Source: Candidatus Paraprochloron terpiosi LD05 | GTDB lineage: Bacteria; Cyanobacteriota; Cyanobacteriia; Cyanobacteriales; Prochloraceae | NCBI GenBank assembly: GCA_018141785.1 | Contig: CP073341.1 | Span: 1,315,118 to 1,379,117, forward strand | Length of the DNA: 64,000 nucleotides | Reading direction: 5' to 3' | Part shown: piece by piece, positions 1 to 64,000 of the stretch | How positions within the stretch are numbered: position 1 is the stretch's first letter | How the letters are laid out: every line of letters begins with the position of its first letter | Program-made: the position numbers and the translations under genes | Notes under the pieces: model-generated | What the model saw: only the letters and a program-made list of their open reading frames with translations | Told to the model about the DNA's origin: nothing | The model's database searches: none

Positions 1-1
1 G

Positions 2-751
2 CCCCATCCCCGAGGTTTACTGCTGGTGGGAATTCAGGGAACTGGCAAATCCCTCACCGCTAAAGCGATCGCCCATCACTGGCACCTTCCTTTACTCCGT
101 CTGGATGTGGGTCGTTTGTTCGGCGGATTAGTGGGAGAATCGGAATCTCGCACCAGACAAACCATCAGTTTAGCTGAAGCTCTCGCTCCCTGCATCCTCT
201 GGATCGATGAAATTGATAAAGGTTTTGCTGGTATTGATGGTAAGGGTGATTCTGGTACCGCAAGTAGAGTCTTCGGTACTTTTATTAATTGGCTGGCGGA
301 GAAAAAATCTCCCGTCTTTGTAGTTGCTACCGCCAATAATATCCGAGCTTTACCCCCAGAGATGCTCCGCAAAGGGAGGTTTGACGAAATATTTTTTGTC
401 GGGTTGCCCACTCAAGATGAAAGGGAAGCCATTTTTACCGTTCATTTATCCCGATTACGCCCTCACAATCTCAAAAATTACGATATCAAAAGATTGGCTT
501 ACGAAACCCCAGACTTTTCTGGAGCGGAAATCGAGCAAACCCTCATCGAAGCGATGCACATTGGTTTTAGTCAGAATCGAGACTTTACTACCGATGATAT
601 TTTAGAAGCAGCTAGTCAGTTAGTTCCTTTAGCTCGAACTGCCAGTGAGCAAATTGAGTTTTTGCAGAATTGGGCTGCTGCTGGTAAAGCTCGTTTAGCC
701 TCAAGGGAGACTCCTTTGAGCAGCCGCATTCACCGTCAACTTAATGGTTAG
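2..751 (+). CDS. ycf46: AAA+ ATPase, Ycf46-like (5' end outside the window)
   Basis: The reading frame is open from base 2, so the gene starts upstream of the window; a GTG at base 26 lies inside the conserved P-loop strand and is not the real start. Visible motifs are the Walker A GIQGTGKS, a Walker B-like ILWIDEIDK and a C-terminal AAA lid. The sequence matches the C-terminal ATPase half of the Ycf46 family, found in cyanobacteria and red-algal plastids. Family members are linked by published work to inorganic carbon use or photosynthesis regulation; the biochemical substrate is unknown. It is followed after 8 bp by an SH3-domain membrane protein on the same strand, so the two may be co-transcribed. 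Confidence 0.85.
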   Translation, partial: PHPRGLLLVGIQGTGKSLTAKAIAHHWHLPLLRLDVGRLFGGLVGESESRTRQTISLAEALAPCILWIDEIDKGFAGIDGKGDSGTASRVFGTFINWLAEKKSPVFVVATANNIRALPPEMLRKGRFDEIFFVGLPTQDEREAIFTVHLSRLRPHNLKNYDIKRLAYETPDFSGAEIEQTLIEAMHIGFSQNRDFTTDDILEAASQLVPLARTASEQIEFLQNWAAAGKARLASRETPLSSRIHRQLNG

Positions 752-759
752 GTACAGTT

Positions 760-1233
760 ATGAAGCACATTCTAACTCTGATTCAGTTTCTTCTCGGTTT
801 TCTCCTCGGTGTCATGCTCTTAGCGGGTGGAACTGCTGCTGCCGCTTATTATTTTTTTACAAAAATGTCCGTTAATCCACCCAAACCAGTATTCTCCTCA
901 GAATTGGAAGAATCTTCTCCTGAGAGAGCCGCAGAAAATAGTAAACCAGCTTCTCAAAAACCTTCCGAGGAGCAGAAAAGCTCTCAGCCCGTTCCTGTTA
1001 AGAAAGAGCAGTTAGAACCTGGAGCTTACTACGCTAGGGTAACTTGGCCGGAAGGACTGAGCTTGCGCGATCGCCCCAGTGCCGATGCTAACCGTATTGG
1101 CGGCATCCCTTACAATGCAAAAATTATTATCCTTAAAAATAGTAATAACCAAAAGTGGCAAAAAGTACGTATTCCTTCTAGCTCTCAAGAGGCTTGGGTA
1201 AAGGCAGGTAATGTGAAAAAAGTAGATGATTAA
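760..1233 (+). CDS. membrane-anchored SH3-like domain protein
   Basis: This 157-residue protein has one N-terminal membrane segment (about residues 8-32, rich in L, G and A). A Ser/Pro/Glu/Lys-rich linker (about 36-85) follows, then a bacterial SH3-like (SH3b) domain at about 90-155 with the typical LRDRPSADANRIGGI signature. SH3b domains usually bind peptidoglycan or peptides, so a role at the periplasmic side of a membrane is likely, but no specific function can be given. It starts 8 bp after the ycf46-like gene and probably belongs to the same transcript. Confidence 0.75.
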   Translation: MKHILTLIQFLLGFLLGVMLLAGGTAAAAYYFFTKMSVNPPKPVFSSELEESSPERAAENSKPASQKPSEEQKSSQPVPVKKEQLEPGAYYARVTWPEGLSLRDRPSADANRIGGIPYNAKIIILKNSNNQKWQKVRIPSSSQEAWVKAGNVKKVDD

Positions 1234-1318
1234 TCTACCAGTTTATTGGTAAACAAAGTATTGTTCAGACATACTTGTTGGCTGATTATTAATATAATAG
1301 GAGCGTTCAGATTAACTC

Positions 1319-1942
1319 TCAACGCAGGAAGCTACTAATCAGCCAGAAAAAGGAGAATATCACAAGACTGGTAAACTGTTCCACACTTAATAAGTTGCCA
1401 GACCCTTGGGCAGCTAGCAAGTTACCCAGTCCGTTACCTAATGCAATTGCCACAACCAAACCAATAAATCCGATTAACAAGGAGCGACCAAAACGGTTTT
1501 CCTTGCGGTTGAGGAAATAAACAGTGGCCATAAAACCCAAAGCGATGGGTAAGGAAAGCATAGCCGGATCTTCCCCAGCAACTGAAGTCCAGGTTCCCAA
1601 GGTTAAAAAGACCCCAGCCGGCCAGAGAATATTCTCCCTAGTTGGAGAGGAGATTAAATCTTGTCCCCAACTAGGAGAGTTATTTTCAGTCAAGGGTGTG
1701 GTTGGGGAGGGTGTTTTCACTGCTGGTTCTGCAAAGCGAATCCGATCTGGCACTTTGATTTTTCCCTCAGCTCGCAATCTGAGGCGATCCATGATAATAG
1801 CATCATAAGCAGCCTCAATACTTTCGACGATCTTTTTATCTTCACGATAGCGATCACTCAGGCGTTTTTTTGCATCTTGGATCTCCTCAAAGGAAGCAGT
1901 TTCCTTTACCCCAAGCTTTTCATAAGGACTTTGAACGGTCAT
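1319..1942 (-). CDS. CPP1-like family protein (J-like domain plus membrane helices)
   Basis: The N-terminal 70 residues form a J-like domain (PYEKLGV, then FEEIQDAKKRL, then VESIEAAYDAI) without a clear HPD motif. They are followed by a polar linker and about three hydrophobic helices (about residues 100-205). This is the architecture of the cyanobacterial/plastid CPP1 (chaperone-like protein of protochlorophyllide oxidoreductase) family, formerly DUF3353. Plant CPP1 stabilises POR; in cyanobacteria the role is inferred only. The length of 207 residues is normal for the family. It is transcribed divergently from the response regulator next door, with a spacer of about 65 bp. Confidence 0.8.
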   Translation of the reverse strand: MTVQSPYEKLGVKETASFEEIQDAKKRLSDRYREDKKIVESIEAAYDAIIMDRLRLRAEGKIKVPDRIRFAEPAVKTPSPTTPLTENNSPSWGQDLISSPTRENILWPAGVFLTLGTWTSVAGEDPAMLSLPIALGFMATVYFLNRKENRFGRSLLIGFIGLVVAIALGNGLGNLLAAQGSGNLLSVEQFTSLVIFSFFWLISSFLR

Positions 1943-2008
1943 GTAAATAAAACTCCCTAGATTACAAAGGATAATTGTCGTTGAATTGGTTTTGGGAACG
2001 AAAAATTT

Positions 2009-2707
2009 ATGACTATAGCTGCTGCTAAGATTCTTGTTGTGGACGATGACCCGGCAATCCGGAAATTAATCTGCCGCTTTCTGGGACAGAAAAACTATCA
2101 AATGTCTGAGGCGAAGAATGGCAAATTGGCTTTAGAAGCATTCGAGCAATTCAAGCCTGACCTAGTTATCCTGGATGTCAATTTGCCAGATATCAATGGT
2201 TATGTCCTCTGCGAGGATATGCAGGGACGTAACGATGTTTTTGTTCTCATGCTTACCAGTCGGATTGATGCTTCTGACAAAATTGAAGGTTTCTCGAAAG
2301 GAGCTGATGATTATCTGACCAAGCCTTTCGATCTCCAAGAACCGGAATATCGAGTCCAAGCTATTTTGCGAAGACAGCGAACTGTTGCTACTGATTCGGA
2401 AAAAGAAATTCTTACTTTTGATAACTTGGTCATTGACCCAGTGGGTCGAGAAGTGAAACTCAACGGCGAACTGGTTGCCTTGACTGCTCTTGAATAGCTG
2501 CTACATCTTTTGGCGAGCAGCCCCGGTCGCGCTTGGAGTCGTTTGGAACTGCTTGAACGGGTTTGGGACTACGACTATGTTGGCGCTCCGAGAGTGGTTG
2601 ACGTTCATATTGGTCAAATTCGCAAAAAAATCGAAGTGGATGCTTCTGGGACATCTTGGATTCAAACTGTGAGAGGAGTGGGGTATAAATTTAAAGATAA
2701 ATTTTAA
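2009..2707 (+). pseudogene. OmpR/PhoB-type response regulator split by an in-frame TAG
   Basis: The receiver domain (about residues 7-125: VVDDDP acidic pocket, phospho-acceptor Asp in VILDVNLPD, TSR switch, KPFD lysine) and the winged-helix DNA-binding domain (SRLELLERVWDYDY, VVDVHIGQIRKKIE, TVRGVGYKF) lie in the same reading frame. They are interrupted by TAG at 2495-2497. Relatives usually read ALEFELL at this point; here the frame reads ALE-stop-LL, one codon shorter. Losing three bases from a TTT GAG pair gives exactly TAG, so a small deletion is the simplest cause. Unless TAG is read through, the cell makes a receiver-only protein, possibly plus a separately started DNA-binding piece (a TTG lies at 2510). 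The gene converges on tatA with a 4-bp overlap. Confidence 0.85.
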
Positions 2708-2988
2708 CTTTTTTCGGTAGTGGTAGCAGAAGTAGTTTCCGCTAATTTTGTTGCTAGTTCTTTTCCTTGGACAGTAGATTCTAACTGAGCATTCATTTTC
2801 ACCGATTCTTCTATCTGTTGGGCTTCTCGCTTGAATTCGTTCTCAAATTCTTTGGATGCTTCTTGAAAGCCGCGAATGGCTTTACCCAAACTGCGACCGA
2901 TTTCCGGTAACTTCTTCGGACCGAATACCAAGAGGGCTATGACCATAATTAAAGCCATTTCTGGCAGACCAATGCCAAAAACATTCAT
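2704..2988 (-). CDS. tatA: TatA/E-type twin-arginine translocase subunit
   Basis: This 94-residue protein has one N-terminal membrane helix (about residues 5-20), the FGPKKLPEIGRSLGKAI hinge and amphipathic helix, and a charged C-terminal tail. This is the standard TatA/TatB/TatE layout. The FG-P-K-LPE motif after the helix marks the family, and the length fits TatA. It forms the protein-conducting element for export of folded proteins with RR signal peptides across the thylakoid or plasma membrane. It lies downstream of psbH on the same strand with a gap of about 100 bp. Confidence 0.9.
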   Translation of the reverse strand: MNVFGIGLPEMALIMVIALLVFGPKKLPEIGRSLGKAIRGFQEASKEFENEFKREAQQIEESVKMNAQLESTVQGKELATKLAETTSATTTEKS

Positions 2989-3088
2989 AAAAGTTCTCCC
3001 GCGTGCCTGTCAATGTTGTATTTTGGTGGAAAAAACCCGGACGCGCCGGGTAATATCTTTCTCAATCCTGCTTTGAAATGGCTGCTCT

Positions 3089-3292
3089 CTACTGAGCTAG
3101 ACTTGACCAATCTACTTCAACTCCTTCCAATAGCAGGGATGAGTTGTAAATTTGCAGAATGATTAGGAGGAAGACGAAGAATAAGAGCATGAACACTCCC
3201 ATGAGTCCTGTGGTTCCCCAACCGGGAGAAACTTTGCCATATTCTGAGTTTAGGGGTCTGAGAACTTCTCCCAACCAAGTACGCTGTGCCAT
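3089..3292 (-). CDS. psbH: photosystem II reaction centre protein H
   Basis: This 67-residue protein matches PsbH over its whole length. It has an N-terminal stromal/cytoplasmic segment ([18 protein letters not shown]), the conserved PGWGTT, and one membrane helix (about residues 29-48). PsbH is a small PSII core subunit near CP47 that stabilises the QB site and assembly. It is divergent from psbN, the usual cyanobacterial and plastid arrangement, with about 85 bp between the two start codons. Confidence 0.97.
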
Positions 3293-3377
3293 ATCTCACC
3301 TATGAGTATCTAAGTTTGTTTTTGTAATCTTCCGTAATATTATAGATTGATATGACTCCTAATTATAGCAAAAGTCT

Positions 3378-3509
3378 ATGGAACCTGCAACAGTTGTGAC
3401 CATCTGTATCGGTGTGTTAACCATCGCTATTACTGCAATCTCTATCTACACTGCTTTCGGACCTCCTTCCGCTTCTTTGAGCGATCCATTTGAAGACCAT
3501 GAAGATTAA
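3378..3509 (+). CDS. psbN: photosystem II assembly protein PsbN
   Basis: A 43-residue ORF begins MEPATVVTICIG, has one membrane helix, then the conserved AFGPPS segment and ends DPFEDHED. It matches PsbN in length and sequence. PsbN is not a PSII subunit but is needed for assembly and repair of the PSII reaction centre in plants. It is divergent from psbH. The small size makes it easy to miss in automated calls. Confidence 0.95.
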   Translation: MEPATVVTICIGVLTIAITAISIYTAFGPPSASLSDPFEDHED

Positions 3510-3645
3510 GTCTGATGGGAGGATTGGGGGTTGACACACCGTACGGGGGATTGTTTTACAAAACTTCTCCCCATCTTCGCAATCTTTGTATTAATTTTTA
3601 TGTTATGCTATTAAGTAATGCATAAATTAATATGAGCCTCTCCTC

Positions 3646-4239
3646 TCACCAAATCTTTTCTAAATTTAACACAAAGCCCGGCAATATATTCTCTCCAGAG
3701 AGGTTTGTTGGAGATGTCAAAACTTCTACATCTTGACTCGGACGATATATTTCGACCCGCTTATTACCAGAATCGATTAACCAACCTAACTTGACTCCAT
3801 TGTCTCTATATTCTACCATTTTGGACTGGAGCTTTGGGAGAGAATCGCTCTTTGAGCGCAATTCTACAACAAAATCGGGAGCTAGGGGTGAAAACTCCTC
3901 CTTTTTTTGACTTTCAGTTAAACTTTCCCAATGCTCATTACTTACCCAAGAAACATCTGGGGATCTTACCGCTCCATTTGGTAGAGTAAAGCCAGTAGAA
4001 GAGTCAAAGCCAATACCTAAGCCTGTTTTGTTAATCCAAATTCCAAGTTGAACATATAAGCTAAAGTTTTGTTGACCAGTCCAAGGGAAGATGGGGGACA
4101 TCAGAATTACTTTTCCTGCTGCATCTCTTTCTAAGTTTATATCTTGATTGGCAAGGCATAGTTCCACAAATCCTTTTGGTGTTAGACTGGGAATGGTTAA
4201 TGGTATAGCTTCCATTTTCTTCGCTGTTGCAGTTTCCAT
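3646..4239 (-). CDS. Uma2-family (DUF820) PD-(D/E)XK-like nuclease
   Basis: This 197-residue protein has the Uma2 core. SPDVSWV carries the acidic residue, PDFVVELRS carries the Asp/Glu pair, and KMVEYRDNGVKLGWLID and a C-terminal LPGFVL segment complete the fold. The family is greatly expanded in cyanobacteria, and its restriction-like fold suggests DNA cleavage, but no biological role is established. It appears intact, unlike the second Uma2 fragment near 50.2 kb. Confidence 0.85.
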   Translation of the reverse strand: METATAKKMEAIPLTIPSLTPKGFVELCLANQDINLERDAAGKVILMSPIFPWTGQQNFSLYVQLGIWINKTGLGIGFDSSTGFTLPNGAVRSPDVSWVSNEHWESLTESQKKEEFSPLAPDFVVELRSKSDSLPKLQSKMVEYRDNGVKLGWLIDSGNKRVEIYRPSQDVEVLTSPTNLSGENILPGFVLNLEKIW

Positions 4240-4284
4240 AACTTAGACGTTTTTATTATAACCAAATAAGGCAGAGTTTACGAT

Positions 4285-6438
4285 ATGGGAATATTATGGC
4301 AAATAAAGCCACTTGAGGAAGTACCCCAATGGTTCCTCAAAGCTGTCCAATCTTATCCTCAAGCTACCCATGGTGGTTATGTGGCTCAATTGTTGTGGCA
4401 GCGAGGTATTAGGACTAGGGAACAATTAGCTAGTTTTCTGGATCCGGATGCCTATGAACCCACCAGTCCTTTTGCTTTTAAACAGGAGATGAAATGGGCT
4501 GTCAGACGCTTGGAACAGGCTCGTAGAGAGGGGGAAAAAGTTGCTATCTGGGGGGACTTCGATGTGGATGGCATCACCTCTACTAGCGTTCTTTGGGAGG
4601 TGCTCAGGGAATTTTTCCCCCACCATGGACAATTAACTTACTACATTCCCAATCGCTTGACAGAATCTCACGGTTTGAATGAAGGGGGAATTGATAAATT
4701 GGTGGCATGGGGAACGAAGCTCATTGTCACTTGCGACACTGGGAGCACTAATCTCAAGGAAATTGATTATGCTACTCGGAGTGGGATAGATATTATTATC
4801 ACGGATCACCACACTCTGCTGCCAGAACGTCCTCCTGTGGTTTCGATTATCAATCCTCGCTATTTTGCCCAGACTCATCCTTTGTTTCATCTTTCTGGGG
4901 TGGCAGTGGCTTATAAATTAGTGGAAGCTTTATATGTCAGTTTTCCTGATATCTTCCAACAACCTCGGGAAGATTTGTTGGATTTGGTGGCGATCGGTTT
5001 GGTGGCGGATTTGGTTCAGTTAAGTGGGGATTGTCGTTATTTGGCCCAACTGGGGATTGAAAAGCTACGGCAAACAAAGCGTCTGGGGGTTGACCATTTG
5101 TTGAAATTGTGTAAAGGAAGTGGCGATCGCCCGATGGATATTTCTTTTGGACTCGCCCCGCGAATTAACGCTGTCAGTCGCATTCAAGGAGATGCTAGTT
5201 TTTGTGTGGAGTTACTCACTAGTAGGGATACCGAACGCTGTAAGGAATTAGCTGCTCAAACGGAATTAGCTAATACTCGTCGCAAGTCTTTACAAAGGGA
5301 AATTACGGAGCAAGTAACAAAGAAGCTGGCACAGATAGATTTATCTACCACCAGTGTTATAGTTTTGGAAGATCCTGAATGGCAAGGGGGAGTATTAGGA
5401 TTAGTAGCGGGTCAAATTGCCCAAGAATATGGTCGCCCGACCATTTTATTGAGTAGTCAAGATAACTTAGCCAGAGGTTCTGCTCGTTCGGTAAATAATA
5501 TTGATTTATATGAATTAGTTCAGTCTCAGGCTCATTTGCTTGAGCGCTTTGGAGGACATCCTTTTGCTGCTGGTTTGAGTCTACCTGTAGATAATATTCC
5601 TCTGTTGCGGGAAGGGATAGATCGGCACCTGCGGCAGCAAATTGCCGATATTAGTAATATGATGCCTATTATCACAGCGGATTTAACTATTAAGGTATCT
5701 GATTTATCTCAGGAGCTGTTTCGAGAACTAAAATTACTGGAACCCTGCGGTATGGGGAATCCGGTGCCGAAATTATTAATTAAAAACTGCTGGTTTGAAC
5801 ATGTTTGGCATGAAAATGACCAAGACTTCCGGGGTAAAAAGGTGCCATATCTCAAAACTACCTTTCAGATATGGGATGATAGCGTAGAAGAGGGTTTTCC
5901 TGGTATTTGGTGGGGGAAAAATAAAGATGAATTGCCCGAAGATAAGGAATGGGATGCTATTGTGGAACTAGATTTTAATACTTATCAAAAGCGCTATGAA
6001 GTGCGGTTGATTGCCGTGAGGGAGTCCGGGATAGGGATGGAAGAATTTCCAAAGGAGAGGGAGCAGGAGGGAAAACTTCACCTACCCTATCCTCCCTCCC
6101 AGCAATTACCTCCCTCGGAAATCTGGCGAAAGCTTGTGGGTATTGCCAAGTATCTCAGCCGCACTGGGCAAATAGCTAGAAGAGAGCAATTGAGAACAAA
6201 ACTACAATTGAGCGATCGCACTTTAGATTTAGGGATGCTTGCTCTGACTGCTCTAGGTTTTAATTGCACCCACAATGAAGAGTCAATGCAATGGAGTGGG
6301 TCTAATAATGTTTTGTCTGATTTGGTTGATGAGAGGATCTCGGCTTTTCTAGAAGCAGTTCAGGAGGAACAATTTCAACAGCAGTACTTCTCGACCAGGT
6401 ATGCTGGGCAATTAGCAGAACTCGCGCCAAGGCGCTAA
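4285..6438 (+). CDS. recJ: single-stranded-DNA-specific exonuclease RecJ
   Basis: This 717-residue protein has the DHH-phosphoesterase motifs of RecJ. DFDVDGITS lies near residue 91, TCDTGS near 150, the DHH motif in ITDHHTLLP near 172, and the DHHA1 domain ends with FGGHPFAAG. The OB-fold region (ELKLLEPCGMGNP) follows. RecJ degrades single-stranded DNA 5' to 3' in recombination and mismatch or base-excision repair. The protein is about 140 residues longer than E. coli RecJ because of a C-terminal extension (about 575-717), a usual feature of cyanobacterial homologues. All catalytic residues are present. Confidence 0.93.
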   Translation: MGILWQIKPLEEVPQWFLKAVQSYPQATHGGYVAQLLWQRGIRTREQLASFLDPDAYEPTSPFAFKQEMKWAVRRLEQARREGEKVAIWGDFDVDGITSTSVLWEVLREFFPHHGQLTYYIPNRLTESHGLNEGGIDKLVAWGTKLIVTCDTGSTNLKEIDYATRSGIDIIITDHHTLLPERPPVVSIINPRYFAQTHPLFHLSGVAVAYKLVEALYVSFPDIFQQPREDLLDLVAIGLVADLVQLSGDCRYLAQLGIEKLRQTKRLGVDHLLKLCKGSGDRPMDISFGLAPRINAVSRIQGDASFCVELLTSRDTERCKELAAQTELANTRRKSLQREITEQVTKKLAQIDLSTTSVIVLEDPEWQGGVLGLVAGQIAQEYGRPTILLSSQDNLARGSARSVNNIDLYELVQSQAHLLERFGGHPFAAGLSLPVDNIPLLREGIDRHLRQQIADISNMMPIITADLTIKVSDLSQELFRELKLLEPCGMGNPVPKLLIKNCWFEHVWHENDQDFRGKKVPYLKTTFQIWDDSVEEGFPGIWWGKNKDELPEDKEWDAIVELDFNTYQKRYEVRLIAVRESGIGMEEFPKEREQEGKLHLPYPPSQQLPPSEIWRKLVGIAKYLSRTGQIARREQLRTKLQLSDRTLDLGMLALTALGFNCTHNEESMQWSGSNNVLSDLVDERISAFLEAVQEEQFQQQYFSTRYAGQLAELAPRR

Positions 6439-6635
6439 GACGCAAAGAGTAATGTGAATATCGTAGGTGATGAGCATTTTTTACTATTTGGGCGATGGAC
6501 GGCGGCGGAATGGGTGGAGACATAGTCTTTTTGGTCTTATTTGACCGAATATGGGGTTCAGAATTATTCATATATAATTTCAACTGATACAAACAGAGGT
6601 AAATTGATAAAGTTTACCCTCGTTCAAGTTGAATT

Positions 6636-7761
6636 ATGAAAATAAGTGAGTGGCTAGAAACCCGGTGGGTTACTCCTGCATATGGTGGTTGGGTATTGGG
6701 GGGGGTTGCCCTCAGTTTTTTTGGCGCTGCGACGAATACGATGGCGGGATGGCTTTACGTTCTGAGCGGGATTATTTTAGCTTTGTTAGGATTAGGAGCT
6801 GTTTTACCAACCCGATCCCTGCACCAGTTAAAAATTCGTCGCCAACCTATCTCTACTGTATCTGTAGGGGATAGGTTGACGGTGGAACTGGAATTCGAAA
6901 ATCCCACTAATTTACCCCAAACTCTGCTCCAAGTCAGGGATATGCTCCCTTTCGTTTTTGCCCCGCCCCAGGAGACCCCGATAGAAGTGATTCTACCCCA
7001 CAGGGTGCATTCCTGGGTTTACTCTGCTACCGCAGAACGACGAGGTGTCTACCGATGGGGTGAGAACGGGATCTCCCTTGGGACTGTTTTGGTGTCGAAG
7101 AGATCGCCAGGTTAAGGCTAAGGCGGTGGTTTATCCTCGGGTTTTGCCTCTCACTAATTGCCCTTTGGTGGATACTTTGGGCAAAGATGAAAGTACTAGA
7201 TTCCAGAGCGAACGCCTCTATCAAGCAGCAACGGAAGGGATAACTAAGACTCTGCGTCTTTATCGTCAAGGAGACCCCACTCGTTTGATTCACTGGCGCA
7301 CTAGCGCTCGTTTGGGGGCATTGCAAGTGCGAGAATTAGAAGTTATTACGGGGAGTCAAGAAATTATTATTTGCTTGGATAGTGGGGGAAGCTGGGAGGA
7401 AGAAGATTTTGAGCGGGCGGTGGTTGCTGCTGGCTCTCTCTATGTTTATGCTGCTCGCTGTCAGCTGAATGTTCAACTTTGGACGGCAGCTACTGGTTTA
7501 TTGCATGGCAATCGGGTTGTTTTAGAGGCTTTAGCAGCTACAAGTCCTGAAGAAGATAGTAGGGGAAATAGTTTACCTTCTTTACCTTTGATTTGGTTAA
7601 CTCAAAATCTCCCTAAACCTGATACTTTACCCGGTGGTAGTCGTTGGGTTTTGTTTCCAAGAGCAGTATTTGACTGTCAGCTTTTGGCAACTGTCAATAC
7701 TGCTGGTTTGGTAATCAATGGGGAGCAATCTCTAGAAAGAGAGTTGCAAAAACCAATTTAA
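6636..7761 (+). pseudogene. DUF58-domain membrane protein with a frameshift
   Basis: The first part (6636-7115 frame) encodes two N-terminal membrane helices (about residues 17-58) and a beta-rich domain ending RRGVYRWG. The rest of the family sequence continues in another frame from about 7060 (RTGSPLGLFWCRR, then YRQGDPTRLIHWRTSARLG, the DUF58 signature). The join lies at or near the GGGG run at 7057-7060. One extra G, or a small deletion, would explain it. DUF58 proteins are often linked to MoxR ATPases and cell-surface processes; their function is unknown. The two halves are otherwise well conserved, so the break is recent or a sequencing error. Confidence 0.75.
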
Positions 7762-7764
7762 TTG

Positions 7765-9354
7765 TTAGTTTTGTTTGAAGGAATCGAGCCATTCTTTGAG
7801 CTGTTGGGCGGCTATTTCTTTGCCTCCCCAACCAAAGGCAATGGCGATGGCTACAGCAATTGCTCCTACAAGCAAGCCAAAGGCTAAGTTGACAATGTTA
7901 GGTGCAATACCTATTCGTTGCAATGCCATGGCACAACTGAAGGTAATAATGGCAATGCGAGCAGTTTGAGCGAGAATGTTGGACTGACGAGTACCGGAAC
8001 TCTTAATCAGCTCGAATGCGCGATTGGCTAAGTATAAACCAATGGCAAAGACGATTAATCCTATTAATACTTGACCGGAAATTTGGAGAATTACCCCTAC
8101 CACTGTAGTCAGGGCTTCGATTTCTAGGATATCTACCGCTGCAAGGGATGCAATTAACATAATGGCAGTCACAACCAACAGGCCAATCATTTCTGATGGT
8201 GTCCGTGTGGGTACTGCACTTTCATCTTTAGTTCCACTTTCAGAACTAGATAACCCTAGCCATTGGTAGATATTGTTAAAGCCAATACTGGTGAGGATGT
8301 TGGTGACTAATTCCCCTAGATATTTTCCCCCTACATAGGCCAATATCAAGATTGCCGTTGCGGCGAAAATCTTAGGTAGGATGTTCAAAACCTGGTTGAG
8401 CATGTCAATGGCAGGTTCTGAGATTGCCTCAATTTGCAATTGATTTAGGGCGGTGATGGCGGTGGGAATTAAAATCAAGACATAGACAAGGGCTCCGAGA
8501 ATCTGGGAAAGGGATTGACGTCCAGCACTGGCAGTAAGTCCGAATTTTTCTCCAATCTGATCGGCTCCTGTAGCTGCTAAGAGGTTGGTGACAACGCGCT
8601 TGACTACTTGCGCCACCACCCAACCAACAGCACCGATAATCACGGCTCCTAAAACATTGGGCAGGATAGAGAGAATCTCATCCACCATACTCTGGAGCGG
8701 TTCTAAGGTGCCTTCTAACTGTAAGGTGCTCAGAATGGAGGGGAGGAAGAGGAGGAAGATGAACCAGTAGAGAGCGTTGCCGATGGTTTCGCTCAGAAGG
8801 AACTTGTTTTCTGCCCCAGTTTCTCCCATTTGCTGGTTTAAACGCTCATCCACTCGCAACCCTGACATAGCTCGTTTCAAGAGCATTTTTGTCACGGTTG
8901 CTAGCAACCAAGCTACTCCTAGGAGAATAGCTGCACCGCCAATCTGGGGTAGGAAGCTGGCGACTTGGTTGAGGAGGGAGTCGATGGGGTGGTAAACTGC
9001 ATCCAGCTCCAAGGCGTTTAAAAAGGCTACTACTGCAAAGAGAAGAATCAGCCAATAGACTGTCTCTCCAATCCATTGCTCAATGGGGATGGTGTCATCT
9101 CCATCATTACCGGTAATCCAAGCTGCGATTTTGTTGTCTATATCCGTTCGTTTCAGCAATCCGAGAGCAATCTTTTTGGCGATGACTGCAAGGAGCCAAC
9201 CGATGAAGAGGATCAGGAGGGCTTTACCTAAATCCAGTAGGGAGTTACTGAGATTTTCACCCCATGCGGGGAACATTTTGTCCAGAAGTTTAGTGCGACT
9301 CTCTGTTTGTGCTTGTGCCAACATGAATGGCAATTGGTTAATTATTTGTGTCAT
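7765..9354 (-). CDS. CmpX-like mechanosensitive-channel-related membrane protein
   Basis: This 529-residue protein is made of repeated units. Each contains a hydrophobic helix, a G-rich segment such as LLGVAWLLATV or IIGAVGWVVAQVVKR, and a polar loop. This is the conserved TM-helix repeat (PF05552) of CmpX and related proteins, which are distant to MscS channels. About four repeats can be counted, at residues 40-110, 130-230, 235-340 and 385-500. A role in osmotic or envelope stress is inferred. It converges with the DUF58 gene, with 3 bp between the two stop codons. Confidence 0.8.
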   Translation of the reverse strand: MTQIINQLPFMLAQAQTESRTKLLDKMFPAWGENLSNSLLDLGKALLILFIGWLLAVIAKKIALGLLKRTDIDNKIAAWITGNDGDDTIPIEQWIGETVYWLILLFAVVAFLNALELDAVYHPIDSLLNQVASFLPQIGGAAILLGVAWLLATVTKMLLKRAMSGLRVDERLNQQMGETGAENKFLLSETIGNALYWFIFLLFLPSILSTLQLEGTLEPLQSMVDEILSILPNVLGAVIIGAVGWVVAQVVKRVVTNLLAATGADQIGEKFGLTASAGRQSLSQILGALVYVLILIPTAITALNQLQIEAISEPAIDMLNQVLNILPKIFAATAILILAYVGGKYLGELVTNILTSIGFNNIYQWLGLSSSESGTKDESAVPTRTPSEMIGLLVVTAIMLIASLAAVDILEIEALTTVVGVILQISGQVLIGLIVFAIGLYLANRAFELIKSSGTRQSNILAQTARIAIITFSCAMALQRIGIAPNIVNLAFGLLVGAIAVAIAIAFGWGGKEIAAQQLKEWLDSFKQN

Positions 9355-9557
9355 GGCTCATTTTCATGGGACAAATCTAATTTGGATTCTATAGGCAAAG
9401 ATGGAATTGGCAACACGTCGTTTAAATTATTTTTCTTTTTCTCAAGAATTATCAAGGAAGTTTTAATTTTTTTTGCCGCTACCTGGACGAAACTGCATAT
9501 AGAGCGCCCACTGCTAGATTATACTTTATAATACTTAATTTATTTACATAATTAACT
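9355..9557. other. AT-rich intergenic spacer
   Basis: The spacer lies between the CmpX-like gene and the PfkB kinase gene, both on the minus strand. It holds T-rich tracts and probably the CmpX promoter on the minus strand, but I see no conserved structure or small gene. Confidence 0.4.
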
Positions 9558-10589
9558 TTATTTTAGTAAAGTTTGTAAAGCTTCTTTCATTTCTTCTTTG
9601 GTAGTTGTGGCTGTACCAAACTTACGCACTACAATGCTAGCAGCTAAATTGCCTAAGACAGTTGCTTCCCAAAAAGATGCTCCAGCACATAAACTTAAGG
9701 TTAATCCTGCTACTACAGCATCCCCAGCTCCAGTAACGTCAAAAACGATTGTGCGGTTAAAGGCAGGAATGTGGGAGTGTTGGATGGATCCAGATTCATG
9801 AGAAAATAAACTCATTCCCTCCTCTCCTCTGGTAATCAAAATGTGCTGGGCTTGAGTTAATTGGAGTAAATCTCTTCCTCCTTGGAGCAAGGATTCATTA
9901 TCTTTCATGGAATATCCTACTGCTTGTTCTGCTTCGGGGAGATTGGGGGTAAATATGGTGGCTCCAGTATAGCGCTGCAAATCTTTTTGCGCGTCTACAA
10001 CGATTCTGTGGTGAGATAATCCGGCGCGAATCGTTTGTTCCGTCAACACTCCGTCTCCATAATCGGAGCAAACCACTGCATCTACTGTTGCTAATTCACT
10101 CCTAATATAGGATTCTAAGGATTGTTGGATGTCTAAATCTGGTACTTCGTCTGATTTTCTGTCTACTCTGACGATTTGCTGCGTTACAGATTGGCGAGCA
10201 TGTGCTGCTATTCTCGTTTTTGTTACTGTTGGTTGATTTGGAGCGATGATGATTCCCCTAGTATCGATTCGGGCTGCTGCAAAAATATTCAGTAATGCCT
10301 CTCCTGGGATATCTTTACCTATTATACCAGCTACTTTGACTTGTCCTCCCAATTTAGCTAGATTATAAACTGCATTTGCTCCACCACCCGGTATTTGTTC
10401 TGTTTTTTCGTGACGTAGAATTAAAACGGGGGCTTCTCGGGAAATCCGCTCTACTTCCCCTGTGAGAAATTCATCTAAGGTTAAATCGCCGATAACTAAT
10501 ATTTTGGCTGAGGAGAAGCTATCTATGAGTTGAAATAATCTCTGGGCTGAGGAAGCTAGTTGTTGGGAGAAGGAGTTTGGTTCAGTCAT
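9558..10589 (-). CDS. PfkB-family sugar kinase, HldE/RfaE kinase-domain type
   Basis: This 343-residue protein has the ribokinase/PfkB fold. The N-terminal signature reads GGGANAVYNLAKLGG, and the C-terminal ATP/catalytic motif DVTGAGDAVVAG contains the base Asp. Other segments (LVIGDLTLDEFLTGEV, REAPVL) are typical of the heptose-7-phosphate kinase domain of HldE. The adenylyltransferase half of bifunctional HldE is absent, so this is a stand-alone kinase. It likely phosphorylates a heptose-7-phosphate for surface polysaccharide synthesis, but the substrate is inferred from similarity only. Confidence 0.82.
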   Translation of the reverse strand: MTEPNSFSQQLASSAQRLFQLIDSFSSAKILVIGDLTLDEFLTGEVERISREAPVLILRHEKTEQIPGGGANAVYNLAKLGGQVKVAGIIGKDIPGEALLNIFAAARIDTRGIIIAPNQPTVTKTRIAAHARQSVTQQIVRVDRKSDEVPDLDIQQSLESYIRSELATVDAVVCSDYGDGVLTEQTIRAGLSHHRIVVDAQKDLQRYTGATIFTPNLPEAEQAVGYSMKDNESLLQGGRDLLQLTQAQHILITRGEEGMSLFSHESGSIQHSHIPAFNRTIVFDVTGAGDAVVAGLTLSLCAGASFWEATVLGNLAASIVVRKFGTATTTKEEMKEALQTLLK

Positions 10590-10599
10590 TGTTTTGAGT

Positions 10600-10650
10600 A
10601 ATGTTTCACTCCGAGGCCCAGAGGCACAGAGGTAGGGTGGGCATTGCCCA
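10600..10650. repeat. dispersed CAGAGGCACAGAG-type repeat
   Basis: The sequence CCGAGGCCCAGAGGCACAG, followed by a GTAGGGTGGGCATTGCCCA hairpin-like element, lies between the HNH and kinase genes. Both motifs recur at other intergenic sites of this window (near 28.37, 35.36, 37.85, 51.73 and 54.92 kb). Confidence 0.55.
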
Positions 10651-10652
10651 TC

Positions 10653-10898
10653 TCAGCTATAATAACGCTTAAAGCGAGGATCGTAATAGTCTTTTTTCCG
10701 TCTGTTACAGTTTTCACAAAGGGTTTGTAAGTTGCTCATGTCGTTACTTCCTCCTTTGGCTAAGGGGATAATATGATCCACAGTGAGGGTTGTTTGTCGG
10801 TTGGTTTTACCGCAACTTCGACATTTATAGTTATTGCGCTCAAATACATATTCTCTCACCGCTTGTGGTATGGGTATTCTGGGGGTTTTAGTTACCAT
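10653..10898 (-). CDS. HNH endonuclease
   Basis: The protein (81 residues from the chosen ATG) carries two zinc-knuckle pairs (CRSCGK and CENCNRRK) around the HNH core. The core reads DHIIPLAKGGSNDMSNLQTLC, with the metal-binding His in VDHIIP. The frame is open upstream to a possible start at 10955, but relatives begin close to TPRIPIPQAVREYVF, so I prefer the ATG at 10898. Small HNH proteins of this kind are common in cyanobacteria and their biological role is not known. A dispersed repeat lies just downstream of its stop. Confidence 0.78.
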   Translation of the reverse strand: MVTKTPRIPIPQAVREYVFERNNYKCRSCGKTNRQTTLTVDHIIPLAKGGSNDMSNLQTLCENCNRRKKDYYDPRFKRYYS

Positions 10899-10970
10899 TT
10901 TCGGTTGGAGTGGGTGGGAAGTGGTGATGCACGGTAATGGTATATTACTACTCAAACCCTAATCACAGCT

Positions 10971-11462
10971 TTATTCGCCAAAAATAAATTTAGCAATTCC
11001 ACCTAAAACAACCAGGAAAAAACCCGTGCATACAGCTACGAAGCTAGCACGACTCACCCACACTAAGTCTCCAAGTCTTTTTTCTAAACCTGTTAGAGTA
11101 GCGTCTACCTTAATAATTTTTTTATCTAAATCATTGACTTTCTCACTGGTTTCTTGAATTTCAGCTTTTAGCTCACTTCTTAGTTTCTCACTGGTTTCTT
11201 GAATTTCAGCTTTTAGCTCACTTCTTAGATTTTCACTGGTTTCTTGAATTTCAGCTTTTAGCTCACTTCTTAGTTTCTCACTGGTTTCTTGAATTTCAGC
11301 TTTTAGCTCACTTCTTAGATTTTCAGTGGTTTCTTGAATTTCAGCTTTTAGCTCACTTCTTAGATTTTCAGTGGTTTCTTTAACGTCACCTTTTAGCTGA
11401 TTAACGTTATTATTTACGGCGTTAATTAATTGTTCCAATCTTGCCAAGTTAGAGTCTGTCAT
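10971..11462 (-). CDS. coiled-coil protein with 15-residue repeats and a C-terminal membrane anchor
   Basis: I choose the ATG at 11462 because AAGGAGG stands 5 bases upstream; an ATG at 11543 would add 27 residues without a good ribosome site. The 163-residue product has a short N-terminal helix, then about five copies of a 15-residue unit (ETSEKLRSELKAEIQ and variants), a KVNDLDKKI helix, and one C-terminal membrane helix (about 139-158). A strict 15-residue period (15/4 = 3.75 residues per turn) fits a slightly right-handed or nearly straight coiled coil rather than a heptad one. The function is unknown; it looks like a tail-anchored rod or tether. Confidence 0.75.
   Translation of the reverse strand: MTDSNLARLEQLINAVNNNVNQLKGDVKETTENLRSELKAEIQETTENLRSELKAEIQETSEKLRSELKAEIQETSENLRSELKAEIQETSEKLRSELKAEIQETSEKVNDLDKKIIKVDATLTGLEKRLGDLVWVSRASFVAVCTGFFLVVLGGIAKFIFGE
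11141..11380. repeat. 45-bp minisatellite inside the coiled-coil gene
   Basis: Five 45-bp units start at 11141, 11186, 11231, 11276 and 11321, and a partial one starts at 11366. They are nearly identical at the DNA level, differing at only a few positions (tctcactgg/tttcactgg/tttcagtgg). The near identity indicates recent unit duplication or homogenisation, so copy number should vary between strains. Confidence 0.9.
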
Positions 11463-11622
11463 GGTTTCCTCCTTTTCTTTCTTATTGAGAACCTCAGGGT
11501 GAGATTGGTGTTCTACTTTCGGCGCAATTTCTGGTCCGGCCATTTTTTGACTCCATTGTTTCTTATCTTATTATATACTATCATATATCGACAATCGCAA
11601 GAAATCCTTTGTTTCCAGGTTT

Positions 11623-11997
11623 TTAACTACCATTTTCATTCAGGGAGCGACGAATATCATCTAAGGGGGATTCCTGTTTTTCTCGTTTTTCCTCATCATA
11701 GCATGTTTCAATGACAAATTGTATTTTCAATTTCCCTTTTTTCCAACCTCCTCCACTTTGCTGAAGTCCTTCACATTCTGGTTCGCCAAACAAATTAGTA
11801 TCAAAATGCAGGGGAACGCCTATGCTCCCAAAGTATTCCCGCACGTCTTCCCAAAGGGTTTTGTCATATAGTTTGTTGAAGGCTTCCTTTAATTGCCTAA
11901 CTGTGTTAATATATCCTTTTAAAGAAATAACGTCTCCATCTTCTAAAATTAATGTTTCAATGCGCTGCACTGTCTTCTTATCCTCAGTATCGCTCAT
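11623..11997 (-). CDS. KGK-domain protein (intact copy)
   Basis: This 124-residue protein begins MSDTEDKKT. Its C-terminal half carries QQSGGGWKKGKLKI, the Gly-Trp-Lys-Lys-Gly-Lys core that names the cyanobacterial KGK family (PF08872), and it ends with SPLDDIRRSLN. The function is unknown. A second, broken copy lies 0.1 kb upstream on the same strand with the same first nine residues and the same C-terminal motifs, so the pair arose by tandem duplication. Confidence 0.82.
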   Translation of the reverse strand: MSDTEDKKTVQRIETLILEDGDVISLKGYINTVRQLKEAFNKLYDKTLWEDVREYFGSIGVPLHFDTNLFGEPECEGLQQSGGGWKKGKLKIQFVIETCYDEEKREKQESPLDDIRRSLNENGS

Positions 11998-12098
11998 TTT
12001 TATCTCTTTTATTTACTATGGTTGGTTTTGGAGGGCGATCGCTCTACAAAACGAGGAATGAAGGCTGTAGCCCGCAATTCATGAACGGGCGATCGCCA

Positions 12099-12467
12099 TT
12101 ACAAGGAGCGACGAATATCATCTAAAGGCGATTCTGACTTTTCTGGTTTTTCCTCATCATCCCATGTTTCCAGGATTAGTTTTATTTTAAATTTACCTTT
12201 TTTCCAACCTCCTCCACTTTGCTGGAGGATTTCACAATCGAAACCTTCGAGCAAATTCAGATAATTGCTTTCGAGGATTTGATAGTCTATTTTAATTCCT
12301 CTACTTGACAACATTTCACTAATTTTTTGGCATAATTTATCGTCATGTACTGCTTTCTTCAATTTAATAATTTTCTAGGTATTTTCTCCCAAACAAATGA
12401 CGTCGTCTTCATCACATTCTAACAGGTCAAAGCCCGGGTTTGTCTTCTTATCCTCGGTATCGCTCAT
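12099..12467 (-). pseudogene. KGK-domain paralog interrupted by an in-frame TAG
   Basis: From the ATG at 12467 the frame encodes MSDTEDKKT (identical to its neighbour's start) and an acidic segment. It then meets TAG at 12377-12375 after 30 codons. The same frame continues without further stops through GGGWKKGKFKIK to SPLDDIRRSL at 12099. A TTG at 12362 could restart translation just after the stop, giving an 87-residue protein that keeps the KGK motif. The first half has diverged more from its paralog than the second. It may be a pseudogene, a truncated but used gene, or (less likely) a readthrough gene. Confidence 0.7.
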
Positions 12468-12526
12468 AGTTAACTCCTTTATTTACTACTGTTGGTAATT
12501 TTAACATATCAGACTTGTTTTGGGCC

Positions 12527-14917
12527 CTACAGATCCACAGCTGGTAATTGATGTTGGTAGAATTCCAGAGCTTGTAAAGACTGATTAATTCCCTCTACCG
12601 CATTATTATAGGCGGCTATGTTATCGGTTAAATCAGCTTGTAACTGTTCATTGCGCCGAATCTTTTCCTCAGCTTCTTCCTCCAAGGTAGACTCCAAATA
12701 AGCACGAGCATGAGCATATTGTTGTAGGATAGCATCTTTTTGTTCCTCCGCCATGGGTAATAAGTGAGTTTTCAGGGTTTGATTAATGGTTTGGCGGAAA
12801 TGGCGACGAATAGTAGCGGATATCTTGGGTTCAAAATCCAGCTTTAATAATTGACGAATGGCGGGTTCCGCTTCTATCATGGTTTCGCAATCGTAACCTT
12901 GGGAAGTCTGTTGTAAAGTTTGCCGTAATTGATAAATGGAAAAGGTTCCTTCATCGTAAAAACTAGGACTTTCCCTCACGTACCTGTCGCACTCTGTTCG
13001 CGCTTCGCTCATTAAAGCAAATTTCACTTGCTCTTCCAACCGTTCCAATTGCTGTTCAATTCCCCCCTCATTCCCCAACATGCGATATAATTTGCCGTAA
13101 TATTCCGATTGACGCACTCGCTGTATTAACCGTTGAAAGAAGCTGGAAACGAGAACTGTTGTACTCTCTACCAACACTTCTTCTAAGTCATTGGCGAGAT
13201 AGTAGAATGCTTCTACTAAGACAGCCAGTAAAGGGGCGGTAGCATTGCGAGGATGACTGCTGGTGGCGCGACTATAAGCATGGGCAACGGAGAAGGATTG
13301 AATTAACTTATCCAGACGATTGACTAACTTTCCTTTTAGTTGCTGAAAGTCCCCTTCAAATGCCTTATCCTCCCCCGCTACTACGGAATTAACTTCAGCC
13401 TCAATATGGTGGCAAAATGCAGCCCCCACTCCTTGTAACTCCTGGTTGATCCGGGCTAACTCTTGAGCCTTCATTTGCTCTATTTCCCGAGGTTGGCTAT
13501 CTAATTCCCGGTATTGAGCCTGGTAATATTGCCGTAAGCTAATACAGAGAGGTTGAAGTTCATCGGCTAAACTAGCAAATAGCTGGGGACGTTTTTCTTC
13601 CGTCAGATAACGAGTGATCCCCTGGCGAAATTCTTCAATGCCACTATCGGCAATTAACTGTTGCTGGAGAGGAGTTCCCCACTCTTGAAGAATCCTCACA
13701 TAGTTCTCATTGGGAGTTTGGTAACCATTGACGGAAACTTTAAAGTTAGTGCGAGTCAGTTTCCCGGAGTTAGCACAGTAATTGTTAAACTCGCTCACAA
13801 ATTGAGGAGTTTCCTCCTTTCCCCCTAAACCTTTCACACTCTCAGCAAAAATAGAGTCTAAACCAAATCTATCTTCGGAGCTGGTATATTTAAGCTGACT
13901 GCCATAGAAACCCAGCAAACCGCTAGTTTGATACAACCGAGGAGTATCCCGAAACTCAGTTTGAATCAGACGCTCCAATCTTTGACGCAGTTGAGCATTG
14001 TACCAAGTTTCGTCAATGCGGTTAAAGACATAAAAGACTCGCTCGCCAATACCCACATTAGAGCGCATTTTTTCCAGCAACTCCGTTTCTTCTTTCGTCA
14101 TATCCCCCGCAGCAGCTGGTTTGAGCACACAAATAACTGCGGAAGTTTCAGGAGCTTCGATTTTGCTATAGGTTAATTCCGCATCCTTCTCCACGGGAGC
14201 ATCAATTCCTGGTAAATCCACGAAAACATTGCCATCCTCTAATAAAGGATGATGACAGTAATATTGCAACCGCTTCAGAATCGCACTATTACTCCCCCGA
14301 CGAGCATAACTTGCTGCTTCAGAGAGGTTGGAGAAGTTCAACTGCTCCATAGAATAGGTTTTATTCATGGTGGGGTGAAGGCGATCCTTGTTCTCGTAAT
14401 ATCCCTTCAAAAGCAGCTGGAGTGCTTTAGCTTGTTTAGCTTTCTCCGACTTGCTTTCACCACCTTGAATCTCAATAATGGTATCACAGGCGTTCTGGAG
14501 CAGCGTTTTAGTTTCTTCACTGGCGATACTATCTAATATTTTTAGTTCTAACTGCTGACAGAGGGCGTCAGCGGTTGCAAACACTTCCTCTTCACTCAAG
14601 AAAGTCAGCACCACCCTTTCTTCTTCTTCCTGGGAAGCATATTCAATATAACATTCCGTTCCCGTAGCATGTCCCTCTGCACTATAAAGCAGCTCTCGCT
14701 CCAGTAGCGCATTGATAAGCATAGACTTCCCAGCACTAAAAGCACCCCCAAAGACAATTTCAAATTTAGGAGAAACCACCTTCCGCAGTGCCGTTTCAAT
14801 AGCAGTAGTATCCTGCTGCATTCTCAAAGATGGTTCTCGCTCCAGCAGTTCCAGCAAATTATTCACCCAGTCTTGCAGATTTTCCCACTGAGATAATGTT
14901 TCACCCATATCCACCAT
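12527..14917 (-). CDS. bacterial dynamin-like GTPase
   Basis: This 796-residue protein has a complete GTPase domain. G1 is GAFSAGKS (residues 58-65), the G2 Thr lies in HATGTECY, G3 is DLPGID and G4 is FNRID. Long helical segments (about 430-800) follow, as expected for the neck and trunk of a dynamin-like protein, with a hydrophobic stretch near residues 580-605 that could be the membrane paddle. GAAGGAG lies six bases before the ATG. Bacterial dynamin-like proteins remodel or protect membranes. The partner gene often found in pairs is absent, and the nearest neighbours are the KGK genes and an RDD membrane protein. Confidence 0.88.
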   Translation of the reverse strand: MVDMGETLSQWENLQDWVNNLLELLEREPSLRMQQDTTAIETALRKVVSPKFEIVFGGAFSAGKSMLINALLERELLYSAEGHATGTECYIEYASQEEEERVVLTFLSEEEVFATADALCQQLELKILDSIASEETKTLLQNACDTIIEIQGGESKSEKAKQAKALQLLLKGYYENKDRLHPTMNKTYSMEQLNFSNLSEAASYARRGSNSAILKRLQYYCHHPLLEDGNVFVDLPGIDAPVEKDAELTYSKIEAPETSAVICVLKPAAAGDMTKEETELLEKMRSNVGIGERVFYVFNRIDETWYNAQLRQRLERLIQTEFRDTPRLYQTSGLLGFYGSQLKYTSSEDRFGLDSIFAESVKGLGGKEETPQFVSEFNNYCANSGKLTRTNFKVSVNGYQTPNENYVRILQEWGTPLQQQLIADSGIEEFRQGITRYLTEEKRPQLFASLADELQPLCISLRQYYQAQYRELDSQPREIEQMKAQELARINQELQGVGAAFCHHIEAEVNSVVAGEDKAFEGDFQQLKGKLVNRLDKLIQSFSVAHAYSRATSSHPRNATAPLLAVLVEAFYYLANDLEEVLVESTTVLVSSFFQRLIQRVRQSEYYGKLYRMLGNEGGIEQQLERLEEQVKFALMSEARTECDRYVRESPSFYDEGTFSIYQLRQTLQQTSQGYDCETMIEAEPAIRQLLKLDFEPKISATIRRHFRQTINQTLKTHLLPMAEEQKDAILQQYAHARAYLESTLEEEAEEKIRRNEQLQADLTDNIAAYNNAVEGINQSLQALEFYQHQLPAVDL

Positions 14918-14965
14918 TAGTCACTCCTTCATAATAAGTCTACCTCCTCTCCCGGAGCGTGAAAC

Positions 14966-15499
14966 TTACCTTCTCACTCTATCCTGAAACTGTCCCCACA
15001 ACCGTTTCAGACGCAAATCCAGGGAAAAACCGCGACGAGTTTGGACTACAATAGTTTCCCCAATGCGATCGTGTAAAGCTTGGTTCAGCTCCTCGTCGGT
15101 AAAAGCAACGCCACAATCAGCTAATAAAGGAGAAATCAAAAGTAGCATCGTCATCCCATTATGAAAATTGATCCTCAAACCCATCGCCCCTAATAAAGCA
15201 GCAAAACCCACTATCCCCTCCCGTTTAGCTAAAGATACCAATCCAGGAACCCGATTAAACCGAGAATCAATCGCCTTCATATCTAACGCCCAACGCCCCA
15301 GACTCTGACCTTTATTTCTTTCCACCACCACCACTCGTAACAGCAGCCAACCGAGGATAAACAGCAACCAGAAGGGGGCAAAACCTAGGGCAGAAAAGAG
15401 GGAAACGGTGGTAAAATCGATGGCAAAAGCACCTATTCTCCTAGAATAGGGAACTTTAGGGAAACGTCGCTTCGTTGGCTTATTCGTATATTCGTACAT
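14966..15499 (-). CDS. RDD family membrane protein
   Basis: From the ATG at 15499 the product is 177 residues. SRRIGAFAIDF is the R-D part of the RDD signature, two or three hydrophobic helices follow, and KGQSLGRWALDMKAID is the second half of the motif. The C-terminal domain is soluble and Arg-rich. The frame is open 18 codons further upstream (15553), but relatives begin near MYEYTNKPTKRRFPKVP. RDD proteins are thought to transport small solutes or ions; no substrate can be assigned. The gene lies downstream of the dynamin-like gene's promoter region on the same strand. Confidence 0.8.
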   Translation of the reverse strand: MYEYTNKPTKRRFPKVPYSRRIGAFAIDFTTVSLFSALGFAPFWLLFILGWLLLRVVVVERNKGQSLGRWALDMKAIDSRFNRVPGLVSLAKREGIVGFAALLGAMGLRINFHNGMTMLLLISPLLADCGVAFTDEELNQALHDRIGETIVVQTRRGFSLDLRLKRLWGQFQDRVRR

Positions 15500-15605
15500 T
15501 GAGGTTAATTTGTCTAATGTTTCGCCGCCGGCATTAATCAATGGCGGCGGCAAAGGCGCAAAGGGGATATGGTGTTATATTATAAGATAATAGGTAGAAA
15601 TAAAG

Positions 15606-16490
15606 ATGAGATTCATTAGTCCCAAAACCGACTTCGCTTTCAAAAAAATCTTTGGCTCGGAACAAAGCAAAGATATCCTCATTAGCTTCCTGAATGCTAT
15701 TATATACTCGGAGGAAGATCAAATCCAGGATTTAGACATCATAGATCCCTATAATGCACCTAGTATAGTAGACTTAAAGGATAGCTACTTAGACGTGAAA
15801 GCAGTGCTCAATGATAAAACCAAGGTTATTATTGAGATGCAGGTAGAAAGTGTAGAAGGGTTTCGCAAACGGGTAACCTATAATTTAAGCAAAACCTACA
15901 GCAACCAGTTGGAAACCGGAATGGGATATTTGCAACTAAATCCCGTCATTGCTTTAACCATCACTGACTTCAATATGTTCAAGAATACAAAAAAAGTCAT
16001 TTCTCGGTTTTCTTTTATAGATGAAGAGGAAGGGTTTGTTTATCGAGATGAAGAAATGAAAATGGTGTTCGTGGAACTGCCAAAATTTAAGAAAGAATTG
16101 GAAGAATTGGAAAGTATAACGGATAAGTGGATATATTTTCTCAAAGAGGCCCCTAGTTTGCAAATAATACCGGAAACCATGGAAACCGTACCACCTCTCA
16201 AAAAAGCTATGGAAATAGCACAGCGGGCGCAATTAAGTCTTCAAGAAGAGGAACGACTCCACAAACAAGAGGTATTTTTTCAAGACCAAAAGGGGGTAGC
16301 AATAAAAGCACTACTTGAGGGGGAAAGGAAAATAATCTTCCGTCAGCTACAGCGACGTTTTGGTACAATTGAAGAGGAGGCGATCGCCTTGATAGAAAAA
16401 TTGTCCCCAGAAAACTTGGAACTTCTAGGAGACGCAATTTTGGAGTTTAATGGGTATGAAGACCTGTTAAATTACCTGCAAGACCATTAA
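15606..16490 (+). CDS. Rpn family recombination-promoting nuclease / putative transposase
   Basis: This 294-residue protein begins MRFISPKTDFAFKKIFG, the standard start of the PD-(D/E)XK 'Rpn' family. The nuclease core follows (YLDVKAVLNDKTKVIIEMQ, with the acidic and E-x-Q residues). The C-terminal 50 residues (RQLQRRFG ... LEFNGYEDLLNYL) resemble the DUF4351 tail common in cyanobacterial members. E. coli Rpn proteins nick DNA and promote RecA-independent recombination. The ORF looks intact. Many copies per genome are normal in filamentous cyanobacteria. Confidence 0.85.
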   Translation: MRFISPKTDFAFKKIFGSEQSKDILISFLNAIIYSEEDQIQDLDIIDPYNAPSIVDLKDSYLDVKAVLNDKTKVIIEMQVESVEGFRKRVTYNLSKTYSNQLETGMGYLQLNPVIALTITDFNMFKNTKKVISRFSFIDEEEGFVYRDEEMKMVFVELPKFKKELEELESITDKWIYFLKEAPSLQIIPETMETVPPLKKAMEIAQRAQLSLQEEERLHKQEVFFQDQKGVAIKALLEGERKIIFRQLQRRFGTIEEEAIALIEKLSPENLELLGDAILEFNGYEDLLNYLQDH

Positions 16491-16658
16491 ACGTCGAAGT
16501 AGTGGCAGGCGCAAGAGATGATGGCGCCCGCCCGGACGTAGGGTTCAGGACACATTCCTAAGAGAAGTTAAAGATAAGACCGCTTAGTCGGGGATCAACA
16601 TAATATCGAAACAATACCGAGGATTATTGTTACAAGCTATCAAACCAGAGGAAAATCC

Positions 16659-18284
16659 ATGACAATAGCCGTAGCTAAAGAGATCCAAACAGGTCAAGAA
16701 CCTAAAATGGAACCCAAAAAAGCGAAAAAAATCGGCATCCCGAAAGAAATCTACCCCGATGAACGGCGGGTAGCCGCCACCCCAGACACAGTGAAAAAGC
16801 TACAGAAGCTGGGGTTTGAAGTGCTCATTGAATCCGGTGCAGGAGAAGCAGCTAATTTTCAGAACCATGCCTACTCCGAAGCAGGCTGTGGTATCGTTGC
16901 CGACACGGAAACTCTCTGGGCTAATGCAGATATCCTGCTGAAAGTCCGTGCTCCTCAAATGCACCCCACTCTAGGGAAGCACGAAGCAGAATTGCTGAAG
17001 AGCAACCACACCCTAATCAGTTTTATTTGGCCAAGTCAAAATCCCGAATTGCTCGACAAACTGGCAGCCACCAATGCATCAGTTCTCGCTATGGACGCGG
17101 TACCCCGAATAAGCCGTGCCCAAAAGCTGGATGCTCTGTCATCCATGGCCAATATTGCTGGCTATCGGGCTGTAATTGAAGCTGCTAACAACTTTGGTCG
17201 CTTCTTCACCGGACAAATTACTGCTGCGGGAAAAGTACTCCCTGCGAAAGTAATGGTCATCGGTGCTGGTGTTGCTGGACTGGCTGCCATCGGCGCTGCT
17301 AGAAGTTTAGGAGCCATTGTCCGTGCTTTCGATACCCGTCCTGTAGTGAAAGAGCAGGTGGAAAGTCTCGGAGCAGAATTCTTGGAATTGAATTTCCAAG
17401 AGGACGGCAGCGGACAGGGGGGCTATGCCAAGGTGATGAGCAAGAAATTTATCGCAGCGGAAATCGCTTTATTTGCTCAACAAGCCAAAGAAGTAGATAT
17501 CATCATCACCACAGCCCTCATTCCCGGTAAAAGAGCACCTCTGCTCATCACCGAAGAAATGGTGTCCAGCATGAAAGAGGGTTCTGTGGTTGTAGATCTA
17601 GCCGCAGAACAGGGAGGCAATTGTGCTGTTACCAAACCCAATGAAATCTACCGCTACAAAGGAGTTACCATCATTGGTTTGACTGATTTACCTTCCCGCA
17701 TGGCCACTCAAGCCAGCCAACTTTACGGCAGCAATCTTTGCCATTTGCTCACAGAGATGGGGGGTTCAGAGAATTACAAAATTGACCTGGAAGACGAGGT
17801 GATTCGGGGCGCTTTAGTACTCCACGAAGGGAAAATCACCTGGCCCCCACCCCAGCTTTCTCAGCCAGCACCGCAACCAGTAGCCTCCTCCCAACCCAAG
17901 GTTCATACACCTAAGGAAGAGTCCGCCACCACAAAATCCAAAGCCAACACAGGTTTGTTATGGATACTTTTGGCAGGAAGTGCTCTGTTTGCTCTAGGAG
18001 TAGGGGCGCCCAGTTCCTTCCTCTCTCACTTCACCGTGTTTGTCCTGGCCTGCTTTGTGGGCTGGCAAGTAATCTGGAACGTGTCCCCAGCCCTCCATAC
18101 ACCATTAATGAGTGTCACTAATGCCATCAGTGGTATCATAATTATAGGAGGTATGCTTCAGATTTCAGGAGCACCCACTTCACCCACCACTATCCTCGGA
18201 GCGATCGCTGTTTTGGTAGGGACAATCAACATTTCTGGCGGCTTCCTCGTCACCCAAAGAATGCTCAAAATGTTCCAAAAATAA
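16659..18284 (+). CDS. pntA: proton-translocating NAD(P)+ transhydrogenase, alpha subunit
   Basis: This 541-residue protein combines the soluble NAD(H)-binding domain I and the membrane domain II. Domain I (about residues 24-400) includes [16 protein letters not shown], the Rossmann [13 protein letters not shown], and [14 protein letters not shown] Pro/Gln/Lys linker leads to three helices from about 427. It exchanges hydride between NADH and NADP+ driven by protons and supplies NADPH. It is followed by pntB after 62 bp. The first nine residues (MTIAVAKEI) look like a second version of the domain start that follows at residue 24 (KIGIPKEI), joined by a Lys-rich linker. Confidence 0.93.
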
Positions 18285-18346
18285 ATTAATGATGTTAAAA
18301 CACCCAACATCATTATCCATCTGCGTTCATCTGCGGTTCAAAAAAT

Positions 18347-19831
18347 ATGACCAACAACCTCCTTACAGTCGCTTATATTGGGGCTAGCGCCTTATTCATC
18401 CTCAGCCTTGGAGGATTATCCAATCAAGAAACTGCTCGCCAAGGGAATATCTTTGGCATTATCGGTATGGCGATCGCCTTCATCGCCACAGCCCTAAGTT
18501 CCCAGGTAACTGGATACGGATTGCTGGCAACCGTTATCTTACCCGGAGCCATAGTAGGAGCCATCCTTGCAGCTCGGGTAGCCATGACTTCCATGCCGGA
18601 ATTAGTGGCAATTTTGCACAGTTTTGTGGGACTTGCTGCGGTTTTAGTGGGCTTTGCCAATTACCTCTCTCCCGATCCTGAATTAGTGGGAGTGGAGGCA
18701 ACAATTCACGAAATAGAAATATTTGTGGGCATATTTATCGGTGCCATTACCTTTACAGGTTCCGTCATCGCCTTTGGGAAGCTGCGAGGCATAATCGGCA
18801 GCAAACCCCTAATCCTCCCAGCCCGCCACTTACTCAATATAGCCATGTTGGTGCTCTCTGTGTGGTTAGGAGTTAAATTCATGGAGGGGGCAACCTTTTG
18901 GGAAAACATCCAAATCCCCCAAAACTATGTTGCAATCCTAACCCAGGAAGGATTACAACCCCTCTTAATCATGACTGCCATAGCCTTTGTCTTAGGAGTG
19001 CATTTAGTAGCAGCCATTGGTGGAGCAGATATGCCAGTAGTCATCTCCATGCTCAACAGCTATTCCGGTTGGGCAGCCGCAGCCGCTGGTTTTATGCTCT
19101 CCAACGACTTACTCATTATCACTGGAGCCTTGGTAGGTAGCAGCGGAGCCATTCTCAGCTACATTATGTGTAAAGCAATGAACCGCTCCTTCATCAGCGT
19201 GATTTTGGGTGGCTTCGGTGAAGGAACAGGAACCCCTTCCTCAGGAGCCAAACCTGCTGGGGAAGCCACAGCAACAAATGTAGAGGAAGTGGCAGAATTG
19301 TTGCTGGATGCCAAGAGCGTTATTATTGTACCGGGCTACGGAATGGCAGCAGCTCAAGCCCAACACCCAGTGTCAGAAATAACCAAATTTCTCCGGGAGC
19401 GCAAGAAAAACGTTCGTTTTGGCATCCATCCGGTAGCCGGGCGCATGCCCGGACACATGAATGTCCTCCTAGCTGAGGCAAATGTGCCCTACGACATCGT
19501 TTTGGAAATGGAAGAGATTAATGAGGATTTCTCCGAAACTGATGTAGTGTTAGTCATTGGTGCCAACGATACTGTTAATCCCAGCGCCTTGGAAGATCCT
19601 ACCAGCCAAATCGCCGGTATGCCAGTGCTGGAAGTTTGGAACGCTGCCAATGTAGTAGTCATGAAGCGCAGTCTTGCCAGTGGCTATGCTGGAGTAGACA
19701 ATCCCCTGTTCTACAAAGAAAATACCCAAATGCTCTTTGGGGATGCCAAGCAAAACGTTGCCGCTATCCTGAGTAAGTTGGTAGAGTCTGCCCAACCCAT
19801 GATTACGACAGAAAAAGTCTTAGTGTCATAG
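18347..19831 (+). CDS. pntB: proton-translocating NAD(P)+ transhydrogenase, beta subunit
   Basis: This 494-residue protein has about eight or nine membrane helices in its first 280 residues, including the proton-channel segments around [17 protein letters not shown]. The NADP(H)-binding domain III is C-terminal ([17 protein letters not shown], then [21 protein letters not shown], then [10 protein letters not shown]). Length and motifs are complete. It pairs with PntA. The spacer before its ATG contains the repeat-like CATCTGCGTTCATCTGCGG, a dispersed element often seen in cyanobacterial spacers. Confidence 0.94.
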
Positions 19832-20214
19832 TCTAGCAAAACCCCCAAAAATTTCAATCATCGCCCTGGGCTACTGCCTAGGGTTGACACACAGTGGCTG
19901 ATTTGCACCCACCCCCCAGCGAAAACCAGAGCTGCTCAAATTAAACAAAGAGCGGTTACTTTCACGGCGGGCGCATTGGGAGATAGCCCCTCTACTGGTG
20001 GTTGGGTGCTGGGGTGCTTGGGAGGTAGGGTGAGCCTTTATTAGCCGTTCTTTTTAGGTTTGAAACCGCTCGTTCGCCCTCTATTAGCTGTTGATCAGGG
20101 CTCCCCCCATTTCCCGCTCTCCCTAGCACCCTATGTAAATTGGTAGTGCATTGGTTAGCAAGTGTTAGCATTTGTTAGCTAAAATCTATCGGCATTGTAG
20201 TATATTGGTGACTT
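19832..20214. other. gene-free spacer after pntB
   Basis: This stretch between pntB and the tandem repeat array has no convincing ORF. It contains GTTAGCA-type short repeats near 20150-20180 (ttggttagcaagtgttagca) and several C-rich tracts. I see no tRNA or recognisable regulatory RNA. Confidence 0.5.
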
Positions 20215-20596
20215 CGCCCGATCCTCCCGCCCGAAGGGCACCCCCCGATATTTTGGGGGGCTGGGGAGATCTACCCTATAGTTGATTACATCGTAGGTTG
20301 GGTTGAGGCCACGAAACCCAACACCCAAGGAGATTTATGTTGGGTTACGCTATCGCTAACCCAACCTACTATTGCACTCGCCCGATCCCCCCGCCCGAAG
20401 GGCACCCCCCGATATTTTGGGGGGCTGGGGAGATCTACCCTATAGTTGATTACATCGTAGGTTGGGTTGAGGCCACGAAACCCAACACCCAAGGAGATTT
20501 ATGTTGGGTTACGCTATCGCTAACCCAACCTACTATTGCACTCGCCCGATCCCTCCGCCCGAAGGGCACCCCCCCCGATATTTTGGGGGGGATCTG
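20215..20596. repeat. 164-bp tandem direct repeat array (2.3 copies)
   Basis: Units start at 20215 and 20379, and a partial third starts at 20543; the spacing is exactly 164 bp twice. The two full units are almost identical. Each holds several inverted repeats: GCCCGAAGGGC; a C6/G6 hairpin around GATATTTT; and two arms of the GTAGGTTGGGTT...AACCCAAC type, one around GAGGCCACG and one around ACGCTATCGCT. The GTTGGGTT palindrome is a common cyanobacterial intergenic element, but here it sits inside a longer tandem unit. The array ends 46 bp before the ExbB-like gene. Confidence 0.92.
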
Positions 20597-20641
20597 CACT
20601 ATAATATATTCTTATTGTTGACGAAATACAACTAATGCTTC

Positions 20642-21985
20642 ATGGCAAATACCAAGAATTTGGGGGAGCGTAACGAGCTAGAAGTTCCCTTAAAGTGGGT
20701 TTTACCCATCGGTTTCGTCCTAGCCTTGTTGATATATGTAACCTTAGGGGCTGCTCCCGAAGAAACCTATATCAAAACATTATTGACAGAAAGAGGAATA
20801 ACGCAACATTGCGTCATCGCCCTCTTCATGATAGTTTTGACTTTTGTCATCCTGAAACTCTTCAAGCTCATTATCGAGTCTTGGTCACTTCGCCCCTCGA
20901 TTCTCTCAAAAGTATCAAAAAAGAAATTAGCGAATAAAAATGAAATTTATAAGCTGTTGGAAGATTTAGAGAAAAAGCCTGGACTGCTACACAATCGTTG
21001 TCGCCGTGTCCTCCTTGCCTTAAAGGAGTCCGGCAATACTCAACATGCTATGGACATGGCGTATGACGAGTCTTCTTCTTATCACGAAGTGATGAGTACC
21101 TCCTATGCCTTTCCGAAATCGTTAGTTTGGGCGATTCCATTACTGGGCTTTATCGGGACAGTTATTGGTATTAGCAATTCTGTCGCAGGATTTTCAGGAT
21201 TCCTAGAGCAAACGGGAGAAATTGACCAAATAAAAGAAGGCATTAACAACGTCACAACCGGTTTGGCCGTCGCTTTTGACACAACATTTCTGGCACTTCT
21301 ACTCAGTGTTATTGTCATGCCGCCTTTGCTCTGGAGCGAGCGGTCTGAGACCCGTCTTCTCAATAGAATAGACACGATAATTAATCGTCACTTGCTTTCA
21401 AAAATGGTTAAACCCGAAGAGGCGAGACTGGACGAATCGACGATCAGAAATACAATAACAAAGACTCTCAAAGAAGGGTTGCCTGATGCCCAGCAGCTCA
21501 TAGAGCCTGCGAAAACTTACGCCGAACTGGCAGCTCAAGAGATAGGGACAATATTCGTGTCCGAGGTTACTCCCTTAGGAGATATTACATCCAAGGTACT
21601 AAAACAACTGCAAGAGGTTCACGAACAAGTTAAAGAGCAGCAGGGGCAACAGCAAAAACAATTGAGTAATTTTATCCAACAAATTCAGACTTTCAACCAA
21701 GAGTTGGGTAAGGCTCACCAAGGTACCACCTATTTGGCTCAAGGCATAGGGCAGCTCAAAAGCTCCAACTCCACCCTTCAAGAGAGTGTGATTGCTCTGC
21801 AAAAGGAAACAGCAAAGGTCAGTCAAATGCTGGAAGCGCAGCAGCAGATCGACCGTAACAAACAAGCAACTCTGGAAGGAATGGGAGCTTTTTTGGCACA
21901 GCTCCAAAAAGTACTGGAGCGGTTAGCACAGCCGCGTCACATCCATCTGGTGGAGCAGGAGGGTAATATCAATGCCAACTCCTAG
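20642..21985 (+). CDS. MotA/TolQ/ExbB-type proton-channel protein with coiled-coil tail
   Basis: This 447-residue protein has four membrane helices (about 19-36, 53-77, 161-186, 203-231). Helices 3 and 4 carry the family signature: WAIPLLGFIGTVIGI and NNVTTGLAVAFDTTFLALL, with the pore-lining threonines. A cytoplasmic loop of about 80 residues separates helices 2 and 3. The tail after residue 240, especially 325-435, is Gln-rich and strongly coiled-coil. Proteins of this class form a pentamer around an ExbD/MotB-like dimer and use ion flow to do mechanical work. A long tail recalls ZorA of Zorya anti-phage systems, but that similarity is architectural only. The next gene overlaps this one by 14 bp. 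Confidence 0.82.
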   Translation: MANTKNLGERNELEVPLKWVLPIGFVLALLIYVTLGAAPEETYIKTLLTERGITQHCVIALFMIVLTFVILKLFKLIIESWSLRPSILSKVSKKKLANKNEIYKLLEDLEKKPGLLHNRCRRVLLALKESGNTQHAMDMAYDESSSYHEVMSTSYAFPKSLVWAIPLLGFIGTVIGISNSVAGFSGFLEQTGEIDQIKEGINNVTTGLAVAFDTTFLALLLSVIVMPPLLWSERSETRLLNRIDTIINRHLLSKMVKPEEARLDESTIRNTITKTLKEGLPDAQQLIEPAKTYAELAAQEIGTIFVSEVTPLGDITSKVLKQLQEVHEQVKEQQGQQQKQLSNFIQQIQTFNQELGKAHQGTTYLAQGIGQLKSSNSTLQESVIALQKETAKVSQMLEAQQQIDRNKQATLEGMGAFLAQLQKVLERLAQPRHIHLVEQEGNINANS

Positions 21986-22436
21986 AACCTATAGGCGCCC
22001 CCAAGCTCCAAATATTGATTTATTCCCTTTTCTTTCTGTCTTAGCATGTACGATAGGAAGCCTCATTTTGCTTATTGTCGTCATTACAAGTCAGACTCTG
22101 AGCGATGAGAAAACAGTCACAATTGAGATTATTGATGAGGAGGGAAGCAACAAGACAAAAGTGCCTCGTTATGTTGAATGTGGGCAAGAGGGTGTTATTA
22201 TCTATCCCGATGAGACAAAGGTATCACTTTCGGATTTAAATGTTGAAGGTTCTGCTTTTAGAAAACTGTTAGAGGAACTTGAAACCCGGCGAGACCAAGA
22301 ATATATCATCTTGGCTATTAAACCAGACGGCTACGATATTTTTTATGAGGCTCGTAAATTGGTTGAAGAGCGGCGTATCGATTTAGGTTATGAACCTATT
22401 GATGAAGGCTGGAAGTTAAGAGTAAAAAGGAGATAA
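21972..22436 (+). CDS. ExbD/TolR-like stator subunit A (Ser at the usual Asp site)
   Basis: This 154-residue protein has a short N-terminal cytoplasmic segment (RTYRRPQAP), one membrane helix (about 18-38: FPFLSVLACTIGSLILLIVV) and a periplasmic domain ending EGWKLRVKRR. It aligns with the ExbD motif D-I-N-V-T-P-F-I-D-V as N-I-D-L-F-P-F-L-S-V, which puts Ser22 where ExbD has its proton-carrying Asp. The C-terminal segment (YIILAIKPDGYDIFYEARKL) resembles the ExbD periplasmic fold and the next gene's C-terminus. It overlaps the channel gene by 14 bp and precedes the next gene by 4 bp, so the three are translationally linked. Confidence 0.75.
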   Translation: MPTPRTYRRPQAPNIDLFPFLSVLACTIGSLILLIVVITSQTLSDEKTVTIEIIDEEGSNKTKVPRYVECGQEGVIIYPDETKVSLSDLNVEGSAFRKLLEELETRRDQEYIILAIKPDGYDIFYEARKLVEERRIDLGYEPIDEGWKLRVKRR

Positions 22437-22440
22437 GTTT

Positions 22441-23145
22441 ATGAGACGCAGGAGGGCGCGCTATTCTTTCACTCAACCTGAAAACAATTTGGACTCATTT
22501 TTGGACATTTTGACTAACACGGTGGGTGTCCTAACCTTTATCGGTCTATTTGTTAGTTTAGTAGCAGTGGAGGCAGGTTCGATTATCCGCACACCTTTAA
22601 CTAGGAAGACAGATAAAGAATCCTATTTTTTAGAAGTACGAGGGAATGAGATTATTGACCTCAATTCGAGCTTGAAAGAAGTAGAATCAGAATTAGAAGA
22701 GACCGTGGCTGCACTTCCCAAATGCATCCAGCCTTCGTTTCCTTCATCCATATACTTATACGAGTACTATCTTGAGCGTTTTGCTGAGTATACACGCTGT
22801 CTACAGCAAAACTATGAAACGTTAGCTAACTTTTCCATACAAACAAATCATTACAATGTCAAAGTAGATTTAGCGGGGGGTACAGTCTATGAGCCTAGGG
22901 ACGAAAGTCGGGGGGAATCTGCATCAGAAATTAACGAGGGAAACTCTCGGTTTCAAGAAATTTTGGCACAACTGGACCCGGAAAAGAAATATCTAGCCTT
23001 TATCGTGCGTCCCGACAGCTATGAAATATTTAGGCTCGCACGGAAGTTAGCTTGGAAGGAAGAGTTTGATGTGGGTTGGGAACCGCAGCAGCAGGAGCTA
23101 CCGCTTGTTTTTGGTTCTAGTGGTAGAAAAATCGACACACAGTAG
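22441..23145 (+). CDS. ExbD/TolR-like stator subunit B (Asp22 retained)
   Basis: This 234-residue protein starts with a basic RRRRAR segment and has one membrane helix (about 20-43: FLDILTNTVGVLTFIGLFV). Asp22 stands at the position of the ExbD/TolR proton-carrying Asp. An insert of about 90 residues (about 65-155) with predicted helix and two Cys residues (positions near 94 and 119) follows. The C-terminal domain (YLAFIVRPDSYEIFRLARKL, then DVGWEP) is shared with the gene before. The product is likely the second, larger half of a heterodimeric plug for the ExbB-like pentamer. It lies 4 bp after its partner. Confidence 0.75.
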   Translation: MRRRRARYSFTQPENNLDSFLDILTNTVGVLTFIGLFVSLVAVEAGSIIRTPLTRKTDKESYFLEVRGNEIIDLNSSLKEVESELEETVAALPKCIQPSFPSSIYLYEYYLERFAEYTRCLQQNYETLANFSIQTNHYNVKVDLAGGTVYEPRDESRGESASEINEGNSRFQEILAQLDPEKKYLAFIVRPDSYEIFRLARKLAWKEEFDVGWEPQQQELPLVFGSSGRKIDTQ

Positions 23146-23191
23146 TAAAAGCAGATTAATATAATGATATATTTGCTGAACCTCTCCCTAT

Positions 23192-23530
23192 ATGAGCTAC
23201 TGTAGAAATCCTGCTTGTCCTCGTCCCGATAATCCTGACGGTAATAAATCTTGTCACAGTTGTGGCTTAGAATTGTCAGCTAAACCTATATTTCGCAATC
23301 GCTATCGGGTTTTGAAGATCTTGGGTCAAGGTTCATTCGGTCGCACTTATATTGCAGAAGATCGGGACTGCATGGGGAATGATTTTCAAACACGTCTGAT
23401 GACCGTGATCGCTCTCTAAGAGAGGGTTCTTGGGTAGATCATCCCGTCTACTGTCGCTCTACCAGTCGCTATAAATTAAAGCCTGATGTGAAAAATTTTA
23501 TTATTGGTTTTCGGATTGTTTTTTTTGATC
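23192..23530 (+). pseudogene. internally deleted Ser/Thr kinase / formylglycine-enzyme-domain gene
   Basis: The first about 60 codons encode the start of a cyanobacterial four-Cys kinase: a zinc-knuckle CRNPACPRP...CHSCG and the glycine loop ILGQGSFGRTYIAEDRD. The frame then runs into TAA at 23417. In another frame from about 23385 the sequence reads DDRDRSLREGSW...YCRSTSRY...IIGFRIVF, the C-terminal signature of the FGE-sulfatase (SUMF1) domain. Proteins with exactly this kinase-then-FGE order exist in cyanobacteria, so this is such a gene with its middle removed. It lies 46 bp after the ExbD-like gene and converges on thiS. Confidence 0.75.
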
Positions 23531-23543
23531 AACTATGTTATAT

Positions 23544-23753
23544 TTATCCTCCGCCAACAATTGTAACTATTTCCAGGCGATCGCCCTTTTCCACCTGAGT
23601 ATGGGACCAATATTGTTGATGTAGGATTTCTCCATTGTATTCTACAGCCACTAAACGGGGATTTAATTTGAGTTGTGTTAGAAGTTGGAGCAATGTAGTG
23701 TTAGCAGAACAGGTAAACTGTTCCCCATTCACTTGAATACTAATATTAGACAT
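23544..23753 (-). CDS. thiS: thiamine biosynthesis sulfur carrier protein ThiS
   Basis: This 69-residue ubiquitin-like protein begins with VNGE and ends IVTIVGGG. The C-terminal Gly-Gly is the site that is adenylated and thiocarboxylated to donate sulfur to the thiazole ring. Its start overlaps the 3' end of thiE by 8 bp, giving a two-gene unit thiE-thiS on the minus strand. Confidence 0.93.
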   Translation of the reverse strand: MSNISIQVNGEQFTCSANTTLLQLLTQLKLNPRLVAVEYNGEILHQQYWSHTQVEKGDRLEIVTIVGGG

Positions 23754-24822
23754 AAGCTTGAGAAACTTGGCTTGCTTCCAGACACAGGAGAGTGTGCTTT
23801 CTGGTTAGCTGGGAGATAAAATATTGAGTGACGAGAGTCGGTTGCTCTGCCTGCATGATAGCGCGAACTACAGCTATTCGTTCCGCTCCCGCCCCAAGAA
23901 CTTCATGAAAATTATTCGGATCGATCCCCCCAATGGCAAACCAGGGAATGGGGCAATTTTGGGCAAGGGTGACGTACTCCAAACCTGCCGCTGGTTTGGA
24001 TTGCTTGGTGGGGGTTTCGTATACCGGACCGACGCCAATATAATCTGCTCCTTCTGCGATGGCTCGTTCCATCTCTTCCGGGTTTGTAGTGGAACGACCA
24101 ATTATTTTTTGCCCACCTAATAACTGCCTTGCTAGGGAAATGGGGATATCTTGCTGCCCTAAATGAACTCCATCTGCATTAACTGCCAGAGCTAAATCTA
24201 CCCGATCGTTCATAATAAACAATGCTTCATAACGATGACACAACTGACAGAGTTCCTGCCCGTTCAGGAGACGCTGAGCATCGTCGCCCTCCTTATCTCG
24301 ATATTGAACCAGTTTCAATCCTCCTTGCAGTGCTGCCTCTACTGTAGGTAATAATTGTGTTCCGGGAGAGGTTACTAAATAAAGAAGACACTGCTCAAGT
24401 TGCTGATGACGGTGATTGCTCAATAATTTGCTCTCCAGAGTATAGACTTGATAGCGCATCTGCTTAAAAGCAGAACCCATCTGAGGTTGACATAGTTTGC
24501 CATATTCTTCTAATACCCGCAGGGCTTCTTGAACGCGGCATGAATTAGCCTGCAATAATGCTTCGATGCTGCTCCGTTCCTCTTCTTGAGGATGGGAGAG
24601 TGGGGTACCTGGATCGCCGGGGGTATCTCTTGCTTGCCGCAATGGTGGGGTATGCCACTTGGCTAACTCTTGTCGCAATTGCTTGCATTGGTTGGAGAAT
24701 TGGCTATTATTAAGCCCGAATCGGCACCATTCTTCAATAATGCGTAGTCCTTCTCTGGCTCGATCCAAATTAGCATCTAAGATGCGGTAAATCGCTTGCT
24801 CTTGCCCTCTACTCTGGGTCAT
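23746..24822 (-). CDS. thiE: thiamine phosphate synthase with N-terminal ThiD2-type domain
   Basis: From the ATG at 24822 the product is 358 residues; the frame extends two codons further to a TTG. Residues 1-135 form the helical N-terminal domain (ANLDRAREGLRIIEEWCRF, then QANSCRVQEALRVLEEYGKL) found in cyanobacterial ThiE. Residues 145-345 are the TIM-barrel thiamine phosphate synthase, with LVQYRDKEGDD, FIMNDRVDLAL, DGVHLGQQD, GRSTTNPEE, GVGPVYETPTKQ and FAIGGID. It joins the pyrimidine and thiazole phosphates to thiamine phosphate. It forms an operon with thiS. Confidence 0.93.
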   Translation of the reverse strand: MTQSRGQEQAIYRILDANLDRAREGLRIIEEWCRFGLNNSQFSNQCKQLRQELAKWHTPPLRQARDTPGDPGTPLSHPQEEERSSIEALLQANSCRVQEALRVLEEYGKLCQPQMGSAFKQMRYQVYTLESKLLSNHRHQQLEQCLLYLVTSPGTQLLPTVEAALQGGLKLVQYRDKEGDDAQRLLNGQELCQLCHRYEALFIMNDRVDLALAVNADGVHLGQQDIPISLARQLLGGQKIIGRSTTNPEEMERAIAEGADYIGVGPVYETPTKQSKPAAGLEYVTLAQNCPIPWFAIGGIDPNNFHEVLGAGAERIAVVRAIMQAEQPTLVTQYFISQLTRKHTLLCLEASQVSQAYV

Positions 24823-24849
24823 GGTCAAAAATTCTAGTCTTTTACCATC

Positions 24850-25092
24850 TTAAAACGGTTCGCTCGGAAAAAGTCCTTCTTGTTACTTTTTTCTAACGCT
24901 ATAAACACCACAATAAAGGATTAGGTGATGGCTACACCCCTACACGGGGGTTATAATCTTCGTTGTTTGCTATATATGGGGTGGCGGGTTACGTGGGCTG
25001 GTGCTTTGCCATTGCGAAGCAAAGCGTAAGCAACCGCCTTTGGCGTCCCGCCCAAGGCGAGAGCACCCTACGGTTACTGGTAACTGTTTGAC
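24850..25092. other. spacer between thiE and tRNA-Ser
   Basis: This holds short inverted repeats, for example around CACCCCTACACGGGGGTT near 24935 and GCTTTGCCATTGCGAAGCAAAGC near 25003-25025. I see no TPP-riboswitch consensus and no gene. Confidence 0.45.
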
Positions 25093-25180
25093 GGAGAGGG
25101 GGAGATTCGAACTCCCGGAGACTCCCTCGAGCCTCATCCGATTTCAAGTCGGACGCAATCGACCACTCTGCCACCTCTCC
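25093..25180 (-). tRNA. trnS-UGA: tRNA-Ser (anticodon UGA)
   Basis: On the minus strand an 88-nt sequence folds as a class II tRNA. The acceptor stem is GGAGAGG/CCTCTCC, the D-arm GCAGAGTGGTCGATTGC, the anticodon arm CCGACTTGAAATCGG with loop CTTGAAA and anticodon TGA. There is a long variable arm and a T-arm GGGAGTTCGAATCTCCC. The CCA end is not encoded. Confidence 0.97.
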
Positions 25181-25629
25181 ATTTGTTTGATTATATCCAA
25201 CAGTGGGATTTATGACAAGATGTTATTGGTCAACTACCCGGAATTCTTCTCTCACCCAAAGGAGGAATATTGCGGCAGATTGCCTCATTTATTTCCCTCA
25301 TTCGCGGTACCCTAATGTACCATGGTTTTCAAGCGGGATTTGGTGTGGCGTAGGTTATGATGCATGTCAGCACCCCGCCCCCGCCACTTAAAAGATGGCG
25401 GCTTCCCAACTCCCGTGCCTTCCTCGTGACCGAAGGGTACCAAGGGAATGTTTTTGCCGTCCGCCGGGACTCTGGCAATTTGCCAAGGTTTTGCAAAAAT
25501 GTACCCAAACTTAGATCTAAGTTATTACCAGGGTCCTGAATTTTGGCATCATACACCTACTCTTGCGGGCGGTGGTACAGTGGACTGCGAATATCCCACT
25601 GTTCAGTTAAATTTATCTTGATATAAGAT
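25181..25629. other. gene-free stretch with hairpins
   Basis: No convincing reading frame is present. A CGCCACTTAAAAGATGGCG hairpin lies near 25375-25400 next to C-rich sequence that could be a decayed insertion-element end. This whole 0.9-kb region up to hflX appears to be an accumulation of decayed sequence. Confidence 0.4.
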
Positions 25630-25810
25630 ATGAAGCTATCTGTCGTGATTCCCTGTTTTAACGAAGTTGAAACCATTGAGGAGATTATTGAAGCTATGAA
25701 ATCATCATCGATGAGTATTCCATAGATGACACAAGAGAACTACTAAAATACAAAAGGTCATCTATCACTCCCAAAATCAAGGCAAAGGTGCTGCTTTACG
25801 TTATCGATGA
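25630..25810 (+). pseudogene. family 2 glycosyltransferase relic (N-terminal fragment)
   Basis: The first frame gives MKLSVVIPCFNEVETIEEII, the nucleotide-binding start of a GT2 (dolichol-phosphate-mannose-synthase-like) enzyme, and stops after 32 codons. The family sequence continues in shifted frames: IIIDEYSIDDTRELL (the D-D-x-S-x-D-G-T region, degraded), then KVIYHSQNQGKGAALR. At least two frameshifts within 180 bp and loss of the rest show a dead gene. Confidence 0.8.
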
Positions 25811-25849
25811 AACTATTAGATGTTGTTGCAATCCTCTCGATTTTTATAA

Positions 25850-25969
25850 AATGAAGCGGGAAAATTGATTGGCATAGAAATTATTCATGCAAGTTCTTTG
25901 ATCCAAGATACCATTGTAGAGTCAGCCCAAGAAAAAATCTTAAATCTTTCTGTGTCGAAAGTGGCTTAA
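25850..25969 (+). pseudogene. DUF2283-like C-terminal relic
   Basis: An open stretch reads GKLIGIEIIHASSLI then a short tail and TAA. This is the C-terminal part of small DUF2283 proteins (usual GIEILDAS motif). The N-terminal half is missing. It is part of the decayed region before hflX. Confidence 0.5.
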
Positions 25970-26092
25970 AGTGAATTATAATAGATTCATGATTATTGTT
26001 TTAGATTATTTAACTAGGACAAGAGAACTATCGATACCATTTATGGAGACCTCAAAGGTCTCAAAACCAACCAATTAAAGCAACTCCAAAAG

Positions 26093-27733
26093 TTGTATCG
26101 TCAACGTCTACCGGGCGGAACCTTCGTCACGCCAGAATTTGCTCAAAGACTTGCAGCCATCAGCACTGAAATCAATCAACCAGTCTGTGCCTATCTTAAC
26201 CGTCGGGGACAAATAATCCGTATCGGTGTGGGTACCCCCCGCCAAACAAAAATACCTCCTCTAGAACTCCCCCGTTACGGTGCGGAAAGACTTTGTGGCA
26301 TTCGCTGTATCGCCACTAACTTTAAACCAGAACCGCCGAAATCAGCCAGTTTAACGGCCATGGTACAGCAAAGGCTGGATGCTTTAGTAGTGCTAACCCT
26401 TACAGGGATTGGATTTGAACGCCGGGGTGGGGGTGCCACAGGCTACGTCCAAGAAGCTTATCTAGCTCACCTACTCCCCCAACAAGAGGACAATACCGAA
26501 GACTTTTCTTATTGGACAGTTTCTCCCCCTATGAGTCTAGACGTCCTCACCAAACAGGATTTCCTCCACTGGGTAGAAGGATTAGAAACCGAATTTCGGC
26601 GAGAGTACATTGGGCAAAAAGTAGATCAGGAGAGGGATAGAGTCCTGGTAGTGGGTTTAATGACCGACAAGACTACCCAACAAGAATTCGACCACAGTGT
26701 GACGGAGGTAGTTCGGTTAGTAGATACTGCGGGAGGGGAAGTCTTGCAAACTATAAGCCAAAAGCGTTCCCGTCCCCATCCCCAAACTGTAGTCGGTGTT
26801 GGTAAAGTAGAAGAAATTGCCCTCAGAGTTCAAACCCTCGGCGCTAACTTAGTCGCCTTCAATCAAAACCTCTCTTCTGCTCAAGTGCGAAACCTGGAAT
26901 CTTCAATTGGCGTCAGGGTTGTAGACCGCACGGAAGTAATTTTAGATATTTTTGCCCAACGTGCCAGATCCCGTGCAGGAAAATTGCAAGTAGAACTAGC
27001 ACAACTAGAATATACCCTACCTCGCCTCATTGGCTCCGGTAAAGATATGTCCCGTTTGGGAGGAGGTATCGGTACCAGAGGACCGGGGGAAACGAAACTA
27101 GAAACGGAACGACGGGGAATTCAGCGGCGCATCGCTCGCCTACAGCAAGAAGTGAACCAGTTACAGCAACACCGTTCCCGTTTACGCCAACAACGACAAA
27201 AGCAAGAAGTCCCCACAGTTGCCATTATCGGCTATACCAATGCGGGAAAATCCACTCTCATCAACGCTCTAACTAATGCAGAAGTCTATACTGCGGACCA
27301 ATTATTTGCTACTCTGGACCCCACAACCCGCCGTTTAGGAGTAGAAAATGTCACCACCGGTGAGTATCAGACAATTTTACTTGTTGATACAGTGGGATTT
27401 ATCCAAGCATTACCCCCACCCTTAGTAGATGCATTTCGCGCCACCTTAGAAGAAGTAACGGAAGCAGATGGCCTCTTGCACGTGGTAGATTTATCCCACC
27501 CCGCATGGCGCAGTCACATTAGTTCTGTCAAAGAAATTTTAACCCAAATGCCCCTAACACCGGGACCCATGTTAATGGTTTTTAATAAAATCGATAGGGT
27601 AGAAGTGGAAACCTTGGCAGCAGCAAAAGAGGAATTTCCCGCAGCGGCGTTTATTGCTGCCAGTGAGACCAAGGGGTTGGGAACACTGCGCCAAAAGCTA
27701 GCTCAGTTAATTTATTACGGGGCGATGGTGTAA
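26093..27733 (+). CDS. hflX: ribosome-associated GTPase HflX
   Basis: The frame from the TTG at 26093 gives 546 residues. It has a cyanobacterial N-terminal extension (about 1-175), the HflX subdomain with GGGIGTRGPGETKLETERRGI and a coiled-coil, then the GTPase domain with GYTNAGKST, the switch Thr, DTVGF and NKID. HflX splits stalled ribosomes under stress. Homology to relatives continues 21 codons upstream of the TTG (IDTIYGDLKGLK, from 26030), where the expected ATG is ATC. The true start is therefore either a rare ATC or one of the later TTG codons. An in-frame TAG at 26015 bounds the frame. Confidence 0.9.
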   Translation: MYRQRLPGGTFVTPEFAQRLAAISTEINQPVCAYLNRRGQIIRIGVGTPRQTKIPPLELPRYGAERLCGIRCIATNFKPEPPKSASLTAMVQQRLDALVVLTLTGIGFERRGGGATGYVQEAYLAHLLPQQEDNTEDFSYWTVSPPMSLDVLTKQDFLHWVEGLETEFRREYIGQKVDQERDRVLVVGLMTDKTTQQEFDHSVTEVVRLVDTAGGEVLQTISQKRSRPHPQTVVGVGKVEEIALRVQTLGANLVAFNQNLSSAQVRNLESSIGVRVVDRTEVILDIFAQRARSRAGKLQVELAQLEYTLPRLIGSGKDMSRLGGGIGTRGPGETKLETERRGIQRRIARLQQEVNQLQQHRSRLRQQRQKQEVPTVAIIGYTNAGKSTLINALTNAEVYTADQLFATLDPTTRRLGVENVTTGEYQTILLVDTVGFIQALPPPLVDAFRATLEEVTEADGLLHVVDLSHPAWRSHISSVKEILTQMPLTPGPMLMVFNKIDRVEVETLAAAKEEFPAAAFIAASETKGLGTLRQKLAQLIYYGAMV

Positions 27734-27815
27734 ATTAAGAACATGCTTGAAACAGTTACCAGCGCCAGCGGCGGGGTTATAGCACTTAATAGCAGCAGGT
27801 TTTGGATTATGGCTT

Positions 27816-28301
27816 ATGTCTGATGAAACAAAAAAATCTTTTCGGTCAAGCGTTCTAGGTATTTTAACTGCTCTTGCTACCTTAGTTACAGCTGTATCAT
27901 GTTCCTATGTTGTAATTGAGCTACCTGCTACAGAACAAGCTAAGGCTCAATCTTCGCAAACTAATGACAGTGATCAACTTTTAAGAAATGCCTTTGAGAA
28001 CCAAAGAAGTAATTTTCAGGTTGAAGGCAAAGGAAAGGTAATTAAAATTCTTCCAGATGACCTATCGGGAAGCAAACACCAACGGTTTATCGTTAGACTA
28101 AGTTCTGGACAAACCTTGTTGATTGCACATAATATCGATTTAGCTCCAAGAATTAATTCCCTCTCTGTAGGGGATTTAGTTGTGTTCTATGGTGAATACG
28201 TGTGGAATCCTCAAGGCGGTCTTATACACTGGACTCATAATGATCCTAGAAATATCCATGTTGGAGGATGGATCAAGCATGGTGGGAGAATATATCAATA
28301 A
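27816..28301 (+). CDS. DUF3465 protein, probably exported
   Basis: This 161-residue protein has an N-terminal hydrophobic segment (about residues 12-35, VTAVSCSYVVIE; the Cys could be a lipobox). A compact domain follows with HQRFIVRLSSGQTLLIAHNI, GDLVVFYGEY and GLIHWTHNDP...GGWIKHGGRIYQ, the conserved pattern of the DUF3465 family. The fold is probably OB-like. It likely sits on the periplasmic side of a membrane. Its function is unknown. Confidence 0.8.
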   Translation: MSDETKKSFRSSVLGILTALATLVTAVSCSYVVIELPATEQAKAQSSQTNDSDQLLRNAFENQRSNFQVEGKGKVIKILPDDLSGSKHQRFIVRLSSGQTLLIAHNIDLAPRINSLSVGDLVVFYGEYVWNPQGGLIHWTHNDPRNIHVGGWIKHGGRIYQ

Positions 28302-28319
28302 TAATATAGGGAATGGTGA

Positions 28320-28490
28320 GTAATTTACATTTTAGCGGCAGAGTAGTACTAAATTAGACAACCAAAAGAAAGTGGTAGGGTGGGCAATGGACAGTTAATT
28401 TATTTTAAAGGAGCACTTATCGCTCTCATTGCCTACCCTACCCTGTTACACGATTTTTTACACAACTCATTATTGATTGCTATATTAAAG
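28320..28490. repeat. inverted GTAGGGTGGGCA element in spacer
   Basis: GTAGGGTGGGCAATGG at 28376 and CATTGCCTACCCTAC at 28428 are imperfect inverted copies, able to form a stem around a loop of about 35 bases. Related sequence occurs near 10635 and 51725. A small ORF spans it but has no family similarity that I recognise. Confidence 0.5.
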
Positions 28491-29273
28491 TCAGAATTTA
28501 TCCAACAAATTAGCAACCTTGAGGGCCCAACCTTGACAACCAAAAGAGGGTGCTACTTCCCACCCCCTTCCGCTTAAACCGGGGTGAGGTCCATTTTTAC
28601 CGGGAATTATAATGGGATAATCCACAGTTTCCAACATTTCCAGATCATTGGGACTATTCCCCAAACCCACAGTTAAAATTTTGGCCGATCCTGTTGAGGA
28701 CTTATAATGTTCAATCAGCCATTTTACGGCCTTGCCTTTCCCCGCCGAGCCCCCAATTAAATGGGAAAAGCGATCCCCTACTACCACCCGAAACCCTAGA
28801 ATTTGGACACAAGTGCGCAATTTTTCCACCGACACATTCCGAGGAGTAAGGAAGGGTTCGGTAAACTCCCTGGTTTTTGCCCGTTGCGCTTCATGGAATT
28901 TCAATCCCGTCAGTTCAACTATTTCCGTCGCCGTTAAATCCCCAAAACCCCGCAAATCTTCTCCGAGAATAGTCCCAATTGCCATTTTACCTTCTTTCGC
29001 TTCCTCATAAGTACAGCCAAAAAGTTCTAAGTGATACTCCCCGGCTACTCCGTCCCCCAGAGGTATAAACGCACCACTGCCATTCTCTACCACAAAAGGG
29101 TCATTCAGAGCTAGTTCTTCGAGCAATACTTCAACCTCACAGCGAGTTTTGCTCGTCACGGGAATAACAGGAATTTGCTGTTCTTGCAGTTTTCTCACCA
29201 TGGGAATGGCTGCTTCATAGCTATAATCATCCTGATTTAGCAGAGTTCCATCTAAGTCTGTAAATATTATCAT
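28491..29273 (-). CDS. HAD-IIB family phosphatase (mannosyl-3-phosphoglycerate phosphatase type)
   Basis: This 260-residue protein has HAD motif I TDLDGTLL, motif II TSKTRCE, a cap domain from about 85 to 190, and motifs III/IV with GKAVKWL and GLGNSPNDLEML. These features match the MpgP/YedP subgroup, which acts on glycosyl-phosphoglycerates made as compatible solutes. The partner synthase is not in this window, so the natural substrate is uncertain. The 3' end lies close to a GTAGGGTGGGCA/TGCCTACCCTAC inverted pair at 28376-28443. Confidence 0.8.
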   Translation of the reverse strand: MIIFTDLDGTLLNQDDYSYEAAIPMVRKLQEQQIPVIPVTSKTRCEVEVLLEELALNDPFVVENGSGAFIPLGDGVAGEYHLELFGCTYEEAKEGKMAIGTILGEDLRGFGDLTATEIVELTGLKFHEAQRAKTREFTEPFLTPRNVSVEKLRTCVQILGFRVVVGDRFSHLIGGSAGKGKAVKWLIEHYKSSTGSAKILTVGLGNSPNDLEMLETVDYPIIIPGKNGPHPGLSGRGWEVAPSFGCQGWALKVANLLDKF

Positions 29274-29292
29274 AAAATTTTTATCTAAATTA

Positions 29293-30588
29293 TTACTGTT
29301 TAGTTCTGAGTCTCACAGAGTCCCCGTGATAAGGCAAACCTTCCGCTGCTGCCAAAATTTGAATCGCATTGGACATTTTTTTCAGTGCGAGGGGAGAGTA
29401 TTGAATCAAACTGGAATATTTCATAAAGGTTTCCACCCCCAAAGCAGAAGCATAGCGTGGGGCGCCGGAACCAGGCAAAGTATGGTTAAGACCTGCCAGA
29501 TTGAGCAACACAGCAAAGGGAGTAGAATTGCCTAAAAATATTGATCCAGCGTGACGAATCAGTTCCAGCATCGCCCAAGGATCAGCCACTTCTAACTCCA
29601 GGTGTTGCGGTGCGAACAAATTAGACAGTTCGGCAGCAACTGCTAAAGAATCTACAACTACAATGAGACCGTAGTGAGCGATCGCCTTTTCCGTCAAAAT
29701 ACGTCCCGGATGATTTTCCAGTTGCTTGCTTACAAAGTCGCGAACTTTTTGAGCCAATAAGCTATCAGTGGTCAACAAAATTGCCGCAGCAGATGAGTCT
29801 TGTTCTGCTTGTGCCAGCATATCTGCTGCGACGTAGACAGGATTTGCCTCCGAATCTGCTATAATTAGAACTGAGCCAGGACCTGATAGGGAGTCGATTC
29901 CCACAGTGCCGTAAACCATTTTTTTCGCCAGAGTAACATAGATATTCCCTGGTCCTGCAATCACATCCACTTTGGGAATTGTTTCGGTTCCGTAAGCCAA
30001 AGCAGCGATCGCCTGAGCTCCACCAACCCGGTAAATTTCTTCCACTCCCGCCTCTTGAGCTGCCACCAAGACAGCCGCATTTATTGTCAGATTCTCCCCT
30101 GGTGGCGTCACCATAACAATCCGTGGAACTTTCGCCACTTTTGCCGGAATAGCATTCATCAGCACCTTACTGGGATAACAGGCCCTGCCTCCGGTAACAT
30201 ATATTCCGGCTCGATCTACCGGAGTGTAGCGTTTGCCCAAAACTACCTCATCTTCCCCAAACTGTACCCAAGATTGAGGAACACGGTTCCTGTGAAATGC
30301 TTCTATTTTTCCCCGCGCTACCTGAATAGCATCCAGTAATTCTGGTGAAATCTGTTGATAAGCCGCGTCCAGTTCTGAACCGCTCACCCTTAGCTGTTCA
30401 ACCCTAAGAGTAAGTCCATCGAACTTTCTAGTATAGTCCAAGAGTGCCTTATTGCCCTGGCTCTTCACCGTTTCGATCAGAGTCCTTACGGTTGCCTCTT
30501 TTGGCCTAATCTGGTCGTTGTGGATCTGGTTGCAGATTCGTCGCAGTTCAGTTTCAGCGATCGCCTGCTGAGTTATAATTCGCAGCAT
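29293..30588 (-). CDS. hisD: histidinol dehydrogenase
   Basis: From the ATG at 30588 the protein has 431 residues; an upstream frame adds 20 residues unlike any HisD. Conserved segments include YVTGGRACYPSKVLMNA, VGGAQAIAALAYGTE, DVIAGPGNIYVTLAKK, GPGSVLIIAD, the catalytic/zinc region NLFAPQHLELEV, and GAPRYASALGVETFMK. It catalyses the last two steps of histidine synthesis. It is divergent from rpsT, an arrangement I know from other cyanobacteria. Confidence 0.95.
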   Translation of the reverse strand: MLRIITQQAIAETELRRICNQIHNDQIRPKEATVRTLIETVKSQGNKALLDYTRKFDGLTLRVEQLRVSGSELDAAYQQISPELLDAIQVARGKIEAFHRNRVPQSWVQFGEDEVVLGKRYTPVDRAGIYVTGGRACYPSKVLMNAIPAKVAKVPRIVMVTPPGENLTINAAVLVAAQEAGVEEIYRVGGAQAIAALAYGTETIPKVDVIAGPGNIYVTLAKKMVYGTVGIDSLSGPGSVLIIADSEANPVYVAADMLAQAEQDSSAAAILLTTDSLLAQKVRDFVSKQLENHPGRILTEKAIAHYGLIVVVDSLAVAAELSNLFAPQHLELEVADPWAMLELIRHAGSIFLGNSTPFAVLLNLAGLNHTLPGSGAPRYASALGVETFMKYSSLIQYSPLALKKMSNAIQILAAAEGLPYHGDSVRLRTKQ

Positions 30589-30774
30589 AGAGTCTGAATG
30601 ACCTCTAGTAGCTAGTATCCGCCATGAGTCCCTATTTCTATTATACACCGCTTAATTTAGAATGACAGAATTGAGCTATGTTGGATTTGTCAAAGGCGGT
30701 GAAGAATGATACAATCCTAATCTCTGAGTGTCTCAGACGAATGTCAATCAAAATCACTTTCGGGCAATAAAACT

Positions 30775-31089
30775 GTGGCCAATATCAAATCTGCAATTAA
30801 GCGCGTCAAGATAGCCGAGCGGAACAGACTCCGGAACAAAGCCTATAAGTCAGCGGTGAAAACTCTGATGAAAAAATGCCATGCTTCCATCGCAGTATAT
30901 AGAAACAACCCGAGTGAGGATGCAAAATCGGAGGTAAACCTTGCCATCTCAGCCGCTTACAGTAAAATAGACAAAGCGGTAAAGCGGCGAATACTGCATC
31001 AGAATAATGGCAACCGTAAGAAAGCCAAACTAGCCAAGGCTTTCAAACAAGTTACTCTTTCAGCCGATGCTGCCGTCAGAACAACCTGA
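30775..31089 (+). CDS. rpsT: 30S ribosomal protein S20
   Basis: This 104-residue basic protein begins at GTG with (M)[25 protein letters not shown], the S20 signature, and continues with helical Lys/Arg-rich sequence. It is at the head of the rpsT-tatD-rpoB-rpoC1-rpoC2 cluster conserved in cyanobacteria. Confidence 0.96.
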
Positions 31090-31170
31090 CCAAGGGAAGC
31101 AGACACTCCCAACGGACCACCAGATCATGGGTTATTGGTTGTGGGTTGTGGGTTATTGGTTATTGAACAA

Positions 31171-31198
31171 ACAACAAACAACAAACAACAAACAACAA
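31171..31198. repeat. four perfect ACAACAA heptamers directly before tatD
   Basis: Exactly four ACAACAA units run up to the base before the tatD ATG (31199). Just upstream lie G/T-rich heptamer-like units (TTGTGGG, GGTTATT). Heptameric short tandem repeats are typical of filamentous cyanobacteria. Here they occupy the place where a ribosome binding site would be, and no Shine-Dalgarno motif is present. Confidence 0.9.
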
Positions 31199-31984
31199 AT
31201 GCAATTAATCGATACCCACGTTCATCTCAACTTTGAGGTATTTCAGCAGGATTTAGGTTCCCTTGAGAACCGTTGGCGGGAAGCGGGAGTAGTCCATTTA
31301 GTTCATTCTTGCGTTCACCCGAATGAATTTGAAAGCATTAGACATCTAGCAGATCGCTTCTACCCTACCCTATCTTTTGCGGTTGGTTTACACCCCTTAG
31401 ATGTAGATAAATGGACAGACTCTACAAAAGAGCAAATTCTTGCTCTGGCAAAAATTGATCCAAGAGTGGTAGCAATTGGCGAAATGGGTTTGGATTTTTA
31501 TAAGGCCGATAATCACTTACTTCAAAAAGAAGTATTGTTAGCTCAACTAGAAATCGCCCGCCTTCTGGATAAACCAGTGATAATCCACTGTCGTAGTGCA
31601 GCAGCATTAATGCGTGAGGTGTTGACAGAATTCCCCGTAAGGGGGGTGATGCATTGTTGGGGGGGAACCCCAGAAGAAACGAAATGGTTTTTAGATCTTG
31701 GTTTTTATATCAGTTTTAGTGGTATAGTAACATTTAAGAATGCTAGGAACATACAAGCATCAGCTAAAATGGTACCAAGCGATCGCCTGCTAATAGAAAC
31801 AGATTGTCCCTTTTTAGCCCCAGTACCAAAACGAGGCTTCAGGAATGAACCAGCTTATGTGCTACATGTAGCCCAACATTTGAGTAGATTGCGCTCAGTA
31901 CCCTTAACAACCCTAGCCGCTCAAACTACCGCAAACGCTCGATCCCTTTTCCAGCTCAACTTCTCCTATTACGAAAACAATTGA
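31199..31984 (+). CDS. tatD: TatD-family metal-dependent DNase
   Basis: From the ATG at 31199 the product is 261 residues and begins [12 protein letters not shown], with the metal-binding H-x-H. Further ligands lie in [26 protein letters not shown] and ETDCPFLAP. It matches TatD hydrolases (3'-5' DNase, quality control). An upstream in-frame start at 31067 would make the protein begin in repeats and overlap rpsT, so it is unlikely. It lies between rpsT and rpoB, as in other cyanobacteria. Confidence 0.92.
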
Positions 31985-32041
31985 TCGCTCTGAACTTATC
32001 TCCCCATGTCCCCTCGGAACGCCTGATTTAAAACCAACCCC

Positions 32042-35000
32042 ATGAGCAATACATTACTCCTACCAGACCTGATTGAAATTCAACGCGCTAGCTTCCGCTG
32101 GTTCCTAGAAAAAGGACTAATCGAAGAACTAAATAGCTTCTCACCTATCACTGACTACACTGGAAAGCTGGAATTGCACTTTATCGGCCAAGACTATAAA
32201 CTCAAAGAACCAAAGTACGATGTAACGCAAGCAAAGCGCAGGGACAGTACGTACTCCGTTCACATGTACGTTCCCACTCGCCTCATTAACAAGGAAACGG
32301 GAGAAATCAAGGAACAGCAGGTGTTTATTGGGGACCTGCCTCTAATGACGGACCGAGGCACCTTTATCATAAACGGGGCAGAACGGGTAATCGTCAACCA
32401 AATCATCCGCTCTCCGGGGGTATATTACAAAGCAGTAACCGATAAAAATGATTCTCGTACTTATTCCGCTAGTTTAATCCCCAACAGAGGAGCATGGCTG
32501 AAGTTTGAGACAGACAAAAATGACCTAGTGTGGGTGCGGATAGATAAAACACGGAAGCTGTCCGCTCAAGTCCTGCTTAAGGCAGCAGGATGTACCGATA
32601 ATGAGATAATGAATGCTCTCCGTCACCCAGATTATTACGAGAAAACATTATCTATTGAGGGCAATCCATCTGGCGACAAAGCCTTGTTGGAACTTTATAA
32701 AAAGCTGCGCCCGGGTGAACCGCCCACCGTAAGAGGGGGGAAAAAGTTGTTACATGCTCGTTTCTTTGATAATAAGCGTTATGATTTGGGACGAGTGGGA
32801 CGCTACAAGCTAAATAAAAAGCTGCGGTTAAGGGTGGCGGATACAGTGCGGGTACTGACACCCACGGATATCTTGGCAGTCGTAGATTATTTGATTAATC
32901 TGTCCTTCGATGTGGGTAGCGTAGATGATATTGACGATTTGGGAAATCGCCGGGTGCGCTCTGTAGGTGAGTTGCTCCAAAACCAAATACGGATAGGACT
33001 GAATCGCCTGGAAAGAATTATCAAAGAAAGGATGACCGTCAGTGAAGCCGATAATCTCACCCCAGGGGGCCTCGTTAACCCCAAACCATTGGTAGCAGCA
33101 GTTAAAGAGTTCTTTGGTTCCTCTCAACTCTCCCAATTTATGGACCAAACTAATCCTCTGGCCGAGTTGACCCATAAGCGCCGTATTTCAGCCCTCGGTC
33201 CAGGAGGACTAACCAGGGAAAGGGCCGGTTTTGCCGTGCGAGATATTCACCCCAGTCATTATGGTCGTATTTGTCCCGTGGAAACTCCTGAGGGACCAAA
33301 TGCCGGATTGATTGGCTCTCTGGCAACAATAGCGAAAGTCAATGAATATGGCTTTATCGCTACACCTTATTACCGAGTGGAATCCGGACGGGTGCTGAAG
33401 AAAGAAGAGCCAGTTTATCTCACTGCTGATGAAGAGGACGATTTGCGTGTCGCTCCGGGGGATGTGGCTACTGATGACCATGGCAATATTCTGTCCGATA
33501 CAGTAACAGTGCGCTATCGTCAAGAATTTTCCACCACAGTACCCACAGCTGTGGACTATGTAGCTGTTTCTCCCGTACAAATTGTTTCCGTAGCCACCTC
33601 CATGATTCCTTTTTTGGAACATGATGACGCCAACCGAGCGCTGATGGGGTCGAATATGCAGCGGCAGGCCGTCCCCTTACTTCGCCCAGAGCGACCCTTA
33701 GTGGGAACCGGATTAGAAGCACAGGCAGCTCGCGACTCTGGAATGGTAGTAGTCAACCGCACCGAAGGGACTGTCAGCTATGTAGATGCCAAATTGATTA
33801 GAGTTCGCTCAAATGAATCCAGTGTTGAAATTGAATATTCTTTGCAGAAATATGAGCGTTCTAACCAGGATACTTGTTTGAATCAACGTCCTTTGGTCTA
33901 TGTGGGAGAACACGTAGTAAGGGGTCAGGTTCTGGCAGATGGTTCTTCTACAGAAGGAGGGGAACTAGCTTTGGGACAGAATATTCTGGTGGCTTATATG
34001 CCTTGGGAGGGATATAACTATGAGGATGCTTTCCTGATTAGCGAAAGGTTGGTCTATGAGGACGTTTATACTAGTATCCATATAGAGAAGTATGAGATTG
34101 AGGCACGGAACACTAAATTAGGACCGGAAGAAATTACTCGGGAAATTCCCAATGTAGGGGAAGATTCTCTTCGCAACTTAGATGAGCTGGGCATTATCCG
34201 GAAAGGGAGCTGGGTCGAAGCTGGAGATATTATAGTAGGAAAGGTAACACCTAAAGGAGAATCAGAGCAACCACCAGAAGAGAAATTGCTGCGGGCTATT
34301 TTTGGGGAAAAAGCTCGGGATGTACGAGATACTTCCCTGCGAGTTACTAATGGGGAAAAGGGCCGAGTAGTGGATGTACGGGTGTTTACTCGCGAACAGG
34401 GAGATGAGTTGCCCCCAGGAGCCAATATGGTGCTGCGGGTATATGTGGCGATCTTACGGAAGATTCAGGTAGGAGATAAAATGGCAGGTCGGCACGGAAA
34501 TAAGGGGATTATCTCCCGAATTTTGCCGATCGAGGATATGCCTTATTTGCCCGATGGAACCCCTGTAGACATCGTGCTAAATCCATTAGGAGTACCCTCC
34601 CGGATGAACGTAGGTCAAGTTTTTGAATGTATGCTAAGTTGGGCAGGAGAGAAATTAGGGATGCGGTTTAAGGTAACTCCATTTGATGAAATGTATGGAG
34701 CGGAGGCGTCCAGGGAAACCGTTCAGGGTTTGCTAAGGTCTGCTAGCGAGCGCCCCAATTTGGATTGGATTTTTGACGAAAATAATCCCGGTAAAGTTCA
34801 ATTGTTTGATGGTCGTACTGGGGAGGCGTTTGACCAACCAGTGACGGTGGGGATGGCTTATATGTTGAAATTGGTGCATTTAGTAGATGAAAAAATCCAC
34901 GCTCGTTCTACCGGTCCTTATTCCTTAGTGACCCAACAGCCTTTAGGGGGCAAAGCACAGCAGGGAGGTCAGCGTTTTGGTGAGATGGAAGTGTGGGCTT

Positions 35001-35353
35001 TGGAAGCTTACGGGGCTGCTTATACCCTCCAAGAGTTGCTGACGGTGAAGTCAGATGATATGCAGGGAAGGAATGAGGCGTTGAATGCGATCGTTAAAGG
35101 TCAGCCGATTCCCCGACCGGGTATTCCAGAATCTTTTAAGGTGCTGATGCGGGAGTTGCAATCTCTGGGTCTGGATATTGCCGTTCATAAGGTGTCTACG
35201 AGTGAAGATGGCAGTACGTCCTACTTGGAGGTGGATTTGATGGCAGCCCCGGCATCATCTCCTGCGGGGCAATCAAAATCCCAGATCTACTCTTTTATCT
35301 CTGGCCATGAATTCGATGAAAGTAAGGGCGGCAAGAATGGTTTCCGCCATTGA
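32042..35353 (+). CDS. rpoB: RNA polymerase beta subunit
   Basis: This 1103-residue protein shows the expected order of RpoB regions. They are [16 protein letters not shown], the rifampicin region ([30 protein letters not shown], in two parts), [21 protein letters not shown], the switch/flap, the catalytic-site region [13 protein letters not shown], and the C-terminal [21 protein letters not shown]. The length is typical of cyanobacteria. The rifampicin-site residues look like wild type. Its stop is followed directly by a dispersed repeat and a TnpB relic before rpoC1. Confidence 0.98.
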
Positions 35354-35382
35354 AGCTCACAGAGGCACAGAGGCGCAGTGTT
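35354..35382. repeat. dispersed AGCTCACAGAGGCACAGAG repeat at the rpoB stop
   Basis: AGCTCACAGAGGCACAGAG follows the rpoB TGA immediately. GCTCACAGAGGCACAGAG also follows the rpoC1 TAA immediately (37848), and a shorter form lies at 50188. Confidence 0.85.
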
Positions 35383-35448
35383 TATTTTTTTATTGATTAG
35401 ATTTTTAACGCATGCGCGGAAGTCCCCACCCTCAGCGCAGCGGTTGCT

Positions 35449-35860
35449 ACTGAGAAACTCAACCTCAAGGGCATGACGCGAAAGGGAAAGGGAAAGGGGA
35501 AACGGTCAAAGGCCGGCCTCAATCGGTCCCTCTTAGATGTAGCTATCGGCATGACGAAAGATGCGATTAAATACAAGGTTATTGAGGCGGGTGGGGTTTA
35601 TTTAGAGGCTCCAACACAAAAGTTAAAACCTACCCAAAGATGCGCTAAATGTTGGGAAACTACAAAAAAAACTGGGTTAACTTTCCAGGCGTGCGCGCCT
35701 GGAAAGCCTTTCGGGCGACACGCCCGAAAGGTCAATAAATTGCGACCGTGTTCATGTTTGTTAACATTGCGGGTATCAAGAGGATAGAGATATCAATGCA
35801 GCTCACGTCATGTATGAAGCAACTAGGGGCAATGAAGCGTCAGAAACGTCGTGCCGCTAC
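35449..35860 (+). pseudogene. tnpB: TnpB (IS200/IS605-type) C-terminal relic inside the rpo operon
   Basis: The frame reads LNLKGM, then GLNRSLLDVAIG, YLEAPTQKLKPTQRCAKCW and ETTKK, which is the C-terminal RuvC/zinc-finger part of TnpB. After an inserted 51-bp double hairpin, another frame reads CDRVHVC-stop-HCGYQEDRDINAAHVMYEATRG. This is the second zinc pair and the last RuvC Asp. A frame change, a TAA inside the zinc knuckle, and absence of the N-terminal two thirds show that it is dead. It separates rpoB and rpoC1, which are normally close. No intact TnpA is near. Confidence 0.85.
35681..35731. repeat. double perfect hairpin inserted in the TnpB relic
   Basis: Two adjacent perfect inverted repeats: CTTTCCAGGCG/CGCCTGGAAAG with a TGCG loop (35681-35706) and CCTTTCGGGCG/CGCCCGAAAGG with an ACA loop (35707-35731). 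Each has an 11-bp stem and both show a TTTC...GCG logic. They interrupt the zinc-finger coding region, so they arrived as a small palindromic insertion. Confidence 0.9.
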
Positions 35861-35945
35861 GCTGAGCACGACGTAGTTCATATCTCGGTCTACATTCCTT
35901 CGTGCCGGAGCGCCTCTGCGCGATAAAATTGAAAAAGGGGAAAAA

Positions 35946-37847
35946 ATGAATTGGCAGCGACCACAACGTTTTGATTATGTAAAAATTGAAATTGCGTCTC
36001 CAGAAAGAATAAGGCAATGGGGAGAAAGAACCCTATCAAATGGAACTGTAGTCGGAGAAGTAACCAAGCCGGAAACCATCAATTACAGAACATTAAAACC
36101 GGAAATGGACGGTTTGTTTTGCGAGCGAATTTTTGGACCGGCTAAGGATTGGGAGTGCCATTGTGGGAAATATAAGCGGGTTAGGTATAAAGGTATCGTC
36201 TGCGAAAGATGCGGAGTAGAAATAACAGAGTCAAAGGTTCGGCGACACCGGATGGGCTACATCAAGCTGGCGGCTCCCGTGACCCACGTGTGGTACTTGA
36301 AAGGTATACCTAGTTACATGAGCATTATCCTGGATATGCCTCTGCAGAATGTGGAACAAATCGTGTACTTCAACTCCTATGTAGTTCTAGAACCAGGGAA
36401 TGCTCCTAACTTGAAGTATAAGCAGTTGTTGAGTGAAGAGCAATGGTTGGATATAGAAGAGCAACTAAGCCGTGTTGATTCTAATTTGGAAGGGGTGGAA
36501 GTAGGTATTGGCGCAGAAGCATTACAGCGAATACTTTCAGAGGTGAATTTAGAATCTTGTGCTGAGGAACTGCGCGAATCCATCGCCTCCTCTAAAGGTC
36601 AGAAACGAGCAAAATTAATTAAGCGGCTGCGGATAATTGATAATTTCATTGCCACTGGATCGTCCCCTTCATGGATGGTGCTGTCAGTGATTCCGGTAAT
36701 TCCCCCGGAATTGCGCCCCATGGTTCAACTGGATGGTGGTCGGTTTGCTACTTCCGATTTAAATGATTTGTACCGCAGAGTCATAAATCGCAATAATCGC
36801 CTTGCTCGATTACAGGAAATTATGGCTCCGGAAATTATTGTGCGCAACGAAAAGCGGATGTTGCAGGAAGCCGTTGATGCCTTAATCGATAATGGTAAAC
36901 GTGGACGAACCGTGGTGGGAGCCAATAATCGGGCGCTGAAATCTCTGTCGGATATTATTGAGGGGAAACAGGGTCGCTTTCGCCAGAATTTATTGGGGAA
37001 ACGGGTTGATTATTCGGGGCGATCCGTAATTGTGGTGGGGCCAACGCTGAAAATCTATCAGTGCGGTCTCCCTAGAGAGATGGCGATCGAGTTATTTCAA
37101 CCCTTCGTTATTCACCGCTTAATTAAAAATGGAAGTGTCAATAATATTAAAGCTGCTAAGAAGCTGATTTACAACTCGGATAGCATCGTTTGGGAGGTCC
37201 TGAAAGAAGTAATTACAGGTCATCCCGTGATATTGAACAGAGCACCTACCCTACATCGTTTGGGAATACAAGCTTTTGAACCCATTCTAGTTACCGGAAG
37301 GGCGATCCAGTTACATCCCCTCGTCTGTCCCGCCTTCAATGCGGATTTTGACGGTGACCAGATGGCAGTTCACGTCCCCTTATCTTTAGAAGCTCAAGCA
37401 GAAGCACGGTTATTGATGCTAGCTTGTCACAATATACTCTCGCCGGCTACTGGTCACCCAATTGTGGCCCCTTCTCAAGATATGGTTTTGGGCTGCTATT
37501 ACCTAACTGCCGAAAATCCCGACTTCACCTCCTCGGACTTTGAGATTCCCAGTAGGTCAGACAGATATTTCGCCAATCTTGCGGATGGGTTCAAGGCTTA
37601 TGAGCAGGGATTGGTAAATATCCATGAGAAGGTGTGGGTACGCTATAGAGGGGAAGTAGAGACAGAATTAGAAGATAATAAGGTTATGCATGAGTTAGTT
37701 TTTTCTGACGGCACTAAGATTGAGTATTATCGGGAAAGATTTGTGCGTAAAGATGCAACAGGTACGGCGATCGCTCAGTATATCAAGACTACCCCAGGTC
37801 GGATTATCTTTAATTTGGCAATTCAGGATGCTCTTGTAGGTAATTAA
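35946..37847 (+). CDS. rpoC1: RNA polymerase gamma subunit (N-terminal part of beta')
   Basis: This 633-residue protein covers the N-terminal part of bacterial beta', as in all cyanobacteria. It has the zinc ribbon [20 protein letters not shown], the clamp, the rudder/lid region, and the catalytic [12 protein letters not shown] with three Mg-binding Asp residues. The ATG follows an AAGGGGA site. Its stop is followed at once by the same AGCTCACAGAGG-type repeat that follows rpoB. Confidence 0.98.
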
Positions 37848-38004
37848 GCTCACAGAGGCACAGAGACACCGAGACCTACACACGCTTCCCAATATTGCTG
37901 ATCAACTTCGCCCATATTCCTTCGCGCCTCCGCGCAGAGGCGCGATTTTTAAAGAACAGGCCGTGCCCAAACTCCCCATTAGTTAATAGTTATTGAAGGA
38001 AAAA
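37848..38004. repeat. rpoC1-rpoC2 spacer with dispersed repeat elements
   Basis: The spacer opens with GCTCACAGAGGCACAGAG and later has CATATTCCTTCGCGCCTCCG and the hairpin CGCGCAGAGGCGCG. The rpoB-rpoC1 spacer shows related parts in the same order (AGCTCACAGAGGCACAGAG at its start; ACATTCCTTCG and GCGCCTCTGCGCG near its end). Confidence 0.75.
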
Positions 38005-41000
38005 ATGCAGTATTATAACCGGATTGTAGATAAGAAAGCACTGAAAAAATTAATAGCTTTTGTTTTTACTAACTATGGCTCTGCTCGAGCAGCTCAAGTG
38101 GCAGATAAATTGAAAGAATTGGGCTTTAACTATGCTACAAAAGCAGGTGTAAGTATTAGTGTTGATGATTTGCAAGTCCCGAAGGCAAAACGGGAGATGA
38201 TTGAGAGTGCTGAAACTGAAATCCGCCGGACAGAAAAGCGTTATGTTCAAGGTGAGATAACGGAGGTAGAACGGTTCCAAAAAGTTATCGATACTTGGAA
38301 TAGTACTTCAGAAGCACTGAAAGAGGAAGTAGTTCGGAATTTTCAAGAAACTAATCCTTTGAATTCTGTCTATATGATGGCCTTTAGTGGTGCGAGGGGT
38401 AACTTATCTCAGGTGCGACAGTTAGTAGGAATGCGTGGTTTGATGGCGGATCCCCAAGGAGAAATTATCGACTTACCCATTAAGACTAATTTCCGGGAAG
38501 GTCTGACAGTAACGGAGTATATTATCTCTTCTTATGGCGCACGGAAAGGGCTGGTAGATACCGCTCTGCGAACCGCTGATTCTGGTTATCTAACGCGACG
38601 GTTGGTAGATGTATCCCAAGATGTGATTGTCCGAGAATTCGACTGCGGGACGCAGCGTTCGATTAAGTTAGGGTCCATGTATGAAAGCGATGCTTTGGGT
38701 GGTGACACTGGACGCATGCTGATTCCCCTCAAAGATCGACTCATGGGACGAGTGCTAGCAGAAGACGTCGTGGATCCGAATACCAACGAGATTATAGCAA
38801 AGCGTAATCAGATCATTGATTCGGACCTTGCCGTCAGAATTGGTAGATCTGTGGATGAAGTGTCTGTGAGGAGTCCCCTAACTTGTGAAGCAGCTCATTC
38901 TGTTTGCCAGCGTTGCTATGGCTGGAGTTTAGCTCATCGCAAAATGGTGGATTTAGGAGAGGCGATCGGGATTATTGCCGCTCAGTCCATTGGGGAACCG
39001 GGTACTCAGTTAACGATGCGAACTTTCCATACGGGAGGGGTGTTTACCGGGGAAGTAGCACAGCAAATTAAAGCCAACAACAGGGGTATAGTTGAGATAG
39101 CTAGCGAAGTCAAAACCAAGAGAGTAAGAACTAGTCATGGGGATGAACTGGACAGAGTGGAAGTAGCTGGTAATTTAGTCATAAGGGAAGATCCGACAGG
39201 CAGGTCGTCGGTTTATCCTCTGAAGGCAGGGCATATGTTATTAGTGTCCCCGGGAGAGCAAGTAGAGTCTGGACAGCTACTGTGTGAGATGCCTATCTTC
39301 AAGAAAGGTTCCACCGAGAAAGCGGCGAAGGATGTTGCCACTGATTTAGCTGGAGAGGTATGGACAGCCGATCTTGCCCCGACCAAAACCGAACGTATTG
39401 GGAATAGTACTCCCATAGCCCAACGGGCAGGAATGTTGTGGGTATTGGCAGGATCAGTTTATAATTTGCCACCGGGAGCTGAATCAGTAGTCAAAAATGG
39501 TGATCGCCTTGACTGTGGTGATATTTTGGCAATCACACAGCTTTGTACAGGATCAGGAGGAGTAGTCCGTTCTTGTACCAGTGGGGAAATCGAGATTATT
39601 ACGGCTTCACTAACCTTAGGATCTTCTGTGCATTGCTCTCTTGGTAAGCTTTCGGGCACTCCCGACGTGGAACACTTCGTGCAAACGAGTGTGGGTGGTC
39701 ACTCCCAATATACCGTGACAACCCCTGGTGGCGATAACTATTTGCTTCTTACTACTCCGGGAGCGAAAGTGTTCCATGGAGATGTAATCGCAGAGTTAAT
39801 CAGCGATCGCTATCAGACTTCCACTGGGGGCATAATTAAATATGCTGGAGTAGAAACAAGAAAAGTTCGCCGCAACTCCTCGTCAAAAGAGGTTTTGTAC
39901 GAAGTAACTAAAGGGGGAACTTTACTTTGGATTCCAGAAGAGACTCATGATATCAACAAGGATATTGGATTGCTGTACGTCCGGCAGGGAGAGTACATAG
40001 AAGCAGGAACGGAGGTGTTCAGGGATATTTACTCAACCAGTGCAGGATATGCCCAAATAGTACAGAAGAATGATATTTTACATTCTATAACCATTAAGCC
40101 TGGGAAACTTTACCCCATCTTCTCAGAATTGGTCAAGTCCAAATTCAGTCAATTGTCTGGGAAATTGTTGCAACCGGGAACCGAATTGCCCGATGGCTCA
40201 ACCTTAACAAAAATTAAGTATGGAGATTTAATAGAAACAGACCAGGGATTCCACTTTTTATTGCGACCAGTTATAGAGTATCCAGTGGCAGATAGGTTAG
40301 CCCAACCAGAACAATGTTCCATTAATCAGAGAGGGAGAACATCGATTCAACTTGAGTTGCAATCGGTGCAGCGACTATTTTACAAAGATGGGGAGCAGGT
40401 TAGTTCCGGAGACGGGGTTTCTTTATTGACTAGCCAATTAATTTTGTCCGTTGATACAAAGTTGCATGATGATGTAGGGTATCTCGGGGCGATGGCGGGA
40501 GTACAGTCAACAGATAGAGACAATTCTACCCATCCTGTGGAGGTGGAACTGCTCCCCTTGGGGACGTCCGAGTCGGGAGAGCCGTTCTATTCTTTGCAGT
40601 TAGTAATTTTGGAGTCTTTGGTATTGCGTCGAGATTTCGGCACAGGCTTGGATAATATTCATATCCGGCTTTTGGTAGAAGATGGAGAGGAAATTCCCCC
40701 CGGAGCAGTAGTAGCTCGAACAGAGATAAAGTGCAAAGAAGCAGGTTTGGTGCGAGGGATTCGTGAGGGCGGTCGTCGGATTTTGATTGTGCGGGATGCT
40801 GATCAGTTTATACAGGAGGTTGACCAGCCCCCCACAGTGGGAGTTGGCGATTTGGTGGTAGCAGGAAGCGAGATAGCCCCCGGTTGTTCGGCGTCTGAGT
40901 CCGGTCTTGTGGTAGGAATCGACCACACCCAGGTAACCTTCAGACGAGCTCGTCCTTACCGAGTATCAGCAGGAGCAATATTACACGTTGATAACGAAGA

Positions 41001-42111
41001 CTTAGTGCAGCGAGGGGACAACTTGGTAATGCTAGTATTCGAGCGCTCAAAAACTGGAGATATCATCCAAGGTTTGCCCCGGATTGAAGAACTATTAGAA
41101 GCCAGGAAACCCAAAGAAGCTTGCATACTGAATCGCCGACCTGGAGTTTGTACCGTAGAAGAAACCACCGATGAATCCAAACTGATAAAAATAATTTCTC
41201 CTGATGAAACAATTAGCGAATATCCTTTGAGGCAGTGGCAAAATGCCATCGTATCAGATGGTCAGCCCGTGGAAGTAGGAGACAGGCTCACCGATGGAAT
41301 TGCCAATGCCCACGAGATTTTAGAGACCTTTTTTAATTACTACAAAGAGACTCACGGAGTTTATGAGGCGTCGCTCCTAGGGATGAAACAAGCGCAGAAA
41401 TTCCTTGTGAATCAAATACAGTTAGTGTATCAAAGCCAGGGAATAGATATATCCGATAAGCATATCGAGACCATCGTGCGCCAGATGACCGCCAAAGTAC
41501 GAGTAGACGATGGAGGAGATACTACCATGCTACCAGGAGAGTTGGTAGAGCTGCGCCAAATTGAGCAGGTGAATGAGGCCATGGCGATTACGGGTGGGGC
41601 ACCTGCTCTTTATACCCCAGTGTTGTTGGGGATTACTAAAGCTAGTTTGAATACAGACAGTTTTATTTCGGCGGCTTCTTTCCAAGAGACAACTCGGGTG
41701 CTGACGGAGGCTGCGATCGAGGGTAAGTCCGATTGGCTGCGAGGTCTTAAGGAGAATGTCATTATTGGCCGTTTGATTCCTGCTGGTACTGGTTTCAATG
41801 CCCATGCTTCTGATGATAGTAGTAGTGGGTCCGAGTCAATGGATAGCGCAGAACTATACGATCATGGTGATGATTTGACGTATGTTCCCCCAAATCCGTC
41901 TCCTGGAGGCTATCAGCCCCCAGGCTATGCTGATTTTGATCTTCGGACTGAAGAATCAGTGAGTTACGAAGACGTCGTGTTGGATGACTTTTCAGCAAAG
42001 CTCTATGCGGTAGAAGATGACGATGGACTTCCGGTCACGAACTATTCTTCAACACCATATCCTCTATCCTCTGAAAAAGGCTCTCTTCCAGATGATGAGG
42101 TTCTTCAGTAA
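38005..42111 (+). CDS. rpoC2: RNA polymerase beta' subunit (C-terminal part)
   Basis: I choose the ATG at 38005 because GAAGGA lies just before it; a TTG at 37993 would add four residues. The 1368-residue product begins [25 protein letters not shown] (read in two parts). It contains the zinc-binding [13 protein letters not shown] region, the trigger-loop region [21 protein letters not shown], the long cyanobacterial SI3 insertion (about residues 360-1010) and the C-terminal region [13 protein letters not shown]...SWKE-like end. The acidic C-tail is unusually long and rich in D, S, P and Y (after about 1270). Confidence 0.97.
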
Positions 42112-42364
42112 TCAATTACCACGTACCTTGAAAAAACTGGTATTTAAATAAAAAAATATCGGGTAGTCCTGTAGACGTAATGACTTCGTGGAAGGCAGAA
42201 TCAGGGTTGAAGGTGCCAAAAACACGAATTGTATACCACTACCCTCTTGCAATAGGGAAGAGCGACGTCTTGGTGCGCTTTCCACCCGGAATCAGATTCC
42301 AGAAAACGTGGGTGCTACCGCTTCCTCAACCTATTCCTTTGTTATTTAATGAGTTAACCGAGTC
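42112..42364. other. spacer between rpoC2 and the SulP gene
   Basis: This is gene-free apart from a short ORF without family features that runs into the next gene. It probably contains the promoter of the transporter gene. I see no clear terminator hairpin after rpoC2. Confidence 0.4.
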
Positions 42365-44089
42365 ATGGGACTTATTAATGGTTTGAAATTCCATAACCTG
42401 CGGGGCGATTTCTTTGGCGGCTTGACTACTGCCATTGTCGCTTTACCTTTAGCCCTTGCTTTTGGGGTATCCTCTGGTGCTGGAGCAATCACTGGTCTTT
42501 ATGGTGCTATATTTGTGGGCTTGTTTGCCGCTCTTTTTGGTGGCACTCCATCCCAAATTTCAGGTCCGACGGGTCCCATGACAGTGGTAATGGCGTCGGT
42601 TTTCACTGCTATGACAGCAACAAACCAGGAAAACGGACCGGCAATAGCCTTTACCGTTGTCATGGTCGGGGGATTATTTCAGATTCTCTTCGGGGTGTTG
42701 CGACTGGGTAAATACATAACCCTAATGCCTTATACGGTAATATCGGGTTTCATGTCCGGTATCGGCGCGATTATTATTATCTTACAGATCGGACCCCTGC
42801 TAGGGAAGGAGGGAGCGGGAAGCGTAGTAGAGTCTCTCTTAAGTTTACCTGAGTTTTTGACTAATGTCAATGTTTCTGCATTGGGTTTGGGAATTTTGAC
42901 CTTGTTGATTGTTTTTTTGTGGCCCCGCAAGCTTAATTCTTATATACCATCCCCTTTACTCGCTCTGATCGTCTGTACTTTAATCTCGGTTTATTTGTTT
43001 CCCCATAGCGAGCTGATAAGGATTGGGGAAATTCCCACGGGACTGCCTGAACTCCATTTGCCTGTATTTCAGTTAAATAAAATTAAGGAGATTCTTGTTT
43101 ATGGCCTGATGCTGGCAACTTTGGGATCCATCGACTCTTTGCTCACCTCTCTCGTGGCGGATAACATTACCCGCACCCAGCACGACTCAGATCGGGAATT
43201 GATAGGTCAGGGGATCGGCAACATGATTGCTGGGTTGTTTGGCGGACTACCCGGTGCAGGAGCCACCATGCGCACCGTAGTCAATGTTAATGCTGGGGGG
43301 AAAACTCCCCTTTCCGGTATCATTCATGGAGTCATACTGCTCATTATCGTCTTGGGGGCTGGAAATTTGACCGCTCAGATTCCCAATGCAGTATTGGCGG
43401 GTATTTTAATCAAAGTAGGGATTGATATTATTGACTGGAGTTTTCTGAAACGTGCCCATCGCTTATCAATGAAGGCAGCAGCATTGATGTATGCAGTACT
43501 GTTTCTGACTGTATTTTGGGATTTAATTATTGCGGTGGCGGTGGGGGTTTTCGTAGCTAATCTTTTGACGGTTAAGAGTCTGAGCGACTTACAGATGGAT
43601 AAGGTTAAAGCTATTACTGATCCTAGCGATGAAACCCAATTGAGCCATGAAGAAAAACAACTACTGAAGTCCGCAGGAGGTCGGATTTTGCTGTTCCGTC
43701 TCGGGGGACCAATGAGTTTTGGTGCTGCCAAGGCTATTTCTCAGCAAATGACAATTGTCCAAAATTTCGATATTCTTATTTTGGATCTAAGTGACGTACC
43801 TCTGTTAGGAGTTACTGCTTCTCTAGCCATCGAGAATATGGTTAAGGAGGCTTGTGAGAAACGTCGCGAAGTTTTCCTTGTGGGTGCTAGTGGTAAAATA
43901 AAGGCGAGGTTACGACGGTTGCAAATTCTAAATTTATTGCCACCCCACAACCGGATTAATAATCGTCTTAAAGCTCTGGAGCAAGCTATAACTCTAATTA
44001 ATGACAAGGTCGTAAAAGGCAATGCTATGGAACCAGTAAGTCACGGAGAAGTTGTTGATGATACCTCTGTAGAAACAAACAGAGATTGA
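42365..44089 (+). CDS. bicA: SulP-family anion transporter, BicA-like (Na+/bicarbonate)
   Basis: This 574-residue protein has the SLC26/SulP fold with about 12-14 hydrophobic spans over residues 10-410 and a C-terminal STAS domain (about 440-550). Signature parts are GGLTTAIVALPLALAFGVSSG, SGPTGPMTVVM, GSIDSLLTSLVAD (the Na+-site Asp and Thr of BicA) and DIIDWSFLKRAH. These match BicA better than sulfate transporters. BicA is a low-affinity, high-flux bicarbonate uptake system of the carbon-concentrating mechanism. The STAS segment keeps LILDLSDVPLLGVTASLAIE. A sulfate role cannot be excluded from sequence alone. Confidence 0.8.
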   Translation: MGLINGLKFHNLRGDFFGGLTTAIVALPLALAFGVSSGAGAITGLYGAIFVGLFAALFGGTPSQISGPTGPMTVVMASVFTAMTATNQENGPAIAFTVVMVGGLFQILFGVLRLGKYITLMPYTVISGFMSGIGAIIIILQIGPLLGKEGAGSVVESLLSLPEFLTNVNVSALGLGILTLLIVFLWPRKLNSYIPSPLLALIVCTLISVYLFPHSELIRIGEIPTGLPELHLPVFQLNKIKEILVYGLMLATLGSIDSLLTSLVADNITRTQHDSDRELIGQGIGNMIAGLFGGLPGAGATMRTVVNVNAGGKTPLSGIIHGVILLIIVLGAGNLTAQIPNAVLAGILIKVGIDIIDWSFLKRAHRLSMKAAALMYAVLFLTVFWDLIIAVAVGVFVANLLTVKSLSDLQMDKVKAITDPSDETQLSHEEKQLLKSAGGRILLFRLGGPMSFGAAKAISQQMTIVQNFDILILDLSDVPLLGVTASLAIENMVKEACEKRREVFLVGASGKIKARLRRLQILNLLPPHNRINNRLKALEQAITLINDKVVKGNAMEPVSHGEVVDDTSVETNRD

Positions 44090-44102
44090 GCCAATAGATT
44101 CT

Positions 44103-44453
44103 ATGGTACCTACAGAGCTAATTCTGACCCACCCTTGTGGATCTCTAGGGAAAATTCAACTGGAATGGACACCTCAACCTGGGAATTATATCGATGTCCA
44201 AGGGAAAACCTATGTAGTGTTAGAACGCCACCACCATTATCAATATAAGGTTGGTGGCTATTGTTTAGAGCACATTTCCCTAATTGTTCAACTAACAGAA
44301 AGACCTATTGAAACCAGCGACTTTGAAGGAAGGTTGGTAATTGGGGATAGTAGCTGTAGTTATAATGCTGGCTCAGAAATACTGCGCTGTGCTGTCAATC
44401 CAGAAGGACCTTGTGAAGGCTGTCGTTTTTATGTTCCTATAGAGAAATATTAA
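44103..44453 (+). CDS. DUF6464 cyanobacterial protein
   Basis: This 116-residue protein has TELILTHPCGSLGKIQLEW, PGNYIDVQGKTYVVLERHHHYQY and a C-terminal Cys-rich end (YNAGSEILRCAVNPEGPCEGCRFY). These are the conserved pieces of a small cyanobacteria-specific family. The three Cys residues near the end could bind metal. It lies 13 bp after the BicA-like gene and may share its transcript. It converges with fmt, overlapping by 4 bp. Confidence 0.75.
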   Translation: MVPTELILTHPCGSLGKIQLEWTPQPGNYIDVQGKTYVVLERHHHYQYKVGGYCLEHISLIVQLTERPIETSDFEGRLVIGDSSCSYNAGSEILRCAVNPEGPCEGCRFYVPIEKY

Positions 44454-45451
44454 CCACTTTGGATGCTCTCTCCCACCTTGAGGTGCATTCCATTGACAAA
44501 ATCCCAACCAGACTGAGGGCGCTTACCAGCTAATTGTACTTCCCGCAACAGCAATAGTCCCTCACCAGTTTGGAGAATGGGACCGATATTTTTGATGATA
44601 CTCACTATTTCTCCGCTCCTTCCAACAAGAGCAGATAAATTATCCCATTGTTGTTCCAATATTTTCAATTCTGGGGGTAATTGAGAGAAGTAAGGGTATC
44701 CTACAGGTGCTGTGGCGAGAATTTTGAGTTTTTTGCGGCCCAATGATGCGTGACAATTGGGGTAAAATGCTCTTATTTGATTGTGAAGTTCAAGAGCAGT
44801 ACGAGACAAATCTAGAGCATAATCTGATTTTTGAATCAGGTTGGCGTAAGTTGCCTTTTCCGAATCTTGAGCAAGGGGGGTAATGACTCCCTGGTTTAGC
44901 TTGAGCAGGGTTTCTACTATCAGCTCAGCTCCCATTGTAGCTAGTTTGGTTCCTACCTGTTGGGCGTTGTCTAGTAACCCTACGGGAGTATCAGTTTTCA
45001 GCAGCATTGCTCCCGTATCCATTCCCTTATCCATTACCATGGTAGTAATTCCGGTTGTGCGATCGCCGTTATAAAGACTCCATTGAATTGGGGCGGCACC
45101 CCGATATTGGGGGAGAATAGAGCCGTGAAGGTTGATGCAACCCAATTTTGGTAAAGCCAGAATTTTAGGAGGAAAAATTTGCCCATAGGCAACTACAATA
45201 AAGGCATCTGCTCTACTTTGTTCAAGTAGTTGGAAAGTTTCTCTGTCTTTTTTGATGCTCTGGGGTTGCCAAACTGGTAGCTGATGTTCTAGTGCTACTG
45301 TTTTTACGGGTGTGGGGATGAGTTTTTTGCCCCTACCTCGCGGTTTATCTGGTTGAGTAACCACGGCAATTATTTCAAATTCTGGCTCGGTTAACAAGCG
45401 TTTTAAGCTAGGAACAGCAAATTGGGAGGTACCGAAAAAAACTATTTTCAT
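44450..45451 (-). CDS. fmt: methionyl-tRNA formyltransferase
   Basis: This 333-residue enzyme has the N-terminal formyltransferase domain with the signature CINLHGSILPQYRGAAPIQ and the catalytic Asp in TTMVMDKGMDTGAM. A C-terminal OB-like tRNA-binding domain begins at about 210. It formylates initiator Met-tRNA with 10-formyl-THF. It lies downstream of mutL on the same strand. Confidence 0.96.
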   Translation of the reverse strand: MKIVFFGTSQFAVPSLKRLLTEPEFEIIAVVTQPDKPRGRGKKLIPTPVKTVALEHQLPVWQPQSIKKDRETFQLLEQSRADAFIVVAYGQIFPPKILALPKLGCINLHGSILPQYRGAAPIQWSLYNGDRTTGITTMVMDKGMDTGAMLLKTDTPVGLLDNAQQVGTKLATMGAELIVETLLKLNQGVITPLAQDSEKATYANLIQKSDYALDLSRTALELHNQIRAFYPNCHASLGRKKLKILATAPVGYPYFSQLPPELKILEQQWDNLSALVGRSGEIVSIIKNIGPILQTGEGLLLLREVQLAGKRPQSGWDFVNGMHLKVGESIQSG

Positions 45452-45559
45452 AGGGTTTAGATGTTATAGTATTTATTGATAAAAACCGCAGAGACGCTCT
45501 TGACGCAGAGAGAAGAATAAGAGAGAGGGTTTGTATTAATGTCGAGGTACGAAAACTAA

Positions 45560-45587
45560 TAACTGGTAACTGGTAACTGGTAACTGT
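45560..45587. repeat. TAACTGG heptamer repeat at the mutL 3' end
   Basis: Three perfect TAACTGG units (45560, 45567, 45574) and a partial TAACTG fourth lie directly at the mutL stop codon. A single GGTAACTG also occurs near 25078. Confidence 0.85.
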
Positions 45588-47299
45588 TAAATGCCGTGAC
45601 TTTTGCCAATTACCCAATGACGGCGGAAAAAACGAGCTAGAGCTGATTCTTCTAGGGATAAATAAATTGGTCGTCCGTGAGGACAAGTCCGAGGGTTGCG
45701 GGTATGTTTCCAATCATCTAATAGCCTCTGCATTTGGGTTAGATTCAAAGGAGTACCATTGCGAATAGCACTGCGACAGGCGATCGCCGTTTGTGCTGCT
45801 TCTAAGTCTCCACCCAAACTCAATTCTATCAGAGCTGCTGCAACATCATCCCGCTCTTTTAACATAGCAGGAATTGTTCGCACAGCCCATAAATCCTCCC
45901 CAAAGCATTCCACTTCCAAACCCAACCTTTCTAACTGTTCCAATTGGGTTATTTTTAACTGACTCAGAACTATGGGTTTTTCTAAAGTGACTAACTCCCA
46001 AGAATCTTGCAGTTCCTCGTACAAAACCCGTTCGTGGGCAATATGCTGCTCTACTAACCAAATACCCCCAGCATGTTCCGCTACTATATAAGTATTACTC
46101 ACTTGGGCAACTGCCCGCAATTGGACAACATCCATATTTGGGTTTGTTTTGGGGGCTAGTTCTTTTCTCTGTGCTGTTTGCAAGTCCTTATTGAGATGAT
46201 AAGCTCCTTTCTTTTCGGAAGCTTTGAGTAATTGGGTTAAACGTGGATTTTCTGCTTCAGAAAAATTTCCTGGACTGATTCTGAAAGCTTTCTCAATTGC
46301 TCTTCCTACCCCCTCTTGCAATAATTCCAGTTCTTGCAAATAGATTTCTACTTTTGCTGGATGACGATGAAAGTCGATCTTACTGGGAGGGAGGTGTAAA
46401 TGAAGGAAACAAATAGGATAGCGATGACGAGGTAATGTCCTGGAAAATGCTGATATGGCAGTTTGCTCTAATTGGGGCGATCGCACTACTCTCCCATTTA
46501 CTGCTATTGTAAGCCAATCTGCCTTAGGTCGATGGCAGCGATCGGGCAAACCAATCACTAATTCCAGGTGGGATAATCCTGAAGATGTAGTTATTTCTTC
46601 TTGCAGCAGTTGTAAATCGCTTACTCGCACCTGTTTGAGAATTTGGGGTATAATATCTATGGCGGCCATACCAGGACTAATTTTCAACCAAGGGCGCTCT
46701 TTGAGCAAAACGAGCCAAGTAACCTGAGGATGGCAGAGAGCCATGTTTCCGATGATAGTTTGGACGGTTTTGAGCTGTTGGGAGATTGAGGGTAAGCCTT
46801 TGCGTCGTACTGGCCAATTGCCAAAGAGGTTGGCTACGGTGACAATGGTTCCGGGAGCGATGGCTACTGGTTCCTCTTTAATTACTGAGTCTTGGTGATA
46901 AACTAAACCCCAACCTGGGTTACTGCCTATCTTAGGACGAGATTTAATCTCTAAATCTGCCACTTGAGCTAAACTATGGAGAGCTTCCCCCCGAAACCCC
47001 AGAGTGGTGATGTTGTGTAAATCTTCCTGACTGCGAATTTTGCTGGTACTATGTCCCTGAGCGCAAACTCGCAAATCTGTCAAGGTCATCCCCGTACCAT
47101 TATCAGCCACTTGGATGCGCCACAAGTCTGGTTCAAGAGCGATGGTGATTCTCGTGGCTCCAGCGTCTAAGGAATTTTCCCCTAATTCTCGCACCACTGC
47201 TGCTAAAGAATCCATGACCTCTCCAGCGGCGATGGTCTTGACTACATCCCTAGGTAGAGGTTGAATGATAGATGTTTGGGGAGAACTTTGACAGTACAT
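45587..47299 (-). CDS. mutL: DNA mismatch repair protein MutL
   Basis: This 570-residue protein has GHKL ATPase motifs: ENSLDAGA (motif I, catalytic Glu), DNGTGM (II) and GFRGEAL (III). The C-terminal domain has VEQHIAHERVLYE and CPHGRPIYL. The latter two occupy the places of the DQHA(X)2E(X)4E and CPHGRP endonuclease/zinc motifs, with Glu in place of the first Asp; this variation is, as far as I recall, usual in cyanobacterial MutL. It couples MutS recognition to strand removal. Confidence 0.95.
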   Translation of the reverse strand: MYCQSSPQTSIIQPLPRDVVKTIAAGEVMDSLAAVVRELGENSLDAGATRITIALEPDLWRIQVADNGTGMTLTDLRVCAQGHSTSKIRSQEDLHNITTLGFRGEALHSLAQVADLEIKSRPKIGSNPGWGLVYHQDSVIKEEPVAIAPGTIVTVANLFGNWPVRRKGLPSISQQLKTVQTIIGNMALCHPQVTWLVLLKERPWLKISPGMAAIDIIPQILKQVRVSDLQLLQEEITTSSGLSHLELVIGLPDRCHRPKADWLTIAVNGRVVRSPQLEQTAISAFSRTLPRHRYPICFLHLHLPPSKIDFHRHPAKVEIYLQELELLQEGVGRAIEKAFRISPGNFSEAENPRLTQLLKASEKKGAYHLNKDLQTAQRKELAPKTNPNMDVVQLRAVAQVSNTYIVAEHAGGIWLVEQHIAHERVLYEELQDSWELVTLEKPIVLSQLKITQLEQLERLGLEVECFGEDLWAVRTIPAMLKERDDVAAALIELSLGGDLEAAQTAIACRSAIRNGTPLNLTQMQRLLDDWKHTRNPRTCPHGRPIYLSLEESALARFFRRHWVIGKSHGI

Positions 47300-47311
47300 A
47301 TAGTGATTATA

Positions 47312-47674
47312 TCACTTACGGAACCCATATTCCAGGGTAAAAAACTGGGGATTTAATGATTCCAATGGCTGACGCAACTTATCTAACTCTTGACGGGAAC
47401 CATGAACCTCAAGGCGGGTAATTTCAGCCAGGGTGAGAGCTTCAGTCAGCAAGTCACCCACATTTTCAAGATGAAACAGTAATCCCTCAGCATCTTGATA
47501 ACCTTCACGACAATGGACTTCTGGATCGTGAAAACTAAAGCCGTAGTATAGACATTTTTCTTCCGTCGCAGATTTTTCCACAAACCGCTCACATAGAGCA
47601 CGGAAAGCTGACATCTTCCCTTCTTTGACCTTGAAATAAGGATGGATAGTGCAGCAGGTATCAAGAGTTGTCAT
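47312..47674 (-). CDS. small ABM-like (dimeric alpha/beta barrel) protein
   Basis: This 120-residue protein has CCTIHPYFKVKEGKMSAFRAL, TEEKCLYYGFSFHDPEVHCREGYQDAEGLLFHLENV and a C-terminal FFTLEYGFRK. The order matches the antibiotic-biosynthesis-monooxygenase/YgiN-like ferredoxin fold (an E/G-x-Y-x-D/E-A-x-x-x-H pattern). No cofactor motif is visible. It lies 12 bp before the mutL start on the same strand, so the two may be co-transcribed. The enzymatic role is unproven. Confidence 0.65.
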   Translation of the reverse strand: MTTLDTCCTIHPYFKVKEGKMSAFRALCERFVEKSATEEKCLYYGFSFHDPEVHCREGYQDAEGLLFHLENVGDLLTEALTLAEITRLEVHGSRQELDKLRQPLESLNPQFFTLEYGFRK

Positions 47675-47783
47675 ATTTTACTCGCTAGAGCTACAACAAA
47701 GATGATAGCCTGATGCTGATTTGTGTCACCCATAGTAGCTACCAGCAGTTACTCACAACAACTTCTAGACTAATATTTTATCT

Positions 47784-48740
47784 ATGACTAGGCGATTTCT
47801 AACACTGTTTGCAGGGGTAACGACGATTATCCTGCTTGCATCCGTGATGTTAAATCCCGTTAAAGCACAAAGTACAGACCTTTGGCAGATTTATGACACA
47901 GCGCTGAAGTCAGCTAAGTATGTAGACTTGACCCATGCCTTTAGCCCCACGATTCCAGTTTGGCCAGGCTTTGGTAACGCCACCTTTCATGCCACTTCAG
48001 CTGGAGCAGACATCCCCAACTATATCAACACGGGTAAAGAATACACCTATGCTGATCATGGCTTCATTGCTACAGCCTACGACCTGCCCACCGATCAGTA
48101 TGGAACCCAGTTAGACCCACCTGCCCATTGGGACGAATATGGGGCAACCATCAGCGATTTACCTCCGACTTATGCAATTCGCCCCCTCGTCGTGATCGAT
48201 ATCCACGAACAGATTGCTAAAGACCCTGGTTATCATGCTACTGTTGCCGATATTCAAGCCTGGGAAGCCAAGCACGGCAGAATTACTGAAGGCTCAGTGG
48301 TGATGATTCGGTCAGACTGGTATAAGAAGTGGGCAGAGATAGAGCGGTTTAATCAAAAGCCTTTCCCCGGAGTATCGCTGGAAGCATTGCAATTTCTCCA
48401 CTTAGAGCGCAATATCCTCTTTCATGGACATGAACCCCTAGATACTGACACCACTCCTAACTTGGAAGGGGAGTACTGGCTGTTGCACAACCACTATACC
48501 CAGGCAGAGGGGGTGGCCTATTTAGATCGGGTGCCCGAGGCTGGGGCCTTGGTGGCGATCGGTTTTGCTAAACCTGAAGGAGGAACCGGAGGATATGCGC
48601 GGTACATTGCCATTTGCCCGGCAGATTGGCCCTATGGGGTATCTATTTTAGACGCGCCTGGGGCTCCCTTACCTGTTCAAACCTATCCACTGCGCCGTGA
48701 TGAAAATGGTGTTTTAAAGCCTACGCCACCTGAAAGCTAG
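47784..48740 (+). CDS. exported cyclase-family (kynurenine formamidase-like) protein
   Basis: This 318-residue protein has a cleavable signal peptide (about residues 1-29, ending VKAQS). The cyclase fold begins at YVDLTHAFSPTIPVWPGF. The usual metal motif H-x-G-T-H-x-D-x-P-x-H appears as DQYGTQLDPPAHW (from residue 104): the Asp and last His remain, but both expected His ligands before the Asp are Gln. Such Gln variants occur in a subgroup of the family, as I recall. It acts in the periplasm or outside. The substrate is unknown. Confidence 0.78.
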   Translation: MTRRFLTLFAGVTTIILLASVMLNPVKAQSTDLWQIYDTALKSAKYVDLTHAFSPTIPVWPGFGNATFHATSAGADIPNYINTGKEYTYADHGFIATAYDLPTDQYGTQLDPPAHWDEYGATISDLPPTYAIRPLVVIDIHEQIAKDPGYHATVADIQAWEAKHGRITEGSVVMIRSDWYKKWAEIERFNQKPFPGVSLEALQFLHLERNILFHGHEPLDTDTTPNLEGEYWLLHNHYTQAEGVAYLDRVPEAGALVAIGFAKPEGGTGGYARYIAICPADWPYGVSILDAPGAPLPVQTYPLRRDENGVLKPTPPES

Positions 48741-49009
48741 TGCTTTTCTCAGCTGAATCTCCAAGCTGTTAGCCATGGGTAACCCACCCAAATACTCTCA
48801 GGAGTGCGTTACGCTTACACACCCTACATCTAGCTCTGTAGCTGTAGGGTAAGCAATGTTTAATTAATTACCCCAGCAGGTAGTAGCTTTTCTCTATTTT
48901 TTGCCCACCGTCACCCATAGTAACTTTCCTAGCTTATCGGGCGATCGCTAAAAGCGGGTAACTTCGAGTGGCACTGCGCCACTCCAATAACTTACTTTAA
49001 CCTAACTTA
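48741..49009. other. spacer with short repeats
   Basis: The sequence holds TAGGGTAAGCAATG and GGGTGTGTAAGCGTAACGC-like (read on the minus strand) fragments of the dispersed type found elsewhere, and one GGCGATCGC site. No gene is seen. Confidence 0.4.
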
Positions 49010-49783
49010 ATGTTGTCAAAAATGTTGGACATATTATTAGATTTAGTCGTTTTTTTATCCCTAATCACTTTAGTATTAATTATAGTACTAGCGCAGATGG
49101 CAGTTAAAGCTTCAACGACAGCTTTTTTAAAAGCTGGTATATGTGTATTCAAACTATATTGTGCATTGGGTGTCACACTAGTAGCTATTTATCTTATGAT
49201 TCATTATTTGTTTGAACCTTTGATGGATAGCAATATATTTTTGCAGCCTTTTATCTTTGGAGGAAATGATAAAATAACTTTTTCTCAACTTCACGTAGTT
49301 ATTATAGTTAGCATATTTTTATTGTTCAATTTCAAAGTTATACGCAATGTGTCTAGGAGCAAATCGAGGTACAGATGGACGTACATATCCTTTGGAATTT
49401 TTTCTGTTATAATTAACGCTTTAATAATGATTCTTATGACAGTGCTGCTTTCAGAACATGCATTATATAATAATATTATTGGCTTTGCTGTCTGTGCTTA
49501 CTTTGGTTCCATCAATCTGTCTATCATTTTTTCCTATGGCTGGGATAAGCTAGTTTCTGAAGCACCTAAACGTTTTTTCAAGCTCAGAAGAATACCAGAA
49601 GATATTTTACATCAACATGCAAGTTGTGGAGGTACGATAGGAGCAGCTATTGCTCAAATTGCTTTTAGGCACAAAATAACTAGTGACAAATTTCAGCCTA
49701 CCTATCGCAAAACCGTGGCATATCACACAATTTTTCTAGTTATACTTATCATGGTACGCATCATCCTGCACCCGGCTAACTAG
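49010..49783 (+). CDS. membrane protein with C-terminal DUF1294 domain
   Basis: This 257-residue protein starts with several hydrophobic helices (about 8-32, 45-65, 92-110, 123-147). It ends with a DUF1294-like unit: WDKLVSEAPKRFFKLRRIPE, HASCGGTIGAAIAQIAFRHK and a last helix. Usual DUF1294 proteins have the D-K-x-x-A pattern and the RxPE, GG and RHK positions seen here. The N-terminal half is AT-rich with many Ile codons, unlike the neighbours, which hints at horizontal origin. Its function is unknown. Confidence 0.65.
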   Translation: MLSKMLDILLDLVVFLSLITLVLIIVLAQMAVKASTTAFLKAGICVFKLYCALGVTLVAIYLMIHYLFEPLMDSNIFLQPFIFGGNDKITFSQLHVVIIVSIFLLFNFKVIRNVSRSKSRYRWTYISFGIFSVIINALIMILMTVLLSEHALYNNIIGFAVCAYFGSINLSIIFSYGWDKLVSEAPKRFFKLRRIPEDILHQHASCGGTIGAAIAQIAFRHKITSDKFQPTYRKTVAYHTIFLVILIMVRIILHPAN

Positions 49784-49906
49784 AGGGTAGTTAAGCAAAA
49801 TCACTACATCTACAGGACTACCCAGATAAAGTTCTCTTCCCTAGACCCTGCGACCTCCCATGACCGTCGCCCCTAGACTCTACACCCGCGCGCAGCGCTA
49901 TATAAA

Positions 49907-50187
49907 ATGGTAGATAAACAGAATTCGTCAATATTTGTTCCAGCAATCACGGTAAGCATTCTAACCTCCCTAGCGTGGACAACAACTGGTATCTTTGTCA
50001 AGAGTCTTGGCGAGATAAATGCGTTTTTTATTATCTGGTCTCGACTTTTTCTTGCAGCTTTTCTCATTTATTTTTCAGGGAAGAATTCTGTCAATATTCG
50101 TCAGATTCTATCTTTTGAGAGAAGGGAGCGAATATCCTGGCTTTGTGCCAGCATGATGACAGGATATTATACCTTTACTATAGGAAG
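49907..50187 (+). pseudogene. EamA/DMT transporter N-terminal fragment
   Basis: About 93 codons encode the first two or three helices of a DMT (EamA) permease (ILTSLAWTTTGIFVKSL, then FFIIWSRLFLAAFLIYF). The sequence then changes at GGAAGCTCACAGAG into a Uma2 gene fragment in another frame. A full EamA protein has about 300 residues and ten helices, so this is a truncated relic. Confidence 0.75.
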
Positions 50188-50655
50188 CTCACAGAGCCAC
50201 AGGGAAAACACAGTATTCTTCAAACCCGTTTATCTGCTGCGATTAATCAAGTGGGAGTATCCCAGCAATTAGCTTATGGCATCGTGGAGTTACGATGTAC
50301 TTTTGCAGAAAGTTCCATCGTTTCAGATATAGCAGTCTTTGAATGGTACCACATCCCAGTGGATGAGTTGGGGGAAGTGACAAATCGATTTACAATACCT
50401 CCAGACTGGATTATTGAAATTCTCTCCCCAAACCAATCTCCCAATCGAACAATCCAAAAAATTCTTCTTTGTTTAAACAACGGTACTCAGTTAGGTTGGT
50501 TTATCGACCCAGAAGATAGATCGGTGATGATTTTTCAACCGGGAAAATTACCGTCCGTGAAGTGCGATGAAGATACTTTACCGGTTCTCGGGGTTCTGGG
50601 AGATTGGTCAATAACGGTGGCGGATTTGTTTGGTTGGTTGAAATTAACTGGATAA
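50188..50655 (+). pseudogene. Uma2-family nuclease, N-terminally deleted
   Basis: The frame reads EPQGKHSILQTRLSAAINQV, then SSIVSDIAVFEW, IPPDWIIEILSPNQSPN, NGTQLGWFIDPEDR and ends in GDWSITVADLFGWL. This is a Uma2 protein without its first about 40 residues (the usual start-to-MPQG-K-H-S region). The catalytic D/E-x-x region is kept. The 5' end is fused to the EamA fragment at a dispersed repeat. An ATG at 50143 opens the frame inside the EamA fragment, so a chimeric protein could still be made. Confidence 0.8.
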
Positions 50656-50780
50656 ATAAGAAGAAAGGGAGAAAGGGAGTGAGGAGAATCAGCCGCGAAT
50701 CACCACTATGTCTTGTATAAACTCTCGCTAGGGAAATCTAGCCCCTGCAAAATCTAAGTGTTTAACGACCCGCTTTCATT

Positions 50781-51041
50781 ATGACTATTCGTACAACCAC
50801 TACTGCCAAATTACAGCAGCTTCCCGAATCACTTTTACAGGAAGTTGATGATTTTATCGACTTTTTAGCCCACAAGCATCAATCTAGGATTGCTGATGGC
50901 AAATCCCCACGTAATGTTGTTGACACTTGGGCAAAATGGTTTGAGTCTGTTGATTGCGATAACCAAACTCCAGCAGAACCAACCAGCGAGTATCAGCAAC
51001 TCCTATTAAACAAGTATCGTCAACAAGGGTTAGAGCTATGA
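50781..51041 (+). CDS. DUF2281-type antitoxin (VapB-like)
   Basis: This 86-residue protein has LPESLLQEVDDFIDFLAHKH, the DUF2281 core seen in antitoxins next to PIN-domain toxins. Its stop overlaps the start of a broken PIN gene by an ATGA junction. The neutralised toxin is dead, so it is an orphan antitoxin. Confidence 0.75.
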   Translation: MTIRTTTTAKLQQLPESLLQEVDDFIDFLAHKHQSRIADGKSPRNVVDTWAKWFESVDCDNQTPAEPTSEYQQLLLNKYRQQGLEL

Positions 51042-51325
51042 TCCTGTGCGATGCAGGAATATTGCTGTGCCTTGTTGATCGCACTCAGCCTCAACACCGT
51101 GCTTACAAAAGTGAGATTTTGCGTTTGACAACACTACTCGTTACAACCTGATCATGCTTGACAGAAGCCATGTATCTTGCCCTGCATCGTGGTGGTTGGC
51201 AGATGCAAAAACAGTTAGGGCAGCTTCTTTTAGACAAACTGCTGATAGTCTACGACATTCAGGAAAGTGATTACAGCCGTTTGTTGGTATTGATGGAGAA
51301 ATACCGAGATCGACCATTAATTCAA
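51038..51325 (+). pseudogene. VapC-type PIN toxin broken by TGA and truncated
   Basis: The frame starts MILCDAGILLCLVD with the first catalytic Asp. It hits TGA at the place where relatives have Trp (TTW-SCLTEAM) and continues in frame as SCLTEAMYLALHRGGWQMQKQ...EKYRDRP. After RDRP the usual MDLADA segment with further catalytic Asp residues is missing. A single TGG-to-TGA change plus loss of the 3' end inactivated it. Confidence 0.85.
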
Positions 51326-51922
51326 CTTCCGAGGAAGTTCAAAGAGCCTCCTTCTGGAAGTCTTACCATGATAGCATTTCAGAACCAAAAATCCGTAGGG
51401 GGGTGAAAATGCCTATAATAATTGCTAATTATTATCAATAATCACAGAATAGAAATCACAGAATAGACAGGCTTCAAGCCGTTGCTAGGTAAGCTTTTCA
51501 AGGGTGTCAACGAAATAATAAGGGTTTCAGCGATCGCCCAACCCCCTTGATTTACATTTTGTTACAATGCTTCAAACCATGATTTGGCAAGGACTTATAA
51601 CACTACGCATTCTTGATTAGGACGAATTAATGTGATGAAGAGTTCTTAAAAACAAAGTCGCTATGCAGCTTTTCACAAAACGTTACCCTTTCCCCTTTCC
51701 CCAGCGCGTAGCGCTATAGTACTTGGTGGGCGATGCCCACCCTACTAAAATAGCTGGTTTTCCTGTGTCTAAAGCTACCTTTACTTATCGTAAATTATTA
51801 ACAAAAGCTTTATACCAGTTCCGTAATATTTTTTTCTGAATTAGCCCTTTCGAGAAAGTTGACGTTTTGACTCTAAGGATTGCAATTTTTCTGGTCTACG
51901 CACTTTAAGTACCGAGTTTAAC
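51326..51922. other. gene-poor stretch with a GCGCTATAGTACTTGGTGGGC repeat
   Basis: No gene is convincing here. At 51706-51746 the sequence GCGTAGCGCTATAGTACTTG leads into GGTGGGCGATGCCCACCCTAC, a hairpin element. A shortened copy (GCGCTATAGTACTTGGTGGG, then CAATGC) lies at 52831. The flanks are AT-rich. Confidence 0.55.
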
Positions 51923-52189
51923 TTAATGATTACGGCGATAGTCAATGTAATCATCCCAATCGTCCTGTCTAACATCAATACTGGGATCATGATAACAGTA
52001 ATCAGGCAAGTCATAAGTTTCATTTATCTCTTCTGACTGATAACTGCGGTATTCGTTTGTTCTGCTCTTGACAAAATCTCGAAATGCCGAAGTTAATGCT
52101 TCTTGATCTAACCACCAACCTTCCCTTTCATTATTAGGATTAAGAAGCCTGCAATTCCCGAAAATCCAGTTTCGTTGAATGCGCCCCAA
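51923..52189 (-). CDS. hypothetical acidic protein, doubtful
   Basis: An open frame of 88 codons encodes a Tyr/Asp/Asn-rich sequence (WWLDQEALTSAFRDF, then YDLPDYCYHDPSIDV). I do not recognise a family. A neighbouring frame before residue 20 also looks protein-like (YFWGAFNETGFSGIAGF), which suggests an N-terminal frameshift in an older gene. It may be a decayed gene. Confidence 0.3.
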   Translation of the reverse strand: MGRIQRNWIFGNCRLLNPNNEREGWWLDQEALTSAFRDFVKSRTNEYRSYQSEEINETYDLPDYCYHDPSIDVRQDDWDDYIDYRRNH

Positions 52190-52874
52190 AAATAATGTCC
52201 ACCTGCTGTTTTAAAGGTTAGGTTAGGCAACGTCTTTATTTTTTAAACAAGATGAGGGTTTTTAGCAATGGCAATTAAACCAGTCTTTAGCGCCGAAGTA
52301 GAACTCATAGTTATTTAGGAGGAGGTGAACAATTATTGTAATTATTTATCGCAAAAAGTAAAGTTTGTTGAGAAAGAGGTAATTATAGTCATTCACCTCA
52401 ATATTAGGACCCATGGGCGAGAACAGTGAGCACCGAATTGTTTAAGAGTCCAATCGGGGTGGGCATCGACAAAGGCGCGAAATTCATTGAGGTACCTAAT
52501 TTTGGCGTTATGGGCTACCCGGTAATTTTTAGTAGGTTTGAGAGAACCAGTGGTGCGCATTGTTTTATTTTTGAGCAAGGTTTGCGCTCATATTTCCAAT
52601 ATCTTCAGCAAAACTTGGTGATTCGGCAAGGTTTACGCCGTATTGCACGCCTGGCTTTTGATGCTGCTACTAGCATAACATGGACTTTTTGGAATTGTCA
52701 ACCCAAGATGTCAACTTTTTTGAGCAATTATTGCTATTTGATAACAAACCAATCGATGTAGGGCCTAAGGCCCACTGTCGGGGTTGTGCGCCTGACCGGC
52801 ACATCAAACGTGTGCTATACCTGCCCCGTTGCGCTATAGTACTTGGTGGGCAATGCTACATAAAATATATTTAA
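52190..52874. other. gene-poor stretch with dispersed repeats
   Basis: Apart from the possible transposase relic, I see no gene. GTAGGGCCTAAGGCCCACTG at 52757 (a GGGCCTAAGGCCC palindrome) recurs at 63220. GCGCTATAGTACTTGGTGGGC near 52831 recurs at 51713. The area looks like insertion-element and repeat debris. Confidence 0.5.
52393..52560 (-). pseudogene. possible transposase N-terminal (helix-turn-helix) relic
   Basis: An ATG at 52560 opens MRTTGSLKPTKNYRV and then LNEFRAFVDAHPDWTLKQFGAHC, which resembles the first helix-turn-helix of IS630-type transposases. The frame ends soon after, and no DDE catalytic segment follows. The assignment is by pattern only. Confidence 0.35.
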
Positions 52875-54209
52875 TTATACATGATTTAATGCTTTAAAAT
52901 TCAAAGCATTCCCCCTAACTTCCTTATTAATCTTCCCTTTTTCATAAACAACTTTCCCACCAACAATAGTAACTACTGGCCAACCAGTGAGGTTCCAGCC
53001 TTCAAAAGGACTCCAACCACATTTAGTTTCCAGTTCCTGCAGCAATACCGGACGATAAGTATCCAAATCTACCAGAACTAAGTCAGCATCCCAACCAGGA
53101 GCGATCGCCCCTTTATTAACAATACCATAAGCTTGAGCTGGACCTGCTGACATCCAGCGAGATACTTGACCCACCGTACAACGCCCTTCCATAGCTTGAG
53201 TTAGCATGAGAGGGAGAGAGGTTTCTACCCCAGGCATTCCCGAAGGACTATGGGGATAACCTTTCCCTTTTTCTTCCAATGTATGGGGAGCGTGATCCGT
53301 AGCAATGAAGTCAATCACCCCATCTAATAAAGCTTGCCAGAGGATATCATTGTTGGCAGGCGATCGCAAAGGTGGATTCATTTGCGCCAAAGTGCCGATT
53401 TGCCCGTAAGCGCTAGTATTCAAAAGTAAATGCTGAGGAGTCACTTCCGCTGTCACCCAACTGGGTTTAGTTTGGCGCAGCAGTTCTGCTTCCACACCAG
53501 TAGAAAGATGAAGTATATGCAAGCGACGGCGATATTTTTGGGATAATTTCAGGGCTAACTTAGTAGCATTGAGAGCAGCTTCTTCATCTTGTATTTCCGA
53601 ATGTACTGCTGGATCAGTATTTCCGGCAAACTCTCGCCGCCTTGCATTAATTCTAGCCTGATCTTCTGCGTGAACCGCAATCAAACGATCTCCCTGAGCA
53701 AAAATCCTGTCTAGTACCCCTTCTTCCCCCACTAGCAACTCTCCACGAGCAGAACCCATGAAAATTTTTATCCCGCAAGCGGGTTGGGCTGTGAGCAACT
53801 CCGCTAAATTATTTGCGGTTGCGCCGATAAAAAAGCCATAATTAACTAAGCACTTTTGGGCTGATCGACGGAGTTTATCATCTAAAGCAGCTTGAGTGGT
53901 AGTGGAGGGGCGAGTATTGGGCATTTCTAAGAAAGAGGTAACTCCACCCTTAGCACAAGCGCGAGTAGCGGTAGAGAGGTCTTCTTTATGTTCTAAACCT
54001 GGTTCTCGAAAATGGACTTGAGGATCGATAACCCCGGGTAACAAAGTTAAACCGGTTCCGTCTAAGATATAATGGTCCTCAGCAGCTTCTAACTCAGTCC
54101 CAACAGAGAGGATTTTTCCTGAGGAGATCAGCACGTCCCCAACTAGGAACTCATCGTTGGGCAAGAGAATGCGGCTAGAACGAATTAACAATTGATTCTG
54201 ATTTGACAT
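52875..54209 (-). CDS. pyrC: dihydroorotase
   Basis: This 444-residue amidohydrolase has the metal motif DPQVHFREPG (class I dihydroorotase pattern D-x-H-x-H-x-R, with Q-x-H here). Further parts are GGVTSFLEMPNTRP, KIFMGSARGELL with the carbamylated-Lys position, IAVHAEDQ, LHILHLST and FIATDHAPHT. It closes N-carbamoyl-aspartate to dihydroorotate in pyrimidine synthesis. The first His of the H-x-H pair reads Gln in DPQVHFR, which is unusual for a zinc ligand. The fold and all other ligands are intact, so some activity is likely but not certain. Confidence 0.88.
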   Translation of the reverse strand: MSNQNQLLIRSSRILLPNDEFLVGDVLISSGKILSVGTELEAAEDHYILDGTGLTLLPGVIDPQVHFREPGLEHKEDLSTATRACAKGGVTSFLEMPNTRPSTTTQAALDDKLRRSAQKCLVNYGFFIGATANNLAELLTAQPACGIKIFMGSARGELLVGEEGVLDRIFAQGDRLIAVHAEDQARINARRREFAGNTDPAVHSEIQDEEAALNATKLALKLSQKYRRRLHILHLSTGVEAELLRQTKPSWVTAEVTPQHLLLNTSAYGQIGTLAQMNPPLRSPANNDILWQALLDGVIDFIATDHAPHTLEEKGKGYPHSPSGMPGVETSLPLMLTQAMEGRCTVGQVSRWMSAGPAQAYGIVNKGAIAPGWDADLVLVDLDTYRPVLLQELETKCGWSPFEGWNLTGWPVVTIVGGKVVYEKGKINKEVRGNALNFKALNHV

Positions 54210-54278
54210 GATCTAATTGTAGTTATATTGACTCCTTTAATTACTGGCAATTTACCTTTTCTTTAAGTTTATTTTACT

Positions 54279-54872
54279 ATGACAGAGATAGTCAATCAAG
54301 AACCAGAGAAAAAACTTCAAACTGAAAATGAAGAAAATCCTTGGATCGAAGTAGCTCAAACCTTGGGGACTGCGATTATTTTAGCTTTTGGTATTCGTAC
54401 TTTTGTAGCGGAAGCCCGTTACATTCCTTCAGCTTCCATGGAGCCTACTTTGGAAATTAATGACCGTCTGATTATCGAAAAAATCAGTTATCGTTTCCGA
54501 GAACCGCAACGAGGAGATGTGGTAGTTTTTAAGCCCACAGCTCGTCTCATTGAAGAAAACTATAAAAGGGCGGCTTTTATCAAGCGGATAATTGGTCTTC
54601 CAGGGGACAAGATAGAAGTAAAAGGAGGTCGAGTGTACGTGGACGATCGACCTTTACAAGAAAAGTATATAGCAGAAGAACCTCAATACGATTACGGTCC
54701 GGTTACAGTACCCGAAGATAGTTACTTAGTATTGGGAGATAACCGCAACAACAGCTACGATTCTCATTCTTGGGGTTTTGTCCCTCGCCAGAAACTTATT
54801 GGAAAAGCTTTTGTTCGCTTTTGGCCCCTAAATAGGGTAGGTTCTTTGAATGAAAAACCCCTTTACCAGTAA
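54279..54872 (+). CDS. lepB: signal peptidase I
   Basis: This 197-residue enzyme has one membrane helix (about 25-42, [16 protein letters not shown]), the catalytic Ser in PSASMEPTL, the catalytic Lys in [11 protein letters not shown] and box [17 protein letters not shown]. It cleaves signal peptides at the membrane. The gene ends before a CTCTGTGCCTCTGTG repeat. Confidence 0.95.
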
Positions 54873-54884
54873 TCAGTGACCAGT

Positions 54885-54950
54885 GACGACGTACTAGGTA
54901 CCAGCTTTCTCTGTTATCTTTCTCTGTGTCCTCTGTGCCTCTGTGATTTA
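54885..54950. repeat. dispersed CTCTGTGCCTCTGTG repeat
   Basis: CTGTGTCCTCTGTGCCTCTG follows lepB. It is the reverse-complement form of the CAGAGGCACAGAG element seen at the rpoB and rpoC1 stops. Confidence 0.7.
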
Positions 54951-54979
54951 ATCAAGTAGCAGGTACCATGACAGATTAC

Positions 54980-55972
54980 CTAGCGAAACATGCTGCTGAC
55001 GGAACTATCTTCGTGAATGCGCCAGATAGTTTCTCCCAGCAAATTAGCCACTGAGAGCACTCGCAACTGCTTAAACTGTTTATCTTCTGGAATGGGGATC
55101 GTATTGGTGACGATTACTTCTTCAAAGATGCCACTGGATAGCCGGGAAACCGCATCTCCAGAGAAAACCGGATGGGTTGAACAAGCATAAATCCTTTGAG
55201 CGCCTTTTTCTCGCAATAACTTTCCTCCTTCCAGGATAGTTCCCGCTGTGTCAATCAGATCATCCACCAAGACAGCGGTTTTTCCTTGGACGTCCCCAAT
55301 TAAATTCATTACTTCAGCCTCATTATGTGCTCTGCGACGTTTATCAATGATTGCCAATGGTGCGTCGTTGAGTTTCTTAGCAAATGCTCTCGCTCTGGCC
55401 ACACCTCCGATGTCGGGAGAAACTACCACGATGTCGGCTAAATTTTTACTCCTCAGATAACTGAGGAGTACGGGAGAACCGTAGACGTGATCGAAGGGAA
55501 TATCAAAATAGCCCTGGATTTGATCCGTATGGAGATCCATGGCTAAGACTCGATCTGCTCCCGCTTCAGTGATAATATTGGCCACTAGCTTGGCAGCGAT
55601 TGACTCCCTCCCTGCTGTTTTCCTATCTGCTCTCCCGTAACAATAATAGGGGATGACGGCGGTAATTTGTCTTGCCGATGCTCGGCGACAAGCATCGATT
55701 ATAATCAGCAATTCCATCAAGTGATCGTTAACGGGACGGCAACAGGGTTGAATTAAATAAACATCGCAGCCCCGGATAGATTCTTGGATTTGAATGTAAA
55801 GCTCTCCATCGGCAAAACTCTTGCGGAGCATCGGTCCGAGGTCTATACCTAGATATCGAGCTACTTCCCGAGCAAGGACCACATTCGCCGAACCAGAAAA
55901 TAAACGCAGGCGATTAGTGTATGACAGCGGCTGGACCATTGACTGAAGCGTTAAAGTGGCAGAACGGCTCAC
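54980..55972 (-). CDS. prs: ribose-phosphate pyrophosphokinase
   Basis: This 330-residue enzyme has RLFSGSANVVLAREVARYLG, the Mg/ATP region DLHTDQIQGYFDIP, the flexible loop DKRRRAHNEAEVMNLIGDV, and the PRPP-binding loop VLVDDLIDTAGTI. All family residues are present. It makes PRPP for nucleotide, His and Trp synthesis. Confidence 0.96.
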   Translation of the reverse strand: MSRSATLTLQSMVQPLSYTNRLRLFSGSANVVLAREVARYLGIDLGPMLRKSFADGELYIQIQESIRGCDVYLIQPCCRPVNDHLMELLIIIDACRRASARQITAVIPYYCYGRADRKTAGRESIAAKLVANIITEAGADRVLAMDLHTDQIQGYFDIPFDHVYGSPVLLSYLRSKNLADIVVVSPDIGGVARARAFAKKLNDAPLAIIDKRRRAHNEAEVMNLIGDVQGKTAVLVDDLIDTAGTILEGGKLLREKGAQRIYACSTHPVFSGDAVSRLSSGIFEEVIVTNTIPIPEDKQFKQLRVLSVANLLGETIWRIHEDSSVSSMFR

Positions 55973-56082
55973 GGCAAACTCTTAAACTTCGATTCACGGC
56001 ACTATTATAATCTCAAGGGATGAAGATTGTGAGATAAATTTCGCCAAAATGGCCAAGCTTATCTATTATATAGAGCTAATTT

Positions 56083-56763
56083 ATGAATGCACTCCTGATT
56101 GCTGGATCTGATACGAATGCGGGTAAAACCGTATTAACTACCTCTTTGGCTGCTTATTGGCAGGTTTATCGAACTGAAAAAACTTTAGGACTGATGAAGC
56201 TGCTCCAAACAGGAAAGGGGGATAAGGAGTTATACCACCAGCTATTTAAGGACAATCCTTCTATAGAGATAATGACTCCCTTGTGCTTCCAAACTCCTGT
56301 CGCTCCCCCTCTAGCAGCAGCTATTGAAGGAAAATACATCGATTTAGGGCTGGTTTGGCAGGCTTTCATGAAGCTACAACAACAGTGTAGTTTTGTCTTG
56401 GTGGAAGCCTTGGGAGGGCTGGGTTCTCCTGTGAGTGAAGAACTTACGGTGGCAGATTTAGCAGGAGATTGGCGTTTACCAGTGGTTTTGGTGGTTCCGG
56501 TGCGGTTGGGGGCGATCGCCCAAGCTGTGGCGAATGTAGCTTTAGCCCGTCAGTCCAAGATTCTGCTGCGAGGTATAGTCCTCAGTTGCGTGACCAAGTC
56601 TTCAGAAGTAGAATTAGCTAATTGGGCACCCAGTCAGCTCATTCAATCTTTAACTAATGTGCCAGTTTTAGGAATTATACCCCATTTGGCGGATCCTACT
56701 GATTTGGATGAACTAGCTAAGGTGGCTGGTAATTTGGATTTGGGCCTTGCTATCACTAGCTAA
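56083..56763 (+). CDS. bioD: dethiobiotin synthase-like protein
   Basis: This 226-residue protein has a P-loop GSDTNAGKTVL, the MKLLQTGKGD substrate loop, VLVEALGGLGSPVSEELT (the E-G-x-G-G region) and a C-terminal PVLGIIPHL. It matches cyanobacterial BioD, which makes the ureido ring of dethiobiotin. The rest of the biotin genes are not here. It converges with the small fusion remnant at 56760, overlapping by 4 bp. Confidence 0.85.
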   Translation: MNALLIAGSDTNAGKTVLTTSLAAYWQVYRTEKTLGLMKLLQTGKGDKELYHQLFKDNPSIEIMTPLCFQTPVAPPLAAAIEGKYIDLGLVWQAFMKLQQQCSFVLVEALGGLGSPVSEELTVADLAGDWRLPVVLVVPVRLGAIAQAVANVALARQSKILLRGIVLSCVTKSSEVELANWAPSQLIQSLTNVPVLGIIPHLADPTDLDELAKVAGNLDLGLAITS

Positions 56764-56969
56764 CTTATCCAATCTTCCACTTTGAGGTTAGCAATCTGTC
56801 CAAAATCCAATAAATTTCGTGTAAGCAACACAGCAGCAGGATCATTTGCCAACGATCCTACAATTTTTTCCCACCACGGTGTTTGTACCGCCATAGGGAC
56901 TAAACTCTTGAGTTGTTGAACTTCAGCTTCTACCGCTGCCAATCTTCTCTCCAAATCAGTCGCTAACAT
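56760..56969 (-). pseudogene. antitoxin N-terminus fused in frame to a PIN-toxin C-terminus
   Basis: This 69-residue ORF has two unrelated halves. Residues 1-45 (LERRLAAVEAEVQQLKSLV, then PWWEKIVGSLANDPA) match small cyanobacterial antitoxins that end with a PWWE-x-I-x-G motif. Residues 46-69 (AVLLTRNLLDFGQIANLKV, then EDWIS) match the last strand and helix of VapC PIN toxins (TRNLRDF...G...EDW). An internal deletion of about 400 bp in a vapBC pair would make this in-frame join. The toxin active site is gone. Whether the product is made is unknown. Confidence 0.7.
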
Positions 56970-57060
56970 AAGAATAAGTTTCGCAATACTCTATTTTCTG
57001 CATTGTAACACAATAAACACCTCGACTGAACACCCCACCAGACTAACCCCATACCCCACG

Positions 57061-57888
57061 TTATAGTATCTTTTCTAGCCCATAAACAAGGGATTGGAGT
57101 TGGGTAACTTTGCGAATAGCCAACAAAACTCCGGGCATATAACAGGAGCGATCGCTGGTATCGTGGCGGAGGGTATAAATTTGTCCAGGAGCGCCGAAGA
57201 TTACTTCTTGATGAGCAATTAAACCCGGTAGGCGCACACTGTGGATGCGAATATTCTCCTCAGCAAGGCTTCCTCTGGCACCAGGGAGTTTTTCTGTTTC
57301 TTTAACCACCGTCTGGTTATAGGTTTTCCCCAAACCAGCTAACATTTCAGCTGTTTTAATGGCTGTTCCTGAGGGAGCGTCCGCTTTTTGGTTGTGGTGC
57401 AGTTCGATTATTTCCACATGCTCGAAGTATTTGGAAGCGGAAATTGCTGCTTGTTGGAGTAAAACCATCCCAATGGAGAAATTGGGGATTATGAGCGCTC
57501 CTGTGCTAGCTTTGGCAGCAAATTCTCCTAAGTCTTGAATTTGTTCGGAATCTAATCCCGTGGTTCCCACTACCGGACGTACTCCATAGGCGATCGCGCT
57601 CCTCACGTTCTCATAAACCCCATCTGGGTGGGTAAAATCCACCATCACTCCTTGGACTTTTTCCTGGGTAGCAAGCACCAGGATGCTTTGCAGGTCGTTA
57701 ACAACGGGTATTTGTAGAGTTCCGCATCCTGCTATTTCCCCTATATCTTGACCTTGGTAATTAGGATTGTTATCTACTGCTCCCACTAACATCAAGTCTT
57801 CAGCTTGGGATACTGCTTTGATTACTTCTTTACCCATTTTACCACCAGCACCGTTTACTACTACTGGGATAGGAGATTCATCTGCCAT
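57061..57888 (-). CDS. dapB: 4-hydroxy-tetrahydrodipicolinate reductase
   Basis: This 275-residue enzyme has the nucleotide-binding [32 protein letters not shown], the catalytic [15 protein letters not shown] and SIGMVLL. It is a step of lysine/diaminopimelate synthesis. All residues look intact. Confidence 0.96.
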
Positions 57889-57960
57889 TAGATTACCTTT
57901 GAACGATTCTTATAATATAGCGCTGCGGGCGGGTGACATGATTTTTAGTAAAATTTGTGC

Positions 57961-57985
57961 AAATTTAACACTCTGTGTTAAATTT
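57961..57985. promoter_or_regulatory. perfect 11-bp inverted repeat, operator-like
   Basis: AAATTTAACAC-TCT-GTGTTAAATTT is a perfect palindrome with a 3-bp centre. It lies 37 bp before the ATG of the fusion ORF at 58023 and about 70 bp upstream of the divergent dapB start. Symmetry, AT-rich arms and position suit a dimeric repressor site. No T-tract follows, so it is not a typical terminator. Confidence 0.55.
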
Positions 57986-58022
57986 AATGTATTGATTTAT
58001 AGAATTTAAGTAATTCACAACC

Positions 58023-59375
58023 ATGTACGTTAATTATCCCACATGCAGTTGTTGCAATCCTATTTTTAATCATTTTCTCGTCCAACTCATCCGTCGCAAG
58101 TTTCTACAGGGTACGAAAGCCTTTACCGCAGCCATAACAGGTGGTTACCAGCTAGGGAAGCCCTTGGCAGCAGCCGTAACAGGAAGTGGTTCTCAGCTAG
58201 GGAAAGCCCAAGCAGAGGGCGTTCAAGTTCTGAAGGAAGAGAATCAGGGAACGACCCAATCCGATGTCTCCCCGGTGACGATCTATGTGGCTCAGAAAAT
58301 TATCACGATGGAAGCTGCCCAACCGGAAGTAAAACCAGTAACGTCGAAAGAAGGCGATACCATCCGCCCAGCAGTGTCAGTGCAAGGGGATACTATCCTT
58401 GCTGTGGGCAACCTGGAACAAGTGAAGAAGGCATTGCAGGAATTAGGCATAGATGACTACACCATTGATAATACCTTTGAAGATAAATTCATCCTTCCCA
58501 TTTGGGGTTGTGTATTTGAGGGTCAAAAATTTGAGGCTCCCAATGATACCAACCAATCAGAAGTAGTTCAGGCTGAACCTGAATTTGACCCGAAGGCAGT
58601 CAACCTTGCAGACATAGCAATAGCGCGGGGTTTTCGTTCTAAAAAAATAAGTAAGTTAATTACAATTGCTGCCACACTTCTCACTCTCATCCCCAATACA
58701 AAAGGGCACTCTGCTCATGCTGTCACTAATACTATTTTACAGCCAACTTCTGTTAGTTCAACGTTATTGGAAACCGTGAGATTGGGTTTCAGGCGCTTAA
58801 TTGACCAAACTGGTCTAATTGACGAAACTGGTACGTCAGTAAGTTATACCAGTGGGGTTGATGATTTTACAAGTATAGTTAACACTGCCAGACATAACGG
58901 TGTTTTTTTCAGTTCCCGTAGACGATTCCGTGACAACACTTCATGGGCTAATAACATTACAAATCTCCCAGTTAGCTTGACTTTTGACCTAGGCGATTCC
59001 TACAGCATCAATAAATTTGCGCTTTGGAATGAGAATGGTACTGACGCAATAAATAACTTTGAGTTATTCGCCGATAACGATAATAATTTTGATAATGGAA
59101 GAGGAACTTCATTATTAAGAAGTAGTGCAAATATGGTTCCCAATAACTCTTTAGCTCAGGTATTTAGTTTCGCGGCCACCCAAGCTCAATATGTTCATTT
59201 ACAGATTAACAGTAATCATGGTCGTGAGGGTTTTATAGCCCCTGGGGAAGTAGCTTTTGCTGAAGTACCTTTTGAGTTTGGTCCCATACCAGGAATTATT
59301 GGTATAGTAGCAGTAGGAGGTATCAATTACTTCCGGAATAAAAAAAGGGGGAAGGGGGAAAGGGGAGATAACTAA
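58023..59375 (+). CDS. fused ORF: amidohydrolase N-terminal fragment joined to a PFE-CTERM surface protein
   Basis: The 450-codon ORF is a composite. Residues 20-85 contain a twin-arginine-like RRKFLQ followed by a small-residue stretch. Residues about 85-165 read VTIYVAQKIITMEAAQPEVK, TILAVGNLEQVKKALQELG and TIDNTFEDKFILP, the N-terminal beta domain of YtcJ-like amidohydrolases; the catalytic barrel is absent. From about residue 213 (KLITIAATLLTLIPNTKGHS) a second signal-peptide-like segment starts. It leads into a discoidin-like domain (SLTFDLGDSYSINKFALWNE) and a VPFEFGPIPGIIGIVAVGG tail with KKRGK, a PFE-CTERM-type sorting signal. It is probably two genes joined by deletion; the original start of the second may be lost. 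Confidence 0.65.
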   Translation: MYVNYPTCSCCNPIFNHFLVQLIRRKFLQGTKAFTAAITGGYQLGKPLAAAVTGSGSQLGKAQAEGVQVLKEENQGTTQSDVSPVTIYVAQKIITMEAAQPEVKPVTSKEGDTIRPAVSVQGDTILAVGNLEQVKKALQELGIDDYTIDNTFEDKFILPIWGCVFEGQKFEAPNDTNQSEVVQAEPEFDPKAVNLADIAIARGFRSKKISKLITIAATLLTLIPNTKGHSAHAVTNTILQPTSVSSTLLETVRLGFRRLIDQTGLIDETGTSVSYTSGVDDFTSIVNTARHNGVFFSSRRRFRDNTSWANNITNLPVSLTFDLGDSYSINKFALWNENGTDAINNFELFADNDNNFDNGRGTSLLRSSANMVPNNSLAQVFSFAATQAQYVHLQINSNHGREGFIAPGEVAFAEVPFEFGPIPGIIGIVAVGGINYFRNKKRGKGERGDN

Positions 59376-59383
59376 TAACTGTT

Positions 59384-60250
59384 TCAACCTTTTAATAACC
59401 AAAATCCGGCGAAGGAGGTAGATTCTGGGGTAGATTGGATGGCGAGGAAATGGACTTGGTTGGCTTTTTCCTTAGCATCAGTGAATCCTTTCCCCTCCTT
59501 CAGGGTAGCCGAATCCGTTAGATTGGCTAAAATCCAGCTATCACTGACTCCTGTTTCCAAACGTACTTTAGGTTGTTTCCCTCCTTCAAATTCTAAGTAA
59601 GCCATTTCTAAGCCCGACATCCAACCAGCTAAAGGAAGAGCGCGGTTGGAGAAAACAAGGAATCCGGGAATTTTGGCATCGGGGGTTAAACCAGCTAATT
59701 CCAGGGGAAATGCTTCCCCAAAAGCAATATCCCACTGATTCATTTCTGTAAAAGCTGCTCCTTCCAGGGTGACAAATGCCCATTTATCTCCCTTATCCCC
59801 TCTAACAGCTTCTGGTAAGGGAATGGCATTCAGCCCCGGATATTGAACAGAAGCGGAATGAGCAGCAGTGGGGTCGTATCCCGGTTGCTGGGGATAGAAA
59901 TGCTCCAACCTTTGTGCTAGCCAGCGCTCCAAAGCATAGGTACGGCGACTGGGCACCGGGAGGATACCCAGCTCGTTGCAGGCTTTGGTTATCATATTAT
60001 TCATCTGTCGGCGGAAAAAGCGAATTTTTTGCGCCCCTTGAGGTGCAGTGGCTATGGCTTTTGCCAACGCTTCTCGTAAAAAGAGAGAGTTGACGGTATT
60101 GTGGGAGCAAAACTGAGAGTATTTAAAGAGACTATCTGGATCTTGGTTTACCTTTAAGGGGCTTTCGCAGATTAACACTTCCCACACTTTCTTCTCGTTT
60201 TCATCTCGGAGGGGGCGGGAGTAAAAGTCTAGTTCCCAAATCGCTTGCAT
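59384..60250 (-). CDS. Tab2/Atab2-family RNA-binding protein
   Basis: This 288-residue protein begins MQAIWELDFYSRPLRDENEK, the hallmark of the family (DUF1092). It continues with FFRRQMNNMITKAC, RRTYALERWLAQR and a C-terminal FLAIQSTPESTSFAGFWLL. In algae and plants, Tab2/Atab2 activates translation of photosystem I (psaB) mRNA. A similar role in cyanobacteria is inferred. It converges with the fused ORF at 58023 (8 bp apart). Confidence 0.9.
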   Translation of the reverse strand: MQAIWELDFYSRPLRDENEKKVWEVLICESPLKVNQDPDSLFKYSQFCSHNTVNSLFLREALAKAIATAPQGAQKIRFFRRQMNNMITKACNELGILPVPSRRTYALERWLAQRLEHFYPQQPGYDPTAAHSASVQYPGLNAIPLPEAVRGDKGDKWAFVTLEGAAFTEMNQWDIAFGEAFPLELAGLTPDAKIPGFLVFSNRALPLAGWMSGLEMAYLEFEGGKQPKVRLETGVSDSWILANLTDSATLKEGKGFTDAKEKANQVHFLAIQSTPESTSFAGFWLLKG

Positions 60251-60260
60251 AGGATTTAAA

Positions 60261-60590
60261 ATGATGACTGACGCTGATTATGGTATAGTATTGGTAACTG
60301 CTGCTTCCCAAAAAGAGGCAGAAACCATCGCTCGAGCTTTGCTGGAAGCTAAATTAGCTGCTTGTGTAGCTATAACTCCTGTGGAGTCTTTCTATGTTTG
60401 GCAAGGTAAAATGAACTGTGACAGGGAATGGCAACTGACAATTAAAACCAATTTAAGTTTATTTGAGGCTATAGCGGCGAAAATTAAAGCAATCCATTCC
60501 TATGAAGTACCGGAAATTATCGCCTTGCCTATTGTAGCCGGAACTTCCTCCTATCTCAATTGGATTGGGGAAAATACCCAGACTCATTAA
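60261..60590 (+). CDS. cutA: divalent-cation tolerance protein CutA
   Basis: This 109-residue protein has YGIVLVTAASQKEAETIARALLE, KLAACVAITP, FYVWQGK and SYEVPEIIALPIVAGTSSYLNWI. It matches the trimeric CutA1 family. It is implicated in metal tolerance, though the mechanism is unclear. It converges with the cupin gene, overlapping by 4 bp. Confidence 0.93.
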   Translation: MMTDADYGIVLVTAASQKEAETIARALLEAKLAACVAITPVESFYVWQGKMNCDREWQLTIKTNLSLFEAIAAKIKAIHSYEVPEIIALPIVAGTSSYLNWIGENTQTH

Positions 60591-60940
60591 TCTTCTTCTG
60601 GAAAACGGATAATATCCTCATCCCCCAGATATTCCCCATTTTGCACTTCAATAATTACCAAAGGAATTACTCCGGGATTTTCTACTCTGTGGGGGGTTTT
60701 GATAGGAACGTAGGTGGATTGTTTGGGAGTCAAAAGGGCGGTTTTCCCATCGCAAATTACTTTCGCGGTACCAGAAACAACGATCCAATGTTCGCTGCGA
60801 TGGTAGTGCATTTGGGTACTGATATGATGTCCCGGTTTCACTTCAATGCGATTGATCCGGTAGTGTTCCCCTTCTTCTAAGACTGTTACTTTCCCCCAGG
60901 GAGGTACCCTGGTGGCTTGGGTTTCCCGCTCGTCACTCAT
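60587..60940 (-). CDS. cupin-domain protein (mannose-6-phosphate isomerase type II-like)
   Basis: I choose the ATG at 60940 since AAGGAGG lies 8 bases before it; this gives 117 residues. The sequence is a single cupin: PPWGKVTVLEEGEHYRINRI, HYHRSEHWIVVSGTAKV with the metal-binding H-x-H and Glu, and PHRVENPG with the last His. It matches the stand-alone C-terminal cupin of GMP/PMI type II. It may isomerise mannose-6-phosphate. Confidence 0.85.
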   Translation of the reverse strand: MSDERETQATRVPPWGKVTVLEEGEHYRINRIEVKPGHHISTQMHYHRSEHWIVVSGTAKVICDGKTALLTPKQSTYVPIKTPHRVENPGVIPLVIIEVQNGEYLGDEDIIRFPEED

Positions 60941-61026
60941 AAATACGCCTCCTTGCAGGAATAATATAACATGACGGGGAGATGAGCTAACATAGGAAAG
61001 CACGATTGTTCCTAACAAACTAAGAA

Positions 61027-61980
61027 ATGCAGATTCTGGATTCAGAAAAATGGCCTCCTTTACCTCAACCGCGCCCTTTGTTGGCTATCGGTCACGGGAC
61101 GAGAGATAACCAGGGGCGACAAACTTTCCTGGATTTTGTCGCCGCTTATGGGAAGTTGGACAGTTCCCGCCCCGTAGTGAGTGGCTTTCTGGAATTGACG
61201 ACTCCTACTATTCAAGATGCAGTTGACCATTGCGTGGAGTCTGGATATAGGGAACTATCAGTACTGCCGATACTTTTGTTTGCGGCGCGGCACAATAAGT
61301 TTGACGTCACCAATGAATTGGACAAAGCCAGACAACGGCACCCCGAAGTAAAATTCCACTACGGTCGTCATTTTGGCATTACTCCCGGCATTCTCCAACT
61401 GTGGCACCATCGTCTGAACCAACTGGATACACCTGAACATAACCCACAAGGCATTACTCGTGACAAAACAGTGTTACTGTTTGTCGGGAGGGGTTCTAGC
61501 GATCCGGATGCTAATGGGGATGTGGCGAAAATGGCTCGGGTTCTTTGGGAAGGGAGCGGCTATCAAACCGTAGAAACTTGCTTTATCGGCATTACTCATC
61601 CCAGAATAGAGGAGGGGTTCCGTCGGGCGAACTTTTACCAACCCCGACGCATTATTGTTGTGCCATACTTCTTGTTTAAAGGAGTGCTAATACATAAGGT
61701 AGTTTCAATATGTAATGAGATGCAGCAAAAATATCCAAACATAGACATAAAATGTTTACCAGAAATGGGGATTCAGCCTCAACTACTGCATATTTTGCGG
61801 GAGCGAGAAATGGAAATCCAGTTGGGACAAGTACAAATGAACTGCGAAATGTGTAAGTTTCGGATGGTGGCGGGAGTTGAGAATGGTCACGGACATCACC
61901 ATCATCACCATCACCACCATACCCCTGACTCTTATGAGAACATAGAACAATATCATCACAAAATCTGGCAAGTACCATGA
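61027..61980 (+). CDS. sirohydrochlorin chelatase CbiX-type with His-rich tail
   Basis: This 317-residue protein has two CbiX half-domains: [20 protein letters not shown] and HNKFDV in the first, [18 protein letters not shown] and [12 protein letters not shown] in the second. It ends with a Cys pair (CEMCKF) and a run of nine His (GHG then His9). The long form inserts cobalt or iron into sirohydrochlorin; the His tail suggests metal storage or binding. It is followed by sipA with a 4-bp ATGA overlap. Confidence 0.88.
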
Positions 61981-62198
61981 GTGAGCAAAAATTAGCTGTT
62001 GGGGATAAAGTGAAAGTAGTGGCATTGCCTAAGTATTTGAAGACAGCGGAACCAATGCCCATGCTACGTCCTGCTGATATTATCCCAGTAGGAGAAGAAG
62101 GAGTGGTAGTAGATCGTCGTCCTGGTGGTTATTGGGGGGTTCGTTTTGCTCGGGGTGCTTTCTTAATGGAGAGTCAATATCTGGAACTTGTAGAATGA
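61977..62198 (+). CDS. sipA: regulatory protein SipA
   Basis: This 73-residue protein has [20 protein letters not shown] and [20 protein letters not shown] then [14 protein letters not shown]. It matches SipA (ssl3451 type, formerly DUF3148), a small SH3-like protein that binds the NblS/Hik33 sensor kinase and modulates stress signalling. The gene overlaps cbiX by 4 bp upstream and the following gene by 4 bp downstream, so all three form one translationally coupled unit. Confidence 0.88.
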
Positions 62199-63160
62199 AA
62201 GGTTGCACGACTTTTTTCTTAGCATTAATTATCTTAGCTGGTGCTGGGGGTTATTTTTGGTGGAATAGGGAGGGGGTAGGAAAAACGGTAATCCCCCAGG
62301 AAATTAAAGTAACGGAAATATCTAGCGAAGAAAAGCGAGATCAACTGCTCAACTCAGTAACGCCAGGAAAATTAGATGCTGCTGTCAACAGTTTTGACGT
62401 TACCAGTGGAGTTATTAAGGAGTTGGTCTCGGAGTTGAATCGCAATTTTGGCGACAGTTTGAAGATAGTACAAACTCTGAGAGAAAATCTGGATCCAGAT
62501 AATCTTTTGAATTTGCAGTATAGTAGTGCTATTCTGGGTAAAGAAAGCAATGAGGAACAACTGCGCAAAGCTAGAGAAAAGTGGGCGATCGCTATCTTAG
62601 GGTATCAACAACAAAACTTTGCCTTTACACCAGATGGAGTTATCGAACTCAACGGTCAAACTTATGGGAAACTGAAGAGTAGTATTGAGCAGCAGTTAGA
62701 AATTGAAAATGCTGTTAATTATGCTTCTACCATTTTACCAGCAGATAAATTGAACTTGGCGATCGCCAACTTTAAGGGGACGAGAAAAGTACTCAAGAAT
62801 ATGGTAAACGATTTGGTGTGGGAATTGCCCAATGAAGCAGAAAAGGGAAGCCCAGCTTTTGCTCAGACTTATCGTCAGAACCGCTTACGGGTAATTGAAG
62901 CCATAAAGCAAACTTTGGCAGAAGATACCAGTTTAAAGTTGGATTTTGGTGGAGCGATCGGGGAAACCCTCAAAGAGGAACCGTCGGAATTTCGCCAAGC
63001 TAAGTTAGCATGGATGGAAGCAATCTATTTGTACCAGCTTCGCAAGCAACAAGAAGTTCCTATCATTACTACTGGGGGATATTTAATCACATCCGGAGCC
63101 ACCAATTATCCCTTACAATATGATATCAGAGAAAACCTGGGTTTGAATTACGTACCATGA
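62195..63160 (+). CDS. hypothetical membrane-anchored protein, third gene of the cbiX-sipA unit
   Basis: Its ATG overlaps the sipA stop (ATGA), giving 321 residues; an in-frame start further up lies inside sipA and is rejected. It has one N-terminal membrane helix (about residues 6-24), a polar linker, and two similar helical halves. Half one reads LDAAVNSFDVTSGVIKELVSELN...LREN; half two reads LNLAIANFKGTRKVLKNMVNDLVWEL. They look like an internal duplication. Its function is unknown; the coupling to sipA suggests a link with NblS signalling or membrane stress, but this is inference. Confidence 0.65.
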   Translation: MKGCTTFFLALIILAGAGGYFWWNREGVGKTVIPQEIKVTEISSEEKRDQLLNSVTPGKLDAAVNSFDVTSGVIKELVSELNRNFGDSLKIVQTLRENLDPDNLLNLQYSSAILGKESNEEQLRKAREKWAIAILGYQQQNFAFTPDGVIELNGQTYGKLKSSIEQQLEIENAVNYASTILPADKLNLAIANFKGTRKVLKNMVNDLVWELPNEAEKGSPAFAQTYRQNRLRVIEAIKQTLAEDTSLKLDFGGAIGETLKEEPSEFRQAKLAWMEAIYLYQLRKQQEVPIITTGGYLITSGATNYPLQYDIRENLGLNYVP

Positions 63161-63199
63161 CAGTACAAGTGAGAAATGCAGCAAGATGGAACAGTACCC

Positions 63200-63260
63200 T
63201 GCTAAACCAATACTGTAGGTTGGGCCTAAGGCCCACTGTCGGGGTGGGTTTCACCACGGT
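63200..63260. repeat. dispersed GGGCCTAAGGCCCACTGTCGGGG repeat
   Basis: GGGCCTAAGGCCCACTGTCG at about 63220 is shared with about 52760. Its GGGCCTAAGGCCC core is palindromic. The copies lie in spacers, here between the hypothetical gene and rnc. Confidence 0.75.
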
Positions 63261-63316
63261 AGATCACTTGCTACGATATAATTTCTAGGGGCGAAATTGA
63301 AGAAGTAAAGACTAAA

Positions 63317-64000
63317 ATGCATCAACTTTTAATTTTCAACGACAAAGAATTATTGCGTCGTGCTTTAACTCACCGATCTTATGTCAATGAGAATCCTCGT
63401 GAAAGGGGAGATAACGAACGATTAGAGTTTCTTGGCGATGGAATTCTCAATTTCATCAGTGGTGATTATTTATATCAACTCGAGCCTGAAATGGACGAGG
63501 GTAAAATGACACAGCTCCGGGCAGCCCTGGTTGATGAAAAACAGCTGGCTCAATTCGCAATTCAAATCGGATTGCCCTCCAAAATGCGCTTAGGACAAGG
63601 TGTAATTCAACAAAATGGCCGCCAGAATAAAAATTTGTTGAGCAGTACCTTTGAAGCAGTTGTGGGAGCTTACTATTTAGATCATGATCGGGATATGGAA
63701 ACACTTCGCCCCTTGGTAGAAGAATTGTTTGACTCTGTGCTTCAAGACATTGTTGGAGTTCGTTTAAACTCAAAAAATCTATTGCAGGAATTTGTTCAAG
63801 CTCATATTGTCAATGCAAAGGAGCCACCCAAATATTCAACGATGCAAACAGGTGGAACAGATAATAAGCCAGAGTTTACGTCTAGAGTTTCTGTAAATAA
63901 TAAATTCCTGGGGGAAGGTAGAGGCAAAACTAAGAAAGAGGCAGAAAAGCAAGCTGCTGAGAACGCCCTAGCAAAATTAAAGAAACCAAAATTCAAGAAA
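63317..64000 (+). CDS. rnc: ribonuclease III (3' end outside the window)
   Basis: The frame from ATG 63317 is open to the window edge (228 codons). The nuclease domain has the signature NERLEFLGDGILNFIS with catalytic Glu and Asp residues, and the second acidic site in STFEAVVGAYYLD. The double-stranded RNA-binding domain starts at about residue 155 (NLLQEFVQAH) and has GEGRGKTKKEAEKQAAENAL. It cleaves double-stranded RNA in rRNA and mRNA maturation. Confidence 0.95.
   Translation, partial: MHQLLIFNDKELLRRALTHRSYVNENPRERGDNERLEFLGDGILNFISGDYLYQLEPEMDEGKMTQLRAALVDEKQLAQFAIQIGLPSKMRLGQGVIQQNGRQNKNLLSSTFEAVVGAYYLDHDRDMETLRPLVEELFDSVLQDIVGVRLNSKNLLQEFVQAHIVNAKEPPKYSTMQTGGTDNKPEFTSRVSVNNKFLGEGRGKTKKEAEKQAAENALAKLKKPKFKK

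Follow-up and report, generated by a model that had tools for sequence, protein, structure and literature searches.

An undescribed three-gene operon of cyanobacteria encoding a putative ion-driven motor with two unlike plug proteins

Some cyanobacteria carry an undescribed three-gene machine, a probable variant within the 5:2 ion-motor superfamily, that is related to the flagellar ion-driven motors and to the Zorya antiphage motor. Its operon was analysed in the window, by which we mean the whole 64,000-nucleotide stretch of Candidatus Paraprochloron terpiosi LD05 under study, and consists of a channel gene (B) followed by two plug genes (D1 and D2; Table 1). ORF coordinates gave a 14-bp overlap between B and D1 and a 4-bp gap between D1 and D2, which confirmed the three-ORF operon delimited at 20642-23145 by an initial annotation of this DNA. 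We consider it fairly probable that the products are three obligate parts of an ion-driven motor in the inner membrane, a member of the MotA/ExbB/TolQ/ZorA superfamily, which most likely senses or acts on the envelope and relays signal or force through a rod; an ion-driven machine had been proposed in the initial annotation, and we likewise infer one. New beyond that annotation are the co-occurrence of unlinked genes, an Asp/Ser asymmetry of the plugs, vertical inheritance in several families, and plasmid copies lying by type III-B CRISPR and restriction genes.

Table 1. Features of the B-D1-D2 operon (positions in the window)
Feature	Position	Strand	Remark
B	20642-21985	+	channel subunit of the MotA/TolQ/ExbB family; 447 aa with four TM helices and a ~215 aa cytoplasmic tail
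B Thr173 codon, TM3 motif GFIGTVIGIS	21158-21160	+	aligns with ExbB Thr148
B Asp213-Thr214-Thr215, TM4 motif AFDTT	21278-21286	+	Thr215 aligns with ExbB Thr181
B tail, proline-free coiled-coil part, residues 312-430	21575-21931	+	heptad contrast z 5.2, for the tail as a whole
B C-terminal motif PRxIxLVE, end of coiled coil	21932-21955	+	conserved among copies
Shine-Dalgarno-like AGGAGGG before D1	21957-21963	+	sequence
D1	21972-22436	+	ExbD-like plug protein, 154 aa, one TM helix and a periplasmic domain
D1 Ser22 codon, place of ion-binding Asp (ExbD Asp25)	22035-22037	+	Ser in most copies
Shine-Dalgarno-like AAGGAGAT before D2	22427-22434	+	sequence
D2	22441-23145	+	second ExbD-like plug protein, 234 aa; helical insert in periplasmic domain; NLDSFLD motif keeps Asp
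D2 Asp22 codon (equivalent of ExbD Asp25)	22504-22506	+	Asp in 27/28 copies

Of 60 related genomes, 10 contained D1, and most of these loci showed the same B-D1-D2 order. In a phylum-wide survey of 386 cyanobacterial genomes, D1 was present in 22; B occurred in the identical 22, and D2 in the identical 22 and, as a remnant only, in G100. A caveat to these counts is that some of the carrier lineages had themselves supplied members for the search profiles. The recurrence of the same three proteins together in 22 of the 386 genomes rules out chance ORFs. The genes were not all linked in nine of the 22 carrier genomes, which represent three lineages: D2 lies apart in four genomes of family f14 and in G059 (on another contig), and all three genes lie apart in the four f40 genomes. 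Because B, D1 and D2 co-occur even when unlinked, we regard them as one obligate three-part machine, and this co-occurrence without linkage is the best evidence for it.

The channel subunit B was assigned to the MotA/TolQ/ExbB superfamily by its match to Pfam MotA_ExbB PF01618 (E 5.4e-8; 33.1 bits, above the gathering cut-off of 22.9) and by its conserved pore threonines. Four helices were predicted from hydropathy, and the loop between helices 2 and 3 is rich in positive charge, which places it in the cytoplasm. The Pfam match and the hydropathy together bear out the ExbB-type four-helix channel of the initial annotation. Profile alignment to ExbB/TolQ gave the threonine equivalences listed in Table 1, and Thr173 and Asp213-Thr214-Thr215 were invariant in all 27 copies holding that region. 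Heptad periodicity of the tail was significant against shuffles in the window copy, and z ranged from 3.8 to 5.2 across five relatives. The C-terminal motif, a PR followed by a hydrophobic-acidic run, was found with variants in 25 of 28 B copies. ZorA_2 (NF033915) was the best named profile for B and gave a sub-threshold match in 11 of 16 members; the window B scored 28.1 bits against the family cut-off of 100, and 17.9 bits against PADLOC ZorA3. The earlier description of a ZorA-like coiled-coil tail of more than 100 residues is supported by the heptad signal, the proline-free stretch and ZorA_2 as the best named family.

D1 and D2 each have one predicted helix (hydropathy), and comparison of their profiles (hhalign, 99.4%, E 5.6e-22) indicates that they are paralogues, D2 having an insert of ~80 residues relative to D1. 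Ser22 of D1 pairs with Asp22 of D2 in this alignment, and both residues align in register with ExbD Asp25. Asp22 was kept in all but one of the D2 copies (Table 1); Ser22 was found in 25 of the 27 D1 copies retaining the position, the exceptions being Asn in G215 and Ala in G059. The D1 and D2 of the window gave no match to PF02472 (ExbD). Among relatives, 2 of 12 D1 proteins gave a weak match (best E 0.0027) and D2 gave none, and hhalign against a three-member ExbD/TolR alignment was weak for D1 and D2 (probability 32% and 0.4%), agreeing in register only. AlphaFold models had a pLDDT of 85 for D1 and 86 for D2. The modelled periplasmic domain of D1 is probably of the ExbD/TolR type: Foldseek placed TolR 5by4 first and ExbD 8p9r and 8vgd among the best (probability 0.96-0.99, E above 0.001). 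The D2 model alone had no confident structural match (TolR, probability 0.23), and PDB sequence searches with the D1 and D2 profiles returned nothing relevant. Two different ExbD-type single-helix proteins, as reported initially, are upheld by the D1-D2 paralogy, the single helix of each and the probable fold of D1.

In outline the operon resembles Zorya ZorAB (types I and II), which also has a four-TM A subunit with a long cytoplasmic coiled-coil tail and a plug with a TM Asp and a periplasmic domain. Unlike Zorya, it encodes two plug proteins, D1 with a probable ExbD/TolR-like domain, and its B falls under the ZorA cut-off. No ZorC, ZorD or ZorE gene was recognised adjacent to the operon. 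PF15611 (EH_Signature), which we take to be ZorC, was not found in the window genome and was absent from 18 of the 22 carrier genomes; in 4 of the 22 it was present, away from the operon. From the ZorA scores below cut-off, the lack of effector genes and the absence of ZorC from the genome we conclude that the operon is not Zorya, and the earlier remark that ZorC/D/E-like effectors are missing agrees with these searches.

The initial annotation had further set the operon apart from canonical systems, which it described as using a single plug gene. This contrast was wrong, since two-plug systems are already known. Myxococcus AglR-AglQ-AglS likewise combines one TolQ-type gene with two different TolR/ExbD-type genes; Pfam ExbD recognises AglQ and AglS with strong scores (6.7e-18 and 3.1e-15; PMC3169522), whereas D1 and D2 lie at a much greater distance from that family. 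Agl also differs in working with Glt partners, and AglR, at only 245 aa, is without a tail like that of B. In Xanthomonas and Flavobacterium two exbD genes (exbD1 and exbD2) stand in tandem with exbB; the Xanthomonas system is linked to tonB, and B differs from these systems in its four TMs and its tail. A PVC-group system (PMC12204202) pairs a tolQ-like gene with two unlike tolR-like genes, but its cluster includes TPR and vWA transducer genes, of which the present operon has none. E. coli TolQ-TolR and ExbB-ExbD share with it the pore Thr pair of B, the aligned Asp22 of D2 and the probable TolR/ExbD-like fold of D1; here, by contrast, two plug proteins share one Asp and TonB, TolA and Pal are absent. 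Canonical ExbBD is encoded separately in the window's genome. Among the openly licensed papers searched, none describes the operon or links ExbB/MotA-type genes with CRISPR, and within that literature the operon is undescribed, as had been suggested.

In trees of B, D1 and D2 the copies grouped by family, and f14 and f40 formed single groups in all three. Family grouping required 11 changes for all groups together, against ~19 in shuffles. Pairwise distances of the three proteins were correlated (r 0.91-0.93), a correlation that includes shared descent. In f40, D1 adjoins gatC and D2 adjoins hisF in two genera; in f14, B adjoins a purK-like gene in two genera. Loci common to two genera, together with the family-wise trees, identify the genes as stable chromosomal residents in these families. 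Inheritance was vertical in several families, the exceptions being family f33 and two plasmids. The plasmid copy of Anabaena cylindrica PCC 7122 grouped with f33 copies, and that of Microcystis aeruginosa NIES-2481 with G103 (f33) in all three trees (99-100% support). These groupings imply transfer if f33 is, as we infer, Nostocaceae. A plasmid collection covering all bacteria held copies only in Anabaena and Microcystis. A phage origin was rejected, with no matches in phages or viral contigs. A Chloroflexaceae carrier is doubtful: contig JAAUTE010000078.1 (L019), titled as a Chloroflexaceae MAG, carries the operon, and the title is probably wrong since the contig has the same length as contig C82 of G012, a genome of the window's order.

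The stable chromosomal positions over genera favour the reading of B, D1 and D2 as a constitutive envelope machine, with Tol-Pal-like maintenance, surface motility or cell-wall remodelling as its task and unlinked genes as its partners. This is a serious possibility, short of an even chance. The probable ExbD/TolR-like periplasmic domain fits such a task, for which AglRQS and Tol-Pal are precedents. Against it, the distribution is patchy (22 of 386 genomes) and plasmid copies lie near defence genes. Moreover, in neighbourhood tables of the carrier loci, genes of the TonB, Tol, Pal, OmpA or Glt type were not recognised in the vicinity of the operon, and neither TonB nor TolA transducer genes accompanied the motor genes. 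No neighbour gene recurred across families in these tables, and the lack of partner genes noted initially was borne out when neighbours of the co-occurring genes were compared across cyanobacterial genomes. A tubulin-like gene of 1109 aa, next to B in a single Thermosynechococcus-like genome, was rejected as a partner; 14 of 22 carriers and 8 of 20 non-carriers have it, and it was linked once.

A chiefly antiphage role, in which a Zorya-like sensor motor would act through a defence module adjacent or elsewhere (Csx1 and type III-B CRISPR in the f33-like clade), is possible though rather doubtful. Besides ZorA_2 being the best named family for B, the loci themselves point this way. Type III-B CRISPR genes precede the operon in the f33-like clade, and in G123, in G184 and on the Anabaena cylindrica plasmid the gene immediately preceding B encodes a Csx1 CARF-HEPN protein (PADLOC E to 1e-250); Cmr genes lie alongside on that plasmid, and a RAMP gene in G123 scored as Cmr6. 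In G100 (L120, G100:C53, 5599-6170) the C-terminal part of Csx1 is joined directly to the last 48 residues of D2. This junction is a deletion scar left by the loss of B and D1, and it preserves the Csx1-B-D1-D2 order. The Microcystis plasmid copy adjoins N-6 methylase, SLATT and PLD-helicase genes, NsnA/NsnB-type genes adjoin the operon in G103, and an Orf5/HEC-06-type gene lies ~1 kb from it in G147. A set of 94 control genes, picked at random positions in the same set of genomes, gave a kinase and a few other matches among the 25 families listed, and no CRISPR or restriction model was among those families. However, the defence-linked loci amount to about three clades, and the defence link is therefore suggestive; a defence-only reading, checked against the same controls, was rejected as suggestive with few independent clades. 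The copies of f14, f40, f8, f18, f19 and the window lie among housekeeping genes, with the f40 and f14 positions common to genera, and the absence of ZorC from most carriers and of any phage or viral contig match also argues against an antiphage role.

We hypothesized that the machine is an envelope-sensing or envelope-acting motor. In 5:2 motors two identical plug helices alternate their Asp at Thr rings, with a 36-degree step per ion (PMC12905483). Here, five B subunits would surround one D1 and one D2 helix (5:1:1, with a heterodimeric plug). Ions would pass Asp22 of D2 and the Thr173 and Thr215 rings of B. Their flow would rotate the B pentamer, together with its cytoplasmic rod of bundled coiled coils, relative to D1:D2 periplasmic domains that would be held in the envelope. 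The B tail would form this rod as in ZorA, whose rod is a five-helix bundle and where the bundle, peptidoglycan binding (by ZorB) and ion flow are all required (PMC11890865). D1 would be the neutral partner; it may set the direction or serve to anchor another ligand in the envelope. Because only one plug helix carries the ion-binding acid, such a motor would take five 72-degree steps per turn, not ten of 36. Against this, a second ion site might be provided by D2 Asp18 or by the acidic residue 16 of D1. The most likely job would be sensing or acting on the cell envelope, as for ZorAB, with signal or force passed to the cytoplasm via the rod, and some lineages have seemingly drawn the machine into antiphage defence. 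In its full form (an obligate heterodimeric one-acid plug, a five-step 5:2 motor, and an envelope sensor recruited next to type III CRISPR defence) this proposal is tentative and carries considerable doubt. The current 5:2 rotation model rests on two identical plug helices with alternating acids, and a conserved natural pair of an acidic and a neutral plug would test that model directly: does it rotate, and with what step size? For cyanobacteria the operon adds a machine of three strictly co-inherited proteins, and this machine may be a new membrane partner for type III CRISPR islands.

D1 and D2 could instead act as homodimers. That they are alternative plugs, each a homodimer with B, has a parallel in Xanthomonas, where exbD2 is dispensable for iron uptake and has a role separate from that of exbD1 (PMC3551730). 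It is nevertheless unlikely here, since D1 is without the essential Asp and a D1-only motor should be dead, and neither plug was found without the other in the 386 genomes, G100 holding a D2 remnant. A non-rotating ion channel or signalling complex is very unlikely: a one-acid plug is unlike those of tested motors and G059 has lost the acids of D2 yet keeps all three proteins, but the B threonines and D2 Asp22 are strongly conserved in all other lineages.

The proteins of G059 (L030 and L031) are fast-evolving, and its D1 is also changed. Its D2 is without both TM acids, Asp18 and Asp22, a natural acid-less version, and G059 may hold a dead or changed version of the machine. The copy of G208 (L077, 6039-6936) is decaying: B is without its N-terminal channel part, D1 has a stop near its start, and D2 is intact. 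The genome of G046 (L026 and L027) has the complete operon twice, as divergent copies. On pANACY.03 (L125, Anabaena cylindrica PCC 7122) the motor operon shares an island with type III-B CRISPR genes and with genes for a viperin-family protein and a deoxynucleoside kinase. In the window, pntAB-like genes lie upstream of the operon, and a broken kinase gene and a thiE-like gene downstream. Two copies of an intergenic repeat (GGTTGGGTTGAGGCCACGAAACCCAACACCCAAGGAGATTTATGTTGGGTTACGC...) stand immediately upstream of B at 20300-20620. At 23192-23500 lies what is left of a Ser/Thr kinase gene of the 4-Cys-prefix type, coding for 75 aa of the N-terminus; the sequence after it resembles, as judged by eye, the C-terminal end of a formylglycine-generating-enzyme-type domain. 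A large internal deletion in a kinase gene probably accounts for this arrangement.
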